NCBI GenBank assembly: GCA_946410595.1
Contig: CAMKAU010000006.1
Location: forward strand, 1-53,606
Source: an uncultured Clostridia bacterium
GTDB taxonomy: Bacteria > Bacillota > Clostridia > Oscillospirales > CAG-272
Direction of reading: 5' to 3'
Length of the DNA: 53,606 nucleotides
The notes under the pieces: model-generated
Told to the model about the DNA's origin: nothing
The model's database searches: none
Seen by the model: only the letters and a program-made list of their open reading frames with translations
In this document: positions 1-53,606 of the stretch, piece after piece
Layout: each line of letters begins with the position of its first letter
Numbering within the stretch: position 1 is the first letter of the stretch
Translations under genes and position numbers: made by a program

Positions 1-806
1 CGGATCGGGGTTTTGGAATTGCCGAGAAGATCCATATTGGCTTCCCACAGACTTACGAGCGTTCCCACGTCCTTCCAGTACCCATCGAAGGGATAGGCAA
101 ACATCCGCTCGCCCGCCCGGAGCATCGCGGGGATCACGTTTTTGCCGAAATCGTTGGCGCTCTCCGGATCCTCGGCGTCCGCCTTGAGGTAGGAAAAGAG
201 CTTGCGGCGGCTGAAAATATAGATGCCCATCGAGGCGGTCGTGGAGTCGCTGACCTTCGGCTTTTCCTCGAATTTCGTGATCCGCCCCTCCGCGTCGGAG
301 GAAAGGATGCCGAAGCGGGAGACGTCCTCCTTCGGGACGTTGATCACCGCGATCGTGCAGTCCGCGTCGTTTTTGCGATGGAAGGTCAGCATCTTTCCGT
401 AGTCCATCGTGTAGATATGGTCACCGGAAAGAATGAGGACGTATTCGGGATCATACCGCTCGATGAAACGGAGATTCTGGTAGATCGCGTTTGCCGTTCC
501 CTTGTACCAGTCGGCGGAGTCCTCCGCCTGGTAGGGAGGAAGGATGCTGACGCCCCCGTAGGTACGGTCCAGATCCCAGGGTTGTCCGTTCCCGACGTAC
601 TCGTTGAGCACCAGCGGCTGATACTGGGTCAGCACGCCGACGGTGTCGATGCCGGAATTGATGCAGTTGGAGAGGGGAAAATCAATGATCCGGTATTTTC
701 CTCCGAAGGGAACGGCGGGCTTGGCGACGGTCTGGGTCAGGGCCTTGAGGCGGCTGCCCTGTCCGCCGGCTAAGAGCATGGCGATACACTCTTTTTTCGC
801 TTTCAT
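1..806 (-). CDS. glgC: Glucose-1-phosphate adenylyltransferase, C-terminal part off the window edge
   Basis: Reverse strand reads [52 protein letters not shown]...; open to window edge; start codon overlaps the glgB stop (ATGA). Confidence 0.95.
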
Positions 807-2689
807 AGATCTTCTTGCCTTTCTTCGTTGTTTTCCAGAATAACGGCGCTGAAGGGGAGGAGGGTCATCTCTGCGGAATAGCTGCGTCCGGCCGCCGGAC
901 GGGGAAGCGCGGAGAGGGGAGGCGTATTTCCGGCGCCGAACTCATCGGCGGAGGAAAAAACGGTTTGATAAGTTCCCGCCTGCGGGAGCGGGAGGAGGAA
1001 CGTATCGCGCCGTACGGGCGTGAAGTTGAGGACGACGATCAGATCGGGGCCTTCGTTTCCGCGGCGCAGATAGGCGAAGACGCTGTCATCCGCGTCGTCC
1101 GCCAAGAGCCATTCAAAGCCGCTCCACCCGTCGTCGCGCTCCCAGAGCTGGCGGTGTGCAAGGTAAAAGCGGTTGAGGGCGCGGATAAACTCGGAAAAAC
1201 GCCTGTGGGTCTCGTATCCGAGCAAAAACCATTCGACCGAGGCGTTAAAATCCCATTCGGCAAACTGGGCGATCTCGTTGCCCATGAAGTTCAGCTTTTT
1301 CCCCGGCATCGTCATCTGATAGACGGAGAAGAGCCGCGCCTGCGCGAATTTGGCGCCGTAATCGCCCGGCGCTTTATCGATGAGAGAGCGCTTTCCGTAG
1401 ACGACCTCGTCGTGGGAGACGGGGAGGACAAAACGCTCGGAAAAGGCGTAAACGAGCGGGAAGGTGATCTTGCGGTGAGCGTAGGAACGGTAGATCGGAT
1501 CGGTCTCCAGATAGGAGAGCGAGTCGTTCATCCACCCCATGTTCCATTTCAGGGAAAAGCCGAGTCCTTCGCGGTCAAAACGCGTCACGTCGGGGAAAGC
1601 GGTCGACTCCTCCGCGATCGTCAGCACGTCGGGGTAGTGTTCCCGCATGGCGGCGTTGAACTTCCGGAAAAAGGCGATCGCTTCAAGGGAGCGGTTTCCC
1701 CCCTCGGCGTTCGGCGTCCATTCCCCCTCCCCGCGGCCGTAATCGAGGTAGAGCATCGAGGCGACGGCGTCCACCCGCAGGCCGTCGACGTGGTACTTTT
1801 CCGCCCAGAAAAGAGCGTTGGAAACGAGGAAGCACTCCACCTCGTTGCGCCCCACGTCAAAGCAGCGCGTGCCCCAGCCCTTCTGCTCCTGTCGGTTGGG
1901 ATCCTGATACTCGTAGAGAGGAGCTCCGTCAAACTCGCAGAGGCCGTGCTCGTCTTTGGGGAAATGGGCGGGCACCCAGTCGAGGATCACGCCGATCCCC
2001 GCGCGGTGCGCTTCGTTGATGAAATACATAAAGTCATGCGGCGTGCCGAAGCGGGAGGTGGGCGCGTAGTAGCCCGTTACCTGATATCCCCAGGAGGCGT
2101 CGAGCGGATGCTCCGCCGTCGGCATCAGCTCCAGGTGCGTGTAGCCCATGTCCTTTACATAGGGGATCAGCTCGCCAGCCAGTTCGCGGTAGGAATAAAA
2201 GCCGCCGTCCTCGTGCCGCTTCCAGGAGCCGGGATGCACTTCATAGATGTTGAGCGGACGGGCGTAAAAGAAAGACGCCGCCGCTTTCCGCTCGTCCAGC
2301 CACTCTTTGTCGTTCCAGGAAAAGCCGTCAAGCTCGCAGAAGAGAGAGGCGGTCGCCGGGCGCAGCTCGGCGGCAAAGGCGTAGGGATCCGCCTTCATCA
2401 CGCGCCGCCCGCCGCGCACGATCCGGTATTTGTAAGGGGAAAAGGGCTGGATCAGCGAAGAAGGGACGGCGATCTCCCACAGTCCCTCGTCGGAGACGCG
2501 GCGCATCGCGTGCGTATCGCCCCAGCCGTTGAAGTCCCCGCACAGAAAGATCTCGTCCGCGCGCGGCGCCCAGGTGCGGAAAACGGTAAAACGCCCCGCG
2601 CGGTGCGCGCCGAGCAGTTCGTAGGAGCGGTAGTTCGTTCCCTGATGGAAGAGATAAACGGGAAGATCGTCTGCTGTTCTTTTTTCCAT
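803..2689 (-). CDS. glgB: 1,4-alpha-glucan branching enzyme
   Basis: 628 aa; N-terminal CBM48-like region and GH13 motifs [36 protein letters not shown]. Confidence 0.95.
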
Positions 2690-2869
2690 ACTTCACCCGC
2701 TCTCCATAATATTCTCTCTCATATATAATATACACGAACGGCGTGTTTTTTTCAAGGGGGAGGGGAAATTTTACGGAGAAGAAAGAAAAATTCACAGAAA
2801 AGAAACGGAACGCTCTTTTTTTTCGCGAACGGATATGCTATAATGGGTCAAAAGGACGGAGGTGAGCGC

Positions 2870-3430
2870 ATGAACGTCTATGATTTTGACAATACCATCT
2901 ACCGGGGAGACAGTACGGTGGATTTTCTCTTTTACTGCATGAAACGTTATCCCGCCGTTTCCCGCCGTTTGCCTCAGATCGCCGGAAAAGGGGTTTCCTA
3001 TCTGACCGGGCGGACGCGTTTGCAGGCGTTCAAGGAGTCGCTCTTTTCCTTTCTGCCCCTGCTGCCGGATTATCAAACGGCGGTCGCTTCCTTCTGGGAC
3101 GGGCATCTCCGCTATATCAAGCCGTGGTACCTCCACCGGCAAAGGGAGGACGACGTGATTATTTCCGCCTCCCCCGAGTTTCTGCTTTCCCCGGCCTGCG
3201 AAAAGCTCGGCGTTTCCTCGCTTCTCGCCTCTCCCGTCGATCCCCGCACCGGACGGTTTGAGGGGAAGAACTGCCACGGAGAGGAGAAGGTGCGCCGCTT
3301 CCGCGCCTTTTTCCCGCGCGCGGAGATCGAGGAGTTTTATTCCGACTCGCACAACGACGACCCGATGGCAAAGGTCAGCAAAAAGGCGTTTTTCGTCAAG
3401 GGAAACCGCCTTCTTCCGTGGAAAAAGTAA
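2870..3430 (+). CDS. HAD-family (IB-type, phosphoserine-phosphatase-like) hydrolase
   Basis: MNVYDFDNTIYRGDST (DxDxT) and YSDSHNDDPM motifs; RBS ggaggtgag upstream of ATG 2870; ORF track start 2843 trimmed. Confidence 0.85.
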   Translation: MNVYDFDNTIYRGDSTVDFLFYCMKRYPAVSRRLPQIAGKGVSYLTGRTRLQAFKESLFSFLPLLPDYQTAVASFWDGHLRYIKPWYLHRQREDDVIISASPEFLLSPACEKLGVSSLLASPVDPRTGRFEGKNCHGEEKVRRFRAFFPRAEIEEFYSDSHNDDPMAKVSKKAFFVKGNRLLPWKK

Positions 3431-3439
3431 AACGAAAAG

Positions 3440-3472
3440 AAAAACGCGGCGCCGGGCGCCGCGTTTTTTTAT
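3440..3472 (+). terminator. Rho-independent terminator
   Basis: aacgcggcgccgggcgccgcgttttttt. Confidence 0.85.
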
Positions 3473-4014
3473 GCTTTTGTGGACGGCTCTCCGTCCGGGC
3501 GGGAGGGGGAGAGGAGCTCCTCGCCCGCTTTTTTGAGCCTTCTGCCGGAAACGATCCCCGCGACCAGATAATAAAGGACCCACGCGTGGAAGACGATCTC
3601 GATGGTCATCGAAACCAGATACTGCGGCGAGATCCTTGAGAGGAGGACGAGGGTGTCGATCCCATAGCAGACGAGCGCCGGGATCAGCCAGCCGTACTTC
3701 TTTCCCGAAAAGAGCCAGCAGAGAAAATAGAACAGGATCAGCACCACGACAAGGAAAAGGGCGAGGGGAAAGAGAAGGGGGATCCCGTACTGCGCGGCGG
3801 CCTCCTTCCCGAACGAGAAGAGAAAGAGCGGGAGGATCGCCGCGAAAGAAAGGTTAAAGTCCGAGCCGAACGCAAGCAAAACCAGACTGATAAGGGAAAA
3901 CGCGGCCATCACAAAGAGATTGGCGCGGCAGGTAAAATAGCGGCGCTGCTCGTACGCCCGCGTACGCTTCGGTGGCATCGCGCCGTTTTGCGGCCGATCC
4001 GGCTGGTGGTTCAT
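3469..4014 (-). CDS. Multi-pass membrane protein of unknown function
   Basis: 181 aa ORF with several hydrophobic segments, convergent with the HAD gene. Confidence 0.7.
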   Translation of the reverse strand: MNHQPDRPQNGAMPPKRTRAYEQRRYFTCRANLFVMAAFSLISLVLLAFGSDFNLSFAAILPLFLFSFGKEAAAQYGIPLLFPLALFLVVVLILFYFLCWLFSGKKYGWLIPALVCYGIDTLVLLSRISPQYLVSMTIEIVFHAWVLYYLVAGIVSGRRLKKAGEELLSPSRPDGEPSTKA

Positions 4015-4038
4015 CTCCGTCTCCTTTTATGCCGCAGA

Positions 4039-5439
4039 TCAGGCTTTGCCGCGGCTTTTTACGTACTCGTCCATGGCTTTCGCGGCGGCTTTGCCCGCGC
4101 CCATCGCCAGGATGACGGTGGCGGCGCCGGTTACGGCGTCTCCTCCGGCGAAAACGCCCGGCTTGGAGGTGGCGCCCGTCGCCTCGTCCGCCACGATGCA
4201 GCCGTGGCGGTTCGTTTCCAGATCGGGGGTGGTCGTGCGGATGAGGGGGTTGGGGGAGGTGCCGATCGCCATGATCACGCAGTCCGCCTCCAGAAGGAAC
4301 GAGGAGTTCTCCTTCGGCTTCGGCCGGCGGCGTCCGGAGGCGTCCGGCTCGCCGAGCTCCATCTCCACGCACTCCACGGCGGTTACGCTGCCGTTTTCAT
4401 CGCCGCGGATCGCGGTGGGCGCGGAGAGGAACTTGAAGACGATCCCTTCCTCCTTTGCGTGATGGATCTCCTCGAGACGGGCGGGCATCTCCTCCTCGCC
4501 CCGGCGGTAGAGAACGTAGACCGTTTCCGCGCCGATGCGTTTGGCGCAGCGCGCCGCGTCCATCGCCACGTTCCCGCCGCCGACGATCACGGCGGTCTTC
4601 GGGATCATCACGGGGGTTTTCGCGTCGGGGAGATAGGCCTTCATCAGATTGATGCGGGTGAGAAACTCGTTCGCGGAATAGACGCCGTTGAGGTTTTCCC
4701 CCGGAATATGCATAAAGCTCGGCAGGCCCGCGCCGCTTCCGATGAAGACCGCTTCGTATCCTTCTTCGAACAGCTCGTCGACCGTCGAGGTGCGCCCGAC
4801 GATATAGTTGAGCTCAAAGCGGACGCCGAGCGCCTTGAGCGAGTCGATCTCCTTTTCGACGATCGCCTTCGGCAAACGGAACTCGGGGATGCCGTAAACC
4901 AAGACGCCGCCGGCGGTATGGAACGCTTCGAAGACCGTAACGTCGTAGCCCATACGTGCGAGATCGCCCGCGCAGGTGAGCCCGGAGGGACCCGCGCCGA
5001 CAACGGCGCACCGGTGCCCGTTCTTTTCGGCCGGCGCCGGTGGTTCCGCTTCTGCGGCGTTCATCGCGTAATCGGCGGCAAACCGCTCCAGCCGTCCGAT
5101 TGCCACGGGCTCGCCTTTGATCCCGCGCACGCACTTCGACTCGCATTGCGTTTCCTGCGGGCAGACGCGGCCGCACACGGCGGGCAGGGCGCTCGTTTCC
5201 CGGATCTTGTCGGCGGCGCCGAGAAAGTCTCCCGCCGCGATCCGCGCGATAAAGTCCGGGATCTGCACGTTCACGGGGCAGCCGGACACGCAGGGCATCG
5301 TTTTGCAGTGGAGGCAGCGCTGCGCCTCCGCCAGCGCCATTTGTTCGGTATATCCGAGCGCGACTTCGCCGAAGTTTTTGTTACGGACGTTCGGGTCCTG
5401 TTCCGGCATGGGGACCTTTTTCGGGGACATATCAGGCAT
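4039..5439 (-). CDS. nfnB: NfnB-type / GltD-like NADPH oxidoreductase subunit
   Basis: 466 aa; CLHCKTMPCVSGCPVNVQIPDFI Fe-S motif, GAGPSGLTCAGDLARMGY and GGGNVAMDAAR nucleotide-binding motifs; downstream of NfnA-like ORF with 8-bp overlap. Confidence 0.85.
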   Translation of the reverse strand: MPDMSPKKVPMPEQDPNVRNKNFGEVALGYTEQMALAEAQRCLHCKTMPCVSGCPVNVQIPDFIARIAAGDFLGAADKIRETSALPAVCGRVCPQETQCESKCVRGIKGEPVAIGRLERFAADYAMNAAEAEPPAPAEKNGHRCAVVGAGPSGLTCAGDLARMGYDVTVFEAFHTAGGVLVYGIPEFRLPKAIVEKEIDSLKALGVRFELNYIVGRTSTVDELFEEGYEAVFIGSGAGLPSFMHIPGENLNGVYSANEFLTRINLMKAYLPDAKTPVMIPKTAVIVGGGNVAMDAARCAKRIGAETVYVLYRRGEEEMPARLEEIHHAKEEGIVFKFLSAPTAIRGDENGSVTAVECVEMELGEPDASGRRRPKPKENSSFLLEADCVIMAIGTSPNPLIRTTTPDLETNRHGCIVADEATGATSKPGVFAGGDAVTGAATVILAMGAGKAAAKAMDEYVKSRGKA

Positions 5440-6280
5440 TGTCGATCACTCCCTTCAGACGGCACTGGTGCGCATCTTTCGCTTTTTTCTCAAACTCCGC
5501 GTACATTTTCGCGCGGCGGATCGACTCGTCAAAGTCGACCTCGTCTCCGTCAAAGTCGGGGCCGTCCACGCAGGCAAACTTCGTCTCGCCGCCGACGGTC
5601 ACGCGGCAGCAGCCGCACATCCCGGTCCCGTCCACCATGATCGGGTTCATACTCACGACCGTCCGCAGTCCGTATTTTTTCGCCGTCAGAACGACGTATT
5701 TCATCATCACAAGCGGCCCGATCGCGATACAGACGTCGTAGCTTTCCCCGGCGGAAAGGAGGGCTTCCAGCGCGGCGGTGACAAGCCCTTTCGTCTGGTA
5801 GGAGCCGTCGTCGGTGCAGACGGTCAGGCGGTCGGAGGCCTCTTCCATCTCCTTTTCGAGGATCACGAGATCCTTTGTGCGGAAGCCGGCGATGATATCG
5901 ACGTATGCGCCCGCCGCTTTCAGCGCGCGCGCCTGCGGCAGAGCGATCGCGCAGCCGAGCCCGCCTCCGATCACGCAGGCGCGTTTGATCCCGGCAAGCT
6001 CGGAGGCGCGTCCGAGCGGACCCGCAAAGTCGCAAATACTCTCGCCTTCCTCCAGCTCCCCGAGCTCCATCGTCCCGGCGCCGACCTCCTGGAAGATGAT
6101 CGTCACGGTGCCCTTTTCCCGGTCGTAGTCGGCGACGGTCAGCGGGATGCGCTCGCTGTCCTCTTTTGTCCGTACCACGACGAACTGTCCCGCTTTCGCT
6201 TTTCTGGCGACTGCGGGCGCGTCGACGACGAACTTTTTCACGCTTTCGCTTAAAACCTCTTTTTTCAGAACGCGATACAT
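5432..6280 (-). CDS. nfnA: NfnA-type sulfide/ferredoxin-NADP reductase subunit (DHODH electron-transfer-like FAD/NAD protein)
   Basis: MYRVLKKEVLSESVKKFVVDAP...; C-terminal MCGCCRVTVGGETKFACVDGPDFDGDEVDF; start trimmed to ATG with good RBS. Confidence 0.85.
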   Translation of the reverse strand: MYRVLKKEVLSESVKKFVVDAPAVARKAKAGQFVVVRTKEDSERIPLTVADYDREKGTVTIIFQEVGAGTMELGELEEGESICDFAGPLGRASELAGIKRACVIGGGLGCAIALPQARALKAAGAYVDIIAGFRTKDLVILEKEMEEASDRLTVCTDDGSYQTKGLVTAALEALLSAGESYDVCIAIGPLVMMKYVVLTAKKYGLRTVVSMNPIMVDGTGMCGCCRVTVGGETKFACVDGPDFDGDEVDFDESIRRAKMYAEFEKKAKDAHQCRLKGVIDNA

Positions 6281-6293
6281 AAAGATTCCTCCG

Positions 6294-7526
6294 TTACAGT
6301 TCAAAATGCTTGACGACGCCGTTTTCGTAAACGGGACTCGTCTCTCCCCGGATCAGGGGAAGCAGATAGGCGGCAAAGGCGGGCGTAACGTAGCTTCCGT
6401 CCGGCGTGATATATTCGTCCGGCACGCGCCGGACCTTGTTGGCGATCTCGCCGACCGGCGCGCTTTCCATCGCGATCCGGTAGGGGTCGTCCGAGAGGCG
6501 GCGGAAGATCGCTGTCCTCCCGCTCTCGCCTTCGACGGCGCGCGCGACCGCGAACGCCGCGATCTCCGACGCTTCGGAGAGATCGGTCAGGGAAGCGAGA
6601 TGGGCGGCGCACCGCTGCACGGTGGAAAGCTCGATCGCCCTCGCCTTGCAGGAGAAGGTTTCTTTGATATGCTCTTTGAGCGCAGCGGCGGCGCCCGTCA
6701 GGATCACGTGGCCGAAGCGGTCCTTCGTATCGGAATGGAGCCCTTCGCAGACGTAGCGGCCGTCTTCGTAACGGATGCCCTCCGACACGGCGACGACGAC
6801 GTTCGGATGCCGGTCAAAGGCGGCTTTCAGATCCCGGTCGAAGGCGGCGAGGGAAAAGGGCCTCTCGGGCAGATAGACCAGATCCGGCGCGGCCGCGCCG
6901 ATAAAACGGCCGAGCCCGGCGGAGGCGGTAAGCCACCCGGCGTCCCGCCCCATGATCTCCACGACGGTAACGGCGGGGACGGTGTAGACGGCGCAGTCGC
7001 GGACGATCTCCGCCACGGTGTTTGTGACGTACTTGGCGGCGGACCCGTAGCCCGGGGTGTGATCGGTCAGGGCGAGATCGTTGTCGATCGTTTTGGGAAC
7101 GCCGAACACCCGCATCTCATACCCGACCCTGCCGGCGTAGGCGGAGAGCTTTGCCACGGTGTCCATTGAGTCGTTTCCGCCGATATAAAAGAAATAGCGG
7201 ATCCCGTACCGGCGGCAGATCTCGACCGTGCGGGCGAGCGTTCCGTCGTCCTTCTCCGGATCGGGGAGCCGCAAGCGGCAGGAGCCGAGGGCGGAGGCGG
7301 GGGTCGTTTCCAGGAGGGCGAGGCGTTCTTCGTCGCGCGAGAGCGGAGTCAGATCGGTCAGGCGTTCGGAGAGAAGTCCCTCGATCCCGTTTTTCATCCC
7401 GTAGATCTTCGGGATCGTGTCCGCGTGCGCAAAAACGCCCCGCAGGACCCCGGCGAGGGAGGCGTTGATCGCGGCGGTCGGTCCTCCGGACTGTCCGACC
7501 GCGGCGTTTCCTATCAGATGCTCCAA
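6294..7526 (-). CDS. pfp: PPi-dependent 6-phosphofructokinase
   Basis: GQSGGPTAAINAS; YIGGNDSMDT and VPKTIDNDL: Asp and Lys at the two positions that are Gly in ATP-PFKs. Confidence 0.88.
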   Translation of the reverse strand: MEHLIGNAAVGQSGGPTAAINASLAGVLRGVFAHADTIPKIYGMKNGIEGLLSERLTDLTPLSRDEERLALLETTPASALGSCRLRLPDPEKDDGTLARTVEICRRYGIRYFFYIGGNDSMDTVAKLSAYAGRVGYEMRVFGVPKTIDNDLALTDHTPGYGSAAKYVTNTVAEIVRDCAVYTVPAVTVVEIMGRDAGWLTASAGLGRFIGAAAPDLVYLPERPFSLAAFDRDLKAAFDRHPNVVVAVSEGIRYEDGRYVCEGLHSDTKDRFGHVILTGAAAALKEHIKETFSCKARAIELSTVQRCAAHLASLTDLSEASEIAAFAVARAVEGESGRTAIFRRLSDDPYRIAMESAPVGEIANKVRRVPDEYITPDGSYVTPAFAAYLLPLIRGETSPVYENGVVKHFEL

Positions 7527-7652
7527 AAGCGGATCCCCCTGTTCTTCTTTCGTAATCGTATGGTTATATTTATTTTATCATTCTTTCCGTTCGGTGTCAA
7601 TCGTCAAGAAGAACAGATATTATCACGATCTGAACGGAAAATCATCAAAGTA

Positions 7653-7681
7653 TTGAAAAAAGAGCCGGGCTGTGGTAAAAT
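7653..7681 (+). promoter_or_regulatory. Sigma-A-like promoter for tagA-like gene
   Basis: TTGAAA-17-TAAAAT. Confidence 0.6.
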
Positions 7682-7714
7682 CGATCCGAAAAGATCGGTT
7701 TGAAGGGGAAGAAA

Positions 7715-8470
7715 ATGCAAAACAGAGTTTCGGTCTGCGGCGTCGGATTTGACCGCGTAACGGCAAACGAGGCAAAAAGCCGCCTTTTTCGCGCGCTGTC
7801 CGGAGAGGAAGCGCCCCTCGCGCTTTACACCCCGAACCCCGAGATCGTTGAGCTTGCCTGCCGCGACCCGGAGCTTTTGCGGATCCTCAACGAAGCCGAG
7901 CTGTCCGTTGCGGACGGCATCGGCGTGATCCGCGCGTCGCGGATCCTCGGCGTTCCCCTGCCCGAACGGATCCCCGGCGTGGAGCTCGGGGAGGCCATGC
8001 TCGCCTTTTGCGCCGAGGGCGGGGAAACGCTGCCCGTCTATTTCCTCGGCGGCAAGCCCGGCATCGCGGAGAAGGCCGCCGAGCGGATGCGGGAAAAGTA
8101 TCCCGGCCTTTCGGTCGCCGGTACGGCGGACGGGTATTTTGACGAGAAAAAGTCCCACGAGGTCGCCGGGCGGATCGCCTGCTCCGGCGCCGTGCTGCTC
8201 TGCGTCTGTCTCGGCGCGCCGAAGCAGGAAAAGTGGATCGCCGCCCACCGGGCGGAGATGCCCGGCGTGCGGGTCTTCGCCGCGCTCGGCGGCAGTCTCG
8301 ACGTTTACGCCGGCGCGCTCCGGCGCGCTCCGCGGATCTTCTGCCGGCTCGGGCTCGAGTGGCTCTGGCGCGTCATTCGTCAGCCCTCCCGGATCCGCCG
8401 TCTTATTGCCGTTCCGGCGTTTTTGCGGCGCGCCCGCCGGGAAAAGCGGCGCCGGAAAAGAAAAGACTGA
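7715..8470 (+). CDS. WecB/TagA/CpsF family glycosyltransferase
   Basis: Motifs TPNPEIVELACRDPELLRILNEAELSVADGIGVIRASRILG, FLGGKPGIAEKAAERM, CLGAPKQEKWI; ATG at 7715 after aagggg RBS. Confidence 0.93.
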   Translation: MQNRVSVCGVGFDRVTANEAKSRLFRALSGEEAPLALYTPNPEIVELACRDPELLRILNEAELSVADGIGVIRASRILGVPLPERIPGVELGEAMLAFCAEGGETLPVYFLGGKPGIAEKAAERMREKYPGLSVAGTADGYFDEKKSHEVAGRIACSGAVLLCVCLGAPKQEKWIAAHRAEMPGVRVFAALGGSLDVYAGALRRAPRIFCRLGLEWLWRVIRQPSRIRRLIAVPAFLRRARREKRRRKRKD

Positions 8471-8561
8471 ACCTTTCTTGTCATTTCTCCCATCTTTTTC
8501 CCCTCTTTCCCGCCGCCGCTTGATAAATAATTAACAAAAATAAAAAAATCGCAAAAACCTA

Positions 8562-8590
8562 TTGTGAAAAGGGAAGCGTTGTGCTACAAT
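8562..8590 (+). promoter_or_regulatory. Promoter of gapA
   Basis: TTGTGA-17-TACAAT followed by aggagg RBS. Confidence 0.65.
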
Positions 8591-8645
8591 AAAGAACGGT
8601 TAAAAAGTTACAAATCTTTATCTTATTTTCAGGAGGATTTTTACC

Positions 8646-9692
8646 ATGGTTAAAGTTGCGATCAACGGGTTCGGCAGAATCGGCCGTCTTGCCTTCCGGC
8701 AGATGTTCGGCGCGGACGGATACGAAGTCGTCGCCATCAACGATCTGACCAGCCCCAAGATGCTGGCTCACCTGCTTAAGTACGATACCGCGCAGGGTTC
8801 CTTCATCGGCACGCCCGGCGAGAACAAGCACACCGTCGCGTCCACCGACGATTCCATCATCGTCGACGGCAAGGAGATCAAGATCTACGCGGAGAAAGAC
8901 GCGAACAACTGCCCCTGGGGCGCTCTCGGCGTGGACGTCGTGCTGGAGTGCACCGGCTTCTACGTCGGCACCGACAAGGCGACGGGCGAACTGCAGGCGA
9001 AGGCGCACCTCAACGCCGGCGCGAAGAAGGTCGTCGTTTCCGCTCCCGTCAAGGGCAACTGCAAGACCATCGTGTATAACGTCAACAACGAGATCCTGAC
9101 CAAGGACGATACCATCATCTCCGCCGCTTCCTGCACCACCAACTGCCTTGCTCCCATGACCAAGGCCCTCAACGACTACGCGCCGATCGTTTCCGGCATC
9201 ATGACCACCGTGCACGCCTACACCGGCGACCAGATGATCCTCGACGGTCCGCAGCGCAAGGGCGACCTCCGCCGCAGCCGTGCGGGCGCGATGAACATCG
9301 TGCCGAACACCACGGGCGCCGCCAAGGCGATCGGGCTTGTTATCCCCGAGCTTAACGGCAAGCTGATCGGCTCCGCTCAGCGTGTTCCGACCTGCACCGG
9401 CTCCACCACCATCCTCGTCGCCGTCGTCAAGGGCAAGGACATCACCGCCGACAGCATCAACGCCGCGATGAAGGCCGCTTCCAACGAGAGCTTCGGCTAC
9501 AACACCGACGAGATCGTCTCCTCCGACGTGATCGGGATGCGTTACGGCTCTCTCTTCGACGCGACCCAGACGATGGTCTCCAAGATCGACGACGATACCT
9601 ATCAGGTTCAGGTCGTCTCCTGGTACGACAACGAGAACAGCTACACCACCCAGATGGTCCGCACGATCAAGTATTTCGCGGAACTCAACTAA
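8646..9692 (+). CDS. gapA: Type I glyceraldehyde-3-phosphate dehydrogenase
   Basis: [39 protein letters not shown]. Confidence 0.98.
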
Positions 9693-9703
9693 AGAAAAGG
9701 GAA

Positions 9704-9735
9704 AAAGGGAGAGGTTCGCCTCTCCCTTTCTTTAT
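9704..9735 (+). terminator. Rho-independent terminator of gapA
   Basis: aaagggagaggTTCGcctctccctttcttt. Confidence 0.85.
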
Positions 9736-9738
9736 CAG

Positions 9739-10200
9739 ATGATCCGATCGACTTTATGCTATATCGAGCGGGACGGGAAATACCTTCTGATGCACCGCGT
9801 CAAAAAGAAGCGGGACGTCAACGAGGGTAAATGGATCGGCGTCGGCGGGAAGCTGGAAAAAGGCGAAACGCCGGACGAGTGTCTTTTGCGCGAAGTAAAG
9901 GAGGAAACCGGCCTTACGCTCACCGAACACGCTTTTCGCGGCAAAATCTTTTTCTTCTGCGAGGGGGCGCCGGACGAGGTGATGTACCTCTATCACGCGA
10001 CGGCGTTCGCGGGAGAGCTTGTCTCCGAGTGCGACGAGGGGGAACTTGCGTGGGTGGAGAAAAAGGAGGCGCTCTCGCTCCCGATGTGGGAGGGGGACCG
10101 GCTCTTTTTCCCCTTGATCGACCGGGCGGGCGAGCCCTTTACCATGACCCTCCGCTACAAGGGCGATACGCTGACCGAGAGCTTTTTCGGCGAGCCGTAA
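9739..10200 (+). CDS. NUDIX hydrolase (MutT/8-oxo-dGTPase-like)
   Basis: GVGGKLEKGETPDECLLREVKEETGLTL Nudix box. Confidence 0.95.
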   Translation: MIRSTLCYIERDGKYLLMHRVKKKRDVNEGKWIGVGGKLEKGETPDECLLREVKEETGLTLTEHAFRGKIFFFCEGAPDEVMYLYHATAFAGELVSECDEGELAWVEKKEALSLPMWEGDRLFFPLIDRAGEPFTMTLRYKGDTLTESFFGEP

Positions 10201-10290
10201 AAGACAGCTGCCCTTTTTAACCCTTCGCAGGGAGGAGGTTTTCCCTCTCCTGCGTATAAAGGGAGAAAGAAACGCGGAGGAGAGAGAAAA

Positions 10291-11253
10291 ATGAAAAGAA
10301 TGACAGCTGTTGTTTTGTTGTTGTCCGTTATGATGCTGACGGTCAGCTGTATCAATCAGAAAAATAACGCAGAGGATACCGCTGCGCCGGAGCAGGTCAC
10401 AAGCAACTTTTCACCCGTTGCGGGGAAACGATACGCAGCGTATATTTACGTAGAATACGTATCGCAAGACGGCTTTGCCGGCAGCGGAAATTTCCATGAC
10501 GGCGTTTACGTATCGTACGCCGGAGCAAAGAACGTATTTAAGATCTTCGACACCGCGGTAATCGTTTTTGACGGAGCGGATTACAAAGTTGAGGATAAAA
10601 CGCTTCACACCGGCGATATGGGTTTTGGCGACTTTACAACGAAACAAACGATAACAAAGGTTGTTTCAGCGCGCAAATCGGATTATGAAGCGGGCGAGCC
10701 GGTATTTGACAAACCGATCATATATCTTTATCCGGAAACAGATACCGTTTGCAGCGTCAAGCTTGACGTGACCGGCGGGATAACCTGCTCCTATCCGCAG
10801 TATCAGGAAAGCGGCTGGGAAAGTTTTACCGCTCGGCCGGACGGCACGCTGATTTTTCCTGACGGCAGCGAGTATTACGCGCTTTACTGGGAGGGCAAAG
10901 GGACAAGCGCATTGGACATGACGACCGGCTTCTGCGTAAAAGGGTCCGAAACGGCGGCGTTTTTGTCCGATATTCTGCCGAAGCTCGGACTGAACGCGAA
11001 AGAAGCAAATGAGTTTATCATCTATTGGCTTCCGAGAATGCAGGAGAATCCTTATAACCTCATCTCTTTCCAGACTTCCGCTTACACGGACAACGCAAAG
11101 CTGACGGTCACGCCTGAACCGGATACGATGATACGCGTGTTCATGGCGTATCAGTCGCTTGAAGAACCCGTTGAAATCGCGCCGCAGACGATAGAAACTC
11201 CAATGAGAAACGGCTTCACCGTCATAGAATGGGGCGGATCGGTGATAAAATAA
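10291..11253 (+). CDS. Lipoprotein of unknown function with KPIIYLYPE domain
   Basis: 320 aa, signal peptide with lipobox-like LTVSC; RBS gcggaggag. Confidence 0.85.
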   Translation: MKRMTAVVLLLSVMMLTVSCINQKNNAEDTAAPEQVTSNFSPVAGKRYAAYIYVEYVSQDGFAGSGNFHDGVYVSYAGAKNVFKIFDTAVIVFDGADYKVEDKTLHTGDMGFGDFTTKQTITKVVSARKSDYEAGEPVFDKPIIYLYPETDTVCSVKLDVTGGITCSYPQYQESGWESFTARPDGTLIFPDGSEYYALYWEGKGTSALDMTTGFCVKGSETAAFLSDILPKLGLNAKEANEFIIYWLPRMQENPYNLISFQTSAYTDNAKLTVTPEPDTMIRVFMAYQSLEEPVEIAPQTIETPMRNGFTVIEWGGSVIK

Positions 11254-11277
11254 AAACCAAAAAACAACAAAATACCA

Positions 11278-11316
11278 AAACCCTCTGCCGTTTTCATTAC
11301 GGCAGAGGGTTTTCCA
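11278..11316. terminator. Bidirectional terminator hairpin
   Basis: aaaaccctctgccgttttcattacggcagagggtttt. Confidence 0.85.
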
Positions 11317-11371
11317 TTTACAGTATGTACGGATACAGCCAAGTCGCAGAGGATTTCCGGCCCGCTTTTGA

Positions 11372-12415
11372 TTACGAAAAATAGTCGATCTTCATCGCCC
11401 GCTTGACGTCCGAGAGGGTGGCGGCGGCGGTTTCGCGCGCTTTTTCGCTTCCTTTTTTCAGGATCGCCATCACGGCGCCGGGATCCTTTGCCAGCTCCTC
11501 GCGCTTTGCGCGGATCGGCGCCAGGACCTCCTGCATCACGTTGTTGAGGAACTTTTTGACCTTCACGTCGCCGAGACCGCCGCGCTCGTAGTGCGCTTTC
11601 AGCTCGTCAAGGGAGGCGTAGTCGGGGAGATAGCTCTCAAAGTGCGCGGGGGAAGAGAAAGCGTCGAGGTAGAGGAAGACGGGGTTATCCTTGGTATTGC
11701 CGGGGTCGGAGACCTGGATGTGGTTGGGGTCGGTGTACATCGACATGATCTTTTGGCGGATCTCGTCGGGAGAGTCGGCAAGGTAGATGCAGTTGCCGAG
11801 GGATTTGCTCATCTTCGCCTTCCCGTCGGTACCGGGAAGCCGCAGGCAAACCTTGTTTTTGGCGAGCAGCGCCTTCGGCTCGACCAGCGTTTCGCCGTAA
11901 AGAGCGTTGAAGCTGCGCACGATCTCCCGCGCCTGCTCAAGCATCGGGAGCTGATCCTCCCCGACGGGAACGGTATCGGCGCGGAAGGCGGTGATATCCG
12001 CCGTCTGGCTGACGGGGTAGGTGAGAAAGCCCATCGGGATTTTTCCCTCAAAGTTCCGCAGCTTCAGCTCCGTCTTGACGGTGGGATTGCGCTCGAGCCG
12101 GGAGAGCGTGACAAGGTTCATATAGTAAAAAGTCAGCTCGGTCAGCTCGGGGATCTGCGACTGGATGAGGATCGTCGACTTTTCGGGGTCGATTCCGCAG
12201 GCAAGGTAATCGAGCGCCACCTCGAGGATATTGGCGCGCACCTTGTCCGGGTTGTCAAAGTTATCGGTCAGCGCCTGCGCGTCCGCGATCATGATATTGA
12301 TCTCGTCGTAGGCGCCGCTTTCCTGCAGTTCAACGCGGCTGCGCAGGGAGCCGACGTAATGCCCGATATGCAGGCGGCCGGTCGGCCTGTCGCCCGTGAG
12401 AATGATCTTTTTCAT
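11372..12415 (-). CDS. trpS: Tryptophanyl-tRNA synthetase
   Basis: [29 protein letters not shown] motif (AKMSKSLGN); ORF-track start 12472 lies inside the predicted promoter, so trimmed. Confidence 0.96.
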
Positions 12416-12443
12416 AGCAGTTCCTCCGCTGTGGGATAAAGGT

Positions 12444-12472
12444 ATTGTAGCACACCGCCGCGCAAAAGTCAA
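12444..12472 (-). promoter_or_regulatory. Promoter of trpS
   Basis: Reverse strand TTGACT-17-TACAAT. Confidence 0.7.
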
Positions 12473-12484
12473 CGCCCGGGGCCT

Positions 12485-13078
12485 TCAATCGGCGTAAGTG
12501 GTATAAACGGCCAGATGCCGGTATTGGGGGGTATCAAGCCGGGAGCTTACGTACCCGGCTATGATCTTTTCCCACGTCGCCTCGGGGTCGTCGACGAGGA
12601 CGTAATGATCGTAGGAAGAATAGATCGCCGTGGAGGGCATCTCCCCCGTCATACGGAGGAGATAGCGGTAGGTTTCGGCTTTGCCCGCCGTCGGCTGCGT
12701 GCTGAGACGCGTGGTTACAGTAAAGCTCTCGCCGTCAAAGGCGAGCCGGTAAAACCAGGTCTGCGGATAATTGCGTTTTTCGGTCTCGTAGAGCTCTGCT
12801 GTGACGCGCTCTTTGTTCAGCGTGCGGAAAACCGCGCAGACGACGGAGGCGGGTTCCTTCTTTTCGACCTTCGCGTAAAACGCGTCCAAAAGCTCCTTGC
12901 CGGACGTACAGCGCAAGTCCTCCACGACCGCAACGTCTTCCTTTTTGGCGGCTTCCAGCGCCTCCTCGGCCGGCAGGACGGCGTCCGCCGCGGGGAGGCC
13001 GCCGACCGGCTCTTTCCCGCAGGAGATAAGGGAAAAAACGAGCAGGCAAACAAAGAGAAAAACGACCGCTTTTTTCAT
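12485..13078 (-). CDS. Putative lipoprotein, unknown function
   Basis: MKKAVVFLFVCLLVFSLISCGKE: signal peptide plus lipobox. Confidence 0.8.
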   Translation of the reverse strand: MKKAVVFLFVCLLVFSLISCGKEPVGGLPAADAVLPAEEALEAAKKEDVAVVEDLRCTSGKELLDAFYAKVEKKEPASVVCAVFRTLNKERVTAELYETEKRNYPQTWFYRLAFDGESFTVTTRLSTQPTAGKAETYRYLLRMTGEMPSTAIYSSYDHYVLVDDPEATWEKIIAGYVSSRLDTPQYRHLAVYTTYAD

Positions 13079-13113
13079 TGGTTCACCTTTTCCTTTCAGC
13101 GGACCGGCGTCTA

Positions 13114-15051
13114 TTAAAACCCGATCTTTGCCTTGGGTTTTGTCAGCTTTTCGCTGAACTCTTCTTCCGCGCTCGCGGCGAGGAAGTCTTCGCGCGTCAG
13201 CTCCGGTACGTCGCCGCCCGCCAGCGCGGCGCGGAGCGCCGCCTTTGACCAGGTGCGCTCGTAGAGGTTGCGCACGAATCGCGCGTTGGCAAACTCCTTG
13301 GAGGCGACGTATTCGTCCGAAAGATCGGAAAAGAACTTCCGCGCCGCTTCCGTCAGTCCCTCGGAGTAGGAAAAGTGCTTTTTGACCATCAGCATAAAGA
13401 TCTCAAAAAGCTGGTCTTTGGAGTAATTGGGGAAGCGGATCGCGTAAGGCATCCGGCTGCGGAGACCCGCGTTGCCGCGCATCAGCGTTTCCATGTCGTC
13501 GGTATAGCCCGCCATGATCACGAGCATATCGTCCCGGTGGTTTTCCATCTCGGAGATCAGGGTCGTGAGGGCTTCTTTGCCGTAGTCGTTATGGGCGTAG
13601 TCGCTTTCGTAGAGCGCGTAGGCCTCGTCGATAAACAGAACGGAGCCGTAGGCGTCCCGGCAGATGGCGGCGGTGCGGACCGCGGTCTGCCCCACGTATT
13701 CCGCGCAGAGGGACCGCGCGCTGTATTCAAGGAAGGCGCCCTTGCGGAGGATCCCCTCCTCGCAAAAGATTTGACCCACGATCCGCGCCACCGTCGTTTT
13801 CCCGGTGCCGGGATGACCGAGGAAACGCATGTGGATACACGGGCGGTCGAGCTTTTCGTTTTTCATCGCGACCTTGACCTGCGAAACGATCTCCCGCACC
13901 CGCGCCGCGATCTCTTCCATGCCGATCATACCGGCCAGCTCTTCGTACCCGTTTTTCCGCTCCCGCTGTTCCGCGTAGTCCGCCGGCAGATCGTCGCTTG
14001 CGATGCGTTTTTTGTTCTCTTCCTCGCCGCGAGAAAGAGCGGCCGCGTCGTGAGACGCTTTTTTGAGGACCATCTCGTCGGCGATCTTTTCCGCAGTTTT
14101 GAAGCCGTAGAAGCGGCCGTCGCGTTTTTCCTTGTTGACTTTGGCAAAAAAGACGTCAAGCACCGATTTGTCCGGGGTCACGCCGAGCGATCTCAGCTTG
14201 TCCCACATCCCTTCCGCCAGCACGCTTTCGTGCAGCGGGGGGATCTGGATCACGCGCAAAAGGGAAACGTCGTCAAAGAGAGCGGCAACGCGGTCAAACG
14301 CCTTTTTCTCTAAAAACGGCACCCGGAACGCGAACGCGACCTTGTTCTGGAAGCGGTAGAGCCGCTGCAAAAACCTCCGCAGCTCGTCGTATTTTTCGCC
14401 GTCCAGATACCAGCTGACGTCGATCCCGACGACGTTGCAGTCGTCCAGATAGTCGCCGCAGAACTTGTCTATCATCTCGTCGGCGCTGATCGTGCCGCTC
14501 CCGGTTCTGTTTGAAATCCGGAACTCGGCGTACTGGGTCTTTTCCGCGGTTTTCTCCCCGTAAAGCCCCATCTTCCGCAGAAAGTCGCCAAGCGAGCTGA
14601 GAAGGGTGGTAAAGCCGTTTCCGGCGTCGATCGCAAAGAGATAGTTCTGCATCATCAGCGCGCCGAGAGAGCCGTTTTCTTTGAGCAGCGGGAAGGCGTC
14701 GTAAAGCTCGACTGCCAGCTTCAGATAGTCGTCTGCCCCGTAATAGGAGCCGAGCATCTCGCGGATCAGGAGGCCGTTTTCATCGTCGGAGAAGGGGACC
14801 GTGAGCACGCGGATCCGGTCGGAGGTCCCGGGCGAGGAGCGGTTCCACGCCTGGGTGATCACCTTGCCGCATTCCTCGCGGGAGGCGGCTTTCAGTTTGA
14901 TCACGCAGAAGGTAAAGCGCGTGACGAGTCTCTCGGCTTCGTGTTCCGCGGGGATCAGTTCCGCCGTTTCGTGAAAGAAACGGCCCAGCTCTCCGATCCT
15001 CTCAAGCGCGCAGCTATAATCAAGCGAAACTCTTGAAATAAAGTCTGTCAT
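13114..15051 (-). CDS. CbxX/CfxQ (SpoVK-like) AAA ATPase with long N-terminal region
   Basis: 645 aa; GHPGTGKTTVARIVGQIF (Walker A), SVLFIDEAYALY (Walker B), AGYTDDMETLMRGNAGLRSRMPYAIRFPNY. Confidence 0.88.
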   Translation of the reverse strand: MTDFISRVSLDYSCALERIGELGRFFHETAELIPAEHEAERLVTRFTFCVIKLKAASREECGKVITQAWNRSSPGTSDRIRVLTVPFSDDENGLLIREMLGSYYGADDYLKLAVELYDAFPLLKENGSLGALMMQNYLFAIDAGNGFTTLLSSLGDFLRKMGLYGEKTAEKTQYAEFRISNRTGSGTISADEMIDKFCGDYLDDCNVVGIDVSWYLDGEKYDELRRFLQRLYRFQNKVAFAFRVPFLEKKAFDRVAALFDDVSLLRVIQIPPLHESVLAEGMWDKLRSLGVTPDKSVLDVFFAKVNKEKRDGRFYGFKTAEKIADEMVLKKASHDAAALSRGEEENKKRIASDDLPADYAEQRERKNGYEELAGMIGMEEIAARVREIVSQVKVAMKNEKLDRPCIHMRFLGHPGTGKTTVARIVGQIFCEEGILRKGAFLEYSARSLCAEYVGQTAVRTAAICRDAYGSVLFIDEAYALYESDYAHNDYGKEALTTLISEMENHRDDMLVIMAGYTDDMETLMRGNAGLRSRMPYAIRFPNYSKDQLFEIFMLMVKKHFSYSEGLTEAARKFFSDLSDEYVASKEFANARFVRNLYERTWSKAALRAALAGGDVPELTREDFLAASAEEEFSEKLTKPKAKIGF

Positions 15052-15094
15052 AACTTTCCTCGGTTTTGTATTTCATTCGGGAGCGCGCAGGAAA

Positions 15095-15889
15095 TCAGAA
15101 GCCGTGGCCGCCGCCGTGGCCGCCTCCGCCGCCGCCTCCTCCGCCGCCTCCTCCTCCGCCGCCGGAGGAGGAGCTGTTGCTGTACCGGTAGGTGCGCGTC
15201 AGCGTAGCGGAAACGTTCTTTAGATTGGTCGCCGTTTTGCTGTTCTTGTCAAGCTGATAGACCTCGCGGGGCGATTTGATCGCCGTTGTGGAGATCGCCG
15301 CGACAAACATACTGAGCAGAGCGGCGCAAAGGGCGATCAGGGCATTGCTTGCGTGCTTCATCGGCTCTGGGATCTTAATGCCCGCCATGACATGATAGAC
15401 CTGCTCAAAGGTCTCCCGCGCGCACCGGGCGTAATCACCGCCGGACGCATAGCGGTAGACGTTGTCCGTGATACTTTCGCACTTTGCCGCGCTGAGCGTC
15501 GTATTGGAGTCCGAAGTATGGAGATAGAGATGACGGTTGTCCATATCGATCACAAAGAGGATGCCCTCCCCGTCCTTGAAAAGCTCTTGGAAGGCGATTT
15601 TAGCGTAGGGCTCGGTGGAGAGATCCTCCGCGTCGTCCGTTGAGACGAAGGCGACGGGATAAAACGCCGTGACCGGCGTCATCGCTTCGCGCAGCTCCGT
15701 TTCTTCCTCGGCGGTCAGGAGGTCCGCGCGGTCAAGGAGCGTGACGGCAGACTCGTTTACCCCCTCCGGCGACGCATAGATTTTTTCGTTTTTCTTCTCG
15801 CGGTAGAGATCGAGCCCGAAGGGAACGAGCAGAACGATGACTGCGATCAGCGCGACGATATTGAGGGCGCGGTTGCTCAGCTTACGCAT
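15095..15889 (-). CDS. TPM-domain-like membrane protein with C-terminal poly-Gly/His tail
   Basis: 264 aa; N-terminal TM, YPVAFVSTDDAEDLSTEPYAKIAFQELFKDGEGILFVIDMDNRHLYLHTS, internal TM, tail SSSSG15HGGGHGF. Confidence 0.7.
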   Translation of the reverse strand: MRKLSNRALNIVALIAVIVLLVPFGLDLYREKKNEKIYASPEGVNESAVTLLDRADLLTAEEETELREAMTPVTAFYPVAFVSTDDAEDLSTEPYAKIAFQELFKDGEGILFVIDMDNRHLYLHTSDSNTTLSAAKCESITDNVYRYASGGDYARCARETFEQVYHVMAGIKIPEPMKHASNALIALCAALLSMFVAAISTTAIKSPREVYQLDKNSKTATNLKNVSATLTRTYRYSNSSSSGGGGGGGGGGGGGGGHGGGHGF

Positions 15890-17295
15890 TGCCGTCGCCT
15901 CCTCTCTTCATCGTAAAGAGCGGGATTTCGCGGGACGCCAGCAGACTTTGCTGCTTGAGCAGGTCGAACACAGACCAAAGCGCCAGCGCGATGTTGAAGA
16001 CGGCGGCGCCGTAATAGACGCTGTCGATCACGGTCCCGGAGAGAAGAACGCCGGCGACGACGGCGAGACCGACCAGCGTCCGCCACCACCCCTTCAGGCG
16101 GACGGAGCCCGGAACGCGGAAGGACCACGGGGAGGTCTTTTTCGTTCCCGTTGCGGCGCTGCCCGGATCCGCGGTCTTGGAAAAGATTTCCGCGCCGATC
16201 TTTCCGAGATCGTCGAGATGGTTTTCGCGCACGTACACGTCGCCGGCCAGCTTTCTCAGACTGAATCCGAAGATCAGGAGGATGATCTCGGATACGATGA
16301 GGAACGGCGTCGGCGAGATCGTGAGGAAGAGATTGAGGATCGACGCAAACACCGCCGCAAGGATCAGAGAGTATTTGATGTAGCGCCCTTTGTCGGCGGG
16401 GATCTCCGCGGCCACGTCGCCGTTTTCTCCGTTGATCGCGGCGTAGGAGATCCGGTCCCCTTTCCGGTAGGTATGCAGCCAGACGGGGAAGAGGATCTTT
16501 TTCGAGCTGATTTGGATCTCCGGCGTCACCTGGTCCGTTTTGAACTTGATCCCGTCGTGGGTGAAGCTGCTGCCCTGAATATCCTTTGTGACAAGCTCCG
16601 CCACCACGTCGGCGTAGACCTTTTCGTCCACGTTGCCGCCGTCGGCGTAAAAACCGGCGAGGTAGGACGTTTCAAACTCCCGGGCCTTTTTCGGATCGAA
16701 GGTATCCACCGTTTCGCTCATACAGTCGGGGAAGGCCTCCGCGGCGTCAAACCGCGTTCCCCTGTAGGCGGCGGTCAGGTCGTATTCCATCTCGTATTCC
16801 CGGACGATCGTGTCGCTGCCGGCCGACGTTCTGCTCTCGCCCCGGTTTTTGCCGTGGCCGGAAGCGTCCGCGCCGAAGACGTAGTAGGGAATATAGAGCC
16901 CGATCATCTTTTCTTCGCCGCCTTTTTCCAAAAGCCACTTTGGCGCAAAGCCGGTGTCCTTGAGCTTTTTGCGGTATTTTTCCGCCGCTTCTTCCTTCGT
17001 TACGGTAAACGGGATGATGCCGTCCGGCCTCGCGTCTTCCACGATCCGCCGGGTAAACGCAACGGGAGAGCCGCAATAGCTGCAAAAGGACGCGATGGTA
17101 TCGTCGTAACTGAGGACGGCGGCGCCGCACTGGGGGCAAACCAGCTCGTTTGTGGTATAGAGACGGTTTTTTGTCGAGATACTCCTGGTACTCCTCCCGG
17201 CGGATCTCGCTGCCGCAGTACTCGCAGGACATGACCTCTTTGGCTATGTCGTAGGTCATCTGCGCGCCGCAATGCGGGCATTCAAACGCTTTCAT
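15882..17295 (-). pseudogene. Zinc-ribbon, multi-TM membrane protein, interrupted by a +1 frameshift in a 6-nt A run (T6 on + strand, 17167-17172)
   Basis: Frame 1 encodes MKAFECPHCGAQMTYDIAKEVMSCEYCGSEIRREEYQEYLDK; frame 2 continues NRLYTTNELVCPQCGAAVLSYDDTIASFCSYCGSPVAFTRRIVEDARPDGIIPF... (ORF 15882-17042). Confidence 0.75.
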
Positions 17296-17366
17296 TCACA
17301 AGGTTCCTTTCATAAAAAAGAAGTGAACAGTCTGGCTTTTTTCAAATCGACTTTCTTCAACCTTCC

Positions 17367-17468
17367 CCTTCTTCACTTTTCACTCTTACTTTGTACTTCA
17401 AAAATCCTGCGCGTGGAGAAGGAGAAAGAAGTGAAGAGTGAATAGTGAAGAGTGAAAAGTGAATAAGG
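17367..17468. repeat. Inverted repeat with 21-nt arms, tRNA-proximal
   Basis: CCTTCTTCACTTTTCACTCTT (17367-17387) versus AAGAGTGAAAAGTGAATAAGG (17448-17468), 20/21 complementary. Confidence 0.85.
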
Positions 17469-17497
17469 AAAAATCCCGCGCCGGGGCGCAGGATTTT

Positions 17498-17498
<1 letters not shown>
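17469..17498 (-). terminator. Terminator of tRNA-Val(CAC)
   Basis: + strand aaaaatcccgcgccggggcgcaggattttt, directly after the CCA end. Confidence 0.8.
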
Positions 17499-17574
<76 letters not shown>

Positions 17575-17614
17575 GTACCGTGCCTATTATAACACGGTAT
17601 TTTGGAAATGTCAA

Positions 17615-19450
17615 TCAGTTTCCGTTCGATTTTTTTAATTTACTTTCCGCTTTCAGGCGAGACTCGGTATTGAGGATGCGTTTGCGGAGACGGATATTCT
17701 TCGGCGTGACCTCGATCAGCTCGTCGTCGGCGATAAACTCGATCGCCTGCTCGAGACTAAGGATCTTCGGCGGCGTCAGGATCAGCGCCTCGTCCGCGCC
17801 CTTGGAGCGGATCGCCGTAAGGTGTTTTTCCTTGCAGACGTTCAGGGTGATATCGCCCGCCTTGGGGTTCTCGCCGACGATCATGCCCTCGTAAACCTCG
17901 GTCTGCACGCCGATAAAGAGCGCGCCGCGGTCCTGCGCGTTGAAGAGACCGAAGGAGGTGGTCACCCCCGCTTCGGAGGCGACAAGGGAACCGGTGTAGC
18001 GCGTCGTCACCTCGCCCTTGAACGGCTGATAGCTTTCAAAGATCGAATTGATGATGCCCTCGCCTCTCGTGTCTGTCATAAACTCGCTGCGGTAGCCGAA
18101 GAGCGCGCGGGAGGGAATGAGATAGATCAGACGCATCCGGGAGCCGTGCTGCTCCATATCCTGCAGCTCGCCCTTGCGGGAGCCGAGCTTTTCCATCACG
18201 GAGCCCATGTATTCCTGCGGGCAGTCGATCGTGACCCGTTCCACCGGCTCGCACCGCACCCCGTCGATCTCCTCGTAGAGAACGCGCGGCGTGCTGCAGG
18301 AGAGCTCGTAGCCCTCGCGGCGCATCGTTTCGATCAGGATGGAGAGGTGCATCTCGCCGCGCCCCGCCACTTTGAAGGAGTCTGTCGTATCGCCGTCCGA
18401 GATGCGGATGGAAACGTCCTTGAGCGTTTCGCGGTAGAGCCGTTCGCGCAGATGGCGGCTTGTCACGTATTTGCCATCCCGGCCGGCGAGGGGGCTGTCG
18501 TTGACGGAGAAGGTCATCTCCATCGTCGGCTCGCTCACCTTAACGAACTCCAGCGGCTCAACGCAGGTCGTGGAGGTGATGGTGTCGCCGATGTTGATAT
18601 CCTCGGCGCCGGAGAAGCAGATGATATCCCCCATCTTCGCTTCCGTGACCGGCACGCGGGAGAGCCCGTCGATCTGCGAGAGGGAAACGATCCTCGTTTT
18701 TTTCGGGGTGAAGCCGGCGTGGAAATTGGAGATCATCGCGTCCTGGTTGACGCGGATCGTGCCGCGCTCGATCCGCCCGATGCCGATCCGGCCGACGTAA
18801 TCGTTGTAATCCACGGAGGAAACGAGCAGCTGCAGTTCGCCGTCTTCCTCGCCTTCGGGGGCGGGGATATAATCGAGAATGGTGTCAAAGAGCGGCCGGA
18901 GATCGGTCCCTTTTTCAAACGGGGAAAGGGAAGCGGTCCCCTCCCGCCCGGAGCAGAAGATCATCGGAGAGTCAAGCTGCTCGTCGGTCGCGTTGAGATC
19001 GAGCAGGAGCTCCAGCACTTCTTCCTCGACCTCTTCGATGCGGGCGTCCGGCTTGTCGATCTTGTTGATGACGACGATCACGCGGTGCTGGAGGGCGAGC
19101 GCCCGTTCGAGAACGAAGCGCGTCTGCGGCATCGGCCCTTCCGCCGCGTCCACGAGCAGAAGCACGCCGTTTACCATCTTGAGGACCCGCTCCACCTCGC
19201 CGCCGAAGTCAGCGTGGCCGGGGGTATCGACGATATTGATCTTCACGTCCTTGTAGTGGACGGCGGTGTTCTTGGCAAGGATGGTGATGCCGCGCTCGCG
19301 CTCGATCGCGTTGGAGTCCATCACGCGCTCTTCCGTCACCTGGTTTTCGCGGTAGATGCCGCCCTGCTTGAGCATTTCGTCGACGAGGGTGGTCTTGCCG
19401 TGGTCAACGTGAGCGATGATGGCAATATTTCTTAAATCATTTCGTTTCAC
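17615..19450 (-). CDS. typA: Ribosome-associated translational GTPase TypA/BipA
   Basis: NIAIIAHVDHGKTTLVDEMLKQ, VMDSNAIERERGITILAKNTAV, C-terminal BipA region. Confidence 0.97.
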   Translation of the reverse strand: MKRNDLRNIAIIAHVDHGKTTLVDEMLKQGGIYRENQVTEERVMDSNAIERERGITILAKNTAVHYKDVKINIVDTPGHADFGGEVERVLKMVNGVLLLVDAAEGPMPQTRFVLERALALQHRVIVVINKIDKPDARIEEVEEEVLELLLDLNATDEQLDSPMIFCSGREGTASLSPFEKGTDLRPLFDTILDYIPAPEGEEDGELQLLVSSVDYNDYVGRIGIGRIERGTIRVNQDAMISNFHAGFTPKKTRIVSLSQIDGLSRVPVTEAKMGDIICFSGAEDINIGDTITSTTCVEPLEFVKVSEPTMEMTFSVNDSPLAGRDGKYVTSRHLRERLYRETLKDVSIRISDGDTTDSFKVAGRGEMHLSILIETMRREGYELSCSTPRVLYEEIDGVRCEPVERVTIDCPQEYMGSVMEKLGSRKGELQDMEQHGSRMRLIYLIPSRALFGYRSEFMTDTRGEGIINSIFESYQPFKGEVTTRYTGSLVASEAGVTTSFGLFNAQDRGALFIGVQTEVYEGMIVGENPKAGDITLNVCKEKHLTAIRSKGADEALILTPPKILSLEQAIEFIADDELIEVTPKNIRLRKRILNTESRLKAESKLKKSNGN

Positions 19451-19677
19451 TATCGTATCCGCCTATCGGTAAAATTAACAGTTTTCTATTATAGCATATT
19501 TTTTCGATTTTTCAAGAGTTTTTTCCAAATTTGATAACCGTACAACTTTTTTCGGCAAACGTTAGATAATCGTAAAATATTATGCGCGAAAGTATTGACA
19601 ACCCCTTTTTCGGTATGATAAAATGAAACGCGCGAAAAAGTCAGACGTTTGTCACATCTTCTTTTTCCGGAGGGATC

Positions 19678-20772
19678 ATGCAAATCAAACTTCTCGAAAA
19701 ACCGAATATCGTCTTCGAGGTCTACCGGTGGCTCACCGCTTTGCAGGAAGGAAGATCCTTCCGCGAACTGAAAAAGAGCCGCGAGACGGCCGACGCGGCG
19801 GAGGCGAGGATCCTTGACGGTTGCTTTGACAGCGTGATCGCCTTCGAGGACCGTTTTCTTGCGCGGTTTCATGCGGAGGAAGACGTGCTCGTTCATCTGT
19901 TCAAGGGCAGGGAAGAGATCGGCGCTCCGCTCGTTTCCTATATCCTTCACGACGCGATCTGCCGGGAAAAACCGAGCTTTCCCGACGACGCGGAAAGCAT
20001 CCGTACCCAGAGCAAGGCGACTTTTTTTGCCAATATGTACTCTCTCCTCCTCGACCGCTTTCCGATGCCCGAGTCAGACGCGGCGGTGGAGAGTTACGCC
20101 GAGTTTTTCAACTTTATTTCTCTTTTGCCGGTTTCCTCGGAGCTGAAGTGGGAGCTTTGCTCCTTCTACAACAGCTTCGAGCAGATGCGCGACACCGTGG
20201 CGGATCTGATCCTCGAGGCGGGGGAGATCTACGTCGAGGAATACGATACGGTCAAACACCACGTCGAGTGGTTCACCGCCAATTACAAAATGACGGGGAT
20301 GACCGATCCGCTGCGTTTTCTTTCCGAAAATTATCCCGGGATTACGCCCAAAGAGCCGGACGTTCTCTACGTCGTTCCTTCCGTGACGGCGGCGGATTCC
20401 GCCGAATACCTGATGGGCTATACCGGCAAGACCGTCTGCGATTTCTTCTATACGGGCGTTCTTTCTCTGCCGCTCCGGCAAATCGCGGAAAAGCCCTTTG
20501 ACGAAAAGGAGCTGTGCCGCGCGCTGCGCGTGCTCGGCGATCCCAGCAAGTTCGAGATCCTCCGGCAAACGGCGGGCAAACCGGTCTACGGACTCCAGCT
20601 CTCCAAGAGTCTCGGGATCAGCACGGCGACGGTCTCGCACCACGTTTCCCAGCTTTCGGAACAGGGGCTCATTCACGAGCAGAGGGAAGCGAACCGGGTC
20701 TACTACCGCGCGAATACCGAGCAGCTGCTCCGTCTGGCGGATCAGCTCAACCGCATCTTCCGGGAGAAATAA
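19678..20772 (+). CDS. ArsR-type HTH transcriptional regulator with about 280-aa N-terminal domain
   Basis: C-terminus LCRALRVLGDPSKFEILRQTAGKPVYGLQLSKSLGISTATVSHHVSQLSEQGLI. Confidence 0.8.
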   Translation: MQIKLLEKPNIVFEVYRWLTALQEGRSFRELKKSRETADAAEARILDGCFDSVIAFEDRFLARFHAEEDVLVHLFKGREEIGAPLVSYILHDAICREKPSFPDDAESIRTQSKATFFANMYSLLLDRFPMPESDAAVESYAEFFNFISLLPVSSELKWELCSFYNSFEQMRDTVADLILEAGEIYVEEYDTVKHHVEWFTANYKMTGMTDPLRFLSENYPGITPKEPDVLYVVPSVTAADSAEYLMGYTGKTVCDFFYTGVLSLPLRQIAEKPFDEKELCRALRVLGDPSKFEILRQTAGKPVYGLQLSKSLGISTATVSHHVSQLSEQGLIHEQREANRVYYRANTEQLLRLADQLNRIFREK

Positions 20773-20782
20773 CAGTTGATAG

Positions 20783-20822
20783 CCGCCGCGGCGGGGAAAA
20801 CCCGCCGCGGCTTTTCTTTTTT
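20783..20822 (+). terminator. Rho-independent terminator
   Basis: gccgcggcggggaaaacccgccgcggcttttctttttttc. Confidence 0.8.
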
Positions 20823-20887
20823 TCAAAGCGACGGGAAAAACGGACGCGGCCGCCTGAAAATTCGTATAATATTATTGATATTATGAG

Positions 20888-20916
20888 TTGACTATTGTTG
20901 GCTTTCGTGTTATGAT
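20888..20916 (+). promoter_or_regulatory. Promoter of oad operon
   Basis: TTGACT-17-TATGAT. Confidence 0.65.
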
Positions 20917-20995
20917 AATTTTGATTGCGGCAGTCGGAAAACGGAGGTCGTTTCCGCGGACCGGACCCCGCGATTTCTCTGAACGGAGGTACGTT

Positions 20996-21313
20996 ATGGG
21001 ACTCTTTTCACGGCTGTTTCCGGCCGCTCTGGCGGAAACGGCGCCGCTCTCTGACCTCGCCGTGGTGCTGCTCGGCGTCGGCGTCGTCTTTTTCGGACTT
21101 CTCGCGATCGTCGGTTTCTGCGCGCTTATGGGCAGGATCTTCCGGTCCGTGGAGGAAGGGAAGAAAACCGCCCCGCCCGCGCCTGCCCCGGTTTGCGAAC
21201 CCGATCCGGCCGAACGCGGCGCGATCCTCGCCGCCGTCTGCGCGGTGATCGCGGAAGAGCTCGGAACGGACGTGACCGCGCTGCGCGTAAGTTCTTTTCG
21301 TAAAATCAATTGA
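20996..21313 (+). CDS. OadG-family small membrane subunit of Na+-pumping decarboxylase
   Basis: 105 aa, single TM, position upstream of biotin carrier and OadB; RBS ggaggt. Confidence 0.75.
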   Translation: MGLFSRLFPAALAETAPLSDLAVVLLGVGVVFFGLLAIVGFCALMGRIFRSVEEGKKTAPPAPAPVCEPDPAERGAILAAVCAVIAEELGTDVTALRVSSFRKIN

Positions 21314-21353
21314 CAATCAAAAGGGAGGCAGGGGTTTTTCCCCTGGGTACGAG

Positions 21354-21692
21354 ATGAAAAAATACAGAGTGAAAGTCAACGGCGTTATTTACGAGATCGA
21401 GCTGGAGGTGGCCGACGCCGAGCAAAAGGACGCTCCCGCCAAGGCTGAAGAAGCCGCGCCCGCGCCCGCCGTTTCCGGCGGCGCGACCGTTTCCTCTCCG
21501 CTGCCCGGAACGGTCCTTGAAGTGAAGGCCGCCGTCGGTATGCCGGTCAAAAAGGGAGATCTTCTCTTTGTGGTCGAAGCGATGAAGATGGAAAACGAGA
21601 TCCTGGCTCCCTGCGACGGGAAGGTCGCCTCCGTGGCGGTCGCCAAAGGGGCAAGCGTGGAGTCCGGTGCCGCTCTCTGCGTGATCGCGTAA
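21354..21692 (+). CDS. Biotin carrier protein (biotin/lipoyl attachment domain)
   Basis: Ala/Pro linker and [14 protein letters not shown] biotinylation motif. Confidence 0.93.
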
Positions 21693-21705
21693 GGAAGCGG
21701 GCGTT

Positions 21706-22914
21706 ATGGAAAGATTGCTGACCTTTTGGAAGGATACGGGGTTTTACCGGCTGCTTTGCGAGTTTTCCGAACACTGGGGCAATCTCGTGATGATCCTTCT
21801 CTCGCTCTTTCTCCTCTATCTCGGGATCAAAAAGAAGTTCGAGCCGCTGCTCCTCGTCGGGATCGCCTTCGGGATGCTGCTCACCAACCTGACCGCGATC
21901 GTCCCGGGCAGCGAAATGTATCACACCGCGCTCTGGTCCGATTTTATGAACGAGAGCTCGGCAAGCTACCACGACTACGGCAGGATCCTCGCGGAGGGAG
22001 GGCTGCTTGATATCCTGTATATCGGCGTCAAGACCTGCGTCTATCCCTGCCTGATCTTCATCGGCATCGGCGCGATGACCGACTTCGGCCCCCTCATCGC
22101 CAATCCGAAGTCCCTGCTCCTCGGCGCCGCGGCGCAGATCGGGATCTTTGCGACCTATATCGGCAGCATCCTCCTCGGCTTTACCCAGCAGGAGGCGGGC
22201 GCGATCGGCGGAATCGGCGGCGCGGACGGACCGACCGCGATCTACACGGCGTCGAAGCTCGCGCCCGAACTGCTCGGCGCGATCGCCGTGGCTGCCTACT
22301 CCTATATGGCGCTCGTTCCCGTCATCCAGCCCCCGATCATGAAACTGCTGACGACAAAGAAGGAGCGCCGGATCAAAATGACGGCGCTGCGGACCGTCTC
22401 CCACACCGAAAAGATCCTCTTTCCGATCGTGGTCACGGTCTTCGTCGGCCTGCTCGTTCCCTCCGCCGCGCCGCTGCTCGGCTGTCTGATGCTCGGCAAT
22501 CTCTGGAAGGAATCCGGCGTTTGCGAGCGGCTGCGTCTTACCGCGCAGAACGAGCTGATGAATATCATCACGATCCTGCTCGGCGTCTCGGTCGGGGCAA
22601 CCGCAACGGCGGAGTCCTTCCTTAAACCCCGCACGCTCGGGATCGTGGTGCTCGGCGTTTGCGCCTTCGCCCTCGGGACCGCGGGCGGCGTGCTCCTCGC
22701 CAAGTTTATGAATCTCTTTACGAAGAACAAGATCAACCCGCTGATCGGATCCGCCGGCGTTTCCGCCGTTCCGATGGCGGCGCGCGTTTCCCAGACCGTC
22801 GGGCTGAAGGAGGATCCCTCGAACTTCCTTCTCATGCACGCGATGGGGCCGAACGTGGCGGGCGTGATCGGATCCGCGATCGCGGCGGGCGTTCTGATCG
22901 CCCTGCTCGGCTGA
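21706..22914 (+). CDS. oadB: Na+-translocating decarboxylase beta subunit
   Basis: Multi-pass protein with [13 protein letters not shown] and conserved C-terminal [15 protein letters not shown]. Confidence 0.93.
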
Positions 22915-22927
22915 CGGAGGATTAACT

Positions 22928-24331
22928 ATGGCAAACAAACTGAACGTAACCGATACCATTCTGCGGGACGCCTCCCAATCCCAGGCGGCGACCCGGATGC
23001 GGCTGGAGGATATGCTCCCCGGCTGCGAGCTGCTCGATAAAATCGGCTACTGGTCGCTTGAGTGCTGGGGCGGCGCCACCTTCGACGCGTGTATGCGTTT
23101 CCTCGGGGAGGACCCGTGGGAGCGGCTGCGCGCGCTGCGCAAGGCGCTGCCGAACACCCGCCTCCAGATGCTTTTGCGCGGGCAGAACATCCTCGGCTAC
23201 CGCCATTATTCCGACGACGTCGTCGAGGCCTTTGTCAAAAAGTCGATCGAAAACGGTATCGACGTGATCCGTACCTTTGACGCGCTCAACGATACCCGCA
23301 ACATGGAAGCGGCGATGCGCTATACCAAAAAATACGGCGGTTTCTGCGAGGCGGCGCTCAGCTACACGGTCAGCCCCGTCCACAGCGAGGCGTATTTCGT
23401 CCGTCTGGCGGGGGAACTCAAGGAAATGGGCGCGGACAGCATCTGCATCAAGGATATGGCCAATCTCCTTCTGCCGTACGACGCCTATTCGCTGGTCTCA
23501 AAGCTGAAAAAAGCCGTCGATATCCCGATCCACCTCCACACCCACAACACCACCGGAACGGGGGATATGACCAATCTCAAAGCGTGCGAGGCGGGGGTCG
23601 ATATCGTTGATACCGCGCTCTCTCCGCTCGCTAACGGCACCTCCCAGCCCTCGACCGAGGCGCTGGTCGCCACCCTGAAGGGGACGGAACGCGATACCGG
23701 GCTTGATCTGATGGCGCTCAACCGCGCGGCGGCGTACTTCCGCACGGTCGCCGACAAGCTGAAAGCGGAGGGGCTCCTTGATCCGAAGGTCCTGAACGTG
23801 GACTCCAAAACGCTCCTCTATCAGGTCCCCGGCGGGATGCTCTCCAATCTCCTCTCGCAGCTTAAACAGGCGAAGGCGGAGGACCGCTATTACGACGTGC
23901 TCGCCGAAGTTCCGCGCGTCCGCGCCGACTTCGGATACCCGCCGCTCGTGACCCCGACCAGCCAGATCGTCGGATCCCAGTCGGTAATGAACGTGCTGAT
24001 GGGACGGTATAAGACCTTTACCAAGGAGTCGAAAGCGCTGCTGCGCGGCGAATACGGCCGGCTGCCCGGCGAGGTAAGCGAGGAGATCCGCCGGATGGCG
24101 ATCGGCGACGAGGAGGTTATCACCTGCCGCCCCGCCGACCGGCTTGAGCCGGAGCTCGATAAACTCCGCGCGGAGGTCAAGGGGATCGCAAAGAGCGAGG
24201 AGGACGTTCTCTCCTACGCGCTATTCCCGCAGGTCGCGCTGAAGTTCTTTGAAGAGCGGAAGAAAAAAGAGGAAAAAGCCGCCCCGGAGGATACGGTCCG
24301 CGAGTTGACCGTGGAATATCTCGGAAACTGA
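22928..24331 (+). CDS. oadA: Oxaloacetate decarboxylase alpha subunit (carboxyltransferase)
   Basis: DTILRDASQSQAATRMRLEDML, CWGGATFDACMRFL, HLHTHNTTGTG; no fused biotin domain. Confidence 0.94.
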   Translation: MANKLNVTDTILRDASQSQAATRMRLEDMLPGCELLDKIGYWSLECWGGATFDACMRFLGEDPWERLRALRKALPNTRLQMLLRGQNILGYRHYSDDVVEAFVKKSIENGIDVIRTFDALNDTRNMEAAMRYTKKYGGFCEAALSYTVSPVHSEAYFVRLAGELKEMGADSICIKDMANLLLPYDAYSLVSKLKKAVDIPIHLHTHNTTGTGDMTNLKACEAGVDIVDTALSPLANGTSQPSTEALVATLKGTERDTGLDLMALNRAAAYFRTVADKLKAEGLLDPKVLNVDSKTLLYQVPGGMLSNLLSQLKQAKAEDRYYDVLAEVPRVRADFGYPPLVTPTSQIVGSQSVMNVLMGRYKTFTKESKALLRGEYGRLPGEVSEEIRRMAIGDEEVITCRPADRLEPELDKLRAEVKGIAKSEEDVLSYALFPQVALKFFEERKKKEEKAAPEDTVRELTVEYLGN

Positions 24332-24336
24332 AAGAT

Positions 24337-24376
24337 AAAAACCGGCAGGAGAAGAAGTCCTGCCGGTTTCTTTGTG
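24337..24376 (+). terminator. Terminator of oad operon
   Basis: aaaaccggcaggagaagaagtcctgccggtttcttt. Confidence 0.8.
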
Positions 24377-24415
24377 AAAAAAGAGCGCGCCCGCGGGCGC
24401 GCTCTTTTTGCGGGA

Positions 24416-26161
24416 TCAAAGACCCCGTTTGACGTAACTGGTGTGCAGGATGTGGTGAGCTTTCTCGGAGCCGGGTTTGCCGAGATGCTCGTTGTAGATC
24501 TGCTTGATGATGCTGTTTTCGTGAGATTTGCGGAGGTCCATCTTCTTGTCCGCCGTGTAGAGGACGGAAGCGCGGACTTCGCGAAGATTGATATTGTTGC
24601 GGACGGAAGCGGGCTGGGTCGGCTGGCCGCCGCCGTTGACGCATCCGCCGGGGCAGCACATGATCTCGACGAATTCATACTGCTCTTTGCCTTCGCGGAT
24701 CGCGTTGAGCAGCTGCTTCGCGTTCTTGGTGCCGCTGGCGACCGCCACACGGATCTCCTTGTCGCCGAGCTTGTAGGTCGCGCGCTTGATACCGGCGATG
24801 CCGCGGACGTCTTCAAAATCCACCTTCTCAAGCGGCTTGTTGAGGATGACCTCGGCCGCGGTGCGGAGAGCCGCCTCCATCACGCCGCCGGTCGCGCCGA
24901 AGATAACGCCGGCGCCGGAGCCGATGGAGAAGGGATCGTCGAACTTCTCGTCCGCGAGGGAGTTGAAGTCGATGCCGCAGCTTTCGATCAGGCGGCCGAC
25001 CTCGCGCGTCGTGATGGCGATGTCCACGTCGGGAACGCCCGCCGCGTTCTGGTTGGGTCTGCCGATCTCAAATTTCTTCGCGGTGCAGGGGATCGCGGAC
25101 ACGAAAACGATATCCTTGGGATCGAGCCCGTGCTTTTCGGCGTAGTAGGTCTTGTAGATCGCGCCGAACATCTGCTGAGGAGACTTGCAGGTGGAGAGGT
25201 TTTCGGTCATATCGGGGAAGTAGTGCTCGCAGTACTTGATCCATCCGGGCGAGCAGGAGGTCATCATCGGCAGGGTCCCGCCGGTGGTGAGACGTTCGAC
25301 AAGCTCGTTCGCCTCTTCCATGATGGTCAGGTCCGCCGTGAAGTTCATGTCGTACACGCCGTCAAAGCCGACGCGCTTCAGCGCGGCGACCATCTTGCCT
25401 TCCACGTCGGTGCCGGGGGCGTTGCCGAAGCACTCGCCGAGGGTGGCGCGGATGGAAGGAGCGCAGCAGATCGCAACGTGCTTGGTCGGATCCGCGATCG
25501 CCGCGAGGACGTCCGCGGTGCTGTCCTTTTCGTGGAGAGCTCCCGTCGGGCAGGCGACGATGCACTGGCCGCAGCCGACGCAGGAGGTGTCGACAAGATC
25601 CTTCTCAAAGAAGGTGCCGATCACGGAGTCGTAGCCGCGGTTGTTGGCGCCGATCACGCCGATATCCTGCAGATTTTTGCAGGCGCCGATGCAGCGGCGG
25701 CAGAGGATGCACTTGTTGGGGTCGCGGACGAGATACGGGGTGGATTCCTCGGTCGGAACGTTCTTCGGATGAGAGCCGAACGCGCTTTCGTCCACCTTGT
25801 AGTCACGGCACAGCTTCTGCAGCTCGCAGGTAGTGGAGCGGATGCAGGAGAGGCACTTTTTGTCGTGCGCGGAGAGAAGGAGCTCCAGGTTCGTTTTGCG
25901 GTACTGGTTGACCTTCGGGGTGTTCGTGAGGACTTCCATCCCATCGCTGGCGGGATACACGCAGGAGGTGACCATCCGGAAGGGACGTCCGTTTTCGGAA
26001 ACCTCGACGAGGCAGAGACGGCAGGCGCCGATCTCGTTGATGTCCTTCAGGTAGCAGAGGGTGGGGATATCGATCCCCGCGCATCTGGCGGCCTCCAGGA
26101 CGGTAGAGCCGGCAGGCGCGGACACCTCGGCTCCGTTGATTTTAAGAGTGATCATGTCCAT
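24416..26161 (-). CDS. hndD: [FeFe] hydrogenase catalytic subunit (HndD/HydA type)
   Basis: TSCSPGWIKYCEHYFPD, IPCTAKKFE, FGATGGVMEAALRTA and MCCPGGCVNGGGQP H-cluster motifs; N-terminal [2Fe-2S] and 2x[4Fe-4S]. Confidence 0.96.
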   Translation of the reverse strand: MDMITLKINGAEVSAPAGSTVLEAARCAGIDIPTLCYLKDINEIGACRLCLVEVSENGRPFRMVTSCVYPASDGMEVLTNTPKVNQYRKTNLELLLSAHDKKCLSCIRSTTCELQKLCRDYKVDESAFGSHPKNVPTEESTPYLVRDPNKCILCRRCIGACKNLQDIGVIGANNRGYDSVIGTFFEKDLVDTSCVGCGQCIVACPTGALHEKDSTADVLAAIADPTKHVAICCAPSIRATLGECFGNAPGTDVEGKMVAALKRVGFDGVYDMNFTADLTIMEEANELVERLTTGGTLPMMTSCSPGWIKYCEHYFPDMTENLSTCKSPQQMFGAIYKTYYAEKHGLDPKDIVFVSAIPCTAKKFEIGRPNQNAAGVPDVDIAITTREVGRLIESCGIDFNSLADEKFDDPFSIGSGAGVIFGATGGVMEAALRTAAEVILNKPLEKVDFEDVRGIAGIKRATYKLGDKEIRVAVASGTKNAKQLLNAIREGKEQYEFVEIMCCPGGCVNGGGQPTQPASVRNNINLREVRASVLYTADKKMDLRKSHENSIIKQIYNEHLGKPGSEKAHHILHTSYVKRGL

Positions 26162-26177
26162 TTCTGGTTCTCCTTCC

Positions 26178-28025
26178 TTACTCCTTAATGATCGCGCCGA
26201 ACTTGCAGGTGTCATAGCAGGCGCCGCACTTGATGCACTTTTCGGGATCGATATGATGCGGCTCTTTGACGGTGCCGGAGATGGCGCCCACCGGGCACTT
26301 GCGCGCGCACGCGGTGCAGCCGCGGCACTTGTCTTCGAGGATCTTATACTGCATCAGGTTCTTGCAGACGTGCGCTGGGCACTTCTTGTCGCGGACGTGC
26401 GCAACGTACTCGTCGCGGAAGTACTGCAGCGTGGAGAGGACGGGGTTCGGAGCCGTCTGGCCGAGTCCGCAGAGAGAAGCGGATTTCACGTAGTTGCAGA
26501 GAGCTTCCAGTTTGTCAATGTCTTCCATCTCGCCGTTTCCGCTTGTGATCTTGTTGAGGATCTCAAGCATCCGGACGGTACCGACGCGGCAGGGCGTGCA
26601 CTTGCCGCAGGATTCATCGACGGTGAACTCGAGGAAGAACTTGGCGATATCGACCATGCAGTTGTCCTCATCCATGACGATGAGTCCGCCGGAGCCCATG
26701 ATCGAGCCGATCTTGGCGAGGTTTTCATAGTCGATCGGGGTGTCGAGGTGCTGAGCGGGGATGCAGCCGCCGGAAGGACCGCCGGTCTGCGCGGCTTTGA
26801 ACTTCTTGCCGTTCGGGATGCCGCCGCCGATCTCTTCGATGATCTCGCGGAGGGTGGTGCCCATCGGGATCTCGACAAGGCCGGTGTTCTTGATCTTGCC
26901 GCCGAGCGCAAAGACCTTGGTGCCCTTGGAGGTCGCCGTTCCCATGGAGGCGAACCAGTCGGCGCCTTTGAGGATGATCTGCGCGACGTTGGCGTAGGTT
27001 TCCACGTTGTTCAGGATGGACGGACGACCGAAGAGCCCCTTGATCGCGGGGAAGGGAGGACGGGGACGCGGCTCGCCGCGCTTGCCCTCGATGGAGGTCA
27101 TCAGAGCGGTCTCCTCGCCGCAGACGAACGCGCCCGCGCCGAGACGGAGCTTCAGATCGAAGTTGAAGCCGGTGCCGAGAATGTTCTCGCCGAGCAGGCC
27201 GTAGCTGCGCGCCTGGTCGATCGCGATCTGCAGACGCTTGACGGCGATCGGATATTCGGCGCGGACGTAGATATACCCCTCGTCGGAGCCGATCGCGTAA
27301 CCGGCGATCGCCATCGCCTCGATCACGGCGTGCGGGTCGCCTTCAAGGACCGAGCGGTCCATGAACGCGCCGGGGTCGCCCTCGTCGGCGTTGCAGCAGA
27401 CGTACTTTTTGCCGGCGGGCTGATTGGCGGCAAACTGCCATTTGTTGCCGGTGGGGAAGCCCGCGCCGCCGCGGCCGCGGAGGCCGGAGGCCTTAACGGT
27501 GTCAATGACCTGCTGGGGGGTCATTTCGGTCAGAACCTTGGCAAGGGCCTGATAACCGTCGGTCCCGATATACTCGTCGATGCTCTCGGGGTCGATCACG
27601 CCGCAGTTGCGGAGCGCAACGCGGGTCTGCTTTTTATAGAAGGAAGTATTGTCAAGGGAATAGACGTCCGCGCCCGCGCCGGAGTTGGCGCCGATGGTGT
27701 ACTCCGCCACGATCTTGCCGCCGAGGATATGCTCCTCGAAGACGCGCTTCGCCTTTTCGGCGTCCATCTTGACGTAGGTCACCTTTTCCTTGCCCGGTTC
27801 CGTGATCTCCACCACGGGCTCGTACTGGCAGATGCCGATACAGCCGGTCTGGGCGACGGTCACGTTGGTTTTGCCGGAAGCGGCGACAGCTTCTTCAAAC
27901 GCGTCAAGCACGGGACGGGCGCCCGCCGCAAGACCGCAGGTGGCCAGACCGACAAGGATCTTGGTGCCGGCGGCGGCCCCTTTCATCCTGTCGCGAACGG
28001 CGATAAGTTCTGCTAAACTGTTCAT
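26178..28025 (-). CDS. hndC: NuoF-like NADH/FMN subunit of electron-bifurcating hydrogenase
   Basis: SGLRGRGGAGFPTGNKWQ, CNADEGDPGAFMDRSVLEGDPH, ESCGKCTPCRVG, C-terminal 2[4Fe-4S] ferredoxin. Confidence 0.96.
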   Translation of the reverse strand: MNSLAELIAVRDRMKGAAAGTKILVGLATCGLAAGARPVLDAFEEAVAASGKTNVTVAQTGCIGICQYEPVVEITEPGKEKVTYVKMDAEKAKRVFEEHILGGKIVAEYTIGANSGAGADVYSLDNTSFYKKQTRVALRNCGVIDPESIDEYIGTDGYQALAKVLTEMTPQQVIDTVKASGLRGRGGAGFPTGNKWQFAANQPAGKKYVCCNADEGDPGAFMDRSVLEGDPHAVIEAMAIAGYAIGSDEGYIYVRAEYPIAVKRLQIAIDQARSYGLLGENILGTGFNFDLKLRLGAGAFVCGEETALMTSIEGKRGEPRPRPPFPAIKGLFGRPSILNNVETYANVAQIILKGADWFASMGTATSKGTKVFALGGKIKNTGLVEIPMGTTLREIIEEIGGGIPNGKKFKAAQTGGPSGGCIPAQHLDTPIDYENLAKIGSIMGSGGLIVMDEDNCMVDIAKFFLEFTVDESCGKCTPCRVGTVRMLEILNKITSGNGEMEDIDKLEALCNYVKSASLCGLGQTAPNPVLSTLQYFRDEYVAHVRDKKCPAHVCKNLMQYKILEDKCRGCTACARKCPVGAISGTVKEPHHIDPEKCIKCGACYDTCKFGAIIKE

Positions 28026-28095
28026 TCTTACTTTTCTCCTCAATATGTTTAATGTGGACCGGAAAGACAGGTCTTCCGGGATGGTTGCGCGGCTG

Positions 28096-28593
28096 TTATT
28101 TGGTGTATTTGGAAAGAATACCCTCGACCTGCGCGACGTTGAGCCGTCCGTACACTTCGCCGTTGACGGTCATGACGGGAGCAAGTCCGCACGCGCCGAT
28201 GCAGCGGGTGGCCTCAAGGCTGTACTTGCCGTCGCGGGAGGTCTCGCCCACGCCGAGGTTCAGCACGGAAGAGATCTTGTCCAGCACGCCGCCGGAGCCC
28301 TTGACGTAGCAGGCGGTGCCGAGGCAAACGGAGATGGCAACCTGTCCCTTCGGGTTGAGAGAGAACTGGGAATAGAAGGTGGAGACGCCGTACGCCTCCT
28401 CAAAGGGGACGCCGAGACCGGCGGCAACGCGGCGCTGGACCTCTTCGGGGAGATACCCGTAGATTTCCTGCGCGCCCTGCAGCACGGGCATCAGAGCGCC
28501 GGGTTCGTCTTTGTGCTCGGCGATCAGCTTGTCCAGAGCAAGCGCCTGCTCCTGCGTTCCGCTGAACGCCACGGTGGTCGGTTTCTTTTTCAT
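28096..28593 (-). CDS. hndA: NuoE-like [2Fe-2S] thioredoxin-fold subunit of hydrogenase
   Basis: GVSTFYSQFSLNPKGQVAISVCLGTACYVKG, EATRCIGACGLAPVMTVNGEVYG. Confidence 0.95.
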   Translation of the reverse strand: MKKKPTTVAFSGTQEQALALDKLIAEHKDEPGALMPVLQGAQEIYGYLPEEVQRRVAAGLGVPFEEAYGVSTFYSQFSLNPKGQVAISVCLGTACYVKGSGGVLDKISSVLNLGVGETSRDGKYSLEATRCIGACGLAPVMTVNGEVYGRLNVAQVEGILSKYTK

Positions 28594-28673
28594 GTGCGGT
28601 TCTGCCTCCTGAAAATCATTCGGATATTTGATGCCGGCAGGGTGTGCGCGCCGGCTTTGCGAGATCGTTAATT

Positions 28674-28702
28674 ATTATACAATACGAAAAGGAAAAAGTC
28701 TA
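28674..28702 (-). promoter_or_regulatory. Promoter of hydrogenase operon
   Basis: Reverse strand TAGACT-17-TATAAT. Confidence 0.6.
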
Positions 28703-28912
28703 TACCTTTTCGCTGAAAATATTTATTTTTTAACAAAAAATCTTCTTTTTTCTCCGGCGCGGAAAAAGTGCCGAAACGGAGGAAAAAAGCGGGAGAAAAG
28801 TTGGGCGTTTTCCCGATTGAAAGAACAAATGTTCAGCTTTGAAAAAACAGGATTGCTATCATGAAGAAAAAATGTTATGATAAGATTAAATAGAAAGTGA
28901 GGTGATCGCGCC

Positions 28913-29704
28913 GTGGACTTCACGCTGGAGCAGTGTATGCACTTAAAGCGCCAGGAAAAGGGCTTTTCCATCACGCGGGACAGGGTCAAGTGCTATCTCT
29001 TTTGCCATTTCATCAATCCCGTCGACGTGGTCAGTCAGGGCAAGCTGATCCGCACCTCCGCCAACGCCTGTATGCTCTGGACGCCGGGCAGCCCCGTTTT
29101 TTATAAAGCGGAGATCATTTATCTCTTTCACAACTTCATCCATTTTCAGGTGGACGATCCGGAGGCGTTCGCCCGGATCGGCGTTCCGCTCAACTGTTTG
29201 TTTTATACCGAAATGCAGGACCGCATCACGCGCACGGTGGAGCAGCTCGAGTTTTTCCTCGGGCTTGGCGAGGAGGAGCGCAAGCCGCAGCTCAGCGAGA
29301 TGCTTTCCGATCTTTTCACCGGGCTCACGGAGGAGCAGAAAAACCAGCGCATCACCATCGGGCGCAGCACGCATTACGCCTTTGACAACCTCCGCAGCAT
29401 GATCTACATTTCGCCCGCCGAGTGGAGCGTGGAGAAGATGGCGGAGTACGTCTATCTCTCCCGATCCTACTTTTCCATCCGTTATAAAGATTACTACGGC
29501 ATCTCGCCGAACGAGGATCTCATACAGGCCTCTCTCTTGCTTGCGGTGCGGCTTCTGACGACGACCCGGATGCAGGTCACGGACGTTGCGTACGAGTGCG
29601 GGTTCCGCAGTCTGGAGTATTTCATCCGCCTCTTTAAAAGCAAGTACGGGGTCACCCCCGGCAAATACAGAGAACTCAATTTGATCGAGGAGGAAAACGG
29701 ATGA
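28913..29704 (+). CDS. AraC-family transcriptional regulator (GTG start)
   Basis: C-terminal double HTH: VEKMAEYVYLSRSYFSIRYKDYYGISPNEDLIQ...VTDVAYECGFRSLEYFIRLFKSKYGVTPGKYR. Confidence 0.92.
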   Translation: MDFTLEQCMHLKRQEKGFSITRDRVKCYLFCHFINPVDVVSQGKLIRTSANACMLWTPGSPVFYKAEIIYLFHNFIHFQVDDPEAFARIGVPLNCLFYTEMQDRITRTVEQLEFFLGLGEEERKPQLSEMLSDLFTGLTEEQKNQRITIGRSTHYAFDNLRSMIYISPAEWSVEKMAEYVYLSRSYFSIRYKDYYGISPNEDLIQASLLLAVRLLTTTRMQVTDVAYECGFRSLEYFIRLFKSKYGVTPGKYRELNLIEEENG

Positions 29705-31221
29705 TAAAAACGAACTCCCGCCTCCCGATCAAACTTCTCTCGTTTTTTCTCCTGCTTCCTTTCCTCTTTTCCGCCGTTTCCTGCGCAGCGGATCCGTCCG
29801 ATCCCGGCGGTACGGATAACGCGGCGGACACGGAGGGCGGAACGGACGCTCCGCTCCCGTTTGAGGACGGCGCGGTCTACCGGATCGAAACGCCCGGATG
29901 GTACTCGCTTTCCGGCGGCGATTTCGGCGCGGCGGAAAACGCCGCCGTTCTGACCTACGGGACGGCGGACGATCTCAACCAGCTCTGGCGCGTTCACGCG
30001 GCCGACGGAGGGATCCTTCTTGAGAATATGAGCGCCGGGCTTTATCTCAACGTCCGCGCGGACTCCAAAAAAGAGGGAGCGCCTCTCGCGCTCAACTCCC
30101 GCAGCGAGATCCGCTCGCAGCTCTGGACCGCCGCGCAGGCAGAAGGGAAGAAGGACGCGTTCTTCCTTCAAAACGCGGCGACCGGCGGCTTTGTAAAGGA
30201 CACGGCGGAGGAAACGTCGGGGACCGCGGTACAGACGCTTCTCTCCGGAGAGGCGACCCCGTGGACCTTCAAAAAGATCGCGGGGCCGGATACGGTCTTC
30301 CCGCGCGTTCTGATCCTCTCCGGGGACTACGTTACCGCCGCGAACTGCCCCGAGATCCGCAAGATAAACGGCGTTTATTACAATTTCAACCAGGCGGGCG
30401 GGATCGCGATCAAGCGTTCCTCCGATCTGAAAAACTGGCGCATGGTCGGTTCCGTTTACGACCCGAAGCCGGCCTGGCAGAGCTCCTACGGCTCGATCTG
30501 GGCGCCCGGCTGCTATCTGGTCGGCGATACGCTCCGCTGCTATTACGCGGTCTCCACGCTCGGCTCGCAGAACTCCGCGATCGGGATGGCGTACTGCGCA
30601 AACGGCAATCCCGCAAGCGGCTGGAAGGATGGCGGGCTGGTCATCTCCTCCCGGAGCGGCGATCCCTATAACTGTATCGACCCGAACATCTTCGTCGAAG
30701 ACGACGGGACGACCTATCTGATCTTCGGTTCCTATTGGACGGGGATCTATATGAGAAAGATCGATCCCGCGACCGGCCTGCTTGACGAAAAGGATCCCAC
30801 GCTTTGGCATCTTGCGCAGGGGCAGGGGGAGATGGAAGCGCCCTATCTGATCAAAAAGGACGGAACCTATTACCTTTTCGTCGCGATGGGCAATATCTCC
30901 AAAAACGATACCTATCACTGGGCGGTCGGAAGGAGTGAAAGTCTGTTCGGCCCCTATCTGGACAAAAAAGGCAACCCGATGCTGGAAGGCAACGTCTTTG
31001 CTCTTACCGAGTATAAAAACGGGGTGCATCGCGTCGGACACGCGCAGTGCTTCCTCGACGACGACGGAACGTATTATATGGTATCGGAGTACTGGAGGGA
31101 CCGTTTAGACCCGACCTGCAAGGTCTCCCTCCATATCAGCACGATCGTGTGGAACGATCAGGGCTGGCCGGTGACCGCTTTGGCGAGAGATCTCCCCCGC
31201 GAACTGGCGGGAAAGAAATAA
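29701..31221 (+). CDS. Lipoprotein: ricin-B-like beta-trefoil plus GH43 (arabinanase-like) five-bladed propeller
   Basis: Lipobox FSAVSCAAD; trefoil repeats (DDLNQLWRV, LYLNVRADS); SIWAPGCYLVGDTLRCYYAVS, CIDPNIFVEDDGTTYLIFGSYWTGIYM, MEAPYLIKKDGTYYLFVAMG; ATGA overlap with AraC gene. Confidence 0.88.
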   Translation: MIKTNSRLPIKLLSFFLLLPFLFSAVSCAADPSDPGGTDNAADTEGGTDAPLPFEDGAVYRIETPGWYSLSGGDFGAAENAAVLTYGTADDLNQLWRVHAADGGILLENMSAGLYLNVRADSKKEGAPLALNSRSEIRSQLWTAAQAEGKKDAFFLQNAATGGFVKDTAEETSGTAVQTLLSGEATPWTFKKIAGPDTVFPRVLILSGDYVTAANCPEIRKINGVYYNFNQAGGIAIKRSSDLKNWRMVGSVYDPKPAWQSSYGSIWAPGCYLVGDTLRCYYAVSTLGSQNSAIGMAYCANGNPASGWKDGGLVISSRSGDPYNCIDPNIFVEDDGTTYLIFGSYWTGIYMRKIDPATGLLDEKDPTLWHLAQGQGEMEAPYLIKKDGTYYLFVAMGNISKNDTYHWAVGRSESLFGPYLDKKGNPMLEGNVFALTEYKNGVHRVGHAQCFLDDDGTYYMVSEYWRDRLDPTCKVSLHISTIVWNDQGWPVTALARDLPRELAGKK

Positions 31222-31238
31222 AAGAAAGGAAATGCGCG

Positions 31239-32837
31239 ATGATGAAGCAAAGTGAAAACAAGCGGCGCGGCGAGAGGATCCGGGCGTTCGCCGCGGGCGC
31301 GTTGGCGCTCGTTCTGCTCCTTCCGGTCCTTCTCCTCACCGTCTCCTGCGACCGCGGACCGGGCGAAGAGACGACGGCGGGCGGTGGGACGGAAAACACG
31401 GGATCGCCCGATATGACGACCGATCCGGGAGGAACGGATATGACTGCATTACTTGAAGAAGGATCCGTTTACCGGATCGAAAACCCCGCTTGGTACGCTC
31501 TCTCGGGCGACGAGTTCGGCGCAAAGGAAAACGCGGAGGTCCTGACCGACGCGACAAACGACGATCTCAATCAGCTCTGGAAGGTCCATACCGTTGACGG
31601 CGGGATCCTGCTTGAGAATATGAGCGCCGGACTGTATCTGAGCGTGAAAGGAGACGCGGCAAGCGACGGCGCGCTCCTCAGTCTGAGATACCGGGACGAG
31701 AAACACGCCCAGGTCTGGGCCGTCTCCCCGGTCGAGGGTAAGGATAGCGCGTTTCTTCTTCAAAACGTCATGACCGGCGGCTTTGCCTCCGGCAAAGAGG
31801 CGGAAGGGACCGGCAGCGCGATCCAGAAGCTCGGGAAGGAAGAAGCGACCGTCTGGACCTTCAAAAAGATGGCGGGGGCGGACGTTCAGCTTCCGCGCGT
31901 TCTGATCCTCTCCGGCGATTACCGCTCGGCTACGAGCACGCCGGAGGTCCGCAAGGTCGACGGGGTCTACTATTCATATAATATGACCGGCGCGATCACG
32001 ATCAAGCGTTCAAACGATCTGAAAAACTGGATCAAGGTCGGCACGCTGTTTTCTGCCAGGCCCTCCTGGCTGAAGCAGGAAACGGGGTCCGAATCGATCT
32101 GGGCGCCCGGCTGCTATCTCGTCGGCGGTATGCTCCGCTGCTACTACGCGGTCTCCTCATCCGGCTCGCAGAACTCCGCGATCGGGATGGCGTATTCCGT
32201 GGCGAACAAACCCACCGTCGGCTGGAAGGACGGCGGGATGGTCATCGCCTCCAAAGACGGCGATCCCTACAACTGCATCGACCCGAATATCTTCGTCGAG
32301 GACGACGGCAGCACCTATCTGATCTTCGGCTCCGCCTGGACGGGGATCTATATGCGCAAGATCAACCCGGAGACCGGGCTGCTGGACGAAACGGAGCCAA
32401 CCCTCTGGCATCTTGCGCAGTCCTCGGAGAAGATGGAGGCGCCCTATCTGATCAAAAAGGACGGGTACTACTACCTCTTCCTTGCGATGGGGTATCTCAA
32501 CGACGAGAAAAAGGCCAAAACGATGCCGTACCGCTGGGCGGTCGGCAGAAGTGAAAGTCTCTTCGGCCCCTACGTTGACAAGAACGGAAAACCGCTTCTG
32601 GAAGGGAACACCTCCGCGCTGACCGAGAACAAAGCGGGCATCCAGGGCGTTGCGCACGCGCAATGCTTCCTCGACGACGACGGCACCTATTATATGGTGG
32701 CGGAGTCCTGGGAGGACCGCAGCGTATCGAAAACGCCGGTCGTCCTGCATATCAGCTCGATCGTGTGGAACGAGCAGGGCTGGCCGGTCACGGCGCTCGC
32801 GAAGGATCTTTTGAAAGAGCTTGCCGGAAAGAAATAA
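31239..32837 (+). CDS. Second ricin-GH43 lipoprotein, tandem paralog of preceding gene
   Basis: Same architecture: LTVSCDRG, DDLNQLWKV, SIWAPGCYLVGGMLRCYYAVSS, CIDPNIFVEDDGSTYLIFGSAWTG, MEAPYLIKKDGYYYLFLAMG. Confidence 0.88.
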   Translation: MMKQSENKRRGERIRAFAAGALALVLLLPVLLLTVSCDRGPGEETTAGGGTENTGSPDMTTDPGGTDMTALLEEGSVYRIENPAWYALSGDEFGAKENAEVLTDATNDDLNQLWKVHTVDGGILLENMSAGLYLSVKGDAASDGALLSLRYRDEKHAQVWAVSPVEGKDSAFLLQNVMTGGFASGKEAEGTGSAIQKLGKEEATVWTFKKMAGADVQLPRVLILSGDYRSATSTPEVRKVDGVYYSYNMTGAITIKRSNDLKNWIKVGTLFSARPSWLKQETGSESIWAPGCYLVGGMLRCYYAVSSSGSQNSAIGMAYSVANKPTVGWKDGGMVIASKDGDPYNCIDPNIFVEDDGSTYLIFGSAWTGIYMRKINPETGLLDETEPTLWHLAQSSEKMEAPYLIKKDGYYYLFLAMGYLNDEKKAKTMPYRWAVGRSESLFGPYVDKNGKPLLEGNTSALTENKAGIQGVAHAQCFLDDDGTYYMVAESWEDRSVSKTPVVLHISSIVWNEQGWPVTALAKDLLKELAGKK

Positions 32838-32873
32838 AACCATCCGATCGGAATGGATTTGAGGAGTAAAAAT

Positions 32874-34382
32874 ATGAAAAAGACAGTTTTGCACGCGGAC
32901 AGGTATTTTGGCGGAACGCCGATCGACAAACGCATTTTCGGATCGTTTGCCGAGCATATGGGCCGTCTGGTTTACGGCGGGATGTATCAGCCGGGCCAGG
33001 CCACGGCGGATGAAAACGGCTTCCGGGGCGACGTGATTGATCTCGTGAAGGAACAGGGCGTAACGGCGCTGCGCTATCCCGGCGGCAACTTCGTTTCCGC
33101 TTACCGCTGGGAGGATACCGTCGGCGATCCCGCGACCCGCCCGGTCCGCACCGAGCCCGCCTGGAAGAACATCGAGACCAATCAGTTCGGTCTCAACGAG
33201 TTTATGACCTGGTGCCGCAAAACGGGGATCGAGCCGATCATGGCGATCAACCTCGGCACGAGAGGAACCGACGCCGCCCGCGATCTACTGGAGTACTGCA
33301 ATATGCCCGTCGGGACGAAGTTCTCCGACTGGCGCGCCTCCCACGGCTTCAAAGACCCGCACAACGTGCGGATGTGGTGCCTCGGCAACGAGATGGACGG
33401 CGTGTGGCAGATCGGGCACCGATCCGCCTTTGAGTACGGCTCCTCCGCCGTGCAGGCGGGGCGCCTGATGAAGCGGATCGACCCCAACCTAGAGCTTGTC
33501 GTCTGCGGCAGCGCGGGGATGGTGGTGCCGACCTTTGCCGCCTGGGACGCGGAAGTGCTGGAGCACACGTACGATATCGCGGACTTTATCTCCGTGCATA
33601 CCTATTTTGACAACCGCAACAAGACCCCACAGGATTCCGCCGCGTTTCTCAGCGCGTCGAACAGTCTTGACAAGCAGATCAACGCGATCATCTCGACCTG
33701 CGACTACGTCAAGGCCAAGCTCCGCAAAAAGACGACCGTCAACCTCAGCGTGGACGAGTGGAACGTCGTGTACCGTCCGCACGGGAAGGTGCCGGACGTC
33801 GACTGGACCTTTGCGCCGCATCAGATCGAGGACGTCTACAATCTCGAGGACGCGCTGGTCGTCGCCTCCTGCCTGATGACGCTGATGCGCCACGCGGATC
33901 GCGTCAAGATCGCCTGCCAGGCGCAGCTCGTCAACGTGATCGCGCCGATCATGACCTCGGACGACAAGGCGTGGCGGCAGACCATCTTCTACCCGTTTGC
34001 GGAGATGAGCCGCTGGGGCAGAGGCGAGATCCTGCCGCTGGTCTGCGACGGCGAGACCTACGAGGCGGGCGTGTACGGCACCTCGCCCCTCCTCGACGCG
34101 ATCCTGACCGAGGACAAGGAAAACGGCACGCTCACGCTGTTTGCGGTCAACCGTTCGCTCGACGAGGGAAACGAGATCACGCTGGATCTGCGCCAGTTTG
34201 AAGGGTACCGCGTGAAGCTCCACTCCGTCCTCAACAGCGAGGGGCTCCGCGACGTCAATACCGAGGAGCAGCCGGACAAGGTCCGTTCCGAGGCCCGCGG
34301 CGACGCGAAGCTGGAGGGCGGGATCCTGACCGCGCATCTGGAAAACCACTCCTTCAATACGATCCTTCTTTCCAAAAACTGA
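32874..34382 (+). CDS. GH51 alpha-L-arabinofuranosidase
   Basis: DKRIFGSFAEHMGRLVYGGMY, MWCLGNEMDGVWQIGH (acid/base Glu), SVDEWNVVYR (nucleophile Glu). Confidence 0.95.
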   Translation: MKKTVLHADRYFGGTPIDKRIFGSFAEHMGRLVYGGMYQPGQATADENGFRGDVIDLVKEQGVTALRYPGGNFVSAYRWEDTVGDPATRPVRTEPAWKNIETNQFGLNEFMTWCRKTGIEPIMAINLGTRGTDAARDLLEYCNMPVGTKFSDWRASHGFKDPHNVRMWCLGNEMDGVWQIGHRSAFEYGSSAVQAGRLMKRIDPNLELVVCGSAGMVVPTFAAWDAEVLEHTYDIADFISVHTYFDNRNKTPQDSAAFLSASNSLDKQINAIISTCDYVKAKLRKKTTVNLSVDEWNVVYRPHGKVPDVDWTFAPHQIEDVYNLEDALVVASCLMTLMRHADRVKIACQAQLVNVIAPIMTSDDKAWRQTIFYPFAEMSRWGRGEILPLVCDGETYEAGVYGTSPLLDAILTEDKENGTLTLFAVNRSLDEGNEITLDLRQFEGYRVKLHSVLNSEGLRDVNTEEQPDKVRSEARGDAKLEGGILTAHLENHSFNTILLSKN

Positions 34383-34395
34383 ACCCATCCAAAAA

Positions 34396-34428
34396 GAAAG
34401 CGGACGCTGGCGTCCGCCTTCTTTTTTT
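34396..34428. terminator. Terminator hairpin between convergent genes
   Basis: aaagcggacgctggcgtccgccttcttttttt. Confidence 0.75.
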
Positions 34429-34431
34429 GCG

Positions 34432-35691
34432 TCAGTTTGCGCGTCTCGCCGCGGAAAGGAGGACGGCACAGTCGTCGCGCCGCAGCGTTTCCCCGGCGGC
34501 AAAGGATCCGCCGGTCGGCAGCAGGAGCCCGCAGGAGAGGGCAAAGCCGAGCGCCGCGCCTTCCCCGGACGCTCCCCCTTCTGCGGAGGCGGGAACGGAG
34601 GCGAGGCCGAAGACGCGCGCGCACATCACCGCGGCCTCCGCGCGGCTGATCGGGCCGTTCGGATCAAGGAGACGTTCGTTTTCCGCGCTCGGCTCCAAAA
34701 AGCCGGCAAAAAGCGCCGTGCAGACGGCGGGGAGATACTTTTGCGGGATCTCGCCGCTATCGTCGAAGACGGAGACGGCTTCCTTCCGGTAAAGCGAGGT
34801 GTCGATCCCGGCGGCGGCGAGGCAGCTTGCGACGAACTCCGCGCGCGAGACGGTCTTTTCCGGCTCAAAATAGAGCGCGCCGCCGACGGAGGACGCCTGC
34901 ATATACCCGTTTGCGCACGCGCTCACAGCGGCGCTTTCCTTGCCCGTACCGGTCATATCCGTGAGAGAAATGCCGGACTTGTTTTTCGCGATGCGGATAT
35001 TCACGGTCGCCACTTTGCTGTAATTGCCGTATTCGTCGCGCACGACGTAGGAAAAACTGTCTTTCCCGGTATAATTCTTGTTCGGGGTGTAGCGGAAGTC
35101 CCCGCTTTCTGCGTCAAAAAGCTCCAGCGTTCCTTTTGCGGGCGCTTTGACGATGCGGTAGGTGAGGCCGTCGTTTTCCGGATCGCTTGCGGGCAGATGG
35201 GAGGAAACGGGAACGCCGCGGAAGGTCTCAAGGGAAGCGAGCGCCCCCTCGGGCGACGCGGCGGGTGCCTCGTTGATCCGGTCAAGGAAGATCAGCGAGC
35301 AGGTCAGGTCGGTCTGCGCGTACTCCTCCGGGAGGGAGAAGGTAAAGGAGGAAGACGGCACCCCGTCGTCCGCCGCGCGGAAGGAGAGATATTTCAGCAT
35401 ACTCCGGCGGATCGTCCGGCCTTCCGTCAGCCGCGTATCGCCGAGGTAGAGGGCTCCGTCCTCCGCCGGCGGGAGGGAGGTGATCGTCAGGGAGGAAAAG
35501 TCGGCAAGTCCGACGGCCTGGGAAAAGTCGGTGGGGGTGAACAGAATGTCCGAGCCGGCAAGGCCAGCTTTGACCATCACGAAATCCCCGGCAAGGATGT
35601 CAAGCGCCGGAGAAGGAGTCGCCGCGCCGGCCGGGATCGCCGCCGGGAAACAGAGGGCGAGGGAGAGCAAGAGAGGAAGAAGACGTTTCAT
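34432..35691 (-). CDS. Secreted protein with cadherin-like/Big domain and C-terminal SLH repeats
   Basis: Signal peptide MKRLLPLLLSLALCFPAAIPAGAA; DPENDGLTYRIVKAPAKGTLELF...FRYTPNKNYTGKDSFSYVVRDEYG; VSRAEFVASCLAAAGI and ISRAEAAVMCARVFGL. Confidence 0.85.
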   Translation of the reverse strand: MKRLLPLLLSLALCFPAAIPAGAATPSPALDILAGDFVMVKAGLAGSDILFTPTDFSQAVGLADFSSLTITSLPPAEDGALYLGDTRLTEGRTIRRSMLKYLSFRAADDGVPSSSFTFSLPEEYAQTDLTCSLIFLDRINEAPAASPEGALASLETFRGVPVSSHLPASDPENDGLTYRIVKAPAKGTLELFDAESGDFRYTPNKNYTGKDSFSYVVRDEYGNYSKVATVNIRIAKNKSGISLTDMTGTGKESAAVSACANGYMQASSVGGALYFEPEKTVSRAEFVASCLAAAGIDTSLYRKEAVSVFDDSGEIPQKYLPAVCTALFAGFLEPSAENERLLDPNGPISRAEAAVMCARVFGLASVPASAEGGASGEGAALGFALSCGLLLPTGGSFAAGETLRRDDCAVLLSAARRAN

Positions 35692-35830
35692 AGGGATCTC
35701 CTTTTTCTTTTTTGAATGAATGTACCCATAGTTTGCCCGCCGGACGGGGAAGTATGCGGTCCCGTCACGCAAAAAGGCGCGCGTTCATAAAATGAAAACA
35801 GCGGGAAACAATCCCGCAAAAGGAGAAAGT

Positions 35831-36127
35831 ATGCAACGATACGCAAACGACGATCCGCGCACGCCGCTGGAGAGGATCCGGCAAACGGGCGGCGCCCGGA
35901 CGGGCAGGCGGTTCGTCCCGATGGAGGCGGCCGCCGCGGCGGGATCGCCCCAAAACGGCGAAAAAGAGCTCGCGACGCCGCAGGGGTGCGTCCGCGTGCC
36001 CTCGCTTGCCGCGGTCTACGCCCCCCGCCAGTCCTTTGAGGGGATCTATACGCCTCAGCAGGCGCTTGGCGCGGGCACGCTGTTTTCCGGGCTCGACAAA
36101 CCGTTCCGGGGAGGGATGAAAGGATGA
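35831..36127 (+). CDS. cotJA: Spore coat-associated protein CotJA
   Basis: SLAAVYAPRQSFEGIYTPQQALGAGTLFSGLDKPF. Confidence 0.85.
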   Translation: MQRYANDDPRTPLERIRQTGGARTGRRFVPMEAAAAAGSPQNGEKELATPQGCVRVPSLAAVYAPRQSFEGIYTPQQALGAGTLFSGLDKPFRGGMKG

Positions 36128-36390
36128 ATATGGACGCATCTGTCAGCAGAAAAGGGCTACTGGAAGCCCTGCAGGCAGTCGACTTTGCTCTGGTGGAAAC
36201 GCAGCTCTATCTTGACGCATACCCGGACAGCGCGGAAGCGCTGGAGTATTTTTACAAGATGCGCGACGAGAGCGACCGTCTGACCGCCGAATACGAAAAA
36301 CGCTACGGCCCGATCACGCCGATGGCAAACGAAGGAGAAAGCTGGAAATGGATCGAGGGACCGTGGCCCTGGGAAGCGGGAGGAAACTGA
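36124..36390 (+). CDS. cotJB: Spore coat protein CotJB
   Basis: LLEALQAVDFALVETQLYLDAYPDSAEALEYF; between cotJA and cotJC. Confidence 0.88.
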   Translation: MNMDASVSRKGLLEALQAVDFALVETQLYLDAYPDSAEALEYFYKMRDESDRLTAEYEKRYGPITPMANEGESWKWIEGPWPWEAGGN

Positions 36391-36391
36391 T

Positions 36392-36985
36392 ATGTGGATC
36401 TATATGAAAAAACTGCAATTTCCCGTCCGGATCAAAAACCCGGATCCGCGGTACGCAAAGATCATCATCTCCCAGGTGGGAGGACCGGACGGTGAGCTGG
36501 GCGCCGCCACGCGTTACCTCCAGCAGCGGTATTCGATGCCCTATAACGAGATCGTGGGGATTCTGACGGACGTCGGAACGGAGGAGCTCGCCCATATCGA
36601 GATGGTCTCGGCGATCCTGCATCAGCTTCTCCGCAACGCGAGTATCGAGGAGATCAAAAAGGGCGGCTTTGAGCCCTTCTTTACCGATCATACGACGGGC
36701 GTTTACCCGGCGGCCGCCTCCGGCACGCCCTTTTCCGCGCAGGCGATCGGGGTCAAGGGCGATCTGTTTGCCGATCTGACCGAGGATCTCGCGGCGGAGC
36801 AGAAGGCGCGCGTCACCTATGACAATATTCTCCGTCTTGTTGACGATCCCGACGTGCGGGAGCCGATCAAGTTCCTGCGGGAGCGGGAGATCGTTCACTT
36901 CCAGCGCTTCGGCGACGCGATGCGCATCGCGCAGGACAGAACCGACAGCAAAAACTTTTACGCGATCAATCCGTCCTTCGATTAA
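36392..36985 (+). CDS. cotJC: CotJC, manganese-catalase-family spore coat protein
   Basis: MWIYMKKLQFPVRIKNPDPRYAKIIISQVGGPDGELGAATRYLQQRYSMP...GTEELAHIEMVSAI. Confidence 0.95.
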   Translation: MWIYMKKLQFPVRIKNPDPRYAKIIISQVGGPDGELGAATRYLQQRYSMPYNEIVGILTDVGTEELAHIEMVSAILHQLLRNASIEEIKKGGFEPFFTDHTTGVYPAAASGTPFSAQAIGVKGDLFADLTEDLAAEQKARVTYDNILRLVDDPDVREPIKFLREREIVHFQRFGDAMRIAQDRTDSKNFYAINPSFD

Positions 36986-37006
36986 ACCGATCCTTTCGCC
37001 GCACCG

Positions 37007-37036
37007 CCGGACGCGTTTTCCCGCGTCCGGCGGAGT
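37007..37036 (+). terminator. Terminator of cotJ operon
   Basis: gccggacgcgttttcccgcgtccggcggagtttt. Confidence 0.75.
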
Positions 37037-37106
37037 TTTGGATAAAAGACTTGCAAAACGGAAAACAATCGTATAAAATAGATAAAAAAAGAAAAGGAGC
37101 GCTCTT

Positions 37107-37826
37107 ATGGTTTCCTATCCCACCCCTCATATCAACGCCTCGCCCGAGGACTTTGCCGAGACGGTTCTGATGCCGGGCGACCCCCTGCGCTCGGAGTTTA
37201 TCGCCAAAAACTTTCTCACCGGCGCGCGTCTGGTCAACGACGTGCGCGGCGTACACGGTTACACGGGCGAGTGGAAAGGCAAACGCGTCTCCGTGATGGC
37301 AAGCGGGATGGGGATGCCCTCCATCGGCATTTACAGCTGGGAGCTTTACAACGTTTTCGGCGTGCAGAACATCCTGCGGGTCGGCTCCGCCGGCGCGATG
37401 CAGCCGGAGGTCAAGATCCGCGATATCGTCCTCGCGTCCGGCGCTTCCACCAATTCCGCGTACGCTTCCCAGTTCCGCCTGCCGGGCGCGTTTGCGCCGG
37501 TCGCGGATTTCCGCGCGCTCTGCGTTGCCAAAGAGGAAGCGGACAAGCTCGGCGCCAACGTCCACGTCGGCAACGTCCTCTCGAGCGACGTCTTTTATTC
37601 CGACGATCCGGACGCCTCCGCGCGCTTTGCCGCTCTCGGCACCCTGTGCGTGGAAATGGAATCGGCCGCCCTCTATCTCAACGCGGCGAAAGCCCGCAAA
37701 AACGCGCTTGCCATCCTTACGATCTCGGACGAGCTTTACAGCGGCCGCGCCACGTCGGCGGAGGAACGGCAGACGTCTTTTACGATGATGATGGAGACCG
37801 CGCTCAATACGGCGATCCGCCTCTGA
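37107..37826 (+). CDS. deoD: Purine-nucleoside phosphorylase, DeoD type
   Basis: TVLMPGDPLRSEFIAKNFL, GMGMPSIGIYSWELY, VEMESAALYLNA, ISDELYSG. Confidence 0.96.
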   Translation: MVSYPTPHINASPEDFAETVLMPGDPLRSEFIAKNFLTGARLVNDVRGVHGYTGEWKGKRVSVMASGMGMPSIGIYSWELYNVFGVQNILRVGSAGAMQPEVKIRDIVLASGASTNSAYASQFRLPGAFAPVADFRALCVAKEEADKLGANVHVGNVLSSDVFYSDDPDASARFAALGTLCVEMESAALYLNAAKARKNALAILTISDELYSGRATSAEERQTSFTMMMETALNTAIRL

Positions 37827-37834
37827 TCCCCCTA

Positions 37835-37862
37835 TATCTGCCCGCCGAAAGGCGGGCAGATA
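37835..37862. terminator. Strong 12-bp stem / GAAA loop hairpin downstream of deoD
   Basis: TATCTGCCCGCC GAAA GGCGGGCAGATA; no long T tract. Confidence 0.55.
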
Positions 37863-38023
37863 CTATATCTTGTGGTGGCGGCGGTCCGCGCCGGAACGTC
37901 TTTGGCGAAAATGCTCAAAAAAAAGACGAAAAACGGGAATTATACTCCCATTTTGTCACTTGAAAAAAAACAGCTTGTATGGTAACATAAAGACGAGTTA
38001 TTTCTCTGTCGAGAGGTGCCGAT

Positions 38024-38599
38024 ATGGAGCTGATGGAAAAACGCATAGCCGAGCAGGGCCGCGTGCTTCCCGGGGATATTCTGAAAGTCGACAGTTTTCT
38101 CAACCACCAGATCGACGTCCCGCTGCTTTCCGCCGCGGGCGAAGAGTTTTATAACGCATACCGCGCGTGCAAGGTGAACAAGATTTTGACCATCGAGGCC
38201 TCCGGCATCGGGATCGCTTGTCTGACCGCGCGCTTTTTTGATTGTCCCGTCGTGTTTGCGAAGAAAAAGGTCGGACGCAACTCCGACGACGAGTTCTTTA
38301 CCTCGTCCTGCTTCTCTTATACCAAGATGCAGACCTGCGAGATTTCCGTTTCCAAGCTCTATCTTTCCCCGGAGGACCGCATCCTCCTGATCGACGATTT
38401 TCTTGCCGAGGGCAACGCTCTTGCCGCGCTGATCGATATCGTAAAGCAAGCGGGCGCGGAGGTGGTCGGCTGCGGGATCGTCGTGGAGAAGGCGTATCAG
38501 AGCGGCGGCGACCGGATCCGCGGGATGGGATACCGCGTGGAATCTCTTGCCCGTATCCGGTCGATGAGCCCGGAGGGCGGCATCGAGTTCTGTTCCTGA
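38024..38599 (+). CDS. xpt: Xanthine phosphoribosyltransferase
   Basis: MELMEKRIAEQGRVLPGDILKVDSFLNHQIDVPLL, ILLIDDFLAEGNAL PRPP motif. Confidence 0.95.
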   Translation: MELMEKRIAEQGRVLPGDILKVDSFLNHQIDVPLLSAAGEEFYNAYRACKVNKILTIEASGIGIACLTARFFDCPVVFAKKKVGRNSDDEFFTSSCFSYTKMQTCEISVSKLYLSPEDRILLIDDFLAEGNALAALIDIVKQAGAEVVGCGIVVEKAYQSGGDRIRGMGYRVESLARIRSMSPEGGIEFCS

Positions 38600-38654
38600 C
38601 GGTTTGCACGGGGCGCGTCCCCTGTAAATAAAACTTATTTTTAAGGAGAGAGAT

Positions 38655-39917
38655 ATGCTGAAAAAGGTACTTTCCACCGTTCTTGCTCTGGCGACTGTTC
38701 TGACGCTTTGCTTCGCGTTTGCTTCCTGCAACAATACGGAAACCCCCGCCGGAACCGACACGAAAGACCCGGCGCAGAGCGGAACCGAGGCCACTCCTTC
38801 GGGAAAAACCGTCAAGGTCGGTTTCATCTTCCTGCACGACGACACTTCGACGTATGACAAGAACTTCATGAACGGAGCAAAAGAGGCGCAGCAGGCTCTC
38901 GGCCTGGCCGACGACCAGATCATTTTCAAATATCCGGTCGAGGAAGGCAAGGGCTGCTATGACGCCGCCGCCGATCTCGTCGATCAGGGATGCAACATCG
39001 TGTTCGCCGACTCCTTCGGTCACGAGGAATGGATGATCAAGGCCGCGAAAGAGTTCACCGACGTTCAGTTCTGCCACGCTACCGGCGTGAAGGCGCATAC
39101 CGAAAAGCTTGCTAACTACCACAACGCGTTCGCTTCCATCTACGAAGGCAGATACCTCGCCGGTATCGCCGCGGGTCTGAAGCTCAACGAAATGATCGCC
39201 GCCGGCAAATTCAAAGCGGAAGAGGCCGTGATCGGCTACGTCGGCGCTTTCCCGTATGCGGAAGTCGTTTCCGGCTATACCTCCTTCTTCCTCGGCGCCC
39301 GTTCCGTCTGCCCGACCGCGACGATGCTTGTCGACTTTACCAACTCCTGGTACAGCGTTGACGCCGAGCGAGACGTTGCCGAAACGCTCATCTCCAAAGG
39401 CGCGAAGCTGATCAGCCAGCACGCCGACTCGATGGGCGCTCCCTCCGTCTGCGAGCAGAAGAACGTTCCGAACGTCTTCTACAACGGCGACACTATGTCG
39501 ACCTGCCCGAACACCTATCTGATCGCTTCCCGTATCAACTGGGCTCCTTACTTTGAGTACATGATCAACTGCGTCAAGGAAGGCAAAGCGATCGACACCG
39601 ACTGGACCGGCACGATTGCGACCGGATCTGTCGTTGTGGAAGTCCTTAATGAAAAAGTTGCCGCGGCCGGCACCAAGGAAGCTCTTGAAAAAGCGACCGC
39701 CGATCTGAAGGCCGGCACGCTCCACGTTTTCGATACCAAGACCTTCACCGTTGACGGGAAGGAAGTTACCTCCTATCTTGCCGACGTGGACGACTACGGC
39801 GATTTCAAAGGCGAGACCGAAGTGATCAAGGACGGCTACTTCCACGAGTCTGAGTACCGTTCCGCTCCTTACTTCGATCTCCGGATCGACGGCATCACCG
39901 ATCTGAGCAAGCAATAA
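38655..39917 (+). CDS. BMP-family (nucleoside) ABC transporter substrate-binding lipoprotein
   Basis: FASCNNT lipobox; VGFIFLHDDTSTYDKNFMNGAKEAQQAL, NIVFADSFGHEEWMIKAAKEF. Confidence 0.93.
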   Translation: MLKKVLSTVLALATVLTLCFAFASCNNTETPAGTDTKDPAQSGTEATPSGKTVKVGFIFLHDDTSTYDKNFMNGAKEAQQALGLADDQIIFKYPVEEGKGCYDAAADLVDQGCNIVFADSFGHEEWMIKAAKEFTDVQFCHATGVKAHTEKLANYHNAFASIYEGRYLAGIAAGLKLNEMIAAGKFKAEEAVIGYVGAFPYAEVVSGYTSFFLGARSVCPTATMLVDFTNSWYSVDAERDVAETLISKGAKLISQHADSMGAPSVCEQKNVPNVFYNGDTMSTCPNTYLIASRINWAPYFEYMINCVKEGKAIDTDWTGTIATGSVVVEVLNEKVAAAGTKEALEKATADLKAGTLHVFDTKTFTVDGKEVTSYLADVDDYGDFKGETEVIKDGYFHESEYRSAPYFDLRIDGITDLSKQ

Positions 39918-40037
39918 CCAGTTCTCTCCGGTTGAGGCGGAGCATTCTGCTCCGCCTCAACTTTCCGTTTTCTTTTGAAACGCGCCCTGACGGTCCGTCA
40001 GGGCGGATTTGAGAAAAAAACACAGGAGGATTCCTTC

Positions 40038-41609
40038 ATGGCCAGACCTGCGATCGAACTACGGGGGATCACCAAGACCTTCGGCAGGATCGTTGCCAAT
40101 CAGAACGTTGATCTCAGCGTGAACTACGGGGAGATCCTTTCCATTCTGGGGGAAAACGGCAGCGGAAAGACCACGCTGATGAATATGATCTCCGGCATCT
40201 ATTTCCCGGACGCGGGGCAGATCCTGATCAACGGCAAGGAGGCGGTCATCCGTTCCCCTAAGGACGCGTTCTCTTACGGGATAGGGATGATCCATCAGCA
40301 TTTCAAACTGGTGGACGTTTTTTCCGCGGCGGAAAACATCGTGCTCGGGCACGAAGAAAAAAGGTTCAACAAAAAAACGATCGCCGCCGAGGTGAAAGAG
40401 ATCTGCGACCGGTACGGCTTTGAGGTGGATCCCGATAAAAAGATCTATGAGATGAGCGTCTCGGAAAAGCAGACGGTGGAGATCATCAAGGTCCTTTACC
40501 GGGGTGCTGACATCCTGATCCTTGACGAGCCGACCGCGGTCCTGACGCCGCAGGAGACAGACAAGCTCTTCGCCGTTCTGCGGCGGATGCGCGACGCGGG
40601 GAAGGCGGTCATCATCATCACCCACAAGCTCCACGAGGTCCTCTCGCTCTCCGACCGGGTCACCGTTCTCCGCAAAGGGCGGTACATCGGCACGGTCAAA
40701 ACCGCCGAAACGGACGAAACCGCGCTGACGGAAATGATGGTAGGGAAGAAGGTTTCCCTGAATATCGAACGCAACGACCCAAAAGGATCGGAAAAACGCC
40801 TGGAAGTCAAAGATCTTTCCTGCTTTGACCGCGAGGGCGCGCAGATTTTGCGGGATATCGGGTTTACGGTAAACGGAGGCGAGATCCTGGGGATCGCCGG
40901 GATCGCCGGCTCGGGTCAGCGGGAACTGCTCGAGGCGATCGCCGGCCTGCAAAAGTATCAGCAGGGCGAGATCCTCTACTATGACCCCCGCACGGGAGAG
41001 ACCGAAAGTCTGAAAGATAAAACGCCGCTCCAGATCCGCGAGCTCGGCGTGCGCCTCTCCTTCGTGCCGGAGGACCGGCTCGGGATGGGACTTGTCGGCA
41101 ATATGGATATCGTCGACAATATGATGCTCCGCAGCTACCGGGGCGGCAAGAGCGCCTTCCTTGACCGCAAAAAACCGAAAAACCTGGCGGACGAGATTAT
41201 CGAAGAGCTGGAGGTTTCCACGCCCGGCGTGCATACCCAGGTGCGTAAGCTCTCCGGCGGCAACGTGCAAAAGGTCCTTGTCGGACGTGAGATCGCGGCG
41301 GCGCCTACCGTTTTTATGGCGGCTTATCCCGTCCGCGGACTTGATATCAACTCCTCCTATATGATCTACAATCTGCTCAACCGGCAGAAGGAAAGCGGCG
41401 TGGCGGTCATCTTCGTCGGAGAAGATCTGGACGTTCTGATCGAGCTTTGCGACCGGATCCTTGTGATCGGATCGGGTCAAATCACGGGGCTGGTGGACGC
41501 CCGCCATACGACAAAAGAGGAGATCGGACTTCTGATGACGCGCTCCGTCGTTTCCCCGGCGCCGTCGACCCCCGCGACAGTAAGCGAAAAGGAAGGTGAT
41601 CCGCAATGA
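40038..41609 (+). CDS. Nucleoside/sugar ABC transporter ATP-binding protein (duplicated ABC)
   Basis: ILGENGSGKTTLMNMISGIYFPDAG, MIHQHFKLVDVF, degenerate second ABC VFMAAYPVRGLD. Confidence 0.94.
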   Translation: MARPAIELRGITKTFGRIVANQNVDLSVNYGEILSILGENGSGKTTLMNMISGIYFPDAGQILINGKEAVIRSPKDAFSYGIGMIHQHFKLVDVFSAAENIVLGHEEKRFNKKTIAAEVKEICDRYGFEVDPDKKIYEMSVSEKQTVEIIKVLYRGADILILDEPTAVLTPQETDKLFAVLRRMRDAGKAVIIITHKLHEVLSLSDRVTVLRKGRYIGTVKTAETDETALTEMMVGKKVSLNIERNDPKGSEKRLEVKDLSCFDREGAQILRDIGFTVNGGEILGIAGIAGSGQRELLEAIAGLQKYQQGEILYYDPRTGETESLKDKTPLQIRELGVRLSFVPEDRLGMGLVGNMDIVDNMMLRSYRGGKSAFLDRKKPKNLADEIIEELEVSTPGVHTQVRKLSGGNVQKVLVGREIAAAPTVFMAAYPVRGLDINSSYMIYNLLNRQKESGVAVIFVGEDLDVLIELCDRILVIGSGQITGLVDARHTTKEEIGLLMTRSVVSPAPSTPATVSEKEGDPQ

Positions 41610-42712
41610 GCGATACGACCGCTCTGAAGAAGAGCGAAACGAGAGAGCCTCTTTTCCACATCGCGAAGCGCGCGGATATCGTCTGGTGGAAGGCGTGGCT
41701 GATCCGTCTTGCCGCGCTCGCCGCCTCCCTTATCGTTTGCGCCGCGCTTGCCCGGGCTTTGGGCGGGATCGCGCCGCTTGCCTTTTTCCGTTCGATGATC
41801 AGCGGCGCCTTCGGCACCAAGCGCCGCATCTGGAAGCTGTTTTACGAGCTGGCCATCCTGCTCAGCATCTCCCTTGCCGTAACGCCCGCGTTTAAGATGC
41901 GCTTCTGGAATATCGGCGCGGAGGGGCAGGCGCTGATCGGCGGACTGGCCACCGCCGCCTGTATGTACTATTTCGGCGGCAAGATCCCCACGCCCCTGCT
42001 CTTTGTTGTGATGATCGCGGCCAGCATCCTTGCCGGGATGATCTGGGCGGTGATCCCCGCCGTTTTCAAAGCGTTCTGGAACACCAACGAAACGCTCTTT
42101 ACCCTGATGATGAATTACGTGGCGATCCAGCTTGTTACCTTTATGATCAATTTCTGGGTCACAAGCGGCTCCGGCACGCTTCCGCCTATGTCCGAGTACG
42201 CGCTGCCGACGATAGGCAGCAACGCCTGGATTCTTAATATCATCGTGATCGCGGTCCTCACCGTGGCGGTGTATATCTATCTCCGCTTCAGCAAACACGG
42301 CTACGAGCTGTCCGTCGTCGGCGAGAGCGAGAACACCGCGCTTTACGTCGGAATCAACGTCAAAAAGGTCATCATCCGCACGATGCTCCTTTCCGGCGCG
42401 CTCTGCGGCGTGACCGGCCTGCTTCTGGTCGGCGGGACCGACCACACCATCAGCGCCTCCACGGTCGGAGGGCGCGGGTTTACCGCGATCATGGTTTCCT
42501 GGCTCGGGCGTTTCAATCCGATCTTTATGGTGCTGACCTCCTTCCTGCTCGCTTTTCTCGGCGCCGGCGCCAATCAGATTTCCAACGACTATAAAATGAA
42601 CGGCTCCATCTCCGATATCATCACCGCCGTGATCCTCTTTTTCGTCATCGGCTGCGAGTTCTTCATCCAGTACCGGATCGTCCTCTGCAAAAACGGAAAG
42701 GAGGGAAAGTAA
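41606..42712 (+). CDS. ABC transporter permease (BPD_transp_2 type)
   Basis: MRFWNIGAEGQALIGGLATA; multi-TM; ATGA overlap. Confidence 0.93.
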   Translation: MSDTTALKKSETREPLFHIAKRADIVWWKAWLIRLAALAASLIVCAALARALGGIAPLAFFRSMISGAFGTKRRIWKLFYELAILLSISLAVTPAFKMRFWNIGAEGQALIGGLATAACMYYFGGKIPTPLLFVVMIAASILAGMIWAVIPAVFKAFWNTNETLFTLMMNYVAIQLVTFMINFWVTSGSGTLPPMSEYALPTIGSNAWILNIIVIAVLTVAVYIYLRFSKHGYELSVVGESENTALYVGINVKKVIIRTMLLSGALCGVTGLLLVGGTDHTISASTVGGRGFTAIMVSWLGRFNPIFMVLTSFLLAFLGAGANQISNDYKMNGSISDIITAVILFFVIGCEFFIQYRIVLCKNGKEGK

Positions 42713-43702
42713 ATGTCCGCCTTTTTCACGCAGCTTATCTCCATCCTGACCCGCTCGATCGCCAACGGGATGCCGTTTTTGTACGGCTCCACCGGTGAAA
42801 CTCTGACCGAGAAGACCGGCCACCTCAACCTCGGGATCCCCGGCATTATGTGCGTGGGCGCCTCCTCCGGCTGTATCGCGATCGCGATCTACGGCAGGGC
42901 CGCGGGCGGGATCGACGCAAGCAATCCGTTCCTCTGCCTTCTTCTCGCGGTTCTCGCTTCCTTTGTCGGCGGGATTTTGATGGGGCTGATCTACTGCTTT
43001 CTCACCGTTACCCTCCGCTCTAACCAGAACGTGACCGGCCTTGCGCTGACCACCCTCGGCACCGGCGTTTCTACCTATATGATCTCCAAAGTACAGAACG
43101 CCGAGTTCGTCCCCGCCAATAAGTTTTTCACCTATTCGCTTCGCAGCGCTCTCGGGGAGAACGCCGTGACCGACAGCTGGTTCGGGGAGCTTTTCCTTTC
43201 TCACGGTTTTATGATCTATCTCGCCGTGATAATCGCTCTGATCGCCGCCTGGGTGCTGAAAAAGACCCGCGTCGGTCTCAATCTGCGAGCGGTTGGGGAA
43301 AACCCCGCCACGGCGGACGCGGCGGGCGTAAACGTCAGCCGGTATAAGTATTTCTTTACCTGCCTCGGGAGCGGGATCGCCGCGCTGGGCGGTCTCTGCT
43401 ATATCATGGATAACCTCAACGGCAACTGGGAGTACAGCATCGCCGAGATCGGCTGGCTCTCCATCGCGCTCGTTATCTTCACGCTCTGGCGCCCCAACCT
43501 CGGGATCCTCGGCTCCGTCGTCTTCGGCGGGCTGCGTATTCTCGGCAATTCCAACTTCATCCGCGGCGTCGACAAATCCGTGATGCAGATGCTCCCGTAT
43601 CTCGTTACGATCCTCGTCCTCGTTATCGTGAGTATGCGCAACCGCAAAGAAAATCAGCCTCCCGCACATCTGGGACAGAACTATTTCCGGGAGGAACGCT
43701 GA
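42713..43702 (+). CDS. ABC transporter permease (BPD_transp_2 type)
   Basis: GETLTEKTGHLNLGIPGIMCVGA, VGENPATADAAGVNVSRYKY. Confidence 0.93.
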   Translation: MSAFFTQLISILTRSIANGMPFLYGSTGETLTEKTGHLNLGIPGIMCVGASSGCIAIAIYGRAAGGIDASNPFLCLLLAVLASFVGGILMGLIYCFLTVTLRSNQNVTGLALTTLGTGVSTYMISKVQNAEFVPANKFFTYSLRSALGENAVTDSWFGELFLSHGFMIYLAVIIALIAAWVLKKTRVGLNLRAVGENPATADAAGVNVSRYKYFFTCLGSGIAALGGLCYIMDNLNGNWEYSIAEIGWLSIALVIFTLWRPNLGILGSVVFGGLRILGNSNFIRGVDKSVMQMLPYLVTILVLVIVSMRNRKENQPPAHLGQNYFREER

Positions 43703-43707
43703 CATTT

Positions 43708-43750
43708 GCCGGAAACGGAACGGAAACGTTCCGTTTCCGGCGTTTTTTTC
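43708..43750 (+). terminator. Terminator of nucleoside ABC operon
   Basis: GCCGGAAACGGAAC ggaaac GTTCCGTTTCCGGC gttttttt. Confidence 0.9.
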
Positions 43751-43759
43751 CCCGGAAGG

Positions 43760-43788
43760 TTGACTCCCTCGGACGGAAAGACTACAAT
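43760..43788 (+). promoter_or_regulatory. Promoter of acetyltransferase-like gene
   Basis: TTGACT-17-TACAAT. Confidence 0.7.
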
Positions 43789-43823
43789 ATAGAATAGACG
43801 GTGTCTGAAAGGATTTTGAGGGA

Positions 43824-44945
43824 ATGGTCACTGTAAAAGAAGCTGTCAGCAAAGCGGATCTGCGCCGCTTTGTCGACTTTCCCAACAAAATGTACCGGAG
43901 CGTCCCGCAGTATATCCCGGGCTTTTATTCCGACGATCTGCAGGACTGGGACAGAAAGAAAAATCCGGCGGCGGAGTATTGCGACTGGAAGTGTTTTCTC
44001 GCCTACCGGGACGGCAGGATCGTCGGCAGGATCGCGGGGATTTGCAGCCACCGCGCAAATAAAAAATGGAAGACGAACCGGATGCGGTTTTCGAACGTGG
44101 ATTTTATCGACGACGACGAGGTCTCCTCAGCTCTCTTTGCCGCGGTTGAAAACTACGCGCGCGAAATGGGCTGCGACGAGGTCCACGGTCCCCTCGGCTT
44201 TTCCGATATGGATCGGGAGGGAATGCTCGTGGAGGGCTTTGATCGCAAGAGTATGTTCATCACCTACTATAACCACCCGTATTATCCCGAACACCTGGAA
44301 CGCCTCGGCTACCGCAAGGACGCGGACTGGATCGAATATCTCCTGAAGGTCCCGGACGACGGGGGGATCGAAAAGATCCGGCGGCTCGCGGAGCTGGTCA
44401 AGCGGCGCTATAAACTCCGCGAGGTCACCCTGAAACGCAAAAGCGAGTACCCCCGCTATATCGAAAAGGTCTTCCGCCTTGTCAATATCGCCTACGCCGA
44501 TCTCTACGGAACGGTGGAACTGACCGAGCGGCAGATCAAACGCTACGCGGGGAAGTTTGCGCCGCTGGTAAATCCGAAGCTGATGAGCATTGTCGAGGAC
44601 GAGCGGGGAGAGGTGATCGCCTTCGGGATCACCGCTCCTTCCGTCGCAAACGCGTTGAAAAAGTCAAACGGACGGCTTTTCCCGTTCGGGTTTCTGCGCG
44701 TGCTGCGCGCCTTCCGCGTCAACGATACGATCGACCTCTTTCTCGTGGCGGTCCATCCCGACTATCAGGGGCGCGGCGTAAACGCGATCTTAATCTCTCA
44801 CGTCTGGGACGGGTGCCGCGACGTGGGGATCGTGCAGGCGGAAAGCGGCCCGCAGCTCGAGAAAAACACAAAGATCCTCGCCCAGTGGAGCGGATTTGAA
44901 AAAGAGCAGCACAAACGCCGGCGCTGCTATCTCAAAACCCTTTGA
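43824..44945 (+). CDS. GNAT-like N-acetyltransferase (YghO-like)
   Basis: FVDFPNKMYRSVPQYIPGFYSDDLQDWDRKKNPAAEYCD...; C-terminal LVAVHPDYQGRGVNAILI. Confidence 0.8.
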   Translation: MVTVKEAVSKADLRRFVDFPNKMYRSVPQYIPGFYSDDLQDWDRKKNPAAEYCDWKCFLAYRDGRIVGRIAGICSHRANKKWKTNRMRFSNVDFIDDDEVSSALFAAVENYAREMGCDEVHGPLGFSDMDREGMLVEGFDRKSMFITYYNHPYYPEHLERLGYRKDADWIEYLLKVPDDGGIEKIRRLAELVKRRYKLREVTLKRKSEYPRYIEKVFRLVNIAYADLYGTVELTERQIKRYAGKFAPLVNPKLMSIVEDERGEVIAFGITAPSVANALKKSNGRLFPFGFLRVLRAFRVNDTIDLFLVAVHPDYQGRGVNAILISHVWDGCRDVGIVQAESGPQLEKNTKILAQWSGFEKEQHKRRRCYLKTL

Positions 44946-45027
44946 AACGGCCTTTGGAGGGCGTATCCTCCGGCGTCCGTTTGTGCAGGATTTTTGATCT
45001 GAAAATGCAAAAATCTCTTTTTTCCCC

Positions 45028-45056
45028 TTGACAATGAGGGGAAAAGAGAATATACT
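45028..45056 (+). promoter_or_regulatory. Promoter of gdhA
   Basis: TTGACA-17-TATACT. Confidence 0.75.
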
Positions 45057-45074
45057 GAAACGGTATAAAGATAA

Positions 45075-46433
<1,359 letters not shown>

Positions 46434-46450
46434 AAAAAACAAAGATGCGA

Positions 46451-46493
46451 AAAGTCCGGGAAACAGGGAAGACCTGTTTTCCGGACTTTTTTG
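46451..46493 (+). terminator. Terminator of gdhA
   Basis: aaaagtccgggaaacagggaagacctgttttccggactttttt. Confidence 0.85.
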
Positions 46494-46536
46494 CTCCGCG
46501 GTTTAGCCTGACGGCGTTTTTCCGGATTTTATTGTC

Positions 46537-46565
46537 TTGAAATCGGAAAACAAAGCGGATATAAT
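46537..46565 (+). promoter_or_regulatory. Promoter of secreted esterase gene
   Basis: TTGAAA-17-TATAAT. Confidence 0.7.
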
Positions 46566-46599
46566 GGAAGCAAGATCCGGAAAAGGAGAATTGACAATC

Positions 46600-48660
46600 A
46601 TGAAAAAAAGGATTTTCCGTTCCCTTGCGTTTTTTCTCTCGCTTTGCCTGGCGTGTCCGCTCGTCGGAGCGGTTCTTCCGCCCGTTTCGGCGGCGGGGAA
46701 GGCGGTTTATCTGAAAAAAGGCGGATCGGGAGCCAAGGACGGATCCTCGCCCGAAAACGCCTTTTCCACGCTGACGGATTCCTACGCCGCGCTCGGGAAC
46801 GACGGCGGGACGGTCGTCATCTGCGGGGAGTTTACGATCAACTCTCACTTTACCGAGCCTGTCCACGAGGGCGTCGTCACGGTAACGCAGAACTACAATG
46901 ATATCGATTACCGCTCTGTCGGGAGCGTTAACAACGGCAGCGAGGGAAAACGCTGGATCCTCAACGGTCCTACGGTCTTTACCGATATTTCCTTTGTTTC
47001 GACCGTTCCCGCCGGCTCCAAGTATAATTATATCCTCTTTATCGCGCAGGGCAACCCGATCACCTTTGCGGAGGGCGTTTCCTGCGAAGGGTTTCCCAAT
47101 ACCCAGGTCGCCACAAGCGTTTCGATCGTCGGCGGCCGCCAGAACGGCGTGACCCCCGCCGCTGACCGCGGCAACGATTCGCATATCACCGTCAGATCCG
47201 GCACGCTGATCGTCGTCGGGCTGGACCGCCAGCTGGAGCGCACCCACGGCGGCGTTGCCCACATCGAGATCGACGACGGCACCTTCCCCTATGTTTACGG
47301 CGGCAACGTCAACAACGGCACGGGCGGCGGACTGGAGCTGACGATCAACGGCGGCCGCTTTACCGGCAAGGTCGAGTGCGGGGACCGCCTGTCCGGCGAC
47401 GTCTCCGTGACGGTCAACGGCGGGGATTTTTCGGCGTGTCCCTCGATCACCGGTTCTTCCTCCGGCGTACTTACCGTCGGAGAGTCGGTCGAGAGCGCGG
47501 TCGCTCCGATCGCTACCGGCTTTTCCGAGATCCGTACCTCCTCCGGCGTCCGGCACAACCTGGTCGCCGAGGAAGCGTTCGGCTCCGACGTTTTCACCGA
47601 TTCGCACGGCACCCGCATCCCCTACCGTTATTACCTCCCGGAAGGGTATGACAAAAATGCGGATACCGTCTATCCCGTCTTCTTCTACTTCCACGGCAAC
47701 GGCTCCCGCGGCAACGATAACAAAAAGCAGCTTTCCGCCTCCACGCACGCGATCGTGACAAAGGTCCTCAACTATACCGAGGATGCGATCATCGTGGCGC
47801 CGCAGTGTCCCGTCGCTCCGGAGGAGTGGACGGACCACAACTGCTATCCCGGCCACGCAAGCTACGACCCGGAGTCCACTCCGCTCAAGACCTATATGAC
47901 GGCGGCGCTGGAGCTCTTCAATAGCTTTTTGGAAACCGAAAAGATCGACCCGACCCGCATCTATATCGCCGGCGCGTCGAACGGCGCGGGCGCCTGCTGG
48001 AACGCGATCGCCCACTCGCCGAAGACGGTCGCGGCCGGCGTTATCCTGGCTGGCACCGGGCAGACGGGCGGCGCGGAGAACATCGCGGAATACTATCTCA
48101 ACACGCCGATCTGGACCTTCCACGGCGACGCGGATACGACCCTTTCTGTGGCGGGTACGCGCGGGATCGTAAACGCCGTGAAGGCGCTCGGCGGTACGAA
48201 GATGACCTATACCGAGATGCCGGGCTACAACCACAATATCTGGACGGACGCGGCGAATACCGAGGGACTGCTTGAGTGGATGTTCTCGCAGAAGCGGACC
48301 GATTCCGTCGGCGTTTTCCGCCTCGCGGATGAAGCGGATAAGACGCACGCGGATCTGCTCTCCCTCCGCGCCGGCGGCACGGAGACGGAGCGTCCGGCAG
48401 AGGAAACTCTCTCTCCGGAGACGAACGCTCCTGCGGAAACGCAGAAGGCAGGTGACGCGACAACGACTCCCGCTGCGACGGAATCTCCGTCGGACGCCGC
48501 AACGGAATCGATGTCAGACGCCGCAACGGATTCCGCGAAAACCGATCCGACTCCCGATCCGAAAAAGGGAACGCCTTGGTACCTTTGGGCGATCATCGGA
48601 GGAGTCGTCGCCGCAGGCGCGGCCTGCGCCGTCGTATTCCTCAGCAAAAAGCGCAAATAA
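46600..48660 (+). CDS. Secreted, C-terminally membrane-anchored protein: beta-helix-like N-terminal part plus alpha/beta-hydrolase (esterase-like)
   Basis: Signal peptide; KAVYLKKGGSGAKDGSSPENAFSTLTDSYAAL; IYIAGASNGAGACWNAIAHS (GxSxG), FHGDADTTLSV, MPGYNHNIW; Thr/Glu-rich linker and final TM WYLWAIIGGVVAAGAACAVVFLSKKRK. Confidence 0.82.
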   Translation: MKKRIFRSLAFFLSLCLACPLVGAVLPPVSAAGKAVYLKKGGSGAKDGSSPENAFSTLTDSYAALGNDGGTVVICGEFTINSHFTEPVHEGVVTVTQNYNDIDYRSVGSVNNGSEGKRWILNGPTVFTDISFVSTVPAGSKYNYILFIAQGNPITFAEGVSCEGFPNTQVATSVSIVGGRQNGVTPAADRGNDSHITVRSGTLIVVGLDRQLERTHGGVAHIEIDDGTFPYVYGGNVNNGTGGGLELTINGGRFTGKVECGDRLSGDVSVTVNGGDFSACPSITGSSSGVLTVGESVESAVAPIATGFSEIRTSSGVRHNLVAEEAFGSDVFTDSHGTRIPYRYYLPEGYDKNADTVYPVFFYFHGNGSRGNDNKKQLSASTHAIVTKVLNYTEDAIIVAPQCPVAPEEWTDHNCYPGHASYDPESTPLKTYMTAALELFNSFLETEKIDPTRIYIAGASNGAGACWNAIAHSPKTVAAGVILAGTGQTGGAENIAEYYLNTPIWTFHGDADTTLSVAGTRGIVNAVKALGGTKMTYTEMPGYNHNIWTDAANTEGLLEWMFSQKRTDSVGVFRLADEADKTHADLLSLRAGGTETERPAEETLSPETNAPAETQKAGDATTTPAATESPSDAATESMSDAATDSAKTDPTPDPKKGTPWYLWAIIGGVVAAGAACAVVFLSKKRK

Positions 48661-48663
48661 AAA

Positions 48664-48704
48664 AACGCCGGGCGCACGGTATTCCGTGCGCCCGGCGTGT
48701 ATTT
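48664..48704. terminator. Bidirectional terminator between convergent genes
   Basis: ACGCCGGGCGCACGG tatt CCGTGCGCCCGGCGT gtattttt. Confidence 0.9.
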
Positions 48705-48705
48705 T

Positions 48706-49449
48706 TCAGTTTGCGAAGAACCGCTCCAGAAACGCGGCGGTCTTGGGATTGTTCGGCTTTTTGAAGATCACGGAGGGAACGTCGTCTTCGCAGATGACGC
48801 CGCCCTCCATGTAAACCACACGGGAGGACACGTCGCGGGCGAACGCCATTTCATGCGTCACGACGATCATCGTCAGTCCTTCCGACGCCAGCTGCCGCAT
48901 AACGGTCAGCACCTCGCCGACCATCTGCGGGTCAAGGGCGCTTGTCGGCTCGTCAAATAGCAGCATTTCGGGGGACATCGCAAGGGAACGGGCGATCGCG
49001 ACCCGCTGCTTCTGTCCGCCGGAAAGCTGGGCGGGTTTGGCGTTGATAAACTGTTCCATCCCCACCTTCCGCAGATAGGTCATCGCCGTTTCTTTCGCTT
49101 CCTCTTTGCTGCGCTTGAGGACCTTGATCTGCCCGACGGTGCAGTTTTCCAGCGCCGTCATATTGTTGAACAGGTTGAACTGCTGGAAGACCATCCCAAC
49201 GCTTGCGCGGTATTTTTGGAGATCGTTTTCCTTTGAGGTAATATCCACCCCGTGATAGAGGATCTCGCCCGCGGTCGGGTTTTCCAGCAGATTGACGCAG
49301 CGCAGCATCGTGCTTTTTCCCGAGCCGGAGGCGCCGATCACGCTGACGACCTCCCCCTTCGATACGGAAAGGTTGATATCGTCCAGAACGAGGTGATCGC
49401 CGAACTGTTTTTTCAGATGCGTGATTTGAATGATCGGTTCAGCTGACAT
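48706..49449 (-). CDS. Amino-acid ABC transporter ATP-binding protein (predicted lysine uptake)
   Basis: GASGSGKSTMLRCVNLLENPTAGEI, LSGGQKQRVAIARSLAMSPEMLLFDEPTSALDPQMVGEVL. Confidence 0.96.
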   Translation of the reverse strand: MSAEPIIQITHLKKQFGDHLVLDDINLSVSKGEVVSVIGASGSGKSTMLRCVNLLENPTAGEILYHGVDITSKENDLQKYRASVGMVFQQFNLFNNMTALENCTVGQIKVLKRSKEEAKETAMTYLRKVGMEQFINAKPAQLSGGQKQRVAIARSLAMSPEMLLFDEPTSALDPQMVGEVLTVMRQLASEGLTMIVVTHEMAFARDVSSRVVYMEGGVICEDDVPSVIFKKPNNPKTAAFLERFFAN

Positions 49450-50362
49450 AGTTCGGCTCCTCCTTTTTCACCTTGATCTCCGCGTCCGGGTCGCTCTGCG
49501 AGCCGAAGATGGTATAGCTCTCCTTGCCGGCGAGCTTCTTTTCCGCCAGGCGGAGCAGCCGCGTTACGGTAAAGGTGAGGATAAAGTAGATGACGCAGAC
49601 GATCAGATAGGTTTCAAAAGTTTTGAAGGTTTCCCGTTTGATGATACCGGCAAAGTAGTAGAGCTCGGTTACGCCGATCACGTTCAGCACAGAGGTATCC
49701 TTGATATTGATCACAAACTCGTTGCTGACGGAGGGGAGGATATTGCGCATCACCTGGGGGATGATAACGGAGAGCATCGTCTGACCGTGGCTCATCCCGA
49801 TCGAGGCCGCGCCCTCAAACTGCCCCTTGTCGATCGAGATGATCCCGCCTCGCACGATCTCCGCCATGTAAGCGCCGGTATTGATCGACACGATAAAGAT
49901 CCCGGAGGGGATCAAGGGGAGGGTGCTGCCGCCCGTGGCGAAGGCGTAGCCCCAGTAAATGACCATCGCCTGCACCATCATCGGCGTCCCGCGGAAGATC
50001 TCAACGTAGACGGAGATGATCTTGTTGAGGAGCTTATGGAAAAAGCAGAGGACGGCGTTTTTGGAATAGGGAGCGGTACGGATGATCCCGGTCAGCATCC
50101 CGATAAGGAGCCCCGCCACGGTGCCGACAAGAGAGATCAGCATCGTCTGTCCGACGCCGCGGAGGAGCAGCGGATATTTTTCCGTTAAGATTTTCCAGAC
50201 GTTCTCAAAAAAACCCGGCTCGTTCTTTGTCGCTTCCGCGGGGGCGGCGGCTCCGTCAGCCGCGGCGGCTGTGAGAACGGGAAGCGCGGAGAGGAGCAGC
50301 GCCGCGCAGAAGAGAAAGACGAAAAACCGGAAATAGCGTTTCGATTGATGATACATAATCAT
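49439..50362 (-). CDS. Amino-acid ABC transporter permease with N-terminal signal-like extension
   Basis: LLRGVGQTMLISLVGTVAGLLIGMLTGIIRT...VEIFRGTPMMVQAMVIYW...GAYMAEIVRGGIISIDKGQFEGAASIGM. Confidence 0.94.
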   Translation of the reverse strand: MIMYHQSKRYFRFFVFLFCAALLLSALPVLTAAAADGAAAPAEATKNEPGFFENVWKILTEKYPLLLRGVGQTMLISLVGTVAGLLIGMLTGIIRTAPYSKNAVLCFFHKLLNKIISVYVEIFRGTPMMVQAMVIYWGYAFATGGSTLPLIPSGIFIVSINTGAYMAEIVRGGIISIDKGQFEGAASIGMSHGQTMLSVIIPQVMRNILPSVSNEFVINIKDTSVLNVIGVTELYYFAGIIKRETFKTFETYLIVCVIYFILTFTVTRLLRLAEKKLAGKESYTIFGSQSDPDAEIKVKKEEPNYVS

Positions 50363-50425
50363 AATTCCGTTCGGAAAAGGATGGGTCCGGCGCGCTTTGG
50401 CGCGCCGGACGGCGTTTTTTCTCTC

Positions 50426-51307
50426 TTATTTTTTGTAGATCACAACGAGATTGGAGGAGTAGTACACGTTGCTGAAGTCAACCTCCTGGGCGCGCTCCTC
50501 CGTCGGGCTCATACCGGCGACGATGGCGTCGACCGTTCCGGCCTGGAGAGCGGGAAGCAGGGAATCCCATTCGATCGCGTAGACCTCGAGAGCCATGCCG
50601 AGCTTATCGGCAACGTACTTGGCGATCTGGATATCGTAACCGTTCGCGTAGAGACCGGTCTTGCCTTCGCCGGAGATCGGCACGGCGCCGAAAGATCCGC
50701 CGGAAACGGTATCGGTCCAGTTGAAGGGCTCGTAGGCGCATTCCATCGCGACCTTCAGCGTTCCGTTGGTCGTTGCGGGCGTTTCGGACTTAAGGGAGAG
50801 CGAGGTCAGCGTTTCGCCCGCGCTCAGCTTCACCATTTCTTCCATCAGGTTTTTTTGCGTGGTTTCGTCGATTTCCGCGAGGATGGCGTTGATCTTCGCT
50901 TTGAGATCGGAGCCCTTCTTTACGGCGACGGCGATGCCGACTTCGGCGTCCGTCGCGGTAAAGCCGGTGTCATTGTTTTTGAAGTGCAGATAATCGAGCG
51001 AGCTGTCGGAAAGGCAGGCGGCAAGGGCGGTCGGCTCCTCGGCCACGTAGCCGTCGATCGCGCCGCTCTTCAAAGCGACGAGCAGATCGGCAAACTCGGG
51101 ATAGGTCGACGAAACGACGCCGTCGATCTGTTCGAGCGCGTCCGCGTGGAAGGTGCCGGCCTGCGCGGCGATCTTGAGGCCGCTCAGATCAGCGAGTTTC
51201 TCGGCTTTTGCAATATTGCCGGAGGCGCTGCTGTTCCGGCAGGAGCAGAGTCCGAGCATAGCGAAAACAAGAAGAAGCGCGAGACAGGAGAGAACGATTC
51301 TTTTCAT
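50426..51307 (-). CDS. Amino-acid ABC transporter substrate-binding lipoprotein, apparent circular permutant of SBP_bac_3
   Basis: Signal/lipobox MLGLCSCRN; lobe-2-like LADLSGLKIAAQAGTFHADALEQI...VGIAVAVKKGSDLKAKINAILAEI precedes lobe-1-like LKVAMECAYEPFNW...GYDIQIAKYVADKLGM...IVAGMSPTEERAQEVDFSNVYYSSNLVVIYKK*. Confidence 0.88.
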   Translation of the reverse strand: MKRIVLSCLALLLVFAMLGLCSCRNSSASGNIAKAEKLADLSGLKIAAQAGTFHADALEQIDGVVSSTYPEFADLLVALKSGAIDGYVAEEPTALAACLSDSSLDYLHFKNNDTGFTATDAEVGIAVAVKKGSDLKAKINAILAEIDETTQKNLMEEMVKLSAGETLTSLSLKSETPATTNGTLKVAMECAYEPFNWTDTVSGGSFGAVPISGEGKTGLYANGYDIQIAKYVADKLGMALEVYAIEWDSLLPALQAGTVDAIVAGMSPTEERAQEVDFSNVYYSSNLVVIYKK

Positions 51308-51327
51308 GGTTTTGGTTTCCTTTCCCC

Positions 51328-51367
51328 AAAAATAATATAACCGTAAACGTGAAGTACACATTTACGG
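51328..51367 (-). terminator. Riboswitch-linked intrinsic terminator
   Basis: Reverse strand CCGTAAATGTGTACTTCACGTTTACGG then TTATATTATTTTT. Confidence 0.8.
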
Positions 51368-51383
51368 CGATTTCCTTCGTAAA

Positions 51384-51535
51384 CGATGGCCCTCCACATA
51401 AAGTGACAGTCTGCAAGATATTCTCCTGCAGCCCAGCAAAACGGAATGGCGTCCGTTCCACTTCGGCAAATCTCCCTTTCGCCCGTGCCTGCCGGCATGA
51501 TCCGGGGTACTGATGAGACCCGCGCCTCCATCACG
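51384..51535 (-). promoter_or_regulatory. Lysine riboswitch (L-box) aptamer
   Basis: Reverse strand GATGGAGGCGCGGGTCTCATCAGTACC...AAAGGGAGATTTGCCGAAG...CTGGGCTGCA...TGCAGACTGTCACT...GGAGGGCCATC, matching the conserved L-box core in order. Confidence 0.85.
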
Positions 51536-51552
51536 TATTCGATTATAGTCTT

Positions 51553-51580
51553 ATTATACAGAAAAAGCAGGGAATTGCAA
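51553..51580 (-). promoter_or_regulatory. Promoter of lysine-riboswitch transporter operon
   Basis: Reverse strand TTGCAA-16-TATAAT. Confidence 0.7.
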
Positions 51581-51691
51581 GGTCATGCTCCGAAAGTTAA
51601 CAATTTATTCATAATATCGATTTTTCTATTTTTTTTCAAAAACCCCTTGCAAAACCGGAGACGGTGTGATATACTAACAAAGCATTCACGT

Positions 51692-51768
51692 GGAGGCATA
51701 GCTCAGTTGGTTAGAGTACTTGCTTGACATGCAAGGGGTCACAGGTCCGAGTCCTGTTGTCTCCACCA
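51692..51768 (+). tRNA. tRNA-Val(GAC)
   Basis: GGAGGCATAGCTCAGTTGGTTAGAGTACTTGCTTGACATGCAAGGGGTCACAGGTCCGAGTCCTGTTGTCTCCACCA; anticodon loop TTGACAT. Confidence 0.95.
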
Positions 51769-51799
51769 AAATCCTGCGCAGCGGCGCGGGATTTTTCTT
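51769..51799 (+). terminator. Terminator of tRNA-Val(GAC)
   Basis: aaatcctgcgcagcggcgcgggatttttc. Confidence 0.75.
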
Positions 51800-51966
51800 T
51801 TTCCGTACTCGCGCGTTTTTTGTCGCAGGGCTTTTGAAAAGGAAAACGCAAGGGGAAAAAAACAAAAGACGCTTGCTTTGGCAAGCGTCATTTTTATGTT
51901 ATCCGATTTTTACGCTCACGGGAAAGACCCGAGCGGCATATCCTTTAGCGTGCGACCGTTGCCCGG

Positions 51967-52341
51967 TCAGCAGAAGAGATATGCGATGAGAAGGGAAAGC
52001 GCAAAGTAAATCAGACCAAAGAAAAGCGGGTAATTGAAGGACTCGCCGCGCTGTTCTTCCCGATCTTTGCGGTATTCCTCGAAGGACTTTGCGTTCTTGT
52101 CAACGCCCCGGCGGAAAACGTAGCGGGTAATGTCAAAATCACCGTGGCGCGCAAATGTGAGGACGACACCAACGATGATCAGCGCGAGACTGATGATCAG
52201 CAAAACGTCCGAAAAGACCGTCAGTTTGTTGGAGGAGGCCAGCAGAGCTTTCACCGCGGGATAGGCGAGCGTAACCGGGATAAAGACCGGCAGGACGCGC
52301 GGATTGATTTTTTTGAAGCTTCCGAATATTTTTTTCATCAT
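51967..52341 (-). CDS. Small membrane protein of unknown function (DUF3899-like)
   Basis: 124 aa, three hydrophobic segments, GDFDITRYVFRR...SFEEYRKDREEQ; family name uncertain. Confidence 0.6.
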   Translation of the reverse strand: MMKKIFGSFKKINPRVLPVFIPVTLAYPAVKALLASSNKLTVFSDVLLIISLALIIVGVVLTFARHGDFDITRYVFRRGVDKNAKSFEEYRKDREEQRGESFNYPLFFGLIYFALSLLIAYLFC

Positions 52342-52572
52342 TGCCGACTTTCCTGTTAGGGGGACCCGCCAGCGGTGTTCCCATCCTTATATTATATAGA
52401 AGACCCAAACGGCGCCGTCGCCGCGGCGGGAGCTTTTCGCGCGAGTTTCCGAAGAGCCGTTTTTCTATATAAAATGATAATCGCCGGATGGGCGTTTGTC
52501 AACCTCCCGTTTGCAGATTTTCTTTTTTTCGGGGAGTCTGAGCTTTTTGTGAGGTTTTTTTCGCATAATCTC

Positions 52573-52601
52573 TTGACAAGACTTGCATTTTGGTTTATAC
52601 T
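52573..52601 (+). promoter_or_regulatory. Promoter of oppA-like gene
   Basis: TTGACA-17-TATACT. Confidence 0.75.
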
Positions 52602-52697
52602 GAATTACGTTTCAATGTATTTTATCTCAGAATGCTTTGGTGCGCCGAATAATGAGATTCTGTATGTTGAGAAATAATTAAAAAAAGGAGAAAAACC

Positions 52698-53606
52698 ATG
52701 AAAAGAATTATCGCGGTACTTCTTGCGGTAGTGATGCTGTCGCTTTGCCTCGCGGCTTGCGACAAAACCCCCACTCCGAACACTACGGATACCACCGACA
52801 ATTCAAACCCGAACCCCGGCCCGGATGACAAAAAAGAAGTAACATACTCCATGATTCAGAACTTTGATATCACCACGCTGGATTATGTCTTCAACAACAA
52901 GTCGTCCAACGGCGACTACACCAGCAACTTCATCGAAGGTCTTCTTACCCAGGACAATCACGGCACGCTTGTTGCCGGTATGGCCGAAAAGTGGGAAGCC
53001 AACGCTGACAAGACCGTCTGGACCTTCACGATCCGTGACAACGCCAACTGGGTCACCAGCGAAGGCGAAGTTTACGACAAGGTGAAAGCCGAGGACTTCG
53101 TGACCGGTCTGAAGCATGCGGCTGACAGCCAGTCCGAGACCTTCTCTCTGGTCGAGAACCTCATCGTCAACCTGAAGGCGTACGCGGAAGGCACCGCTCA
53201 GTGGGACACCGTCGGGATCAAGGCCGACGGCAACAAGGTCATCTACACGCTGACCCAGCCCTGCGGTTACTTTGACGGCATGACCACCTATTCCATCCTG
53301 TATCCGATCAATGCGGAATTCCTTGCCTCCAAGGGCGACAAGTTCGGCGCTGTCGAGCCCTCCGGCATCCTTTACAACGGTTGCTACGTTCTGACCTCTC
53401 TGGTCGCGAACCAGGAAGTCCGATTCGACAAGAACCAGAACTACTATGACAAGGACAACGTCTTTGTCGACCACGTGAAGGTCACTTACTCCGACGGTAA
53501 GGACGCCGACCAGAACTTCATGATGTTCACCCGCGGCGAAGTTACCTCCACCGCGATCAACTCCAATCTGCCTCAGGTCGTGGAGATCGCCGACAGAGAT
53601 TACAAA
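52698..53606 (+). CDS. oppA: Oligopeptide ABC transporter substrate-binding lipoprotein, truncated by window end
   Basis: MKRIIAVLLAVVMLSLCLAACDK; NFIEGLLTQDNHGTLVAGMAEKWEANADKTVWTFTIRDNANWVTSEGE; RBS aaaggag. Confidence 0.93.
   Translation, partial: MKRIIAVLLAVVMLSLCLAACDKTPTPNTTDTTDNSNPNPGPDDKKEVTYSMIQNFDITTLDYVFNNKSSNGDYTSNFIEGLLTQDNHGTLVAGMAEKWEANADKTVWTFTIRDNANWVTSEGEVYDKVKAEDFVTGLKHAADSQSETFSLVENLIVNLKAYAEGTAQWDTVGIKADGNKVIYTLTQPCGYFDGMTTYSILYPINAEFLASKGDKFGAVEPSGILYNGCYVLTSLVANQEVRFDKNQNYYDKDNVFVDHVKVTYSDGKDADQNFMMFTRGEVTSTAINSNLPQVVEIADRDYK

Follow-up and report, generated by a model that had tools for sequence, protein, structure and literature searches.

A circularly permuted family-3 solute-binding protein behind a lysine riboswitch in an uncultured Clostridia bacterium, and relatives with new chain ends at the hinge crossings

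The analyzed window, a stretch of 53,606 nucleotides from the genome of an uncultured Clostridia bacterium, carries on its minus strand (50426-51307) an open reading frame for a solute-binding protein (SBP) of family 3 whose chain is rotated relative to the canonical members of the family. The 293-aa product begins with a lipoprotein signal peptide, which is followed by lobe 2, by the segment that returns to lobe 1 (1b) and by the first part of lobe 1 (1a). The canonical order lobe 1a - lobe 2 - lobe 1b is absent and the observed order is 2-1b-1a, thus the protein is a circularly permuted variant that is homologous to family 3 but not canonical. We propose, with a probability of about 0.88, that it is a working lipid-anchored SBP of an ABC importer for a polar amino acid, most likely L-lysine, and that it operates with a circularly permuted chain. 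The coordinates of the gene, of its segments and of the neighboring elements are collected in Table 1.

The Pfam profile SBP_bac_3 (PF00497) matches the window SBP in two stretches (85 bits), with no single collinear match, and the stronger of these stretches, at the C-terminal residues 220-293, corresponds to the start of the profile (positions 20-92). The reversed order is also seen in alignments with amino-acid SBPs from the PDB, where the lobe-1 stretch of the query (222-292) precedes its lobe-2 stretch (35-151) in the target. Against a canonical profile built from 18 canonical relatives, the native protein gives one match at residues 29-162 (model 156-289, 155 bits) and a second at residues 174-293 (model 41-155, 162 bits), as well as a weak match of the signal peptide (residues 1-28) to model positions 11-37; the same protein rotated in silico gives a single collinear match of 328 bits (model 46-289). 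Given the two-part match of the native chain and the single match of the rotated one, the break separates model positions 155 and 156 and lies in the loop of the first crossing from lobe 1 to lobe 2 (hinge 1). In the profile alignment, none of the canonical positions 41-289 is lost and none is duplicated. The window SBP is thereby confirmed as an exact circular permutation of a family-3 SBP, as proposed in the preliminary description of this locus, which had read lobe 2 as encoded first and had expected PF00497 to match in two reversed parts. Two finer proposals are borne out as well: the native ends are joined by a linker, seen as the unmatched residues between the two profile matches, and the new ends open in the loop of hinge 1, immediately ahead of the LADL helix. 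The predicted relocation of the lipid anchor to the lobe-2/hinge end follows from the segment order itself. In the alignment of the window-clade members, Cys23 and many motif positions are invariant.

Table 1. Features of the permuted SBP gene and its surroundings (positions refer to the window).
Feature	Position	Strand	Basis
Sigma-70-like promoter, TTGCAA-16-TATAAT	51553..51580	-	Consensus match only
Lysine riboswitch aptamer, RF00168	51379..51538	-	Rfam, 92.8 bits, E=3.5e-25 (gathering score 30)
Terminator hairpin, probably the expression platform, located between aptamer and gene	51340..51368	-	z -3.5
Coding sequence, stop included, of the permuted family-3 SBP (293 aa)	50426..51307	-	ORF, PF00497 and canonical-profile matches
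Signal peptide and lipobox, residues 1-23	51239..51307	-	Cys23 invariant in clade; sequence
Lobe 2, residues ~29-101, starting at canonical model position 156	51005..51223	-	Block scoring and profile
Return segment of lobe 1 (C-terminal part in the canonical order), residues ~102-162, ending at model 289	50822..51004	-	Block scoring and profile
Linker between the former C and N termini, residues 163-173 without match, loosely extending to about 182	50789..50821	-	Profile
First part of lobe 1, residues 174-293, model 41-155, protein end at the hinge-1 strand	50429..50788	-	Profile
Single amino-acid ABC permease gene (BPD_transp_1)	49439..50362	-	Profile match, operon comparison
GlnQ/HisP-type ATPase gene	48706..49449	-	Profile match, operon comparison

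The SBP gene is the first in an operon of the GlnP/GlnQ type with the order SBP - permease - ATPase, a layout that the examined permuted operons retain. The permease of the window's genus (49439-50362 in the window; also L031 and L032) has an extra N-terminal signal-like segment and a linker that are absent from the other operons compared. On the plus strand of the window (46537-48660), the translation, read by eye, looks like a large secreted protein that has an esterase-like region in its C-terminal portion and ends in a membrane anchor.

The riboswitch of the window is the only RF00168 copy in this 98.6%-complete genome. Lysine riboswitches precede the permuted genes of the window clade in 9 out of 9 tested loci (L001-L003, L005-L007, L033-L035) and the genes of twelve canonical sisters (L009, L010, L011, L014, L015, L017, L082, L145, L147, L148, L150, L154); neither the 20 loci selected among other permuted clades nor the tested hinge-2 loci are preceded by one. 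Since all nine tested permuted homologs and these canonical sisters share the element, L-lysine is the most likely substrate predicted from the regulation. At what we take, from the LAO structures, to be the ligand-contact sites of Escherichia coli ArgT/HisJ, the aligned residues of the window SBP are kept or conservatively replaced (R77 by R272, S72 by S267, S120 by T52, D161 by E90, D11 by E189, and Y14 by Y192). Two of the key sites, E90 and E189, thus carry Glu instead of Asp, which counts against the proposed explanation. A functional permuted SBP with a main ligand other than lysine, such as arginine, ornithine or another polar amino acid, would suit the resemblance of the pocket to that of ArgT (Lys/Arg/Orn) and the ease with which family-3 specificity shifts, a property that sequence does not reveal; however, it is unlikely in view of the strict association with the lysine riboswitch in both permuted and canonical members, and of the ABC lysine transporters (lysX-lysY) that lie downstream of lysine riboswitches in Firmicutes (PMC5584792). 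The window's genome encodes dapA and gave no match to lysA, which might mean that the bacterium is a lysine auxotroph or that the assembly has a gap. Since a clear lysA copy was seen in four permuted relatives and dapA is present, auxotrophy was dropped as support for lysine uptake and is not counted as evidence.

The best of five AlphaFold2 models of the window SBP is two-lobed (pLDDT 74.8, pTM 0.71), but the other four are poor (pLDDT 35-48), so that the models, made from a shallow alignment of six sequences, give moderate structural support. With regard to the structural expectation of the preliminary description, the best model is one two-lobed protein and not two fragments, with one model out of five being confident. 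Two separate half-proteins are improbable, given the one open reading frame and the two-lobed best model. Foldseek, which aligns sequentially, matched the model to two-lobed type II SBPs; its best collinear match in the PDB is OpuAC (TM ~0.5), with the family-3 proteins scoring lower, and this match would fit a two-lobed, lobe-2-first chain.

We propose that an ancestral lysine SBP of the canonical order (lobe 1a - lobe 2 - lobe 1b) was converted into a chain with the order lobe 2 - lobe 1b - linker - lobe 1a behind the signal peptide, the cut being placed in the first lobe-to-lobe crossing. The fold and the pocket were presumably kept. The rotation makes each lobe one uninterrupted stretch, leaves a single covalent crossing and lets the lipid anchor enter at the end formed by the hinge and lobe 2. 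Under lysine shortage, the riboswitch would permit readthrough into the operon, and the SBP would close on lysine and pass it to the permease, which presumably acts as a homodimer because the operon has a single permease gene.

A profile of the permuted proteins detected many more permuted relatives across the order and the class, and one outside the class (G880). The same approach revealed a second rotation, cut at hinge 2, whose chain starts with the lobe-1 return segment and has lobe 2 last. For 209 fetched proteins, we scored three blocks (1, lobe 1a; 2, lobe 2; 3, return segment) and obtained the orders 123 in 94, 231 in 72, and 312 in 43 of them; the sample was drawn with permuted queries, thus these counts are not frequencies. 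The three non-cyclic block orders occur in none of the 209 proteins. In a sample of 391 genomes of the class, at least 23 encode a verified 231 protein and at least about 35 a 312 protein, both numbers being lower bounds because few candidates per genome were scored. Most 231 proteins have their C-terminal end at canonical model positions 141-146, a 231 subgroup cut slightly inside lobe 2 (~12 positions in) at 153-158, and the 312 proteins at 215-220; the new ends of permuted family-3 SBPs are clustered at the hinge crossings. A PDB sequence search with the hinge-2 family recognized no permuted entry; its best matches to known amino-acid SBPs were confined to their lobe 1 and the beginning of their lobe 2. 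The 312 rotation was observed at loci L041, L042, L092, L094, L095, L107-L109, and L176-L205, including single-contig genomes. At four other loci (L078, L080, L138, L139), a 231 SBP is fused to an ABC permease in one chain of 501-537 aa. In L245 (2988-4770), as also in L104, a 312 SBP gene immediately precedes an SBP gene whose cut lies just within lobe 2, and one permease and one ATPase gene follow.

The origin of the rotations was addressed with a tree of 84 proteins whose sequences were set in canonical block order. The window clade is nested inside the canonical lysine SBPs (branches 100/100, 99/91, 100/99), with the canonical proteins L082 and L147 as its next relatives, and the direction from canonical to permuted is clear for this clade; for the other clades the tree has no inferred root. 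The starred branches require six or more changes for 231 and three or more for 312, and the subgroup cut inside lobe 2 nests within a 312 clade. With groups set by block order, independently of the tree, a single clade is rejected by the AU test both for 231 (p=1.2e-48) and for 312 (p=7.2e-5). The C-terminal cut lies within model positions 141-146 in nearly all lobe-2-first clades, as might be expected if one old event had given rise to all lobe-2-first family-3 SBPs, that of the window included; such a single ancestral permutation is rejected by the AU tests and also contradicts the at least six changes and the nested position of the window clade, which leaves it very improbable. It is likely that the family-3 SBPs of this class were rotated repeatedly and independently, with ends at either crossing or ~12 positions past the first, as a recurring and perhaps adaptive change in tethering or in opening and closing that is invisible to standard annotation. 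Rotation at the crossings makes each lobe one stretch of the chain and moves the lipid anchor from the lobe-1 end to the hinge.

Tandem duplication followed by trimming is a plausible route to these proteins. The relatives include tandem SBP genes (L026, L029, L091) and fused canonical family-3 SBP domains, two or three per protein, in chains of 761-1000 aa (L076, L083, L085); a deletion within a fused pair that retained the first signal peptide would yield both rotations. No duplicated intermediate was seen in the window clade. The same tandem genes and fused domains might suggest that the window gene is a decaying remnant of a duplication that no longer works as an SBP, a reading that we regard as scarcely credible: the canonical domain is complete with no residue missing, dN/dS between the window-clade members is 0.14-0.30, indicative of purifying selection, and the gene is the first of an intact operon behind an intact riboswitch. 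Moreover, it is the genome's only match to its subfamily; the other two family-3 SBPs of this genome are distant canonical ones.

The same arrangement is present in at least eight other genomes, where the proteins are 57-90% identical to the window SBP (87-90% within its genus and 57-70% across other genera of the family). Public metagenome contigs, including some from the goat rumen, horse feces, and the water buffalo cecum, carry it too. The lobe-2-first order, for which a survey of homologs had been suggested at the outset, is thus kept across independent assemblies, and is neither a product of chance nor an assembly error. The window and most of its close relatives are metagenome-assembled, but an assembly chimera or a collapsed tandem repeat hiding a canonical gene is ruled out for practical purposes by the identical junctions in independent assemblies at such divergence, the purifying selection, and the presence of relatives with the other rotation in single-contig genomes of 3-4.9 Mb (G616, G644, G763).

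Beyond the preliminary description, which had neither the lysine riboswitch nor the homologs in view, permuted family-3 relatives are common among related gut bacteria, have several independent origins, and are cut at or adjoining the hinge between the lobes. With about 50% identity per half and a shared regulation and operon, the rotated and canonical forms constitute matched natural pairs that allow measuring the effect of chain order on folding, hinge motion, and docking to the permease. Independent origins with the same cut places point to a rule for where the fold tolerates new ends, which is useful in sensor design. Generic annotation masks the rotation, because the profile match resembles that of an ordinary SBP.

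The window SBP shares homologous lobes, pocket positions, and operon partners with the canonical family-3 SBPs (E. coli ArgT/LAO, HisJ, and GlnH) and with the LysX-LysY importers, and it has the lysine riboswitch in common with its canonical sisters; in contrast to the canonical proteins, it is rotated, ends at hinge 1, and has a linker between the former termini. That SBPs can accept new ends is known from SBPs that were circularly permuted by engineering for use as biosensors. In the open-access literature, we found no report of natural permutation in family-3 SBPs. The lipoprotein TpMglB-2 (Tp0684) of Treponema pallidum, which serves an ABC importer, is a naturally circularly permuted SBP whose N lobe is rearranged by the permutation; it still binds glucose and closes, and it has relatives in gut Gram-positive bacteria (PMC4990184). 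The window SBP is not of this type, since its sequence belongs to PF00497 (type II) and is cut at hinge 1: TpMglB-2 is a type I sugar SBP in which the permutation adds a fourth crossing at the hinge (PMC4990184), whereas the type II protein of the window has lost a crossing because the cut lies in the hinge crossing. Among type II SBPs, the glycine-betaine-binding (OpuAC, ProX) and molybdate-binding proteins were grouped by CPSARST as a circular-permutation family (PMC2395249). The latter consists of divergent pairs with less than 24% identity and other ligands (PMC2395249), whereas the window SBP and its canonical sisters differ by a rotation at about 50% identity per half. Natural permutation of SBPs is thus already known from TpMglB-2 and the betaine-binding proteins, and the surprising parts are its recurrence in family 3 and the clustering of the cuts.
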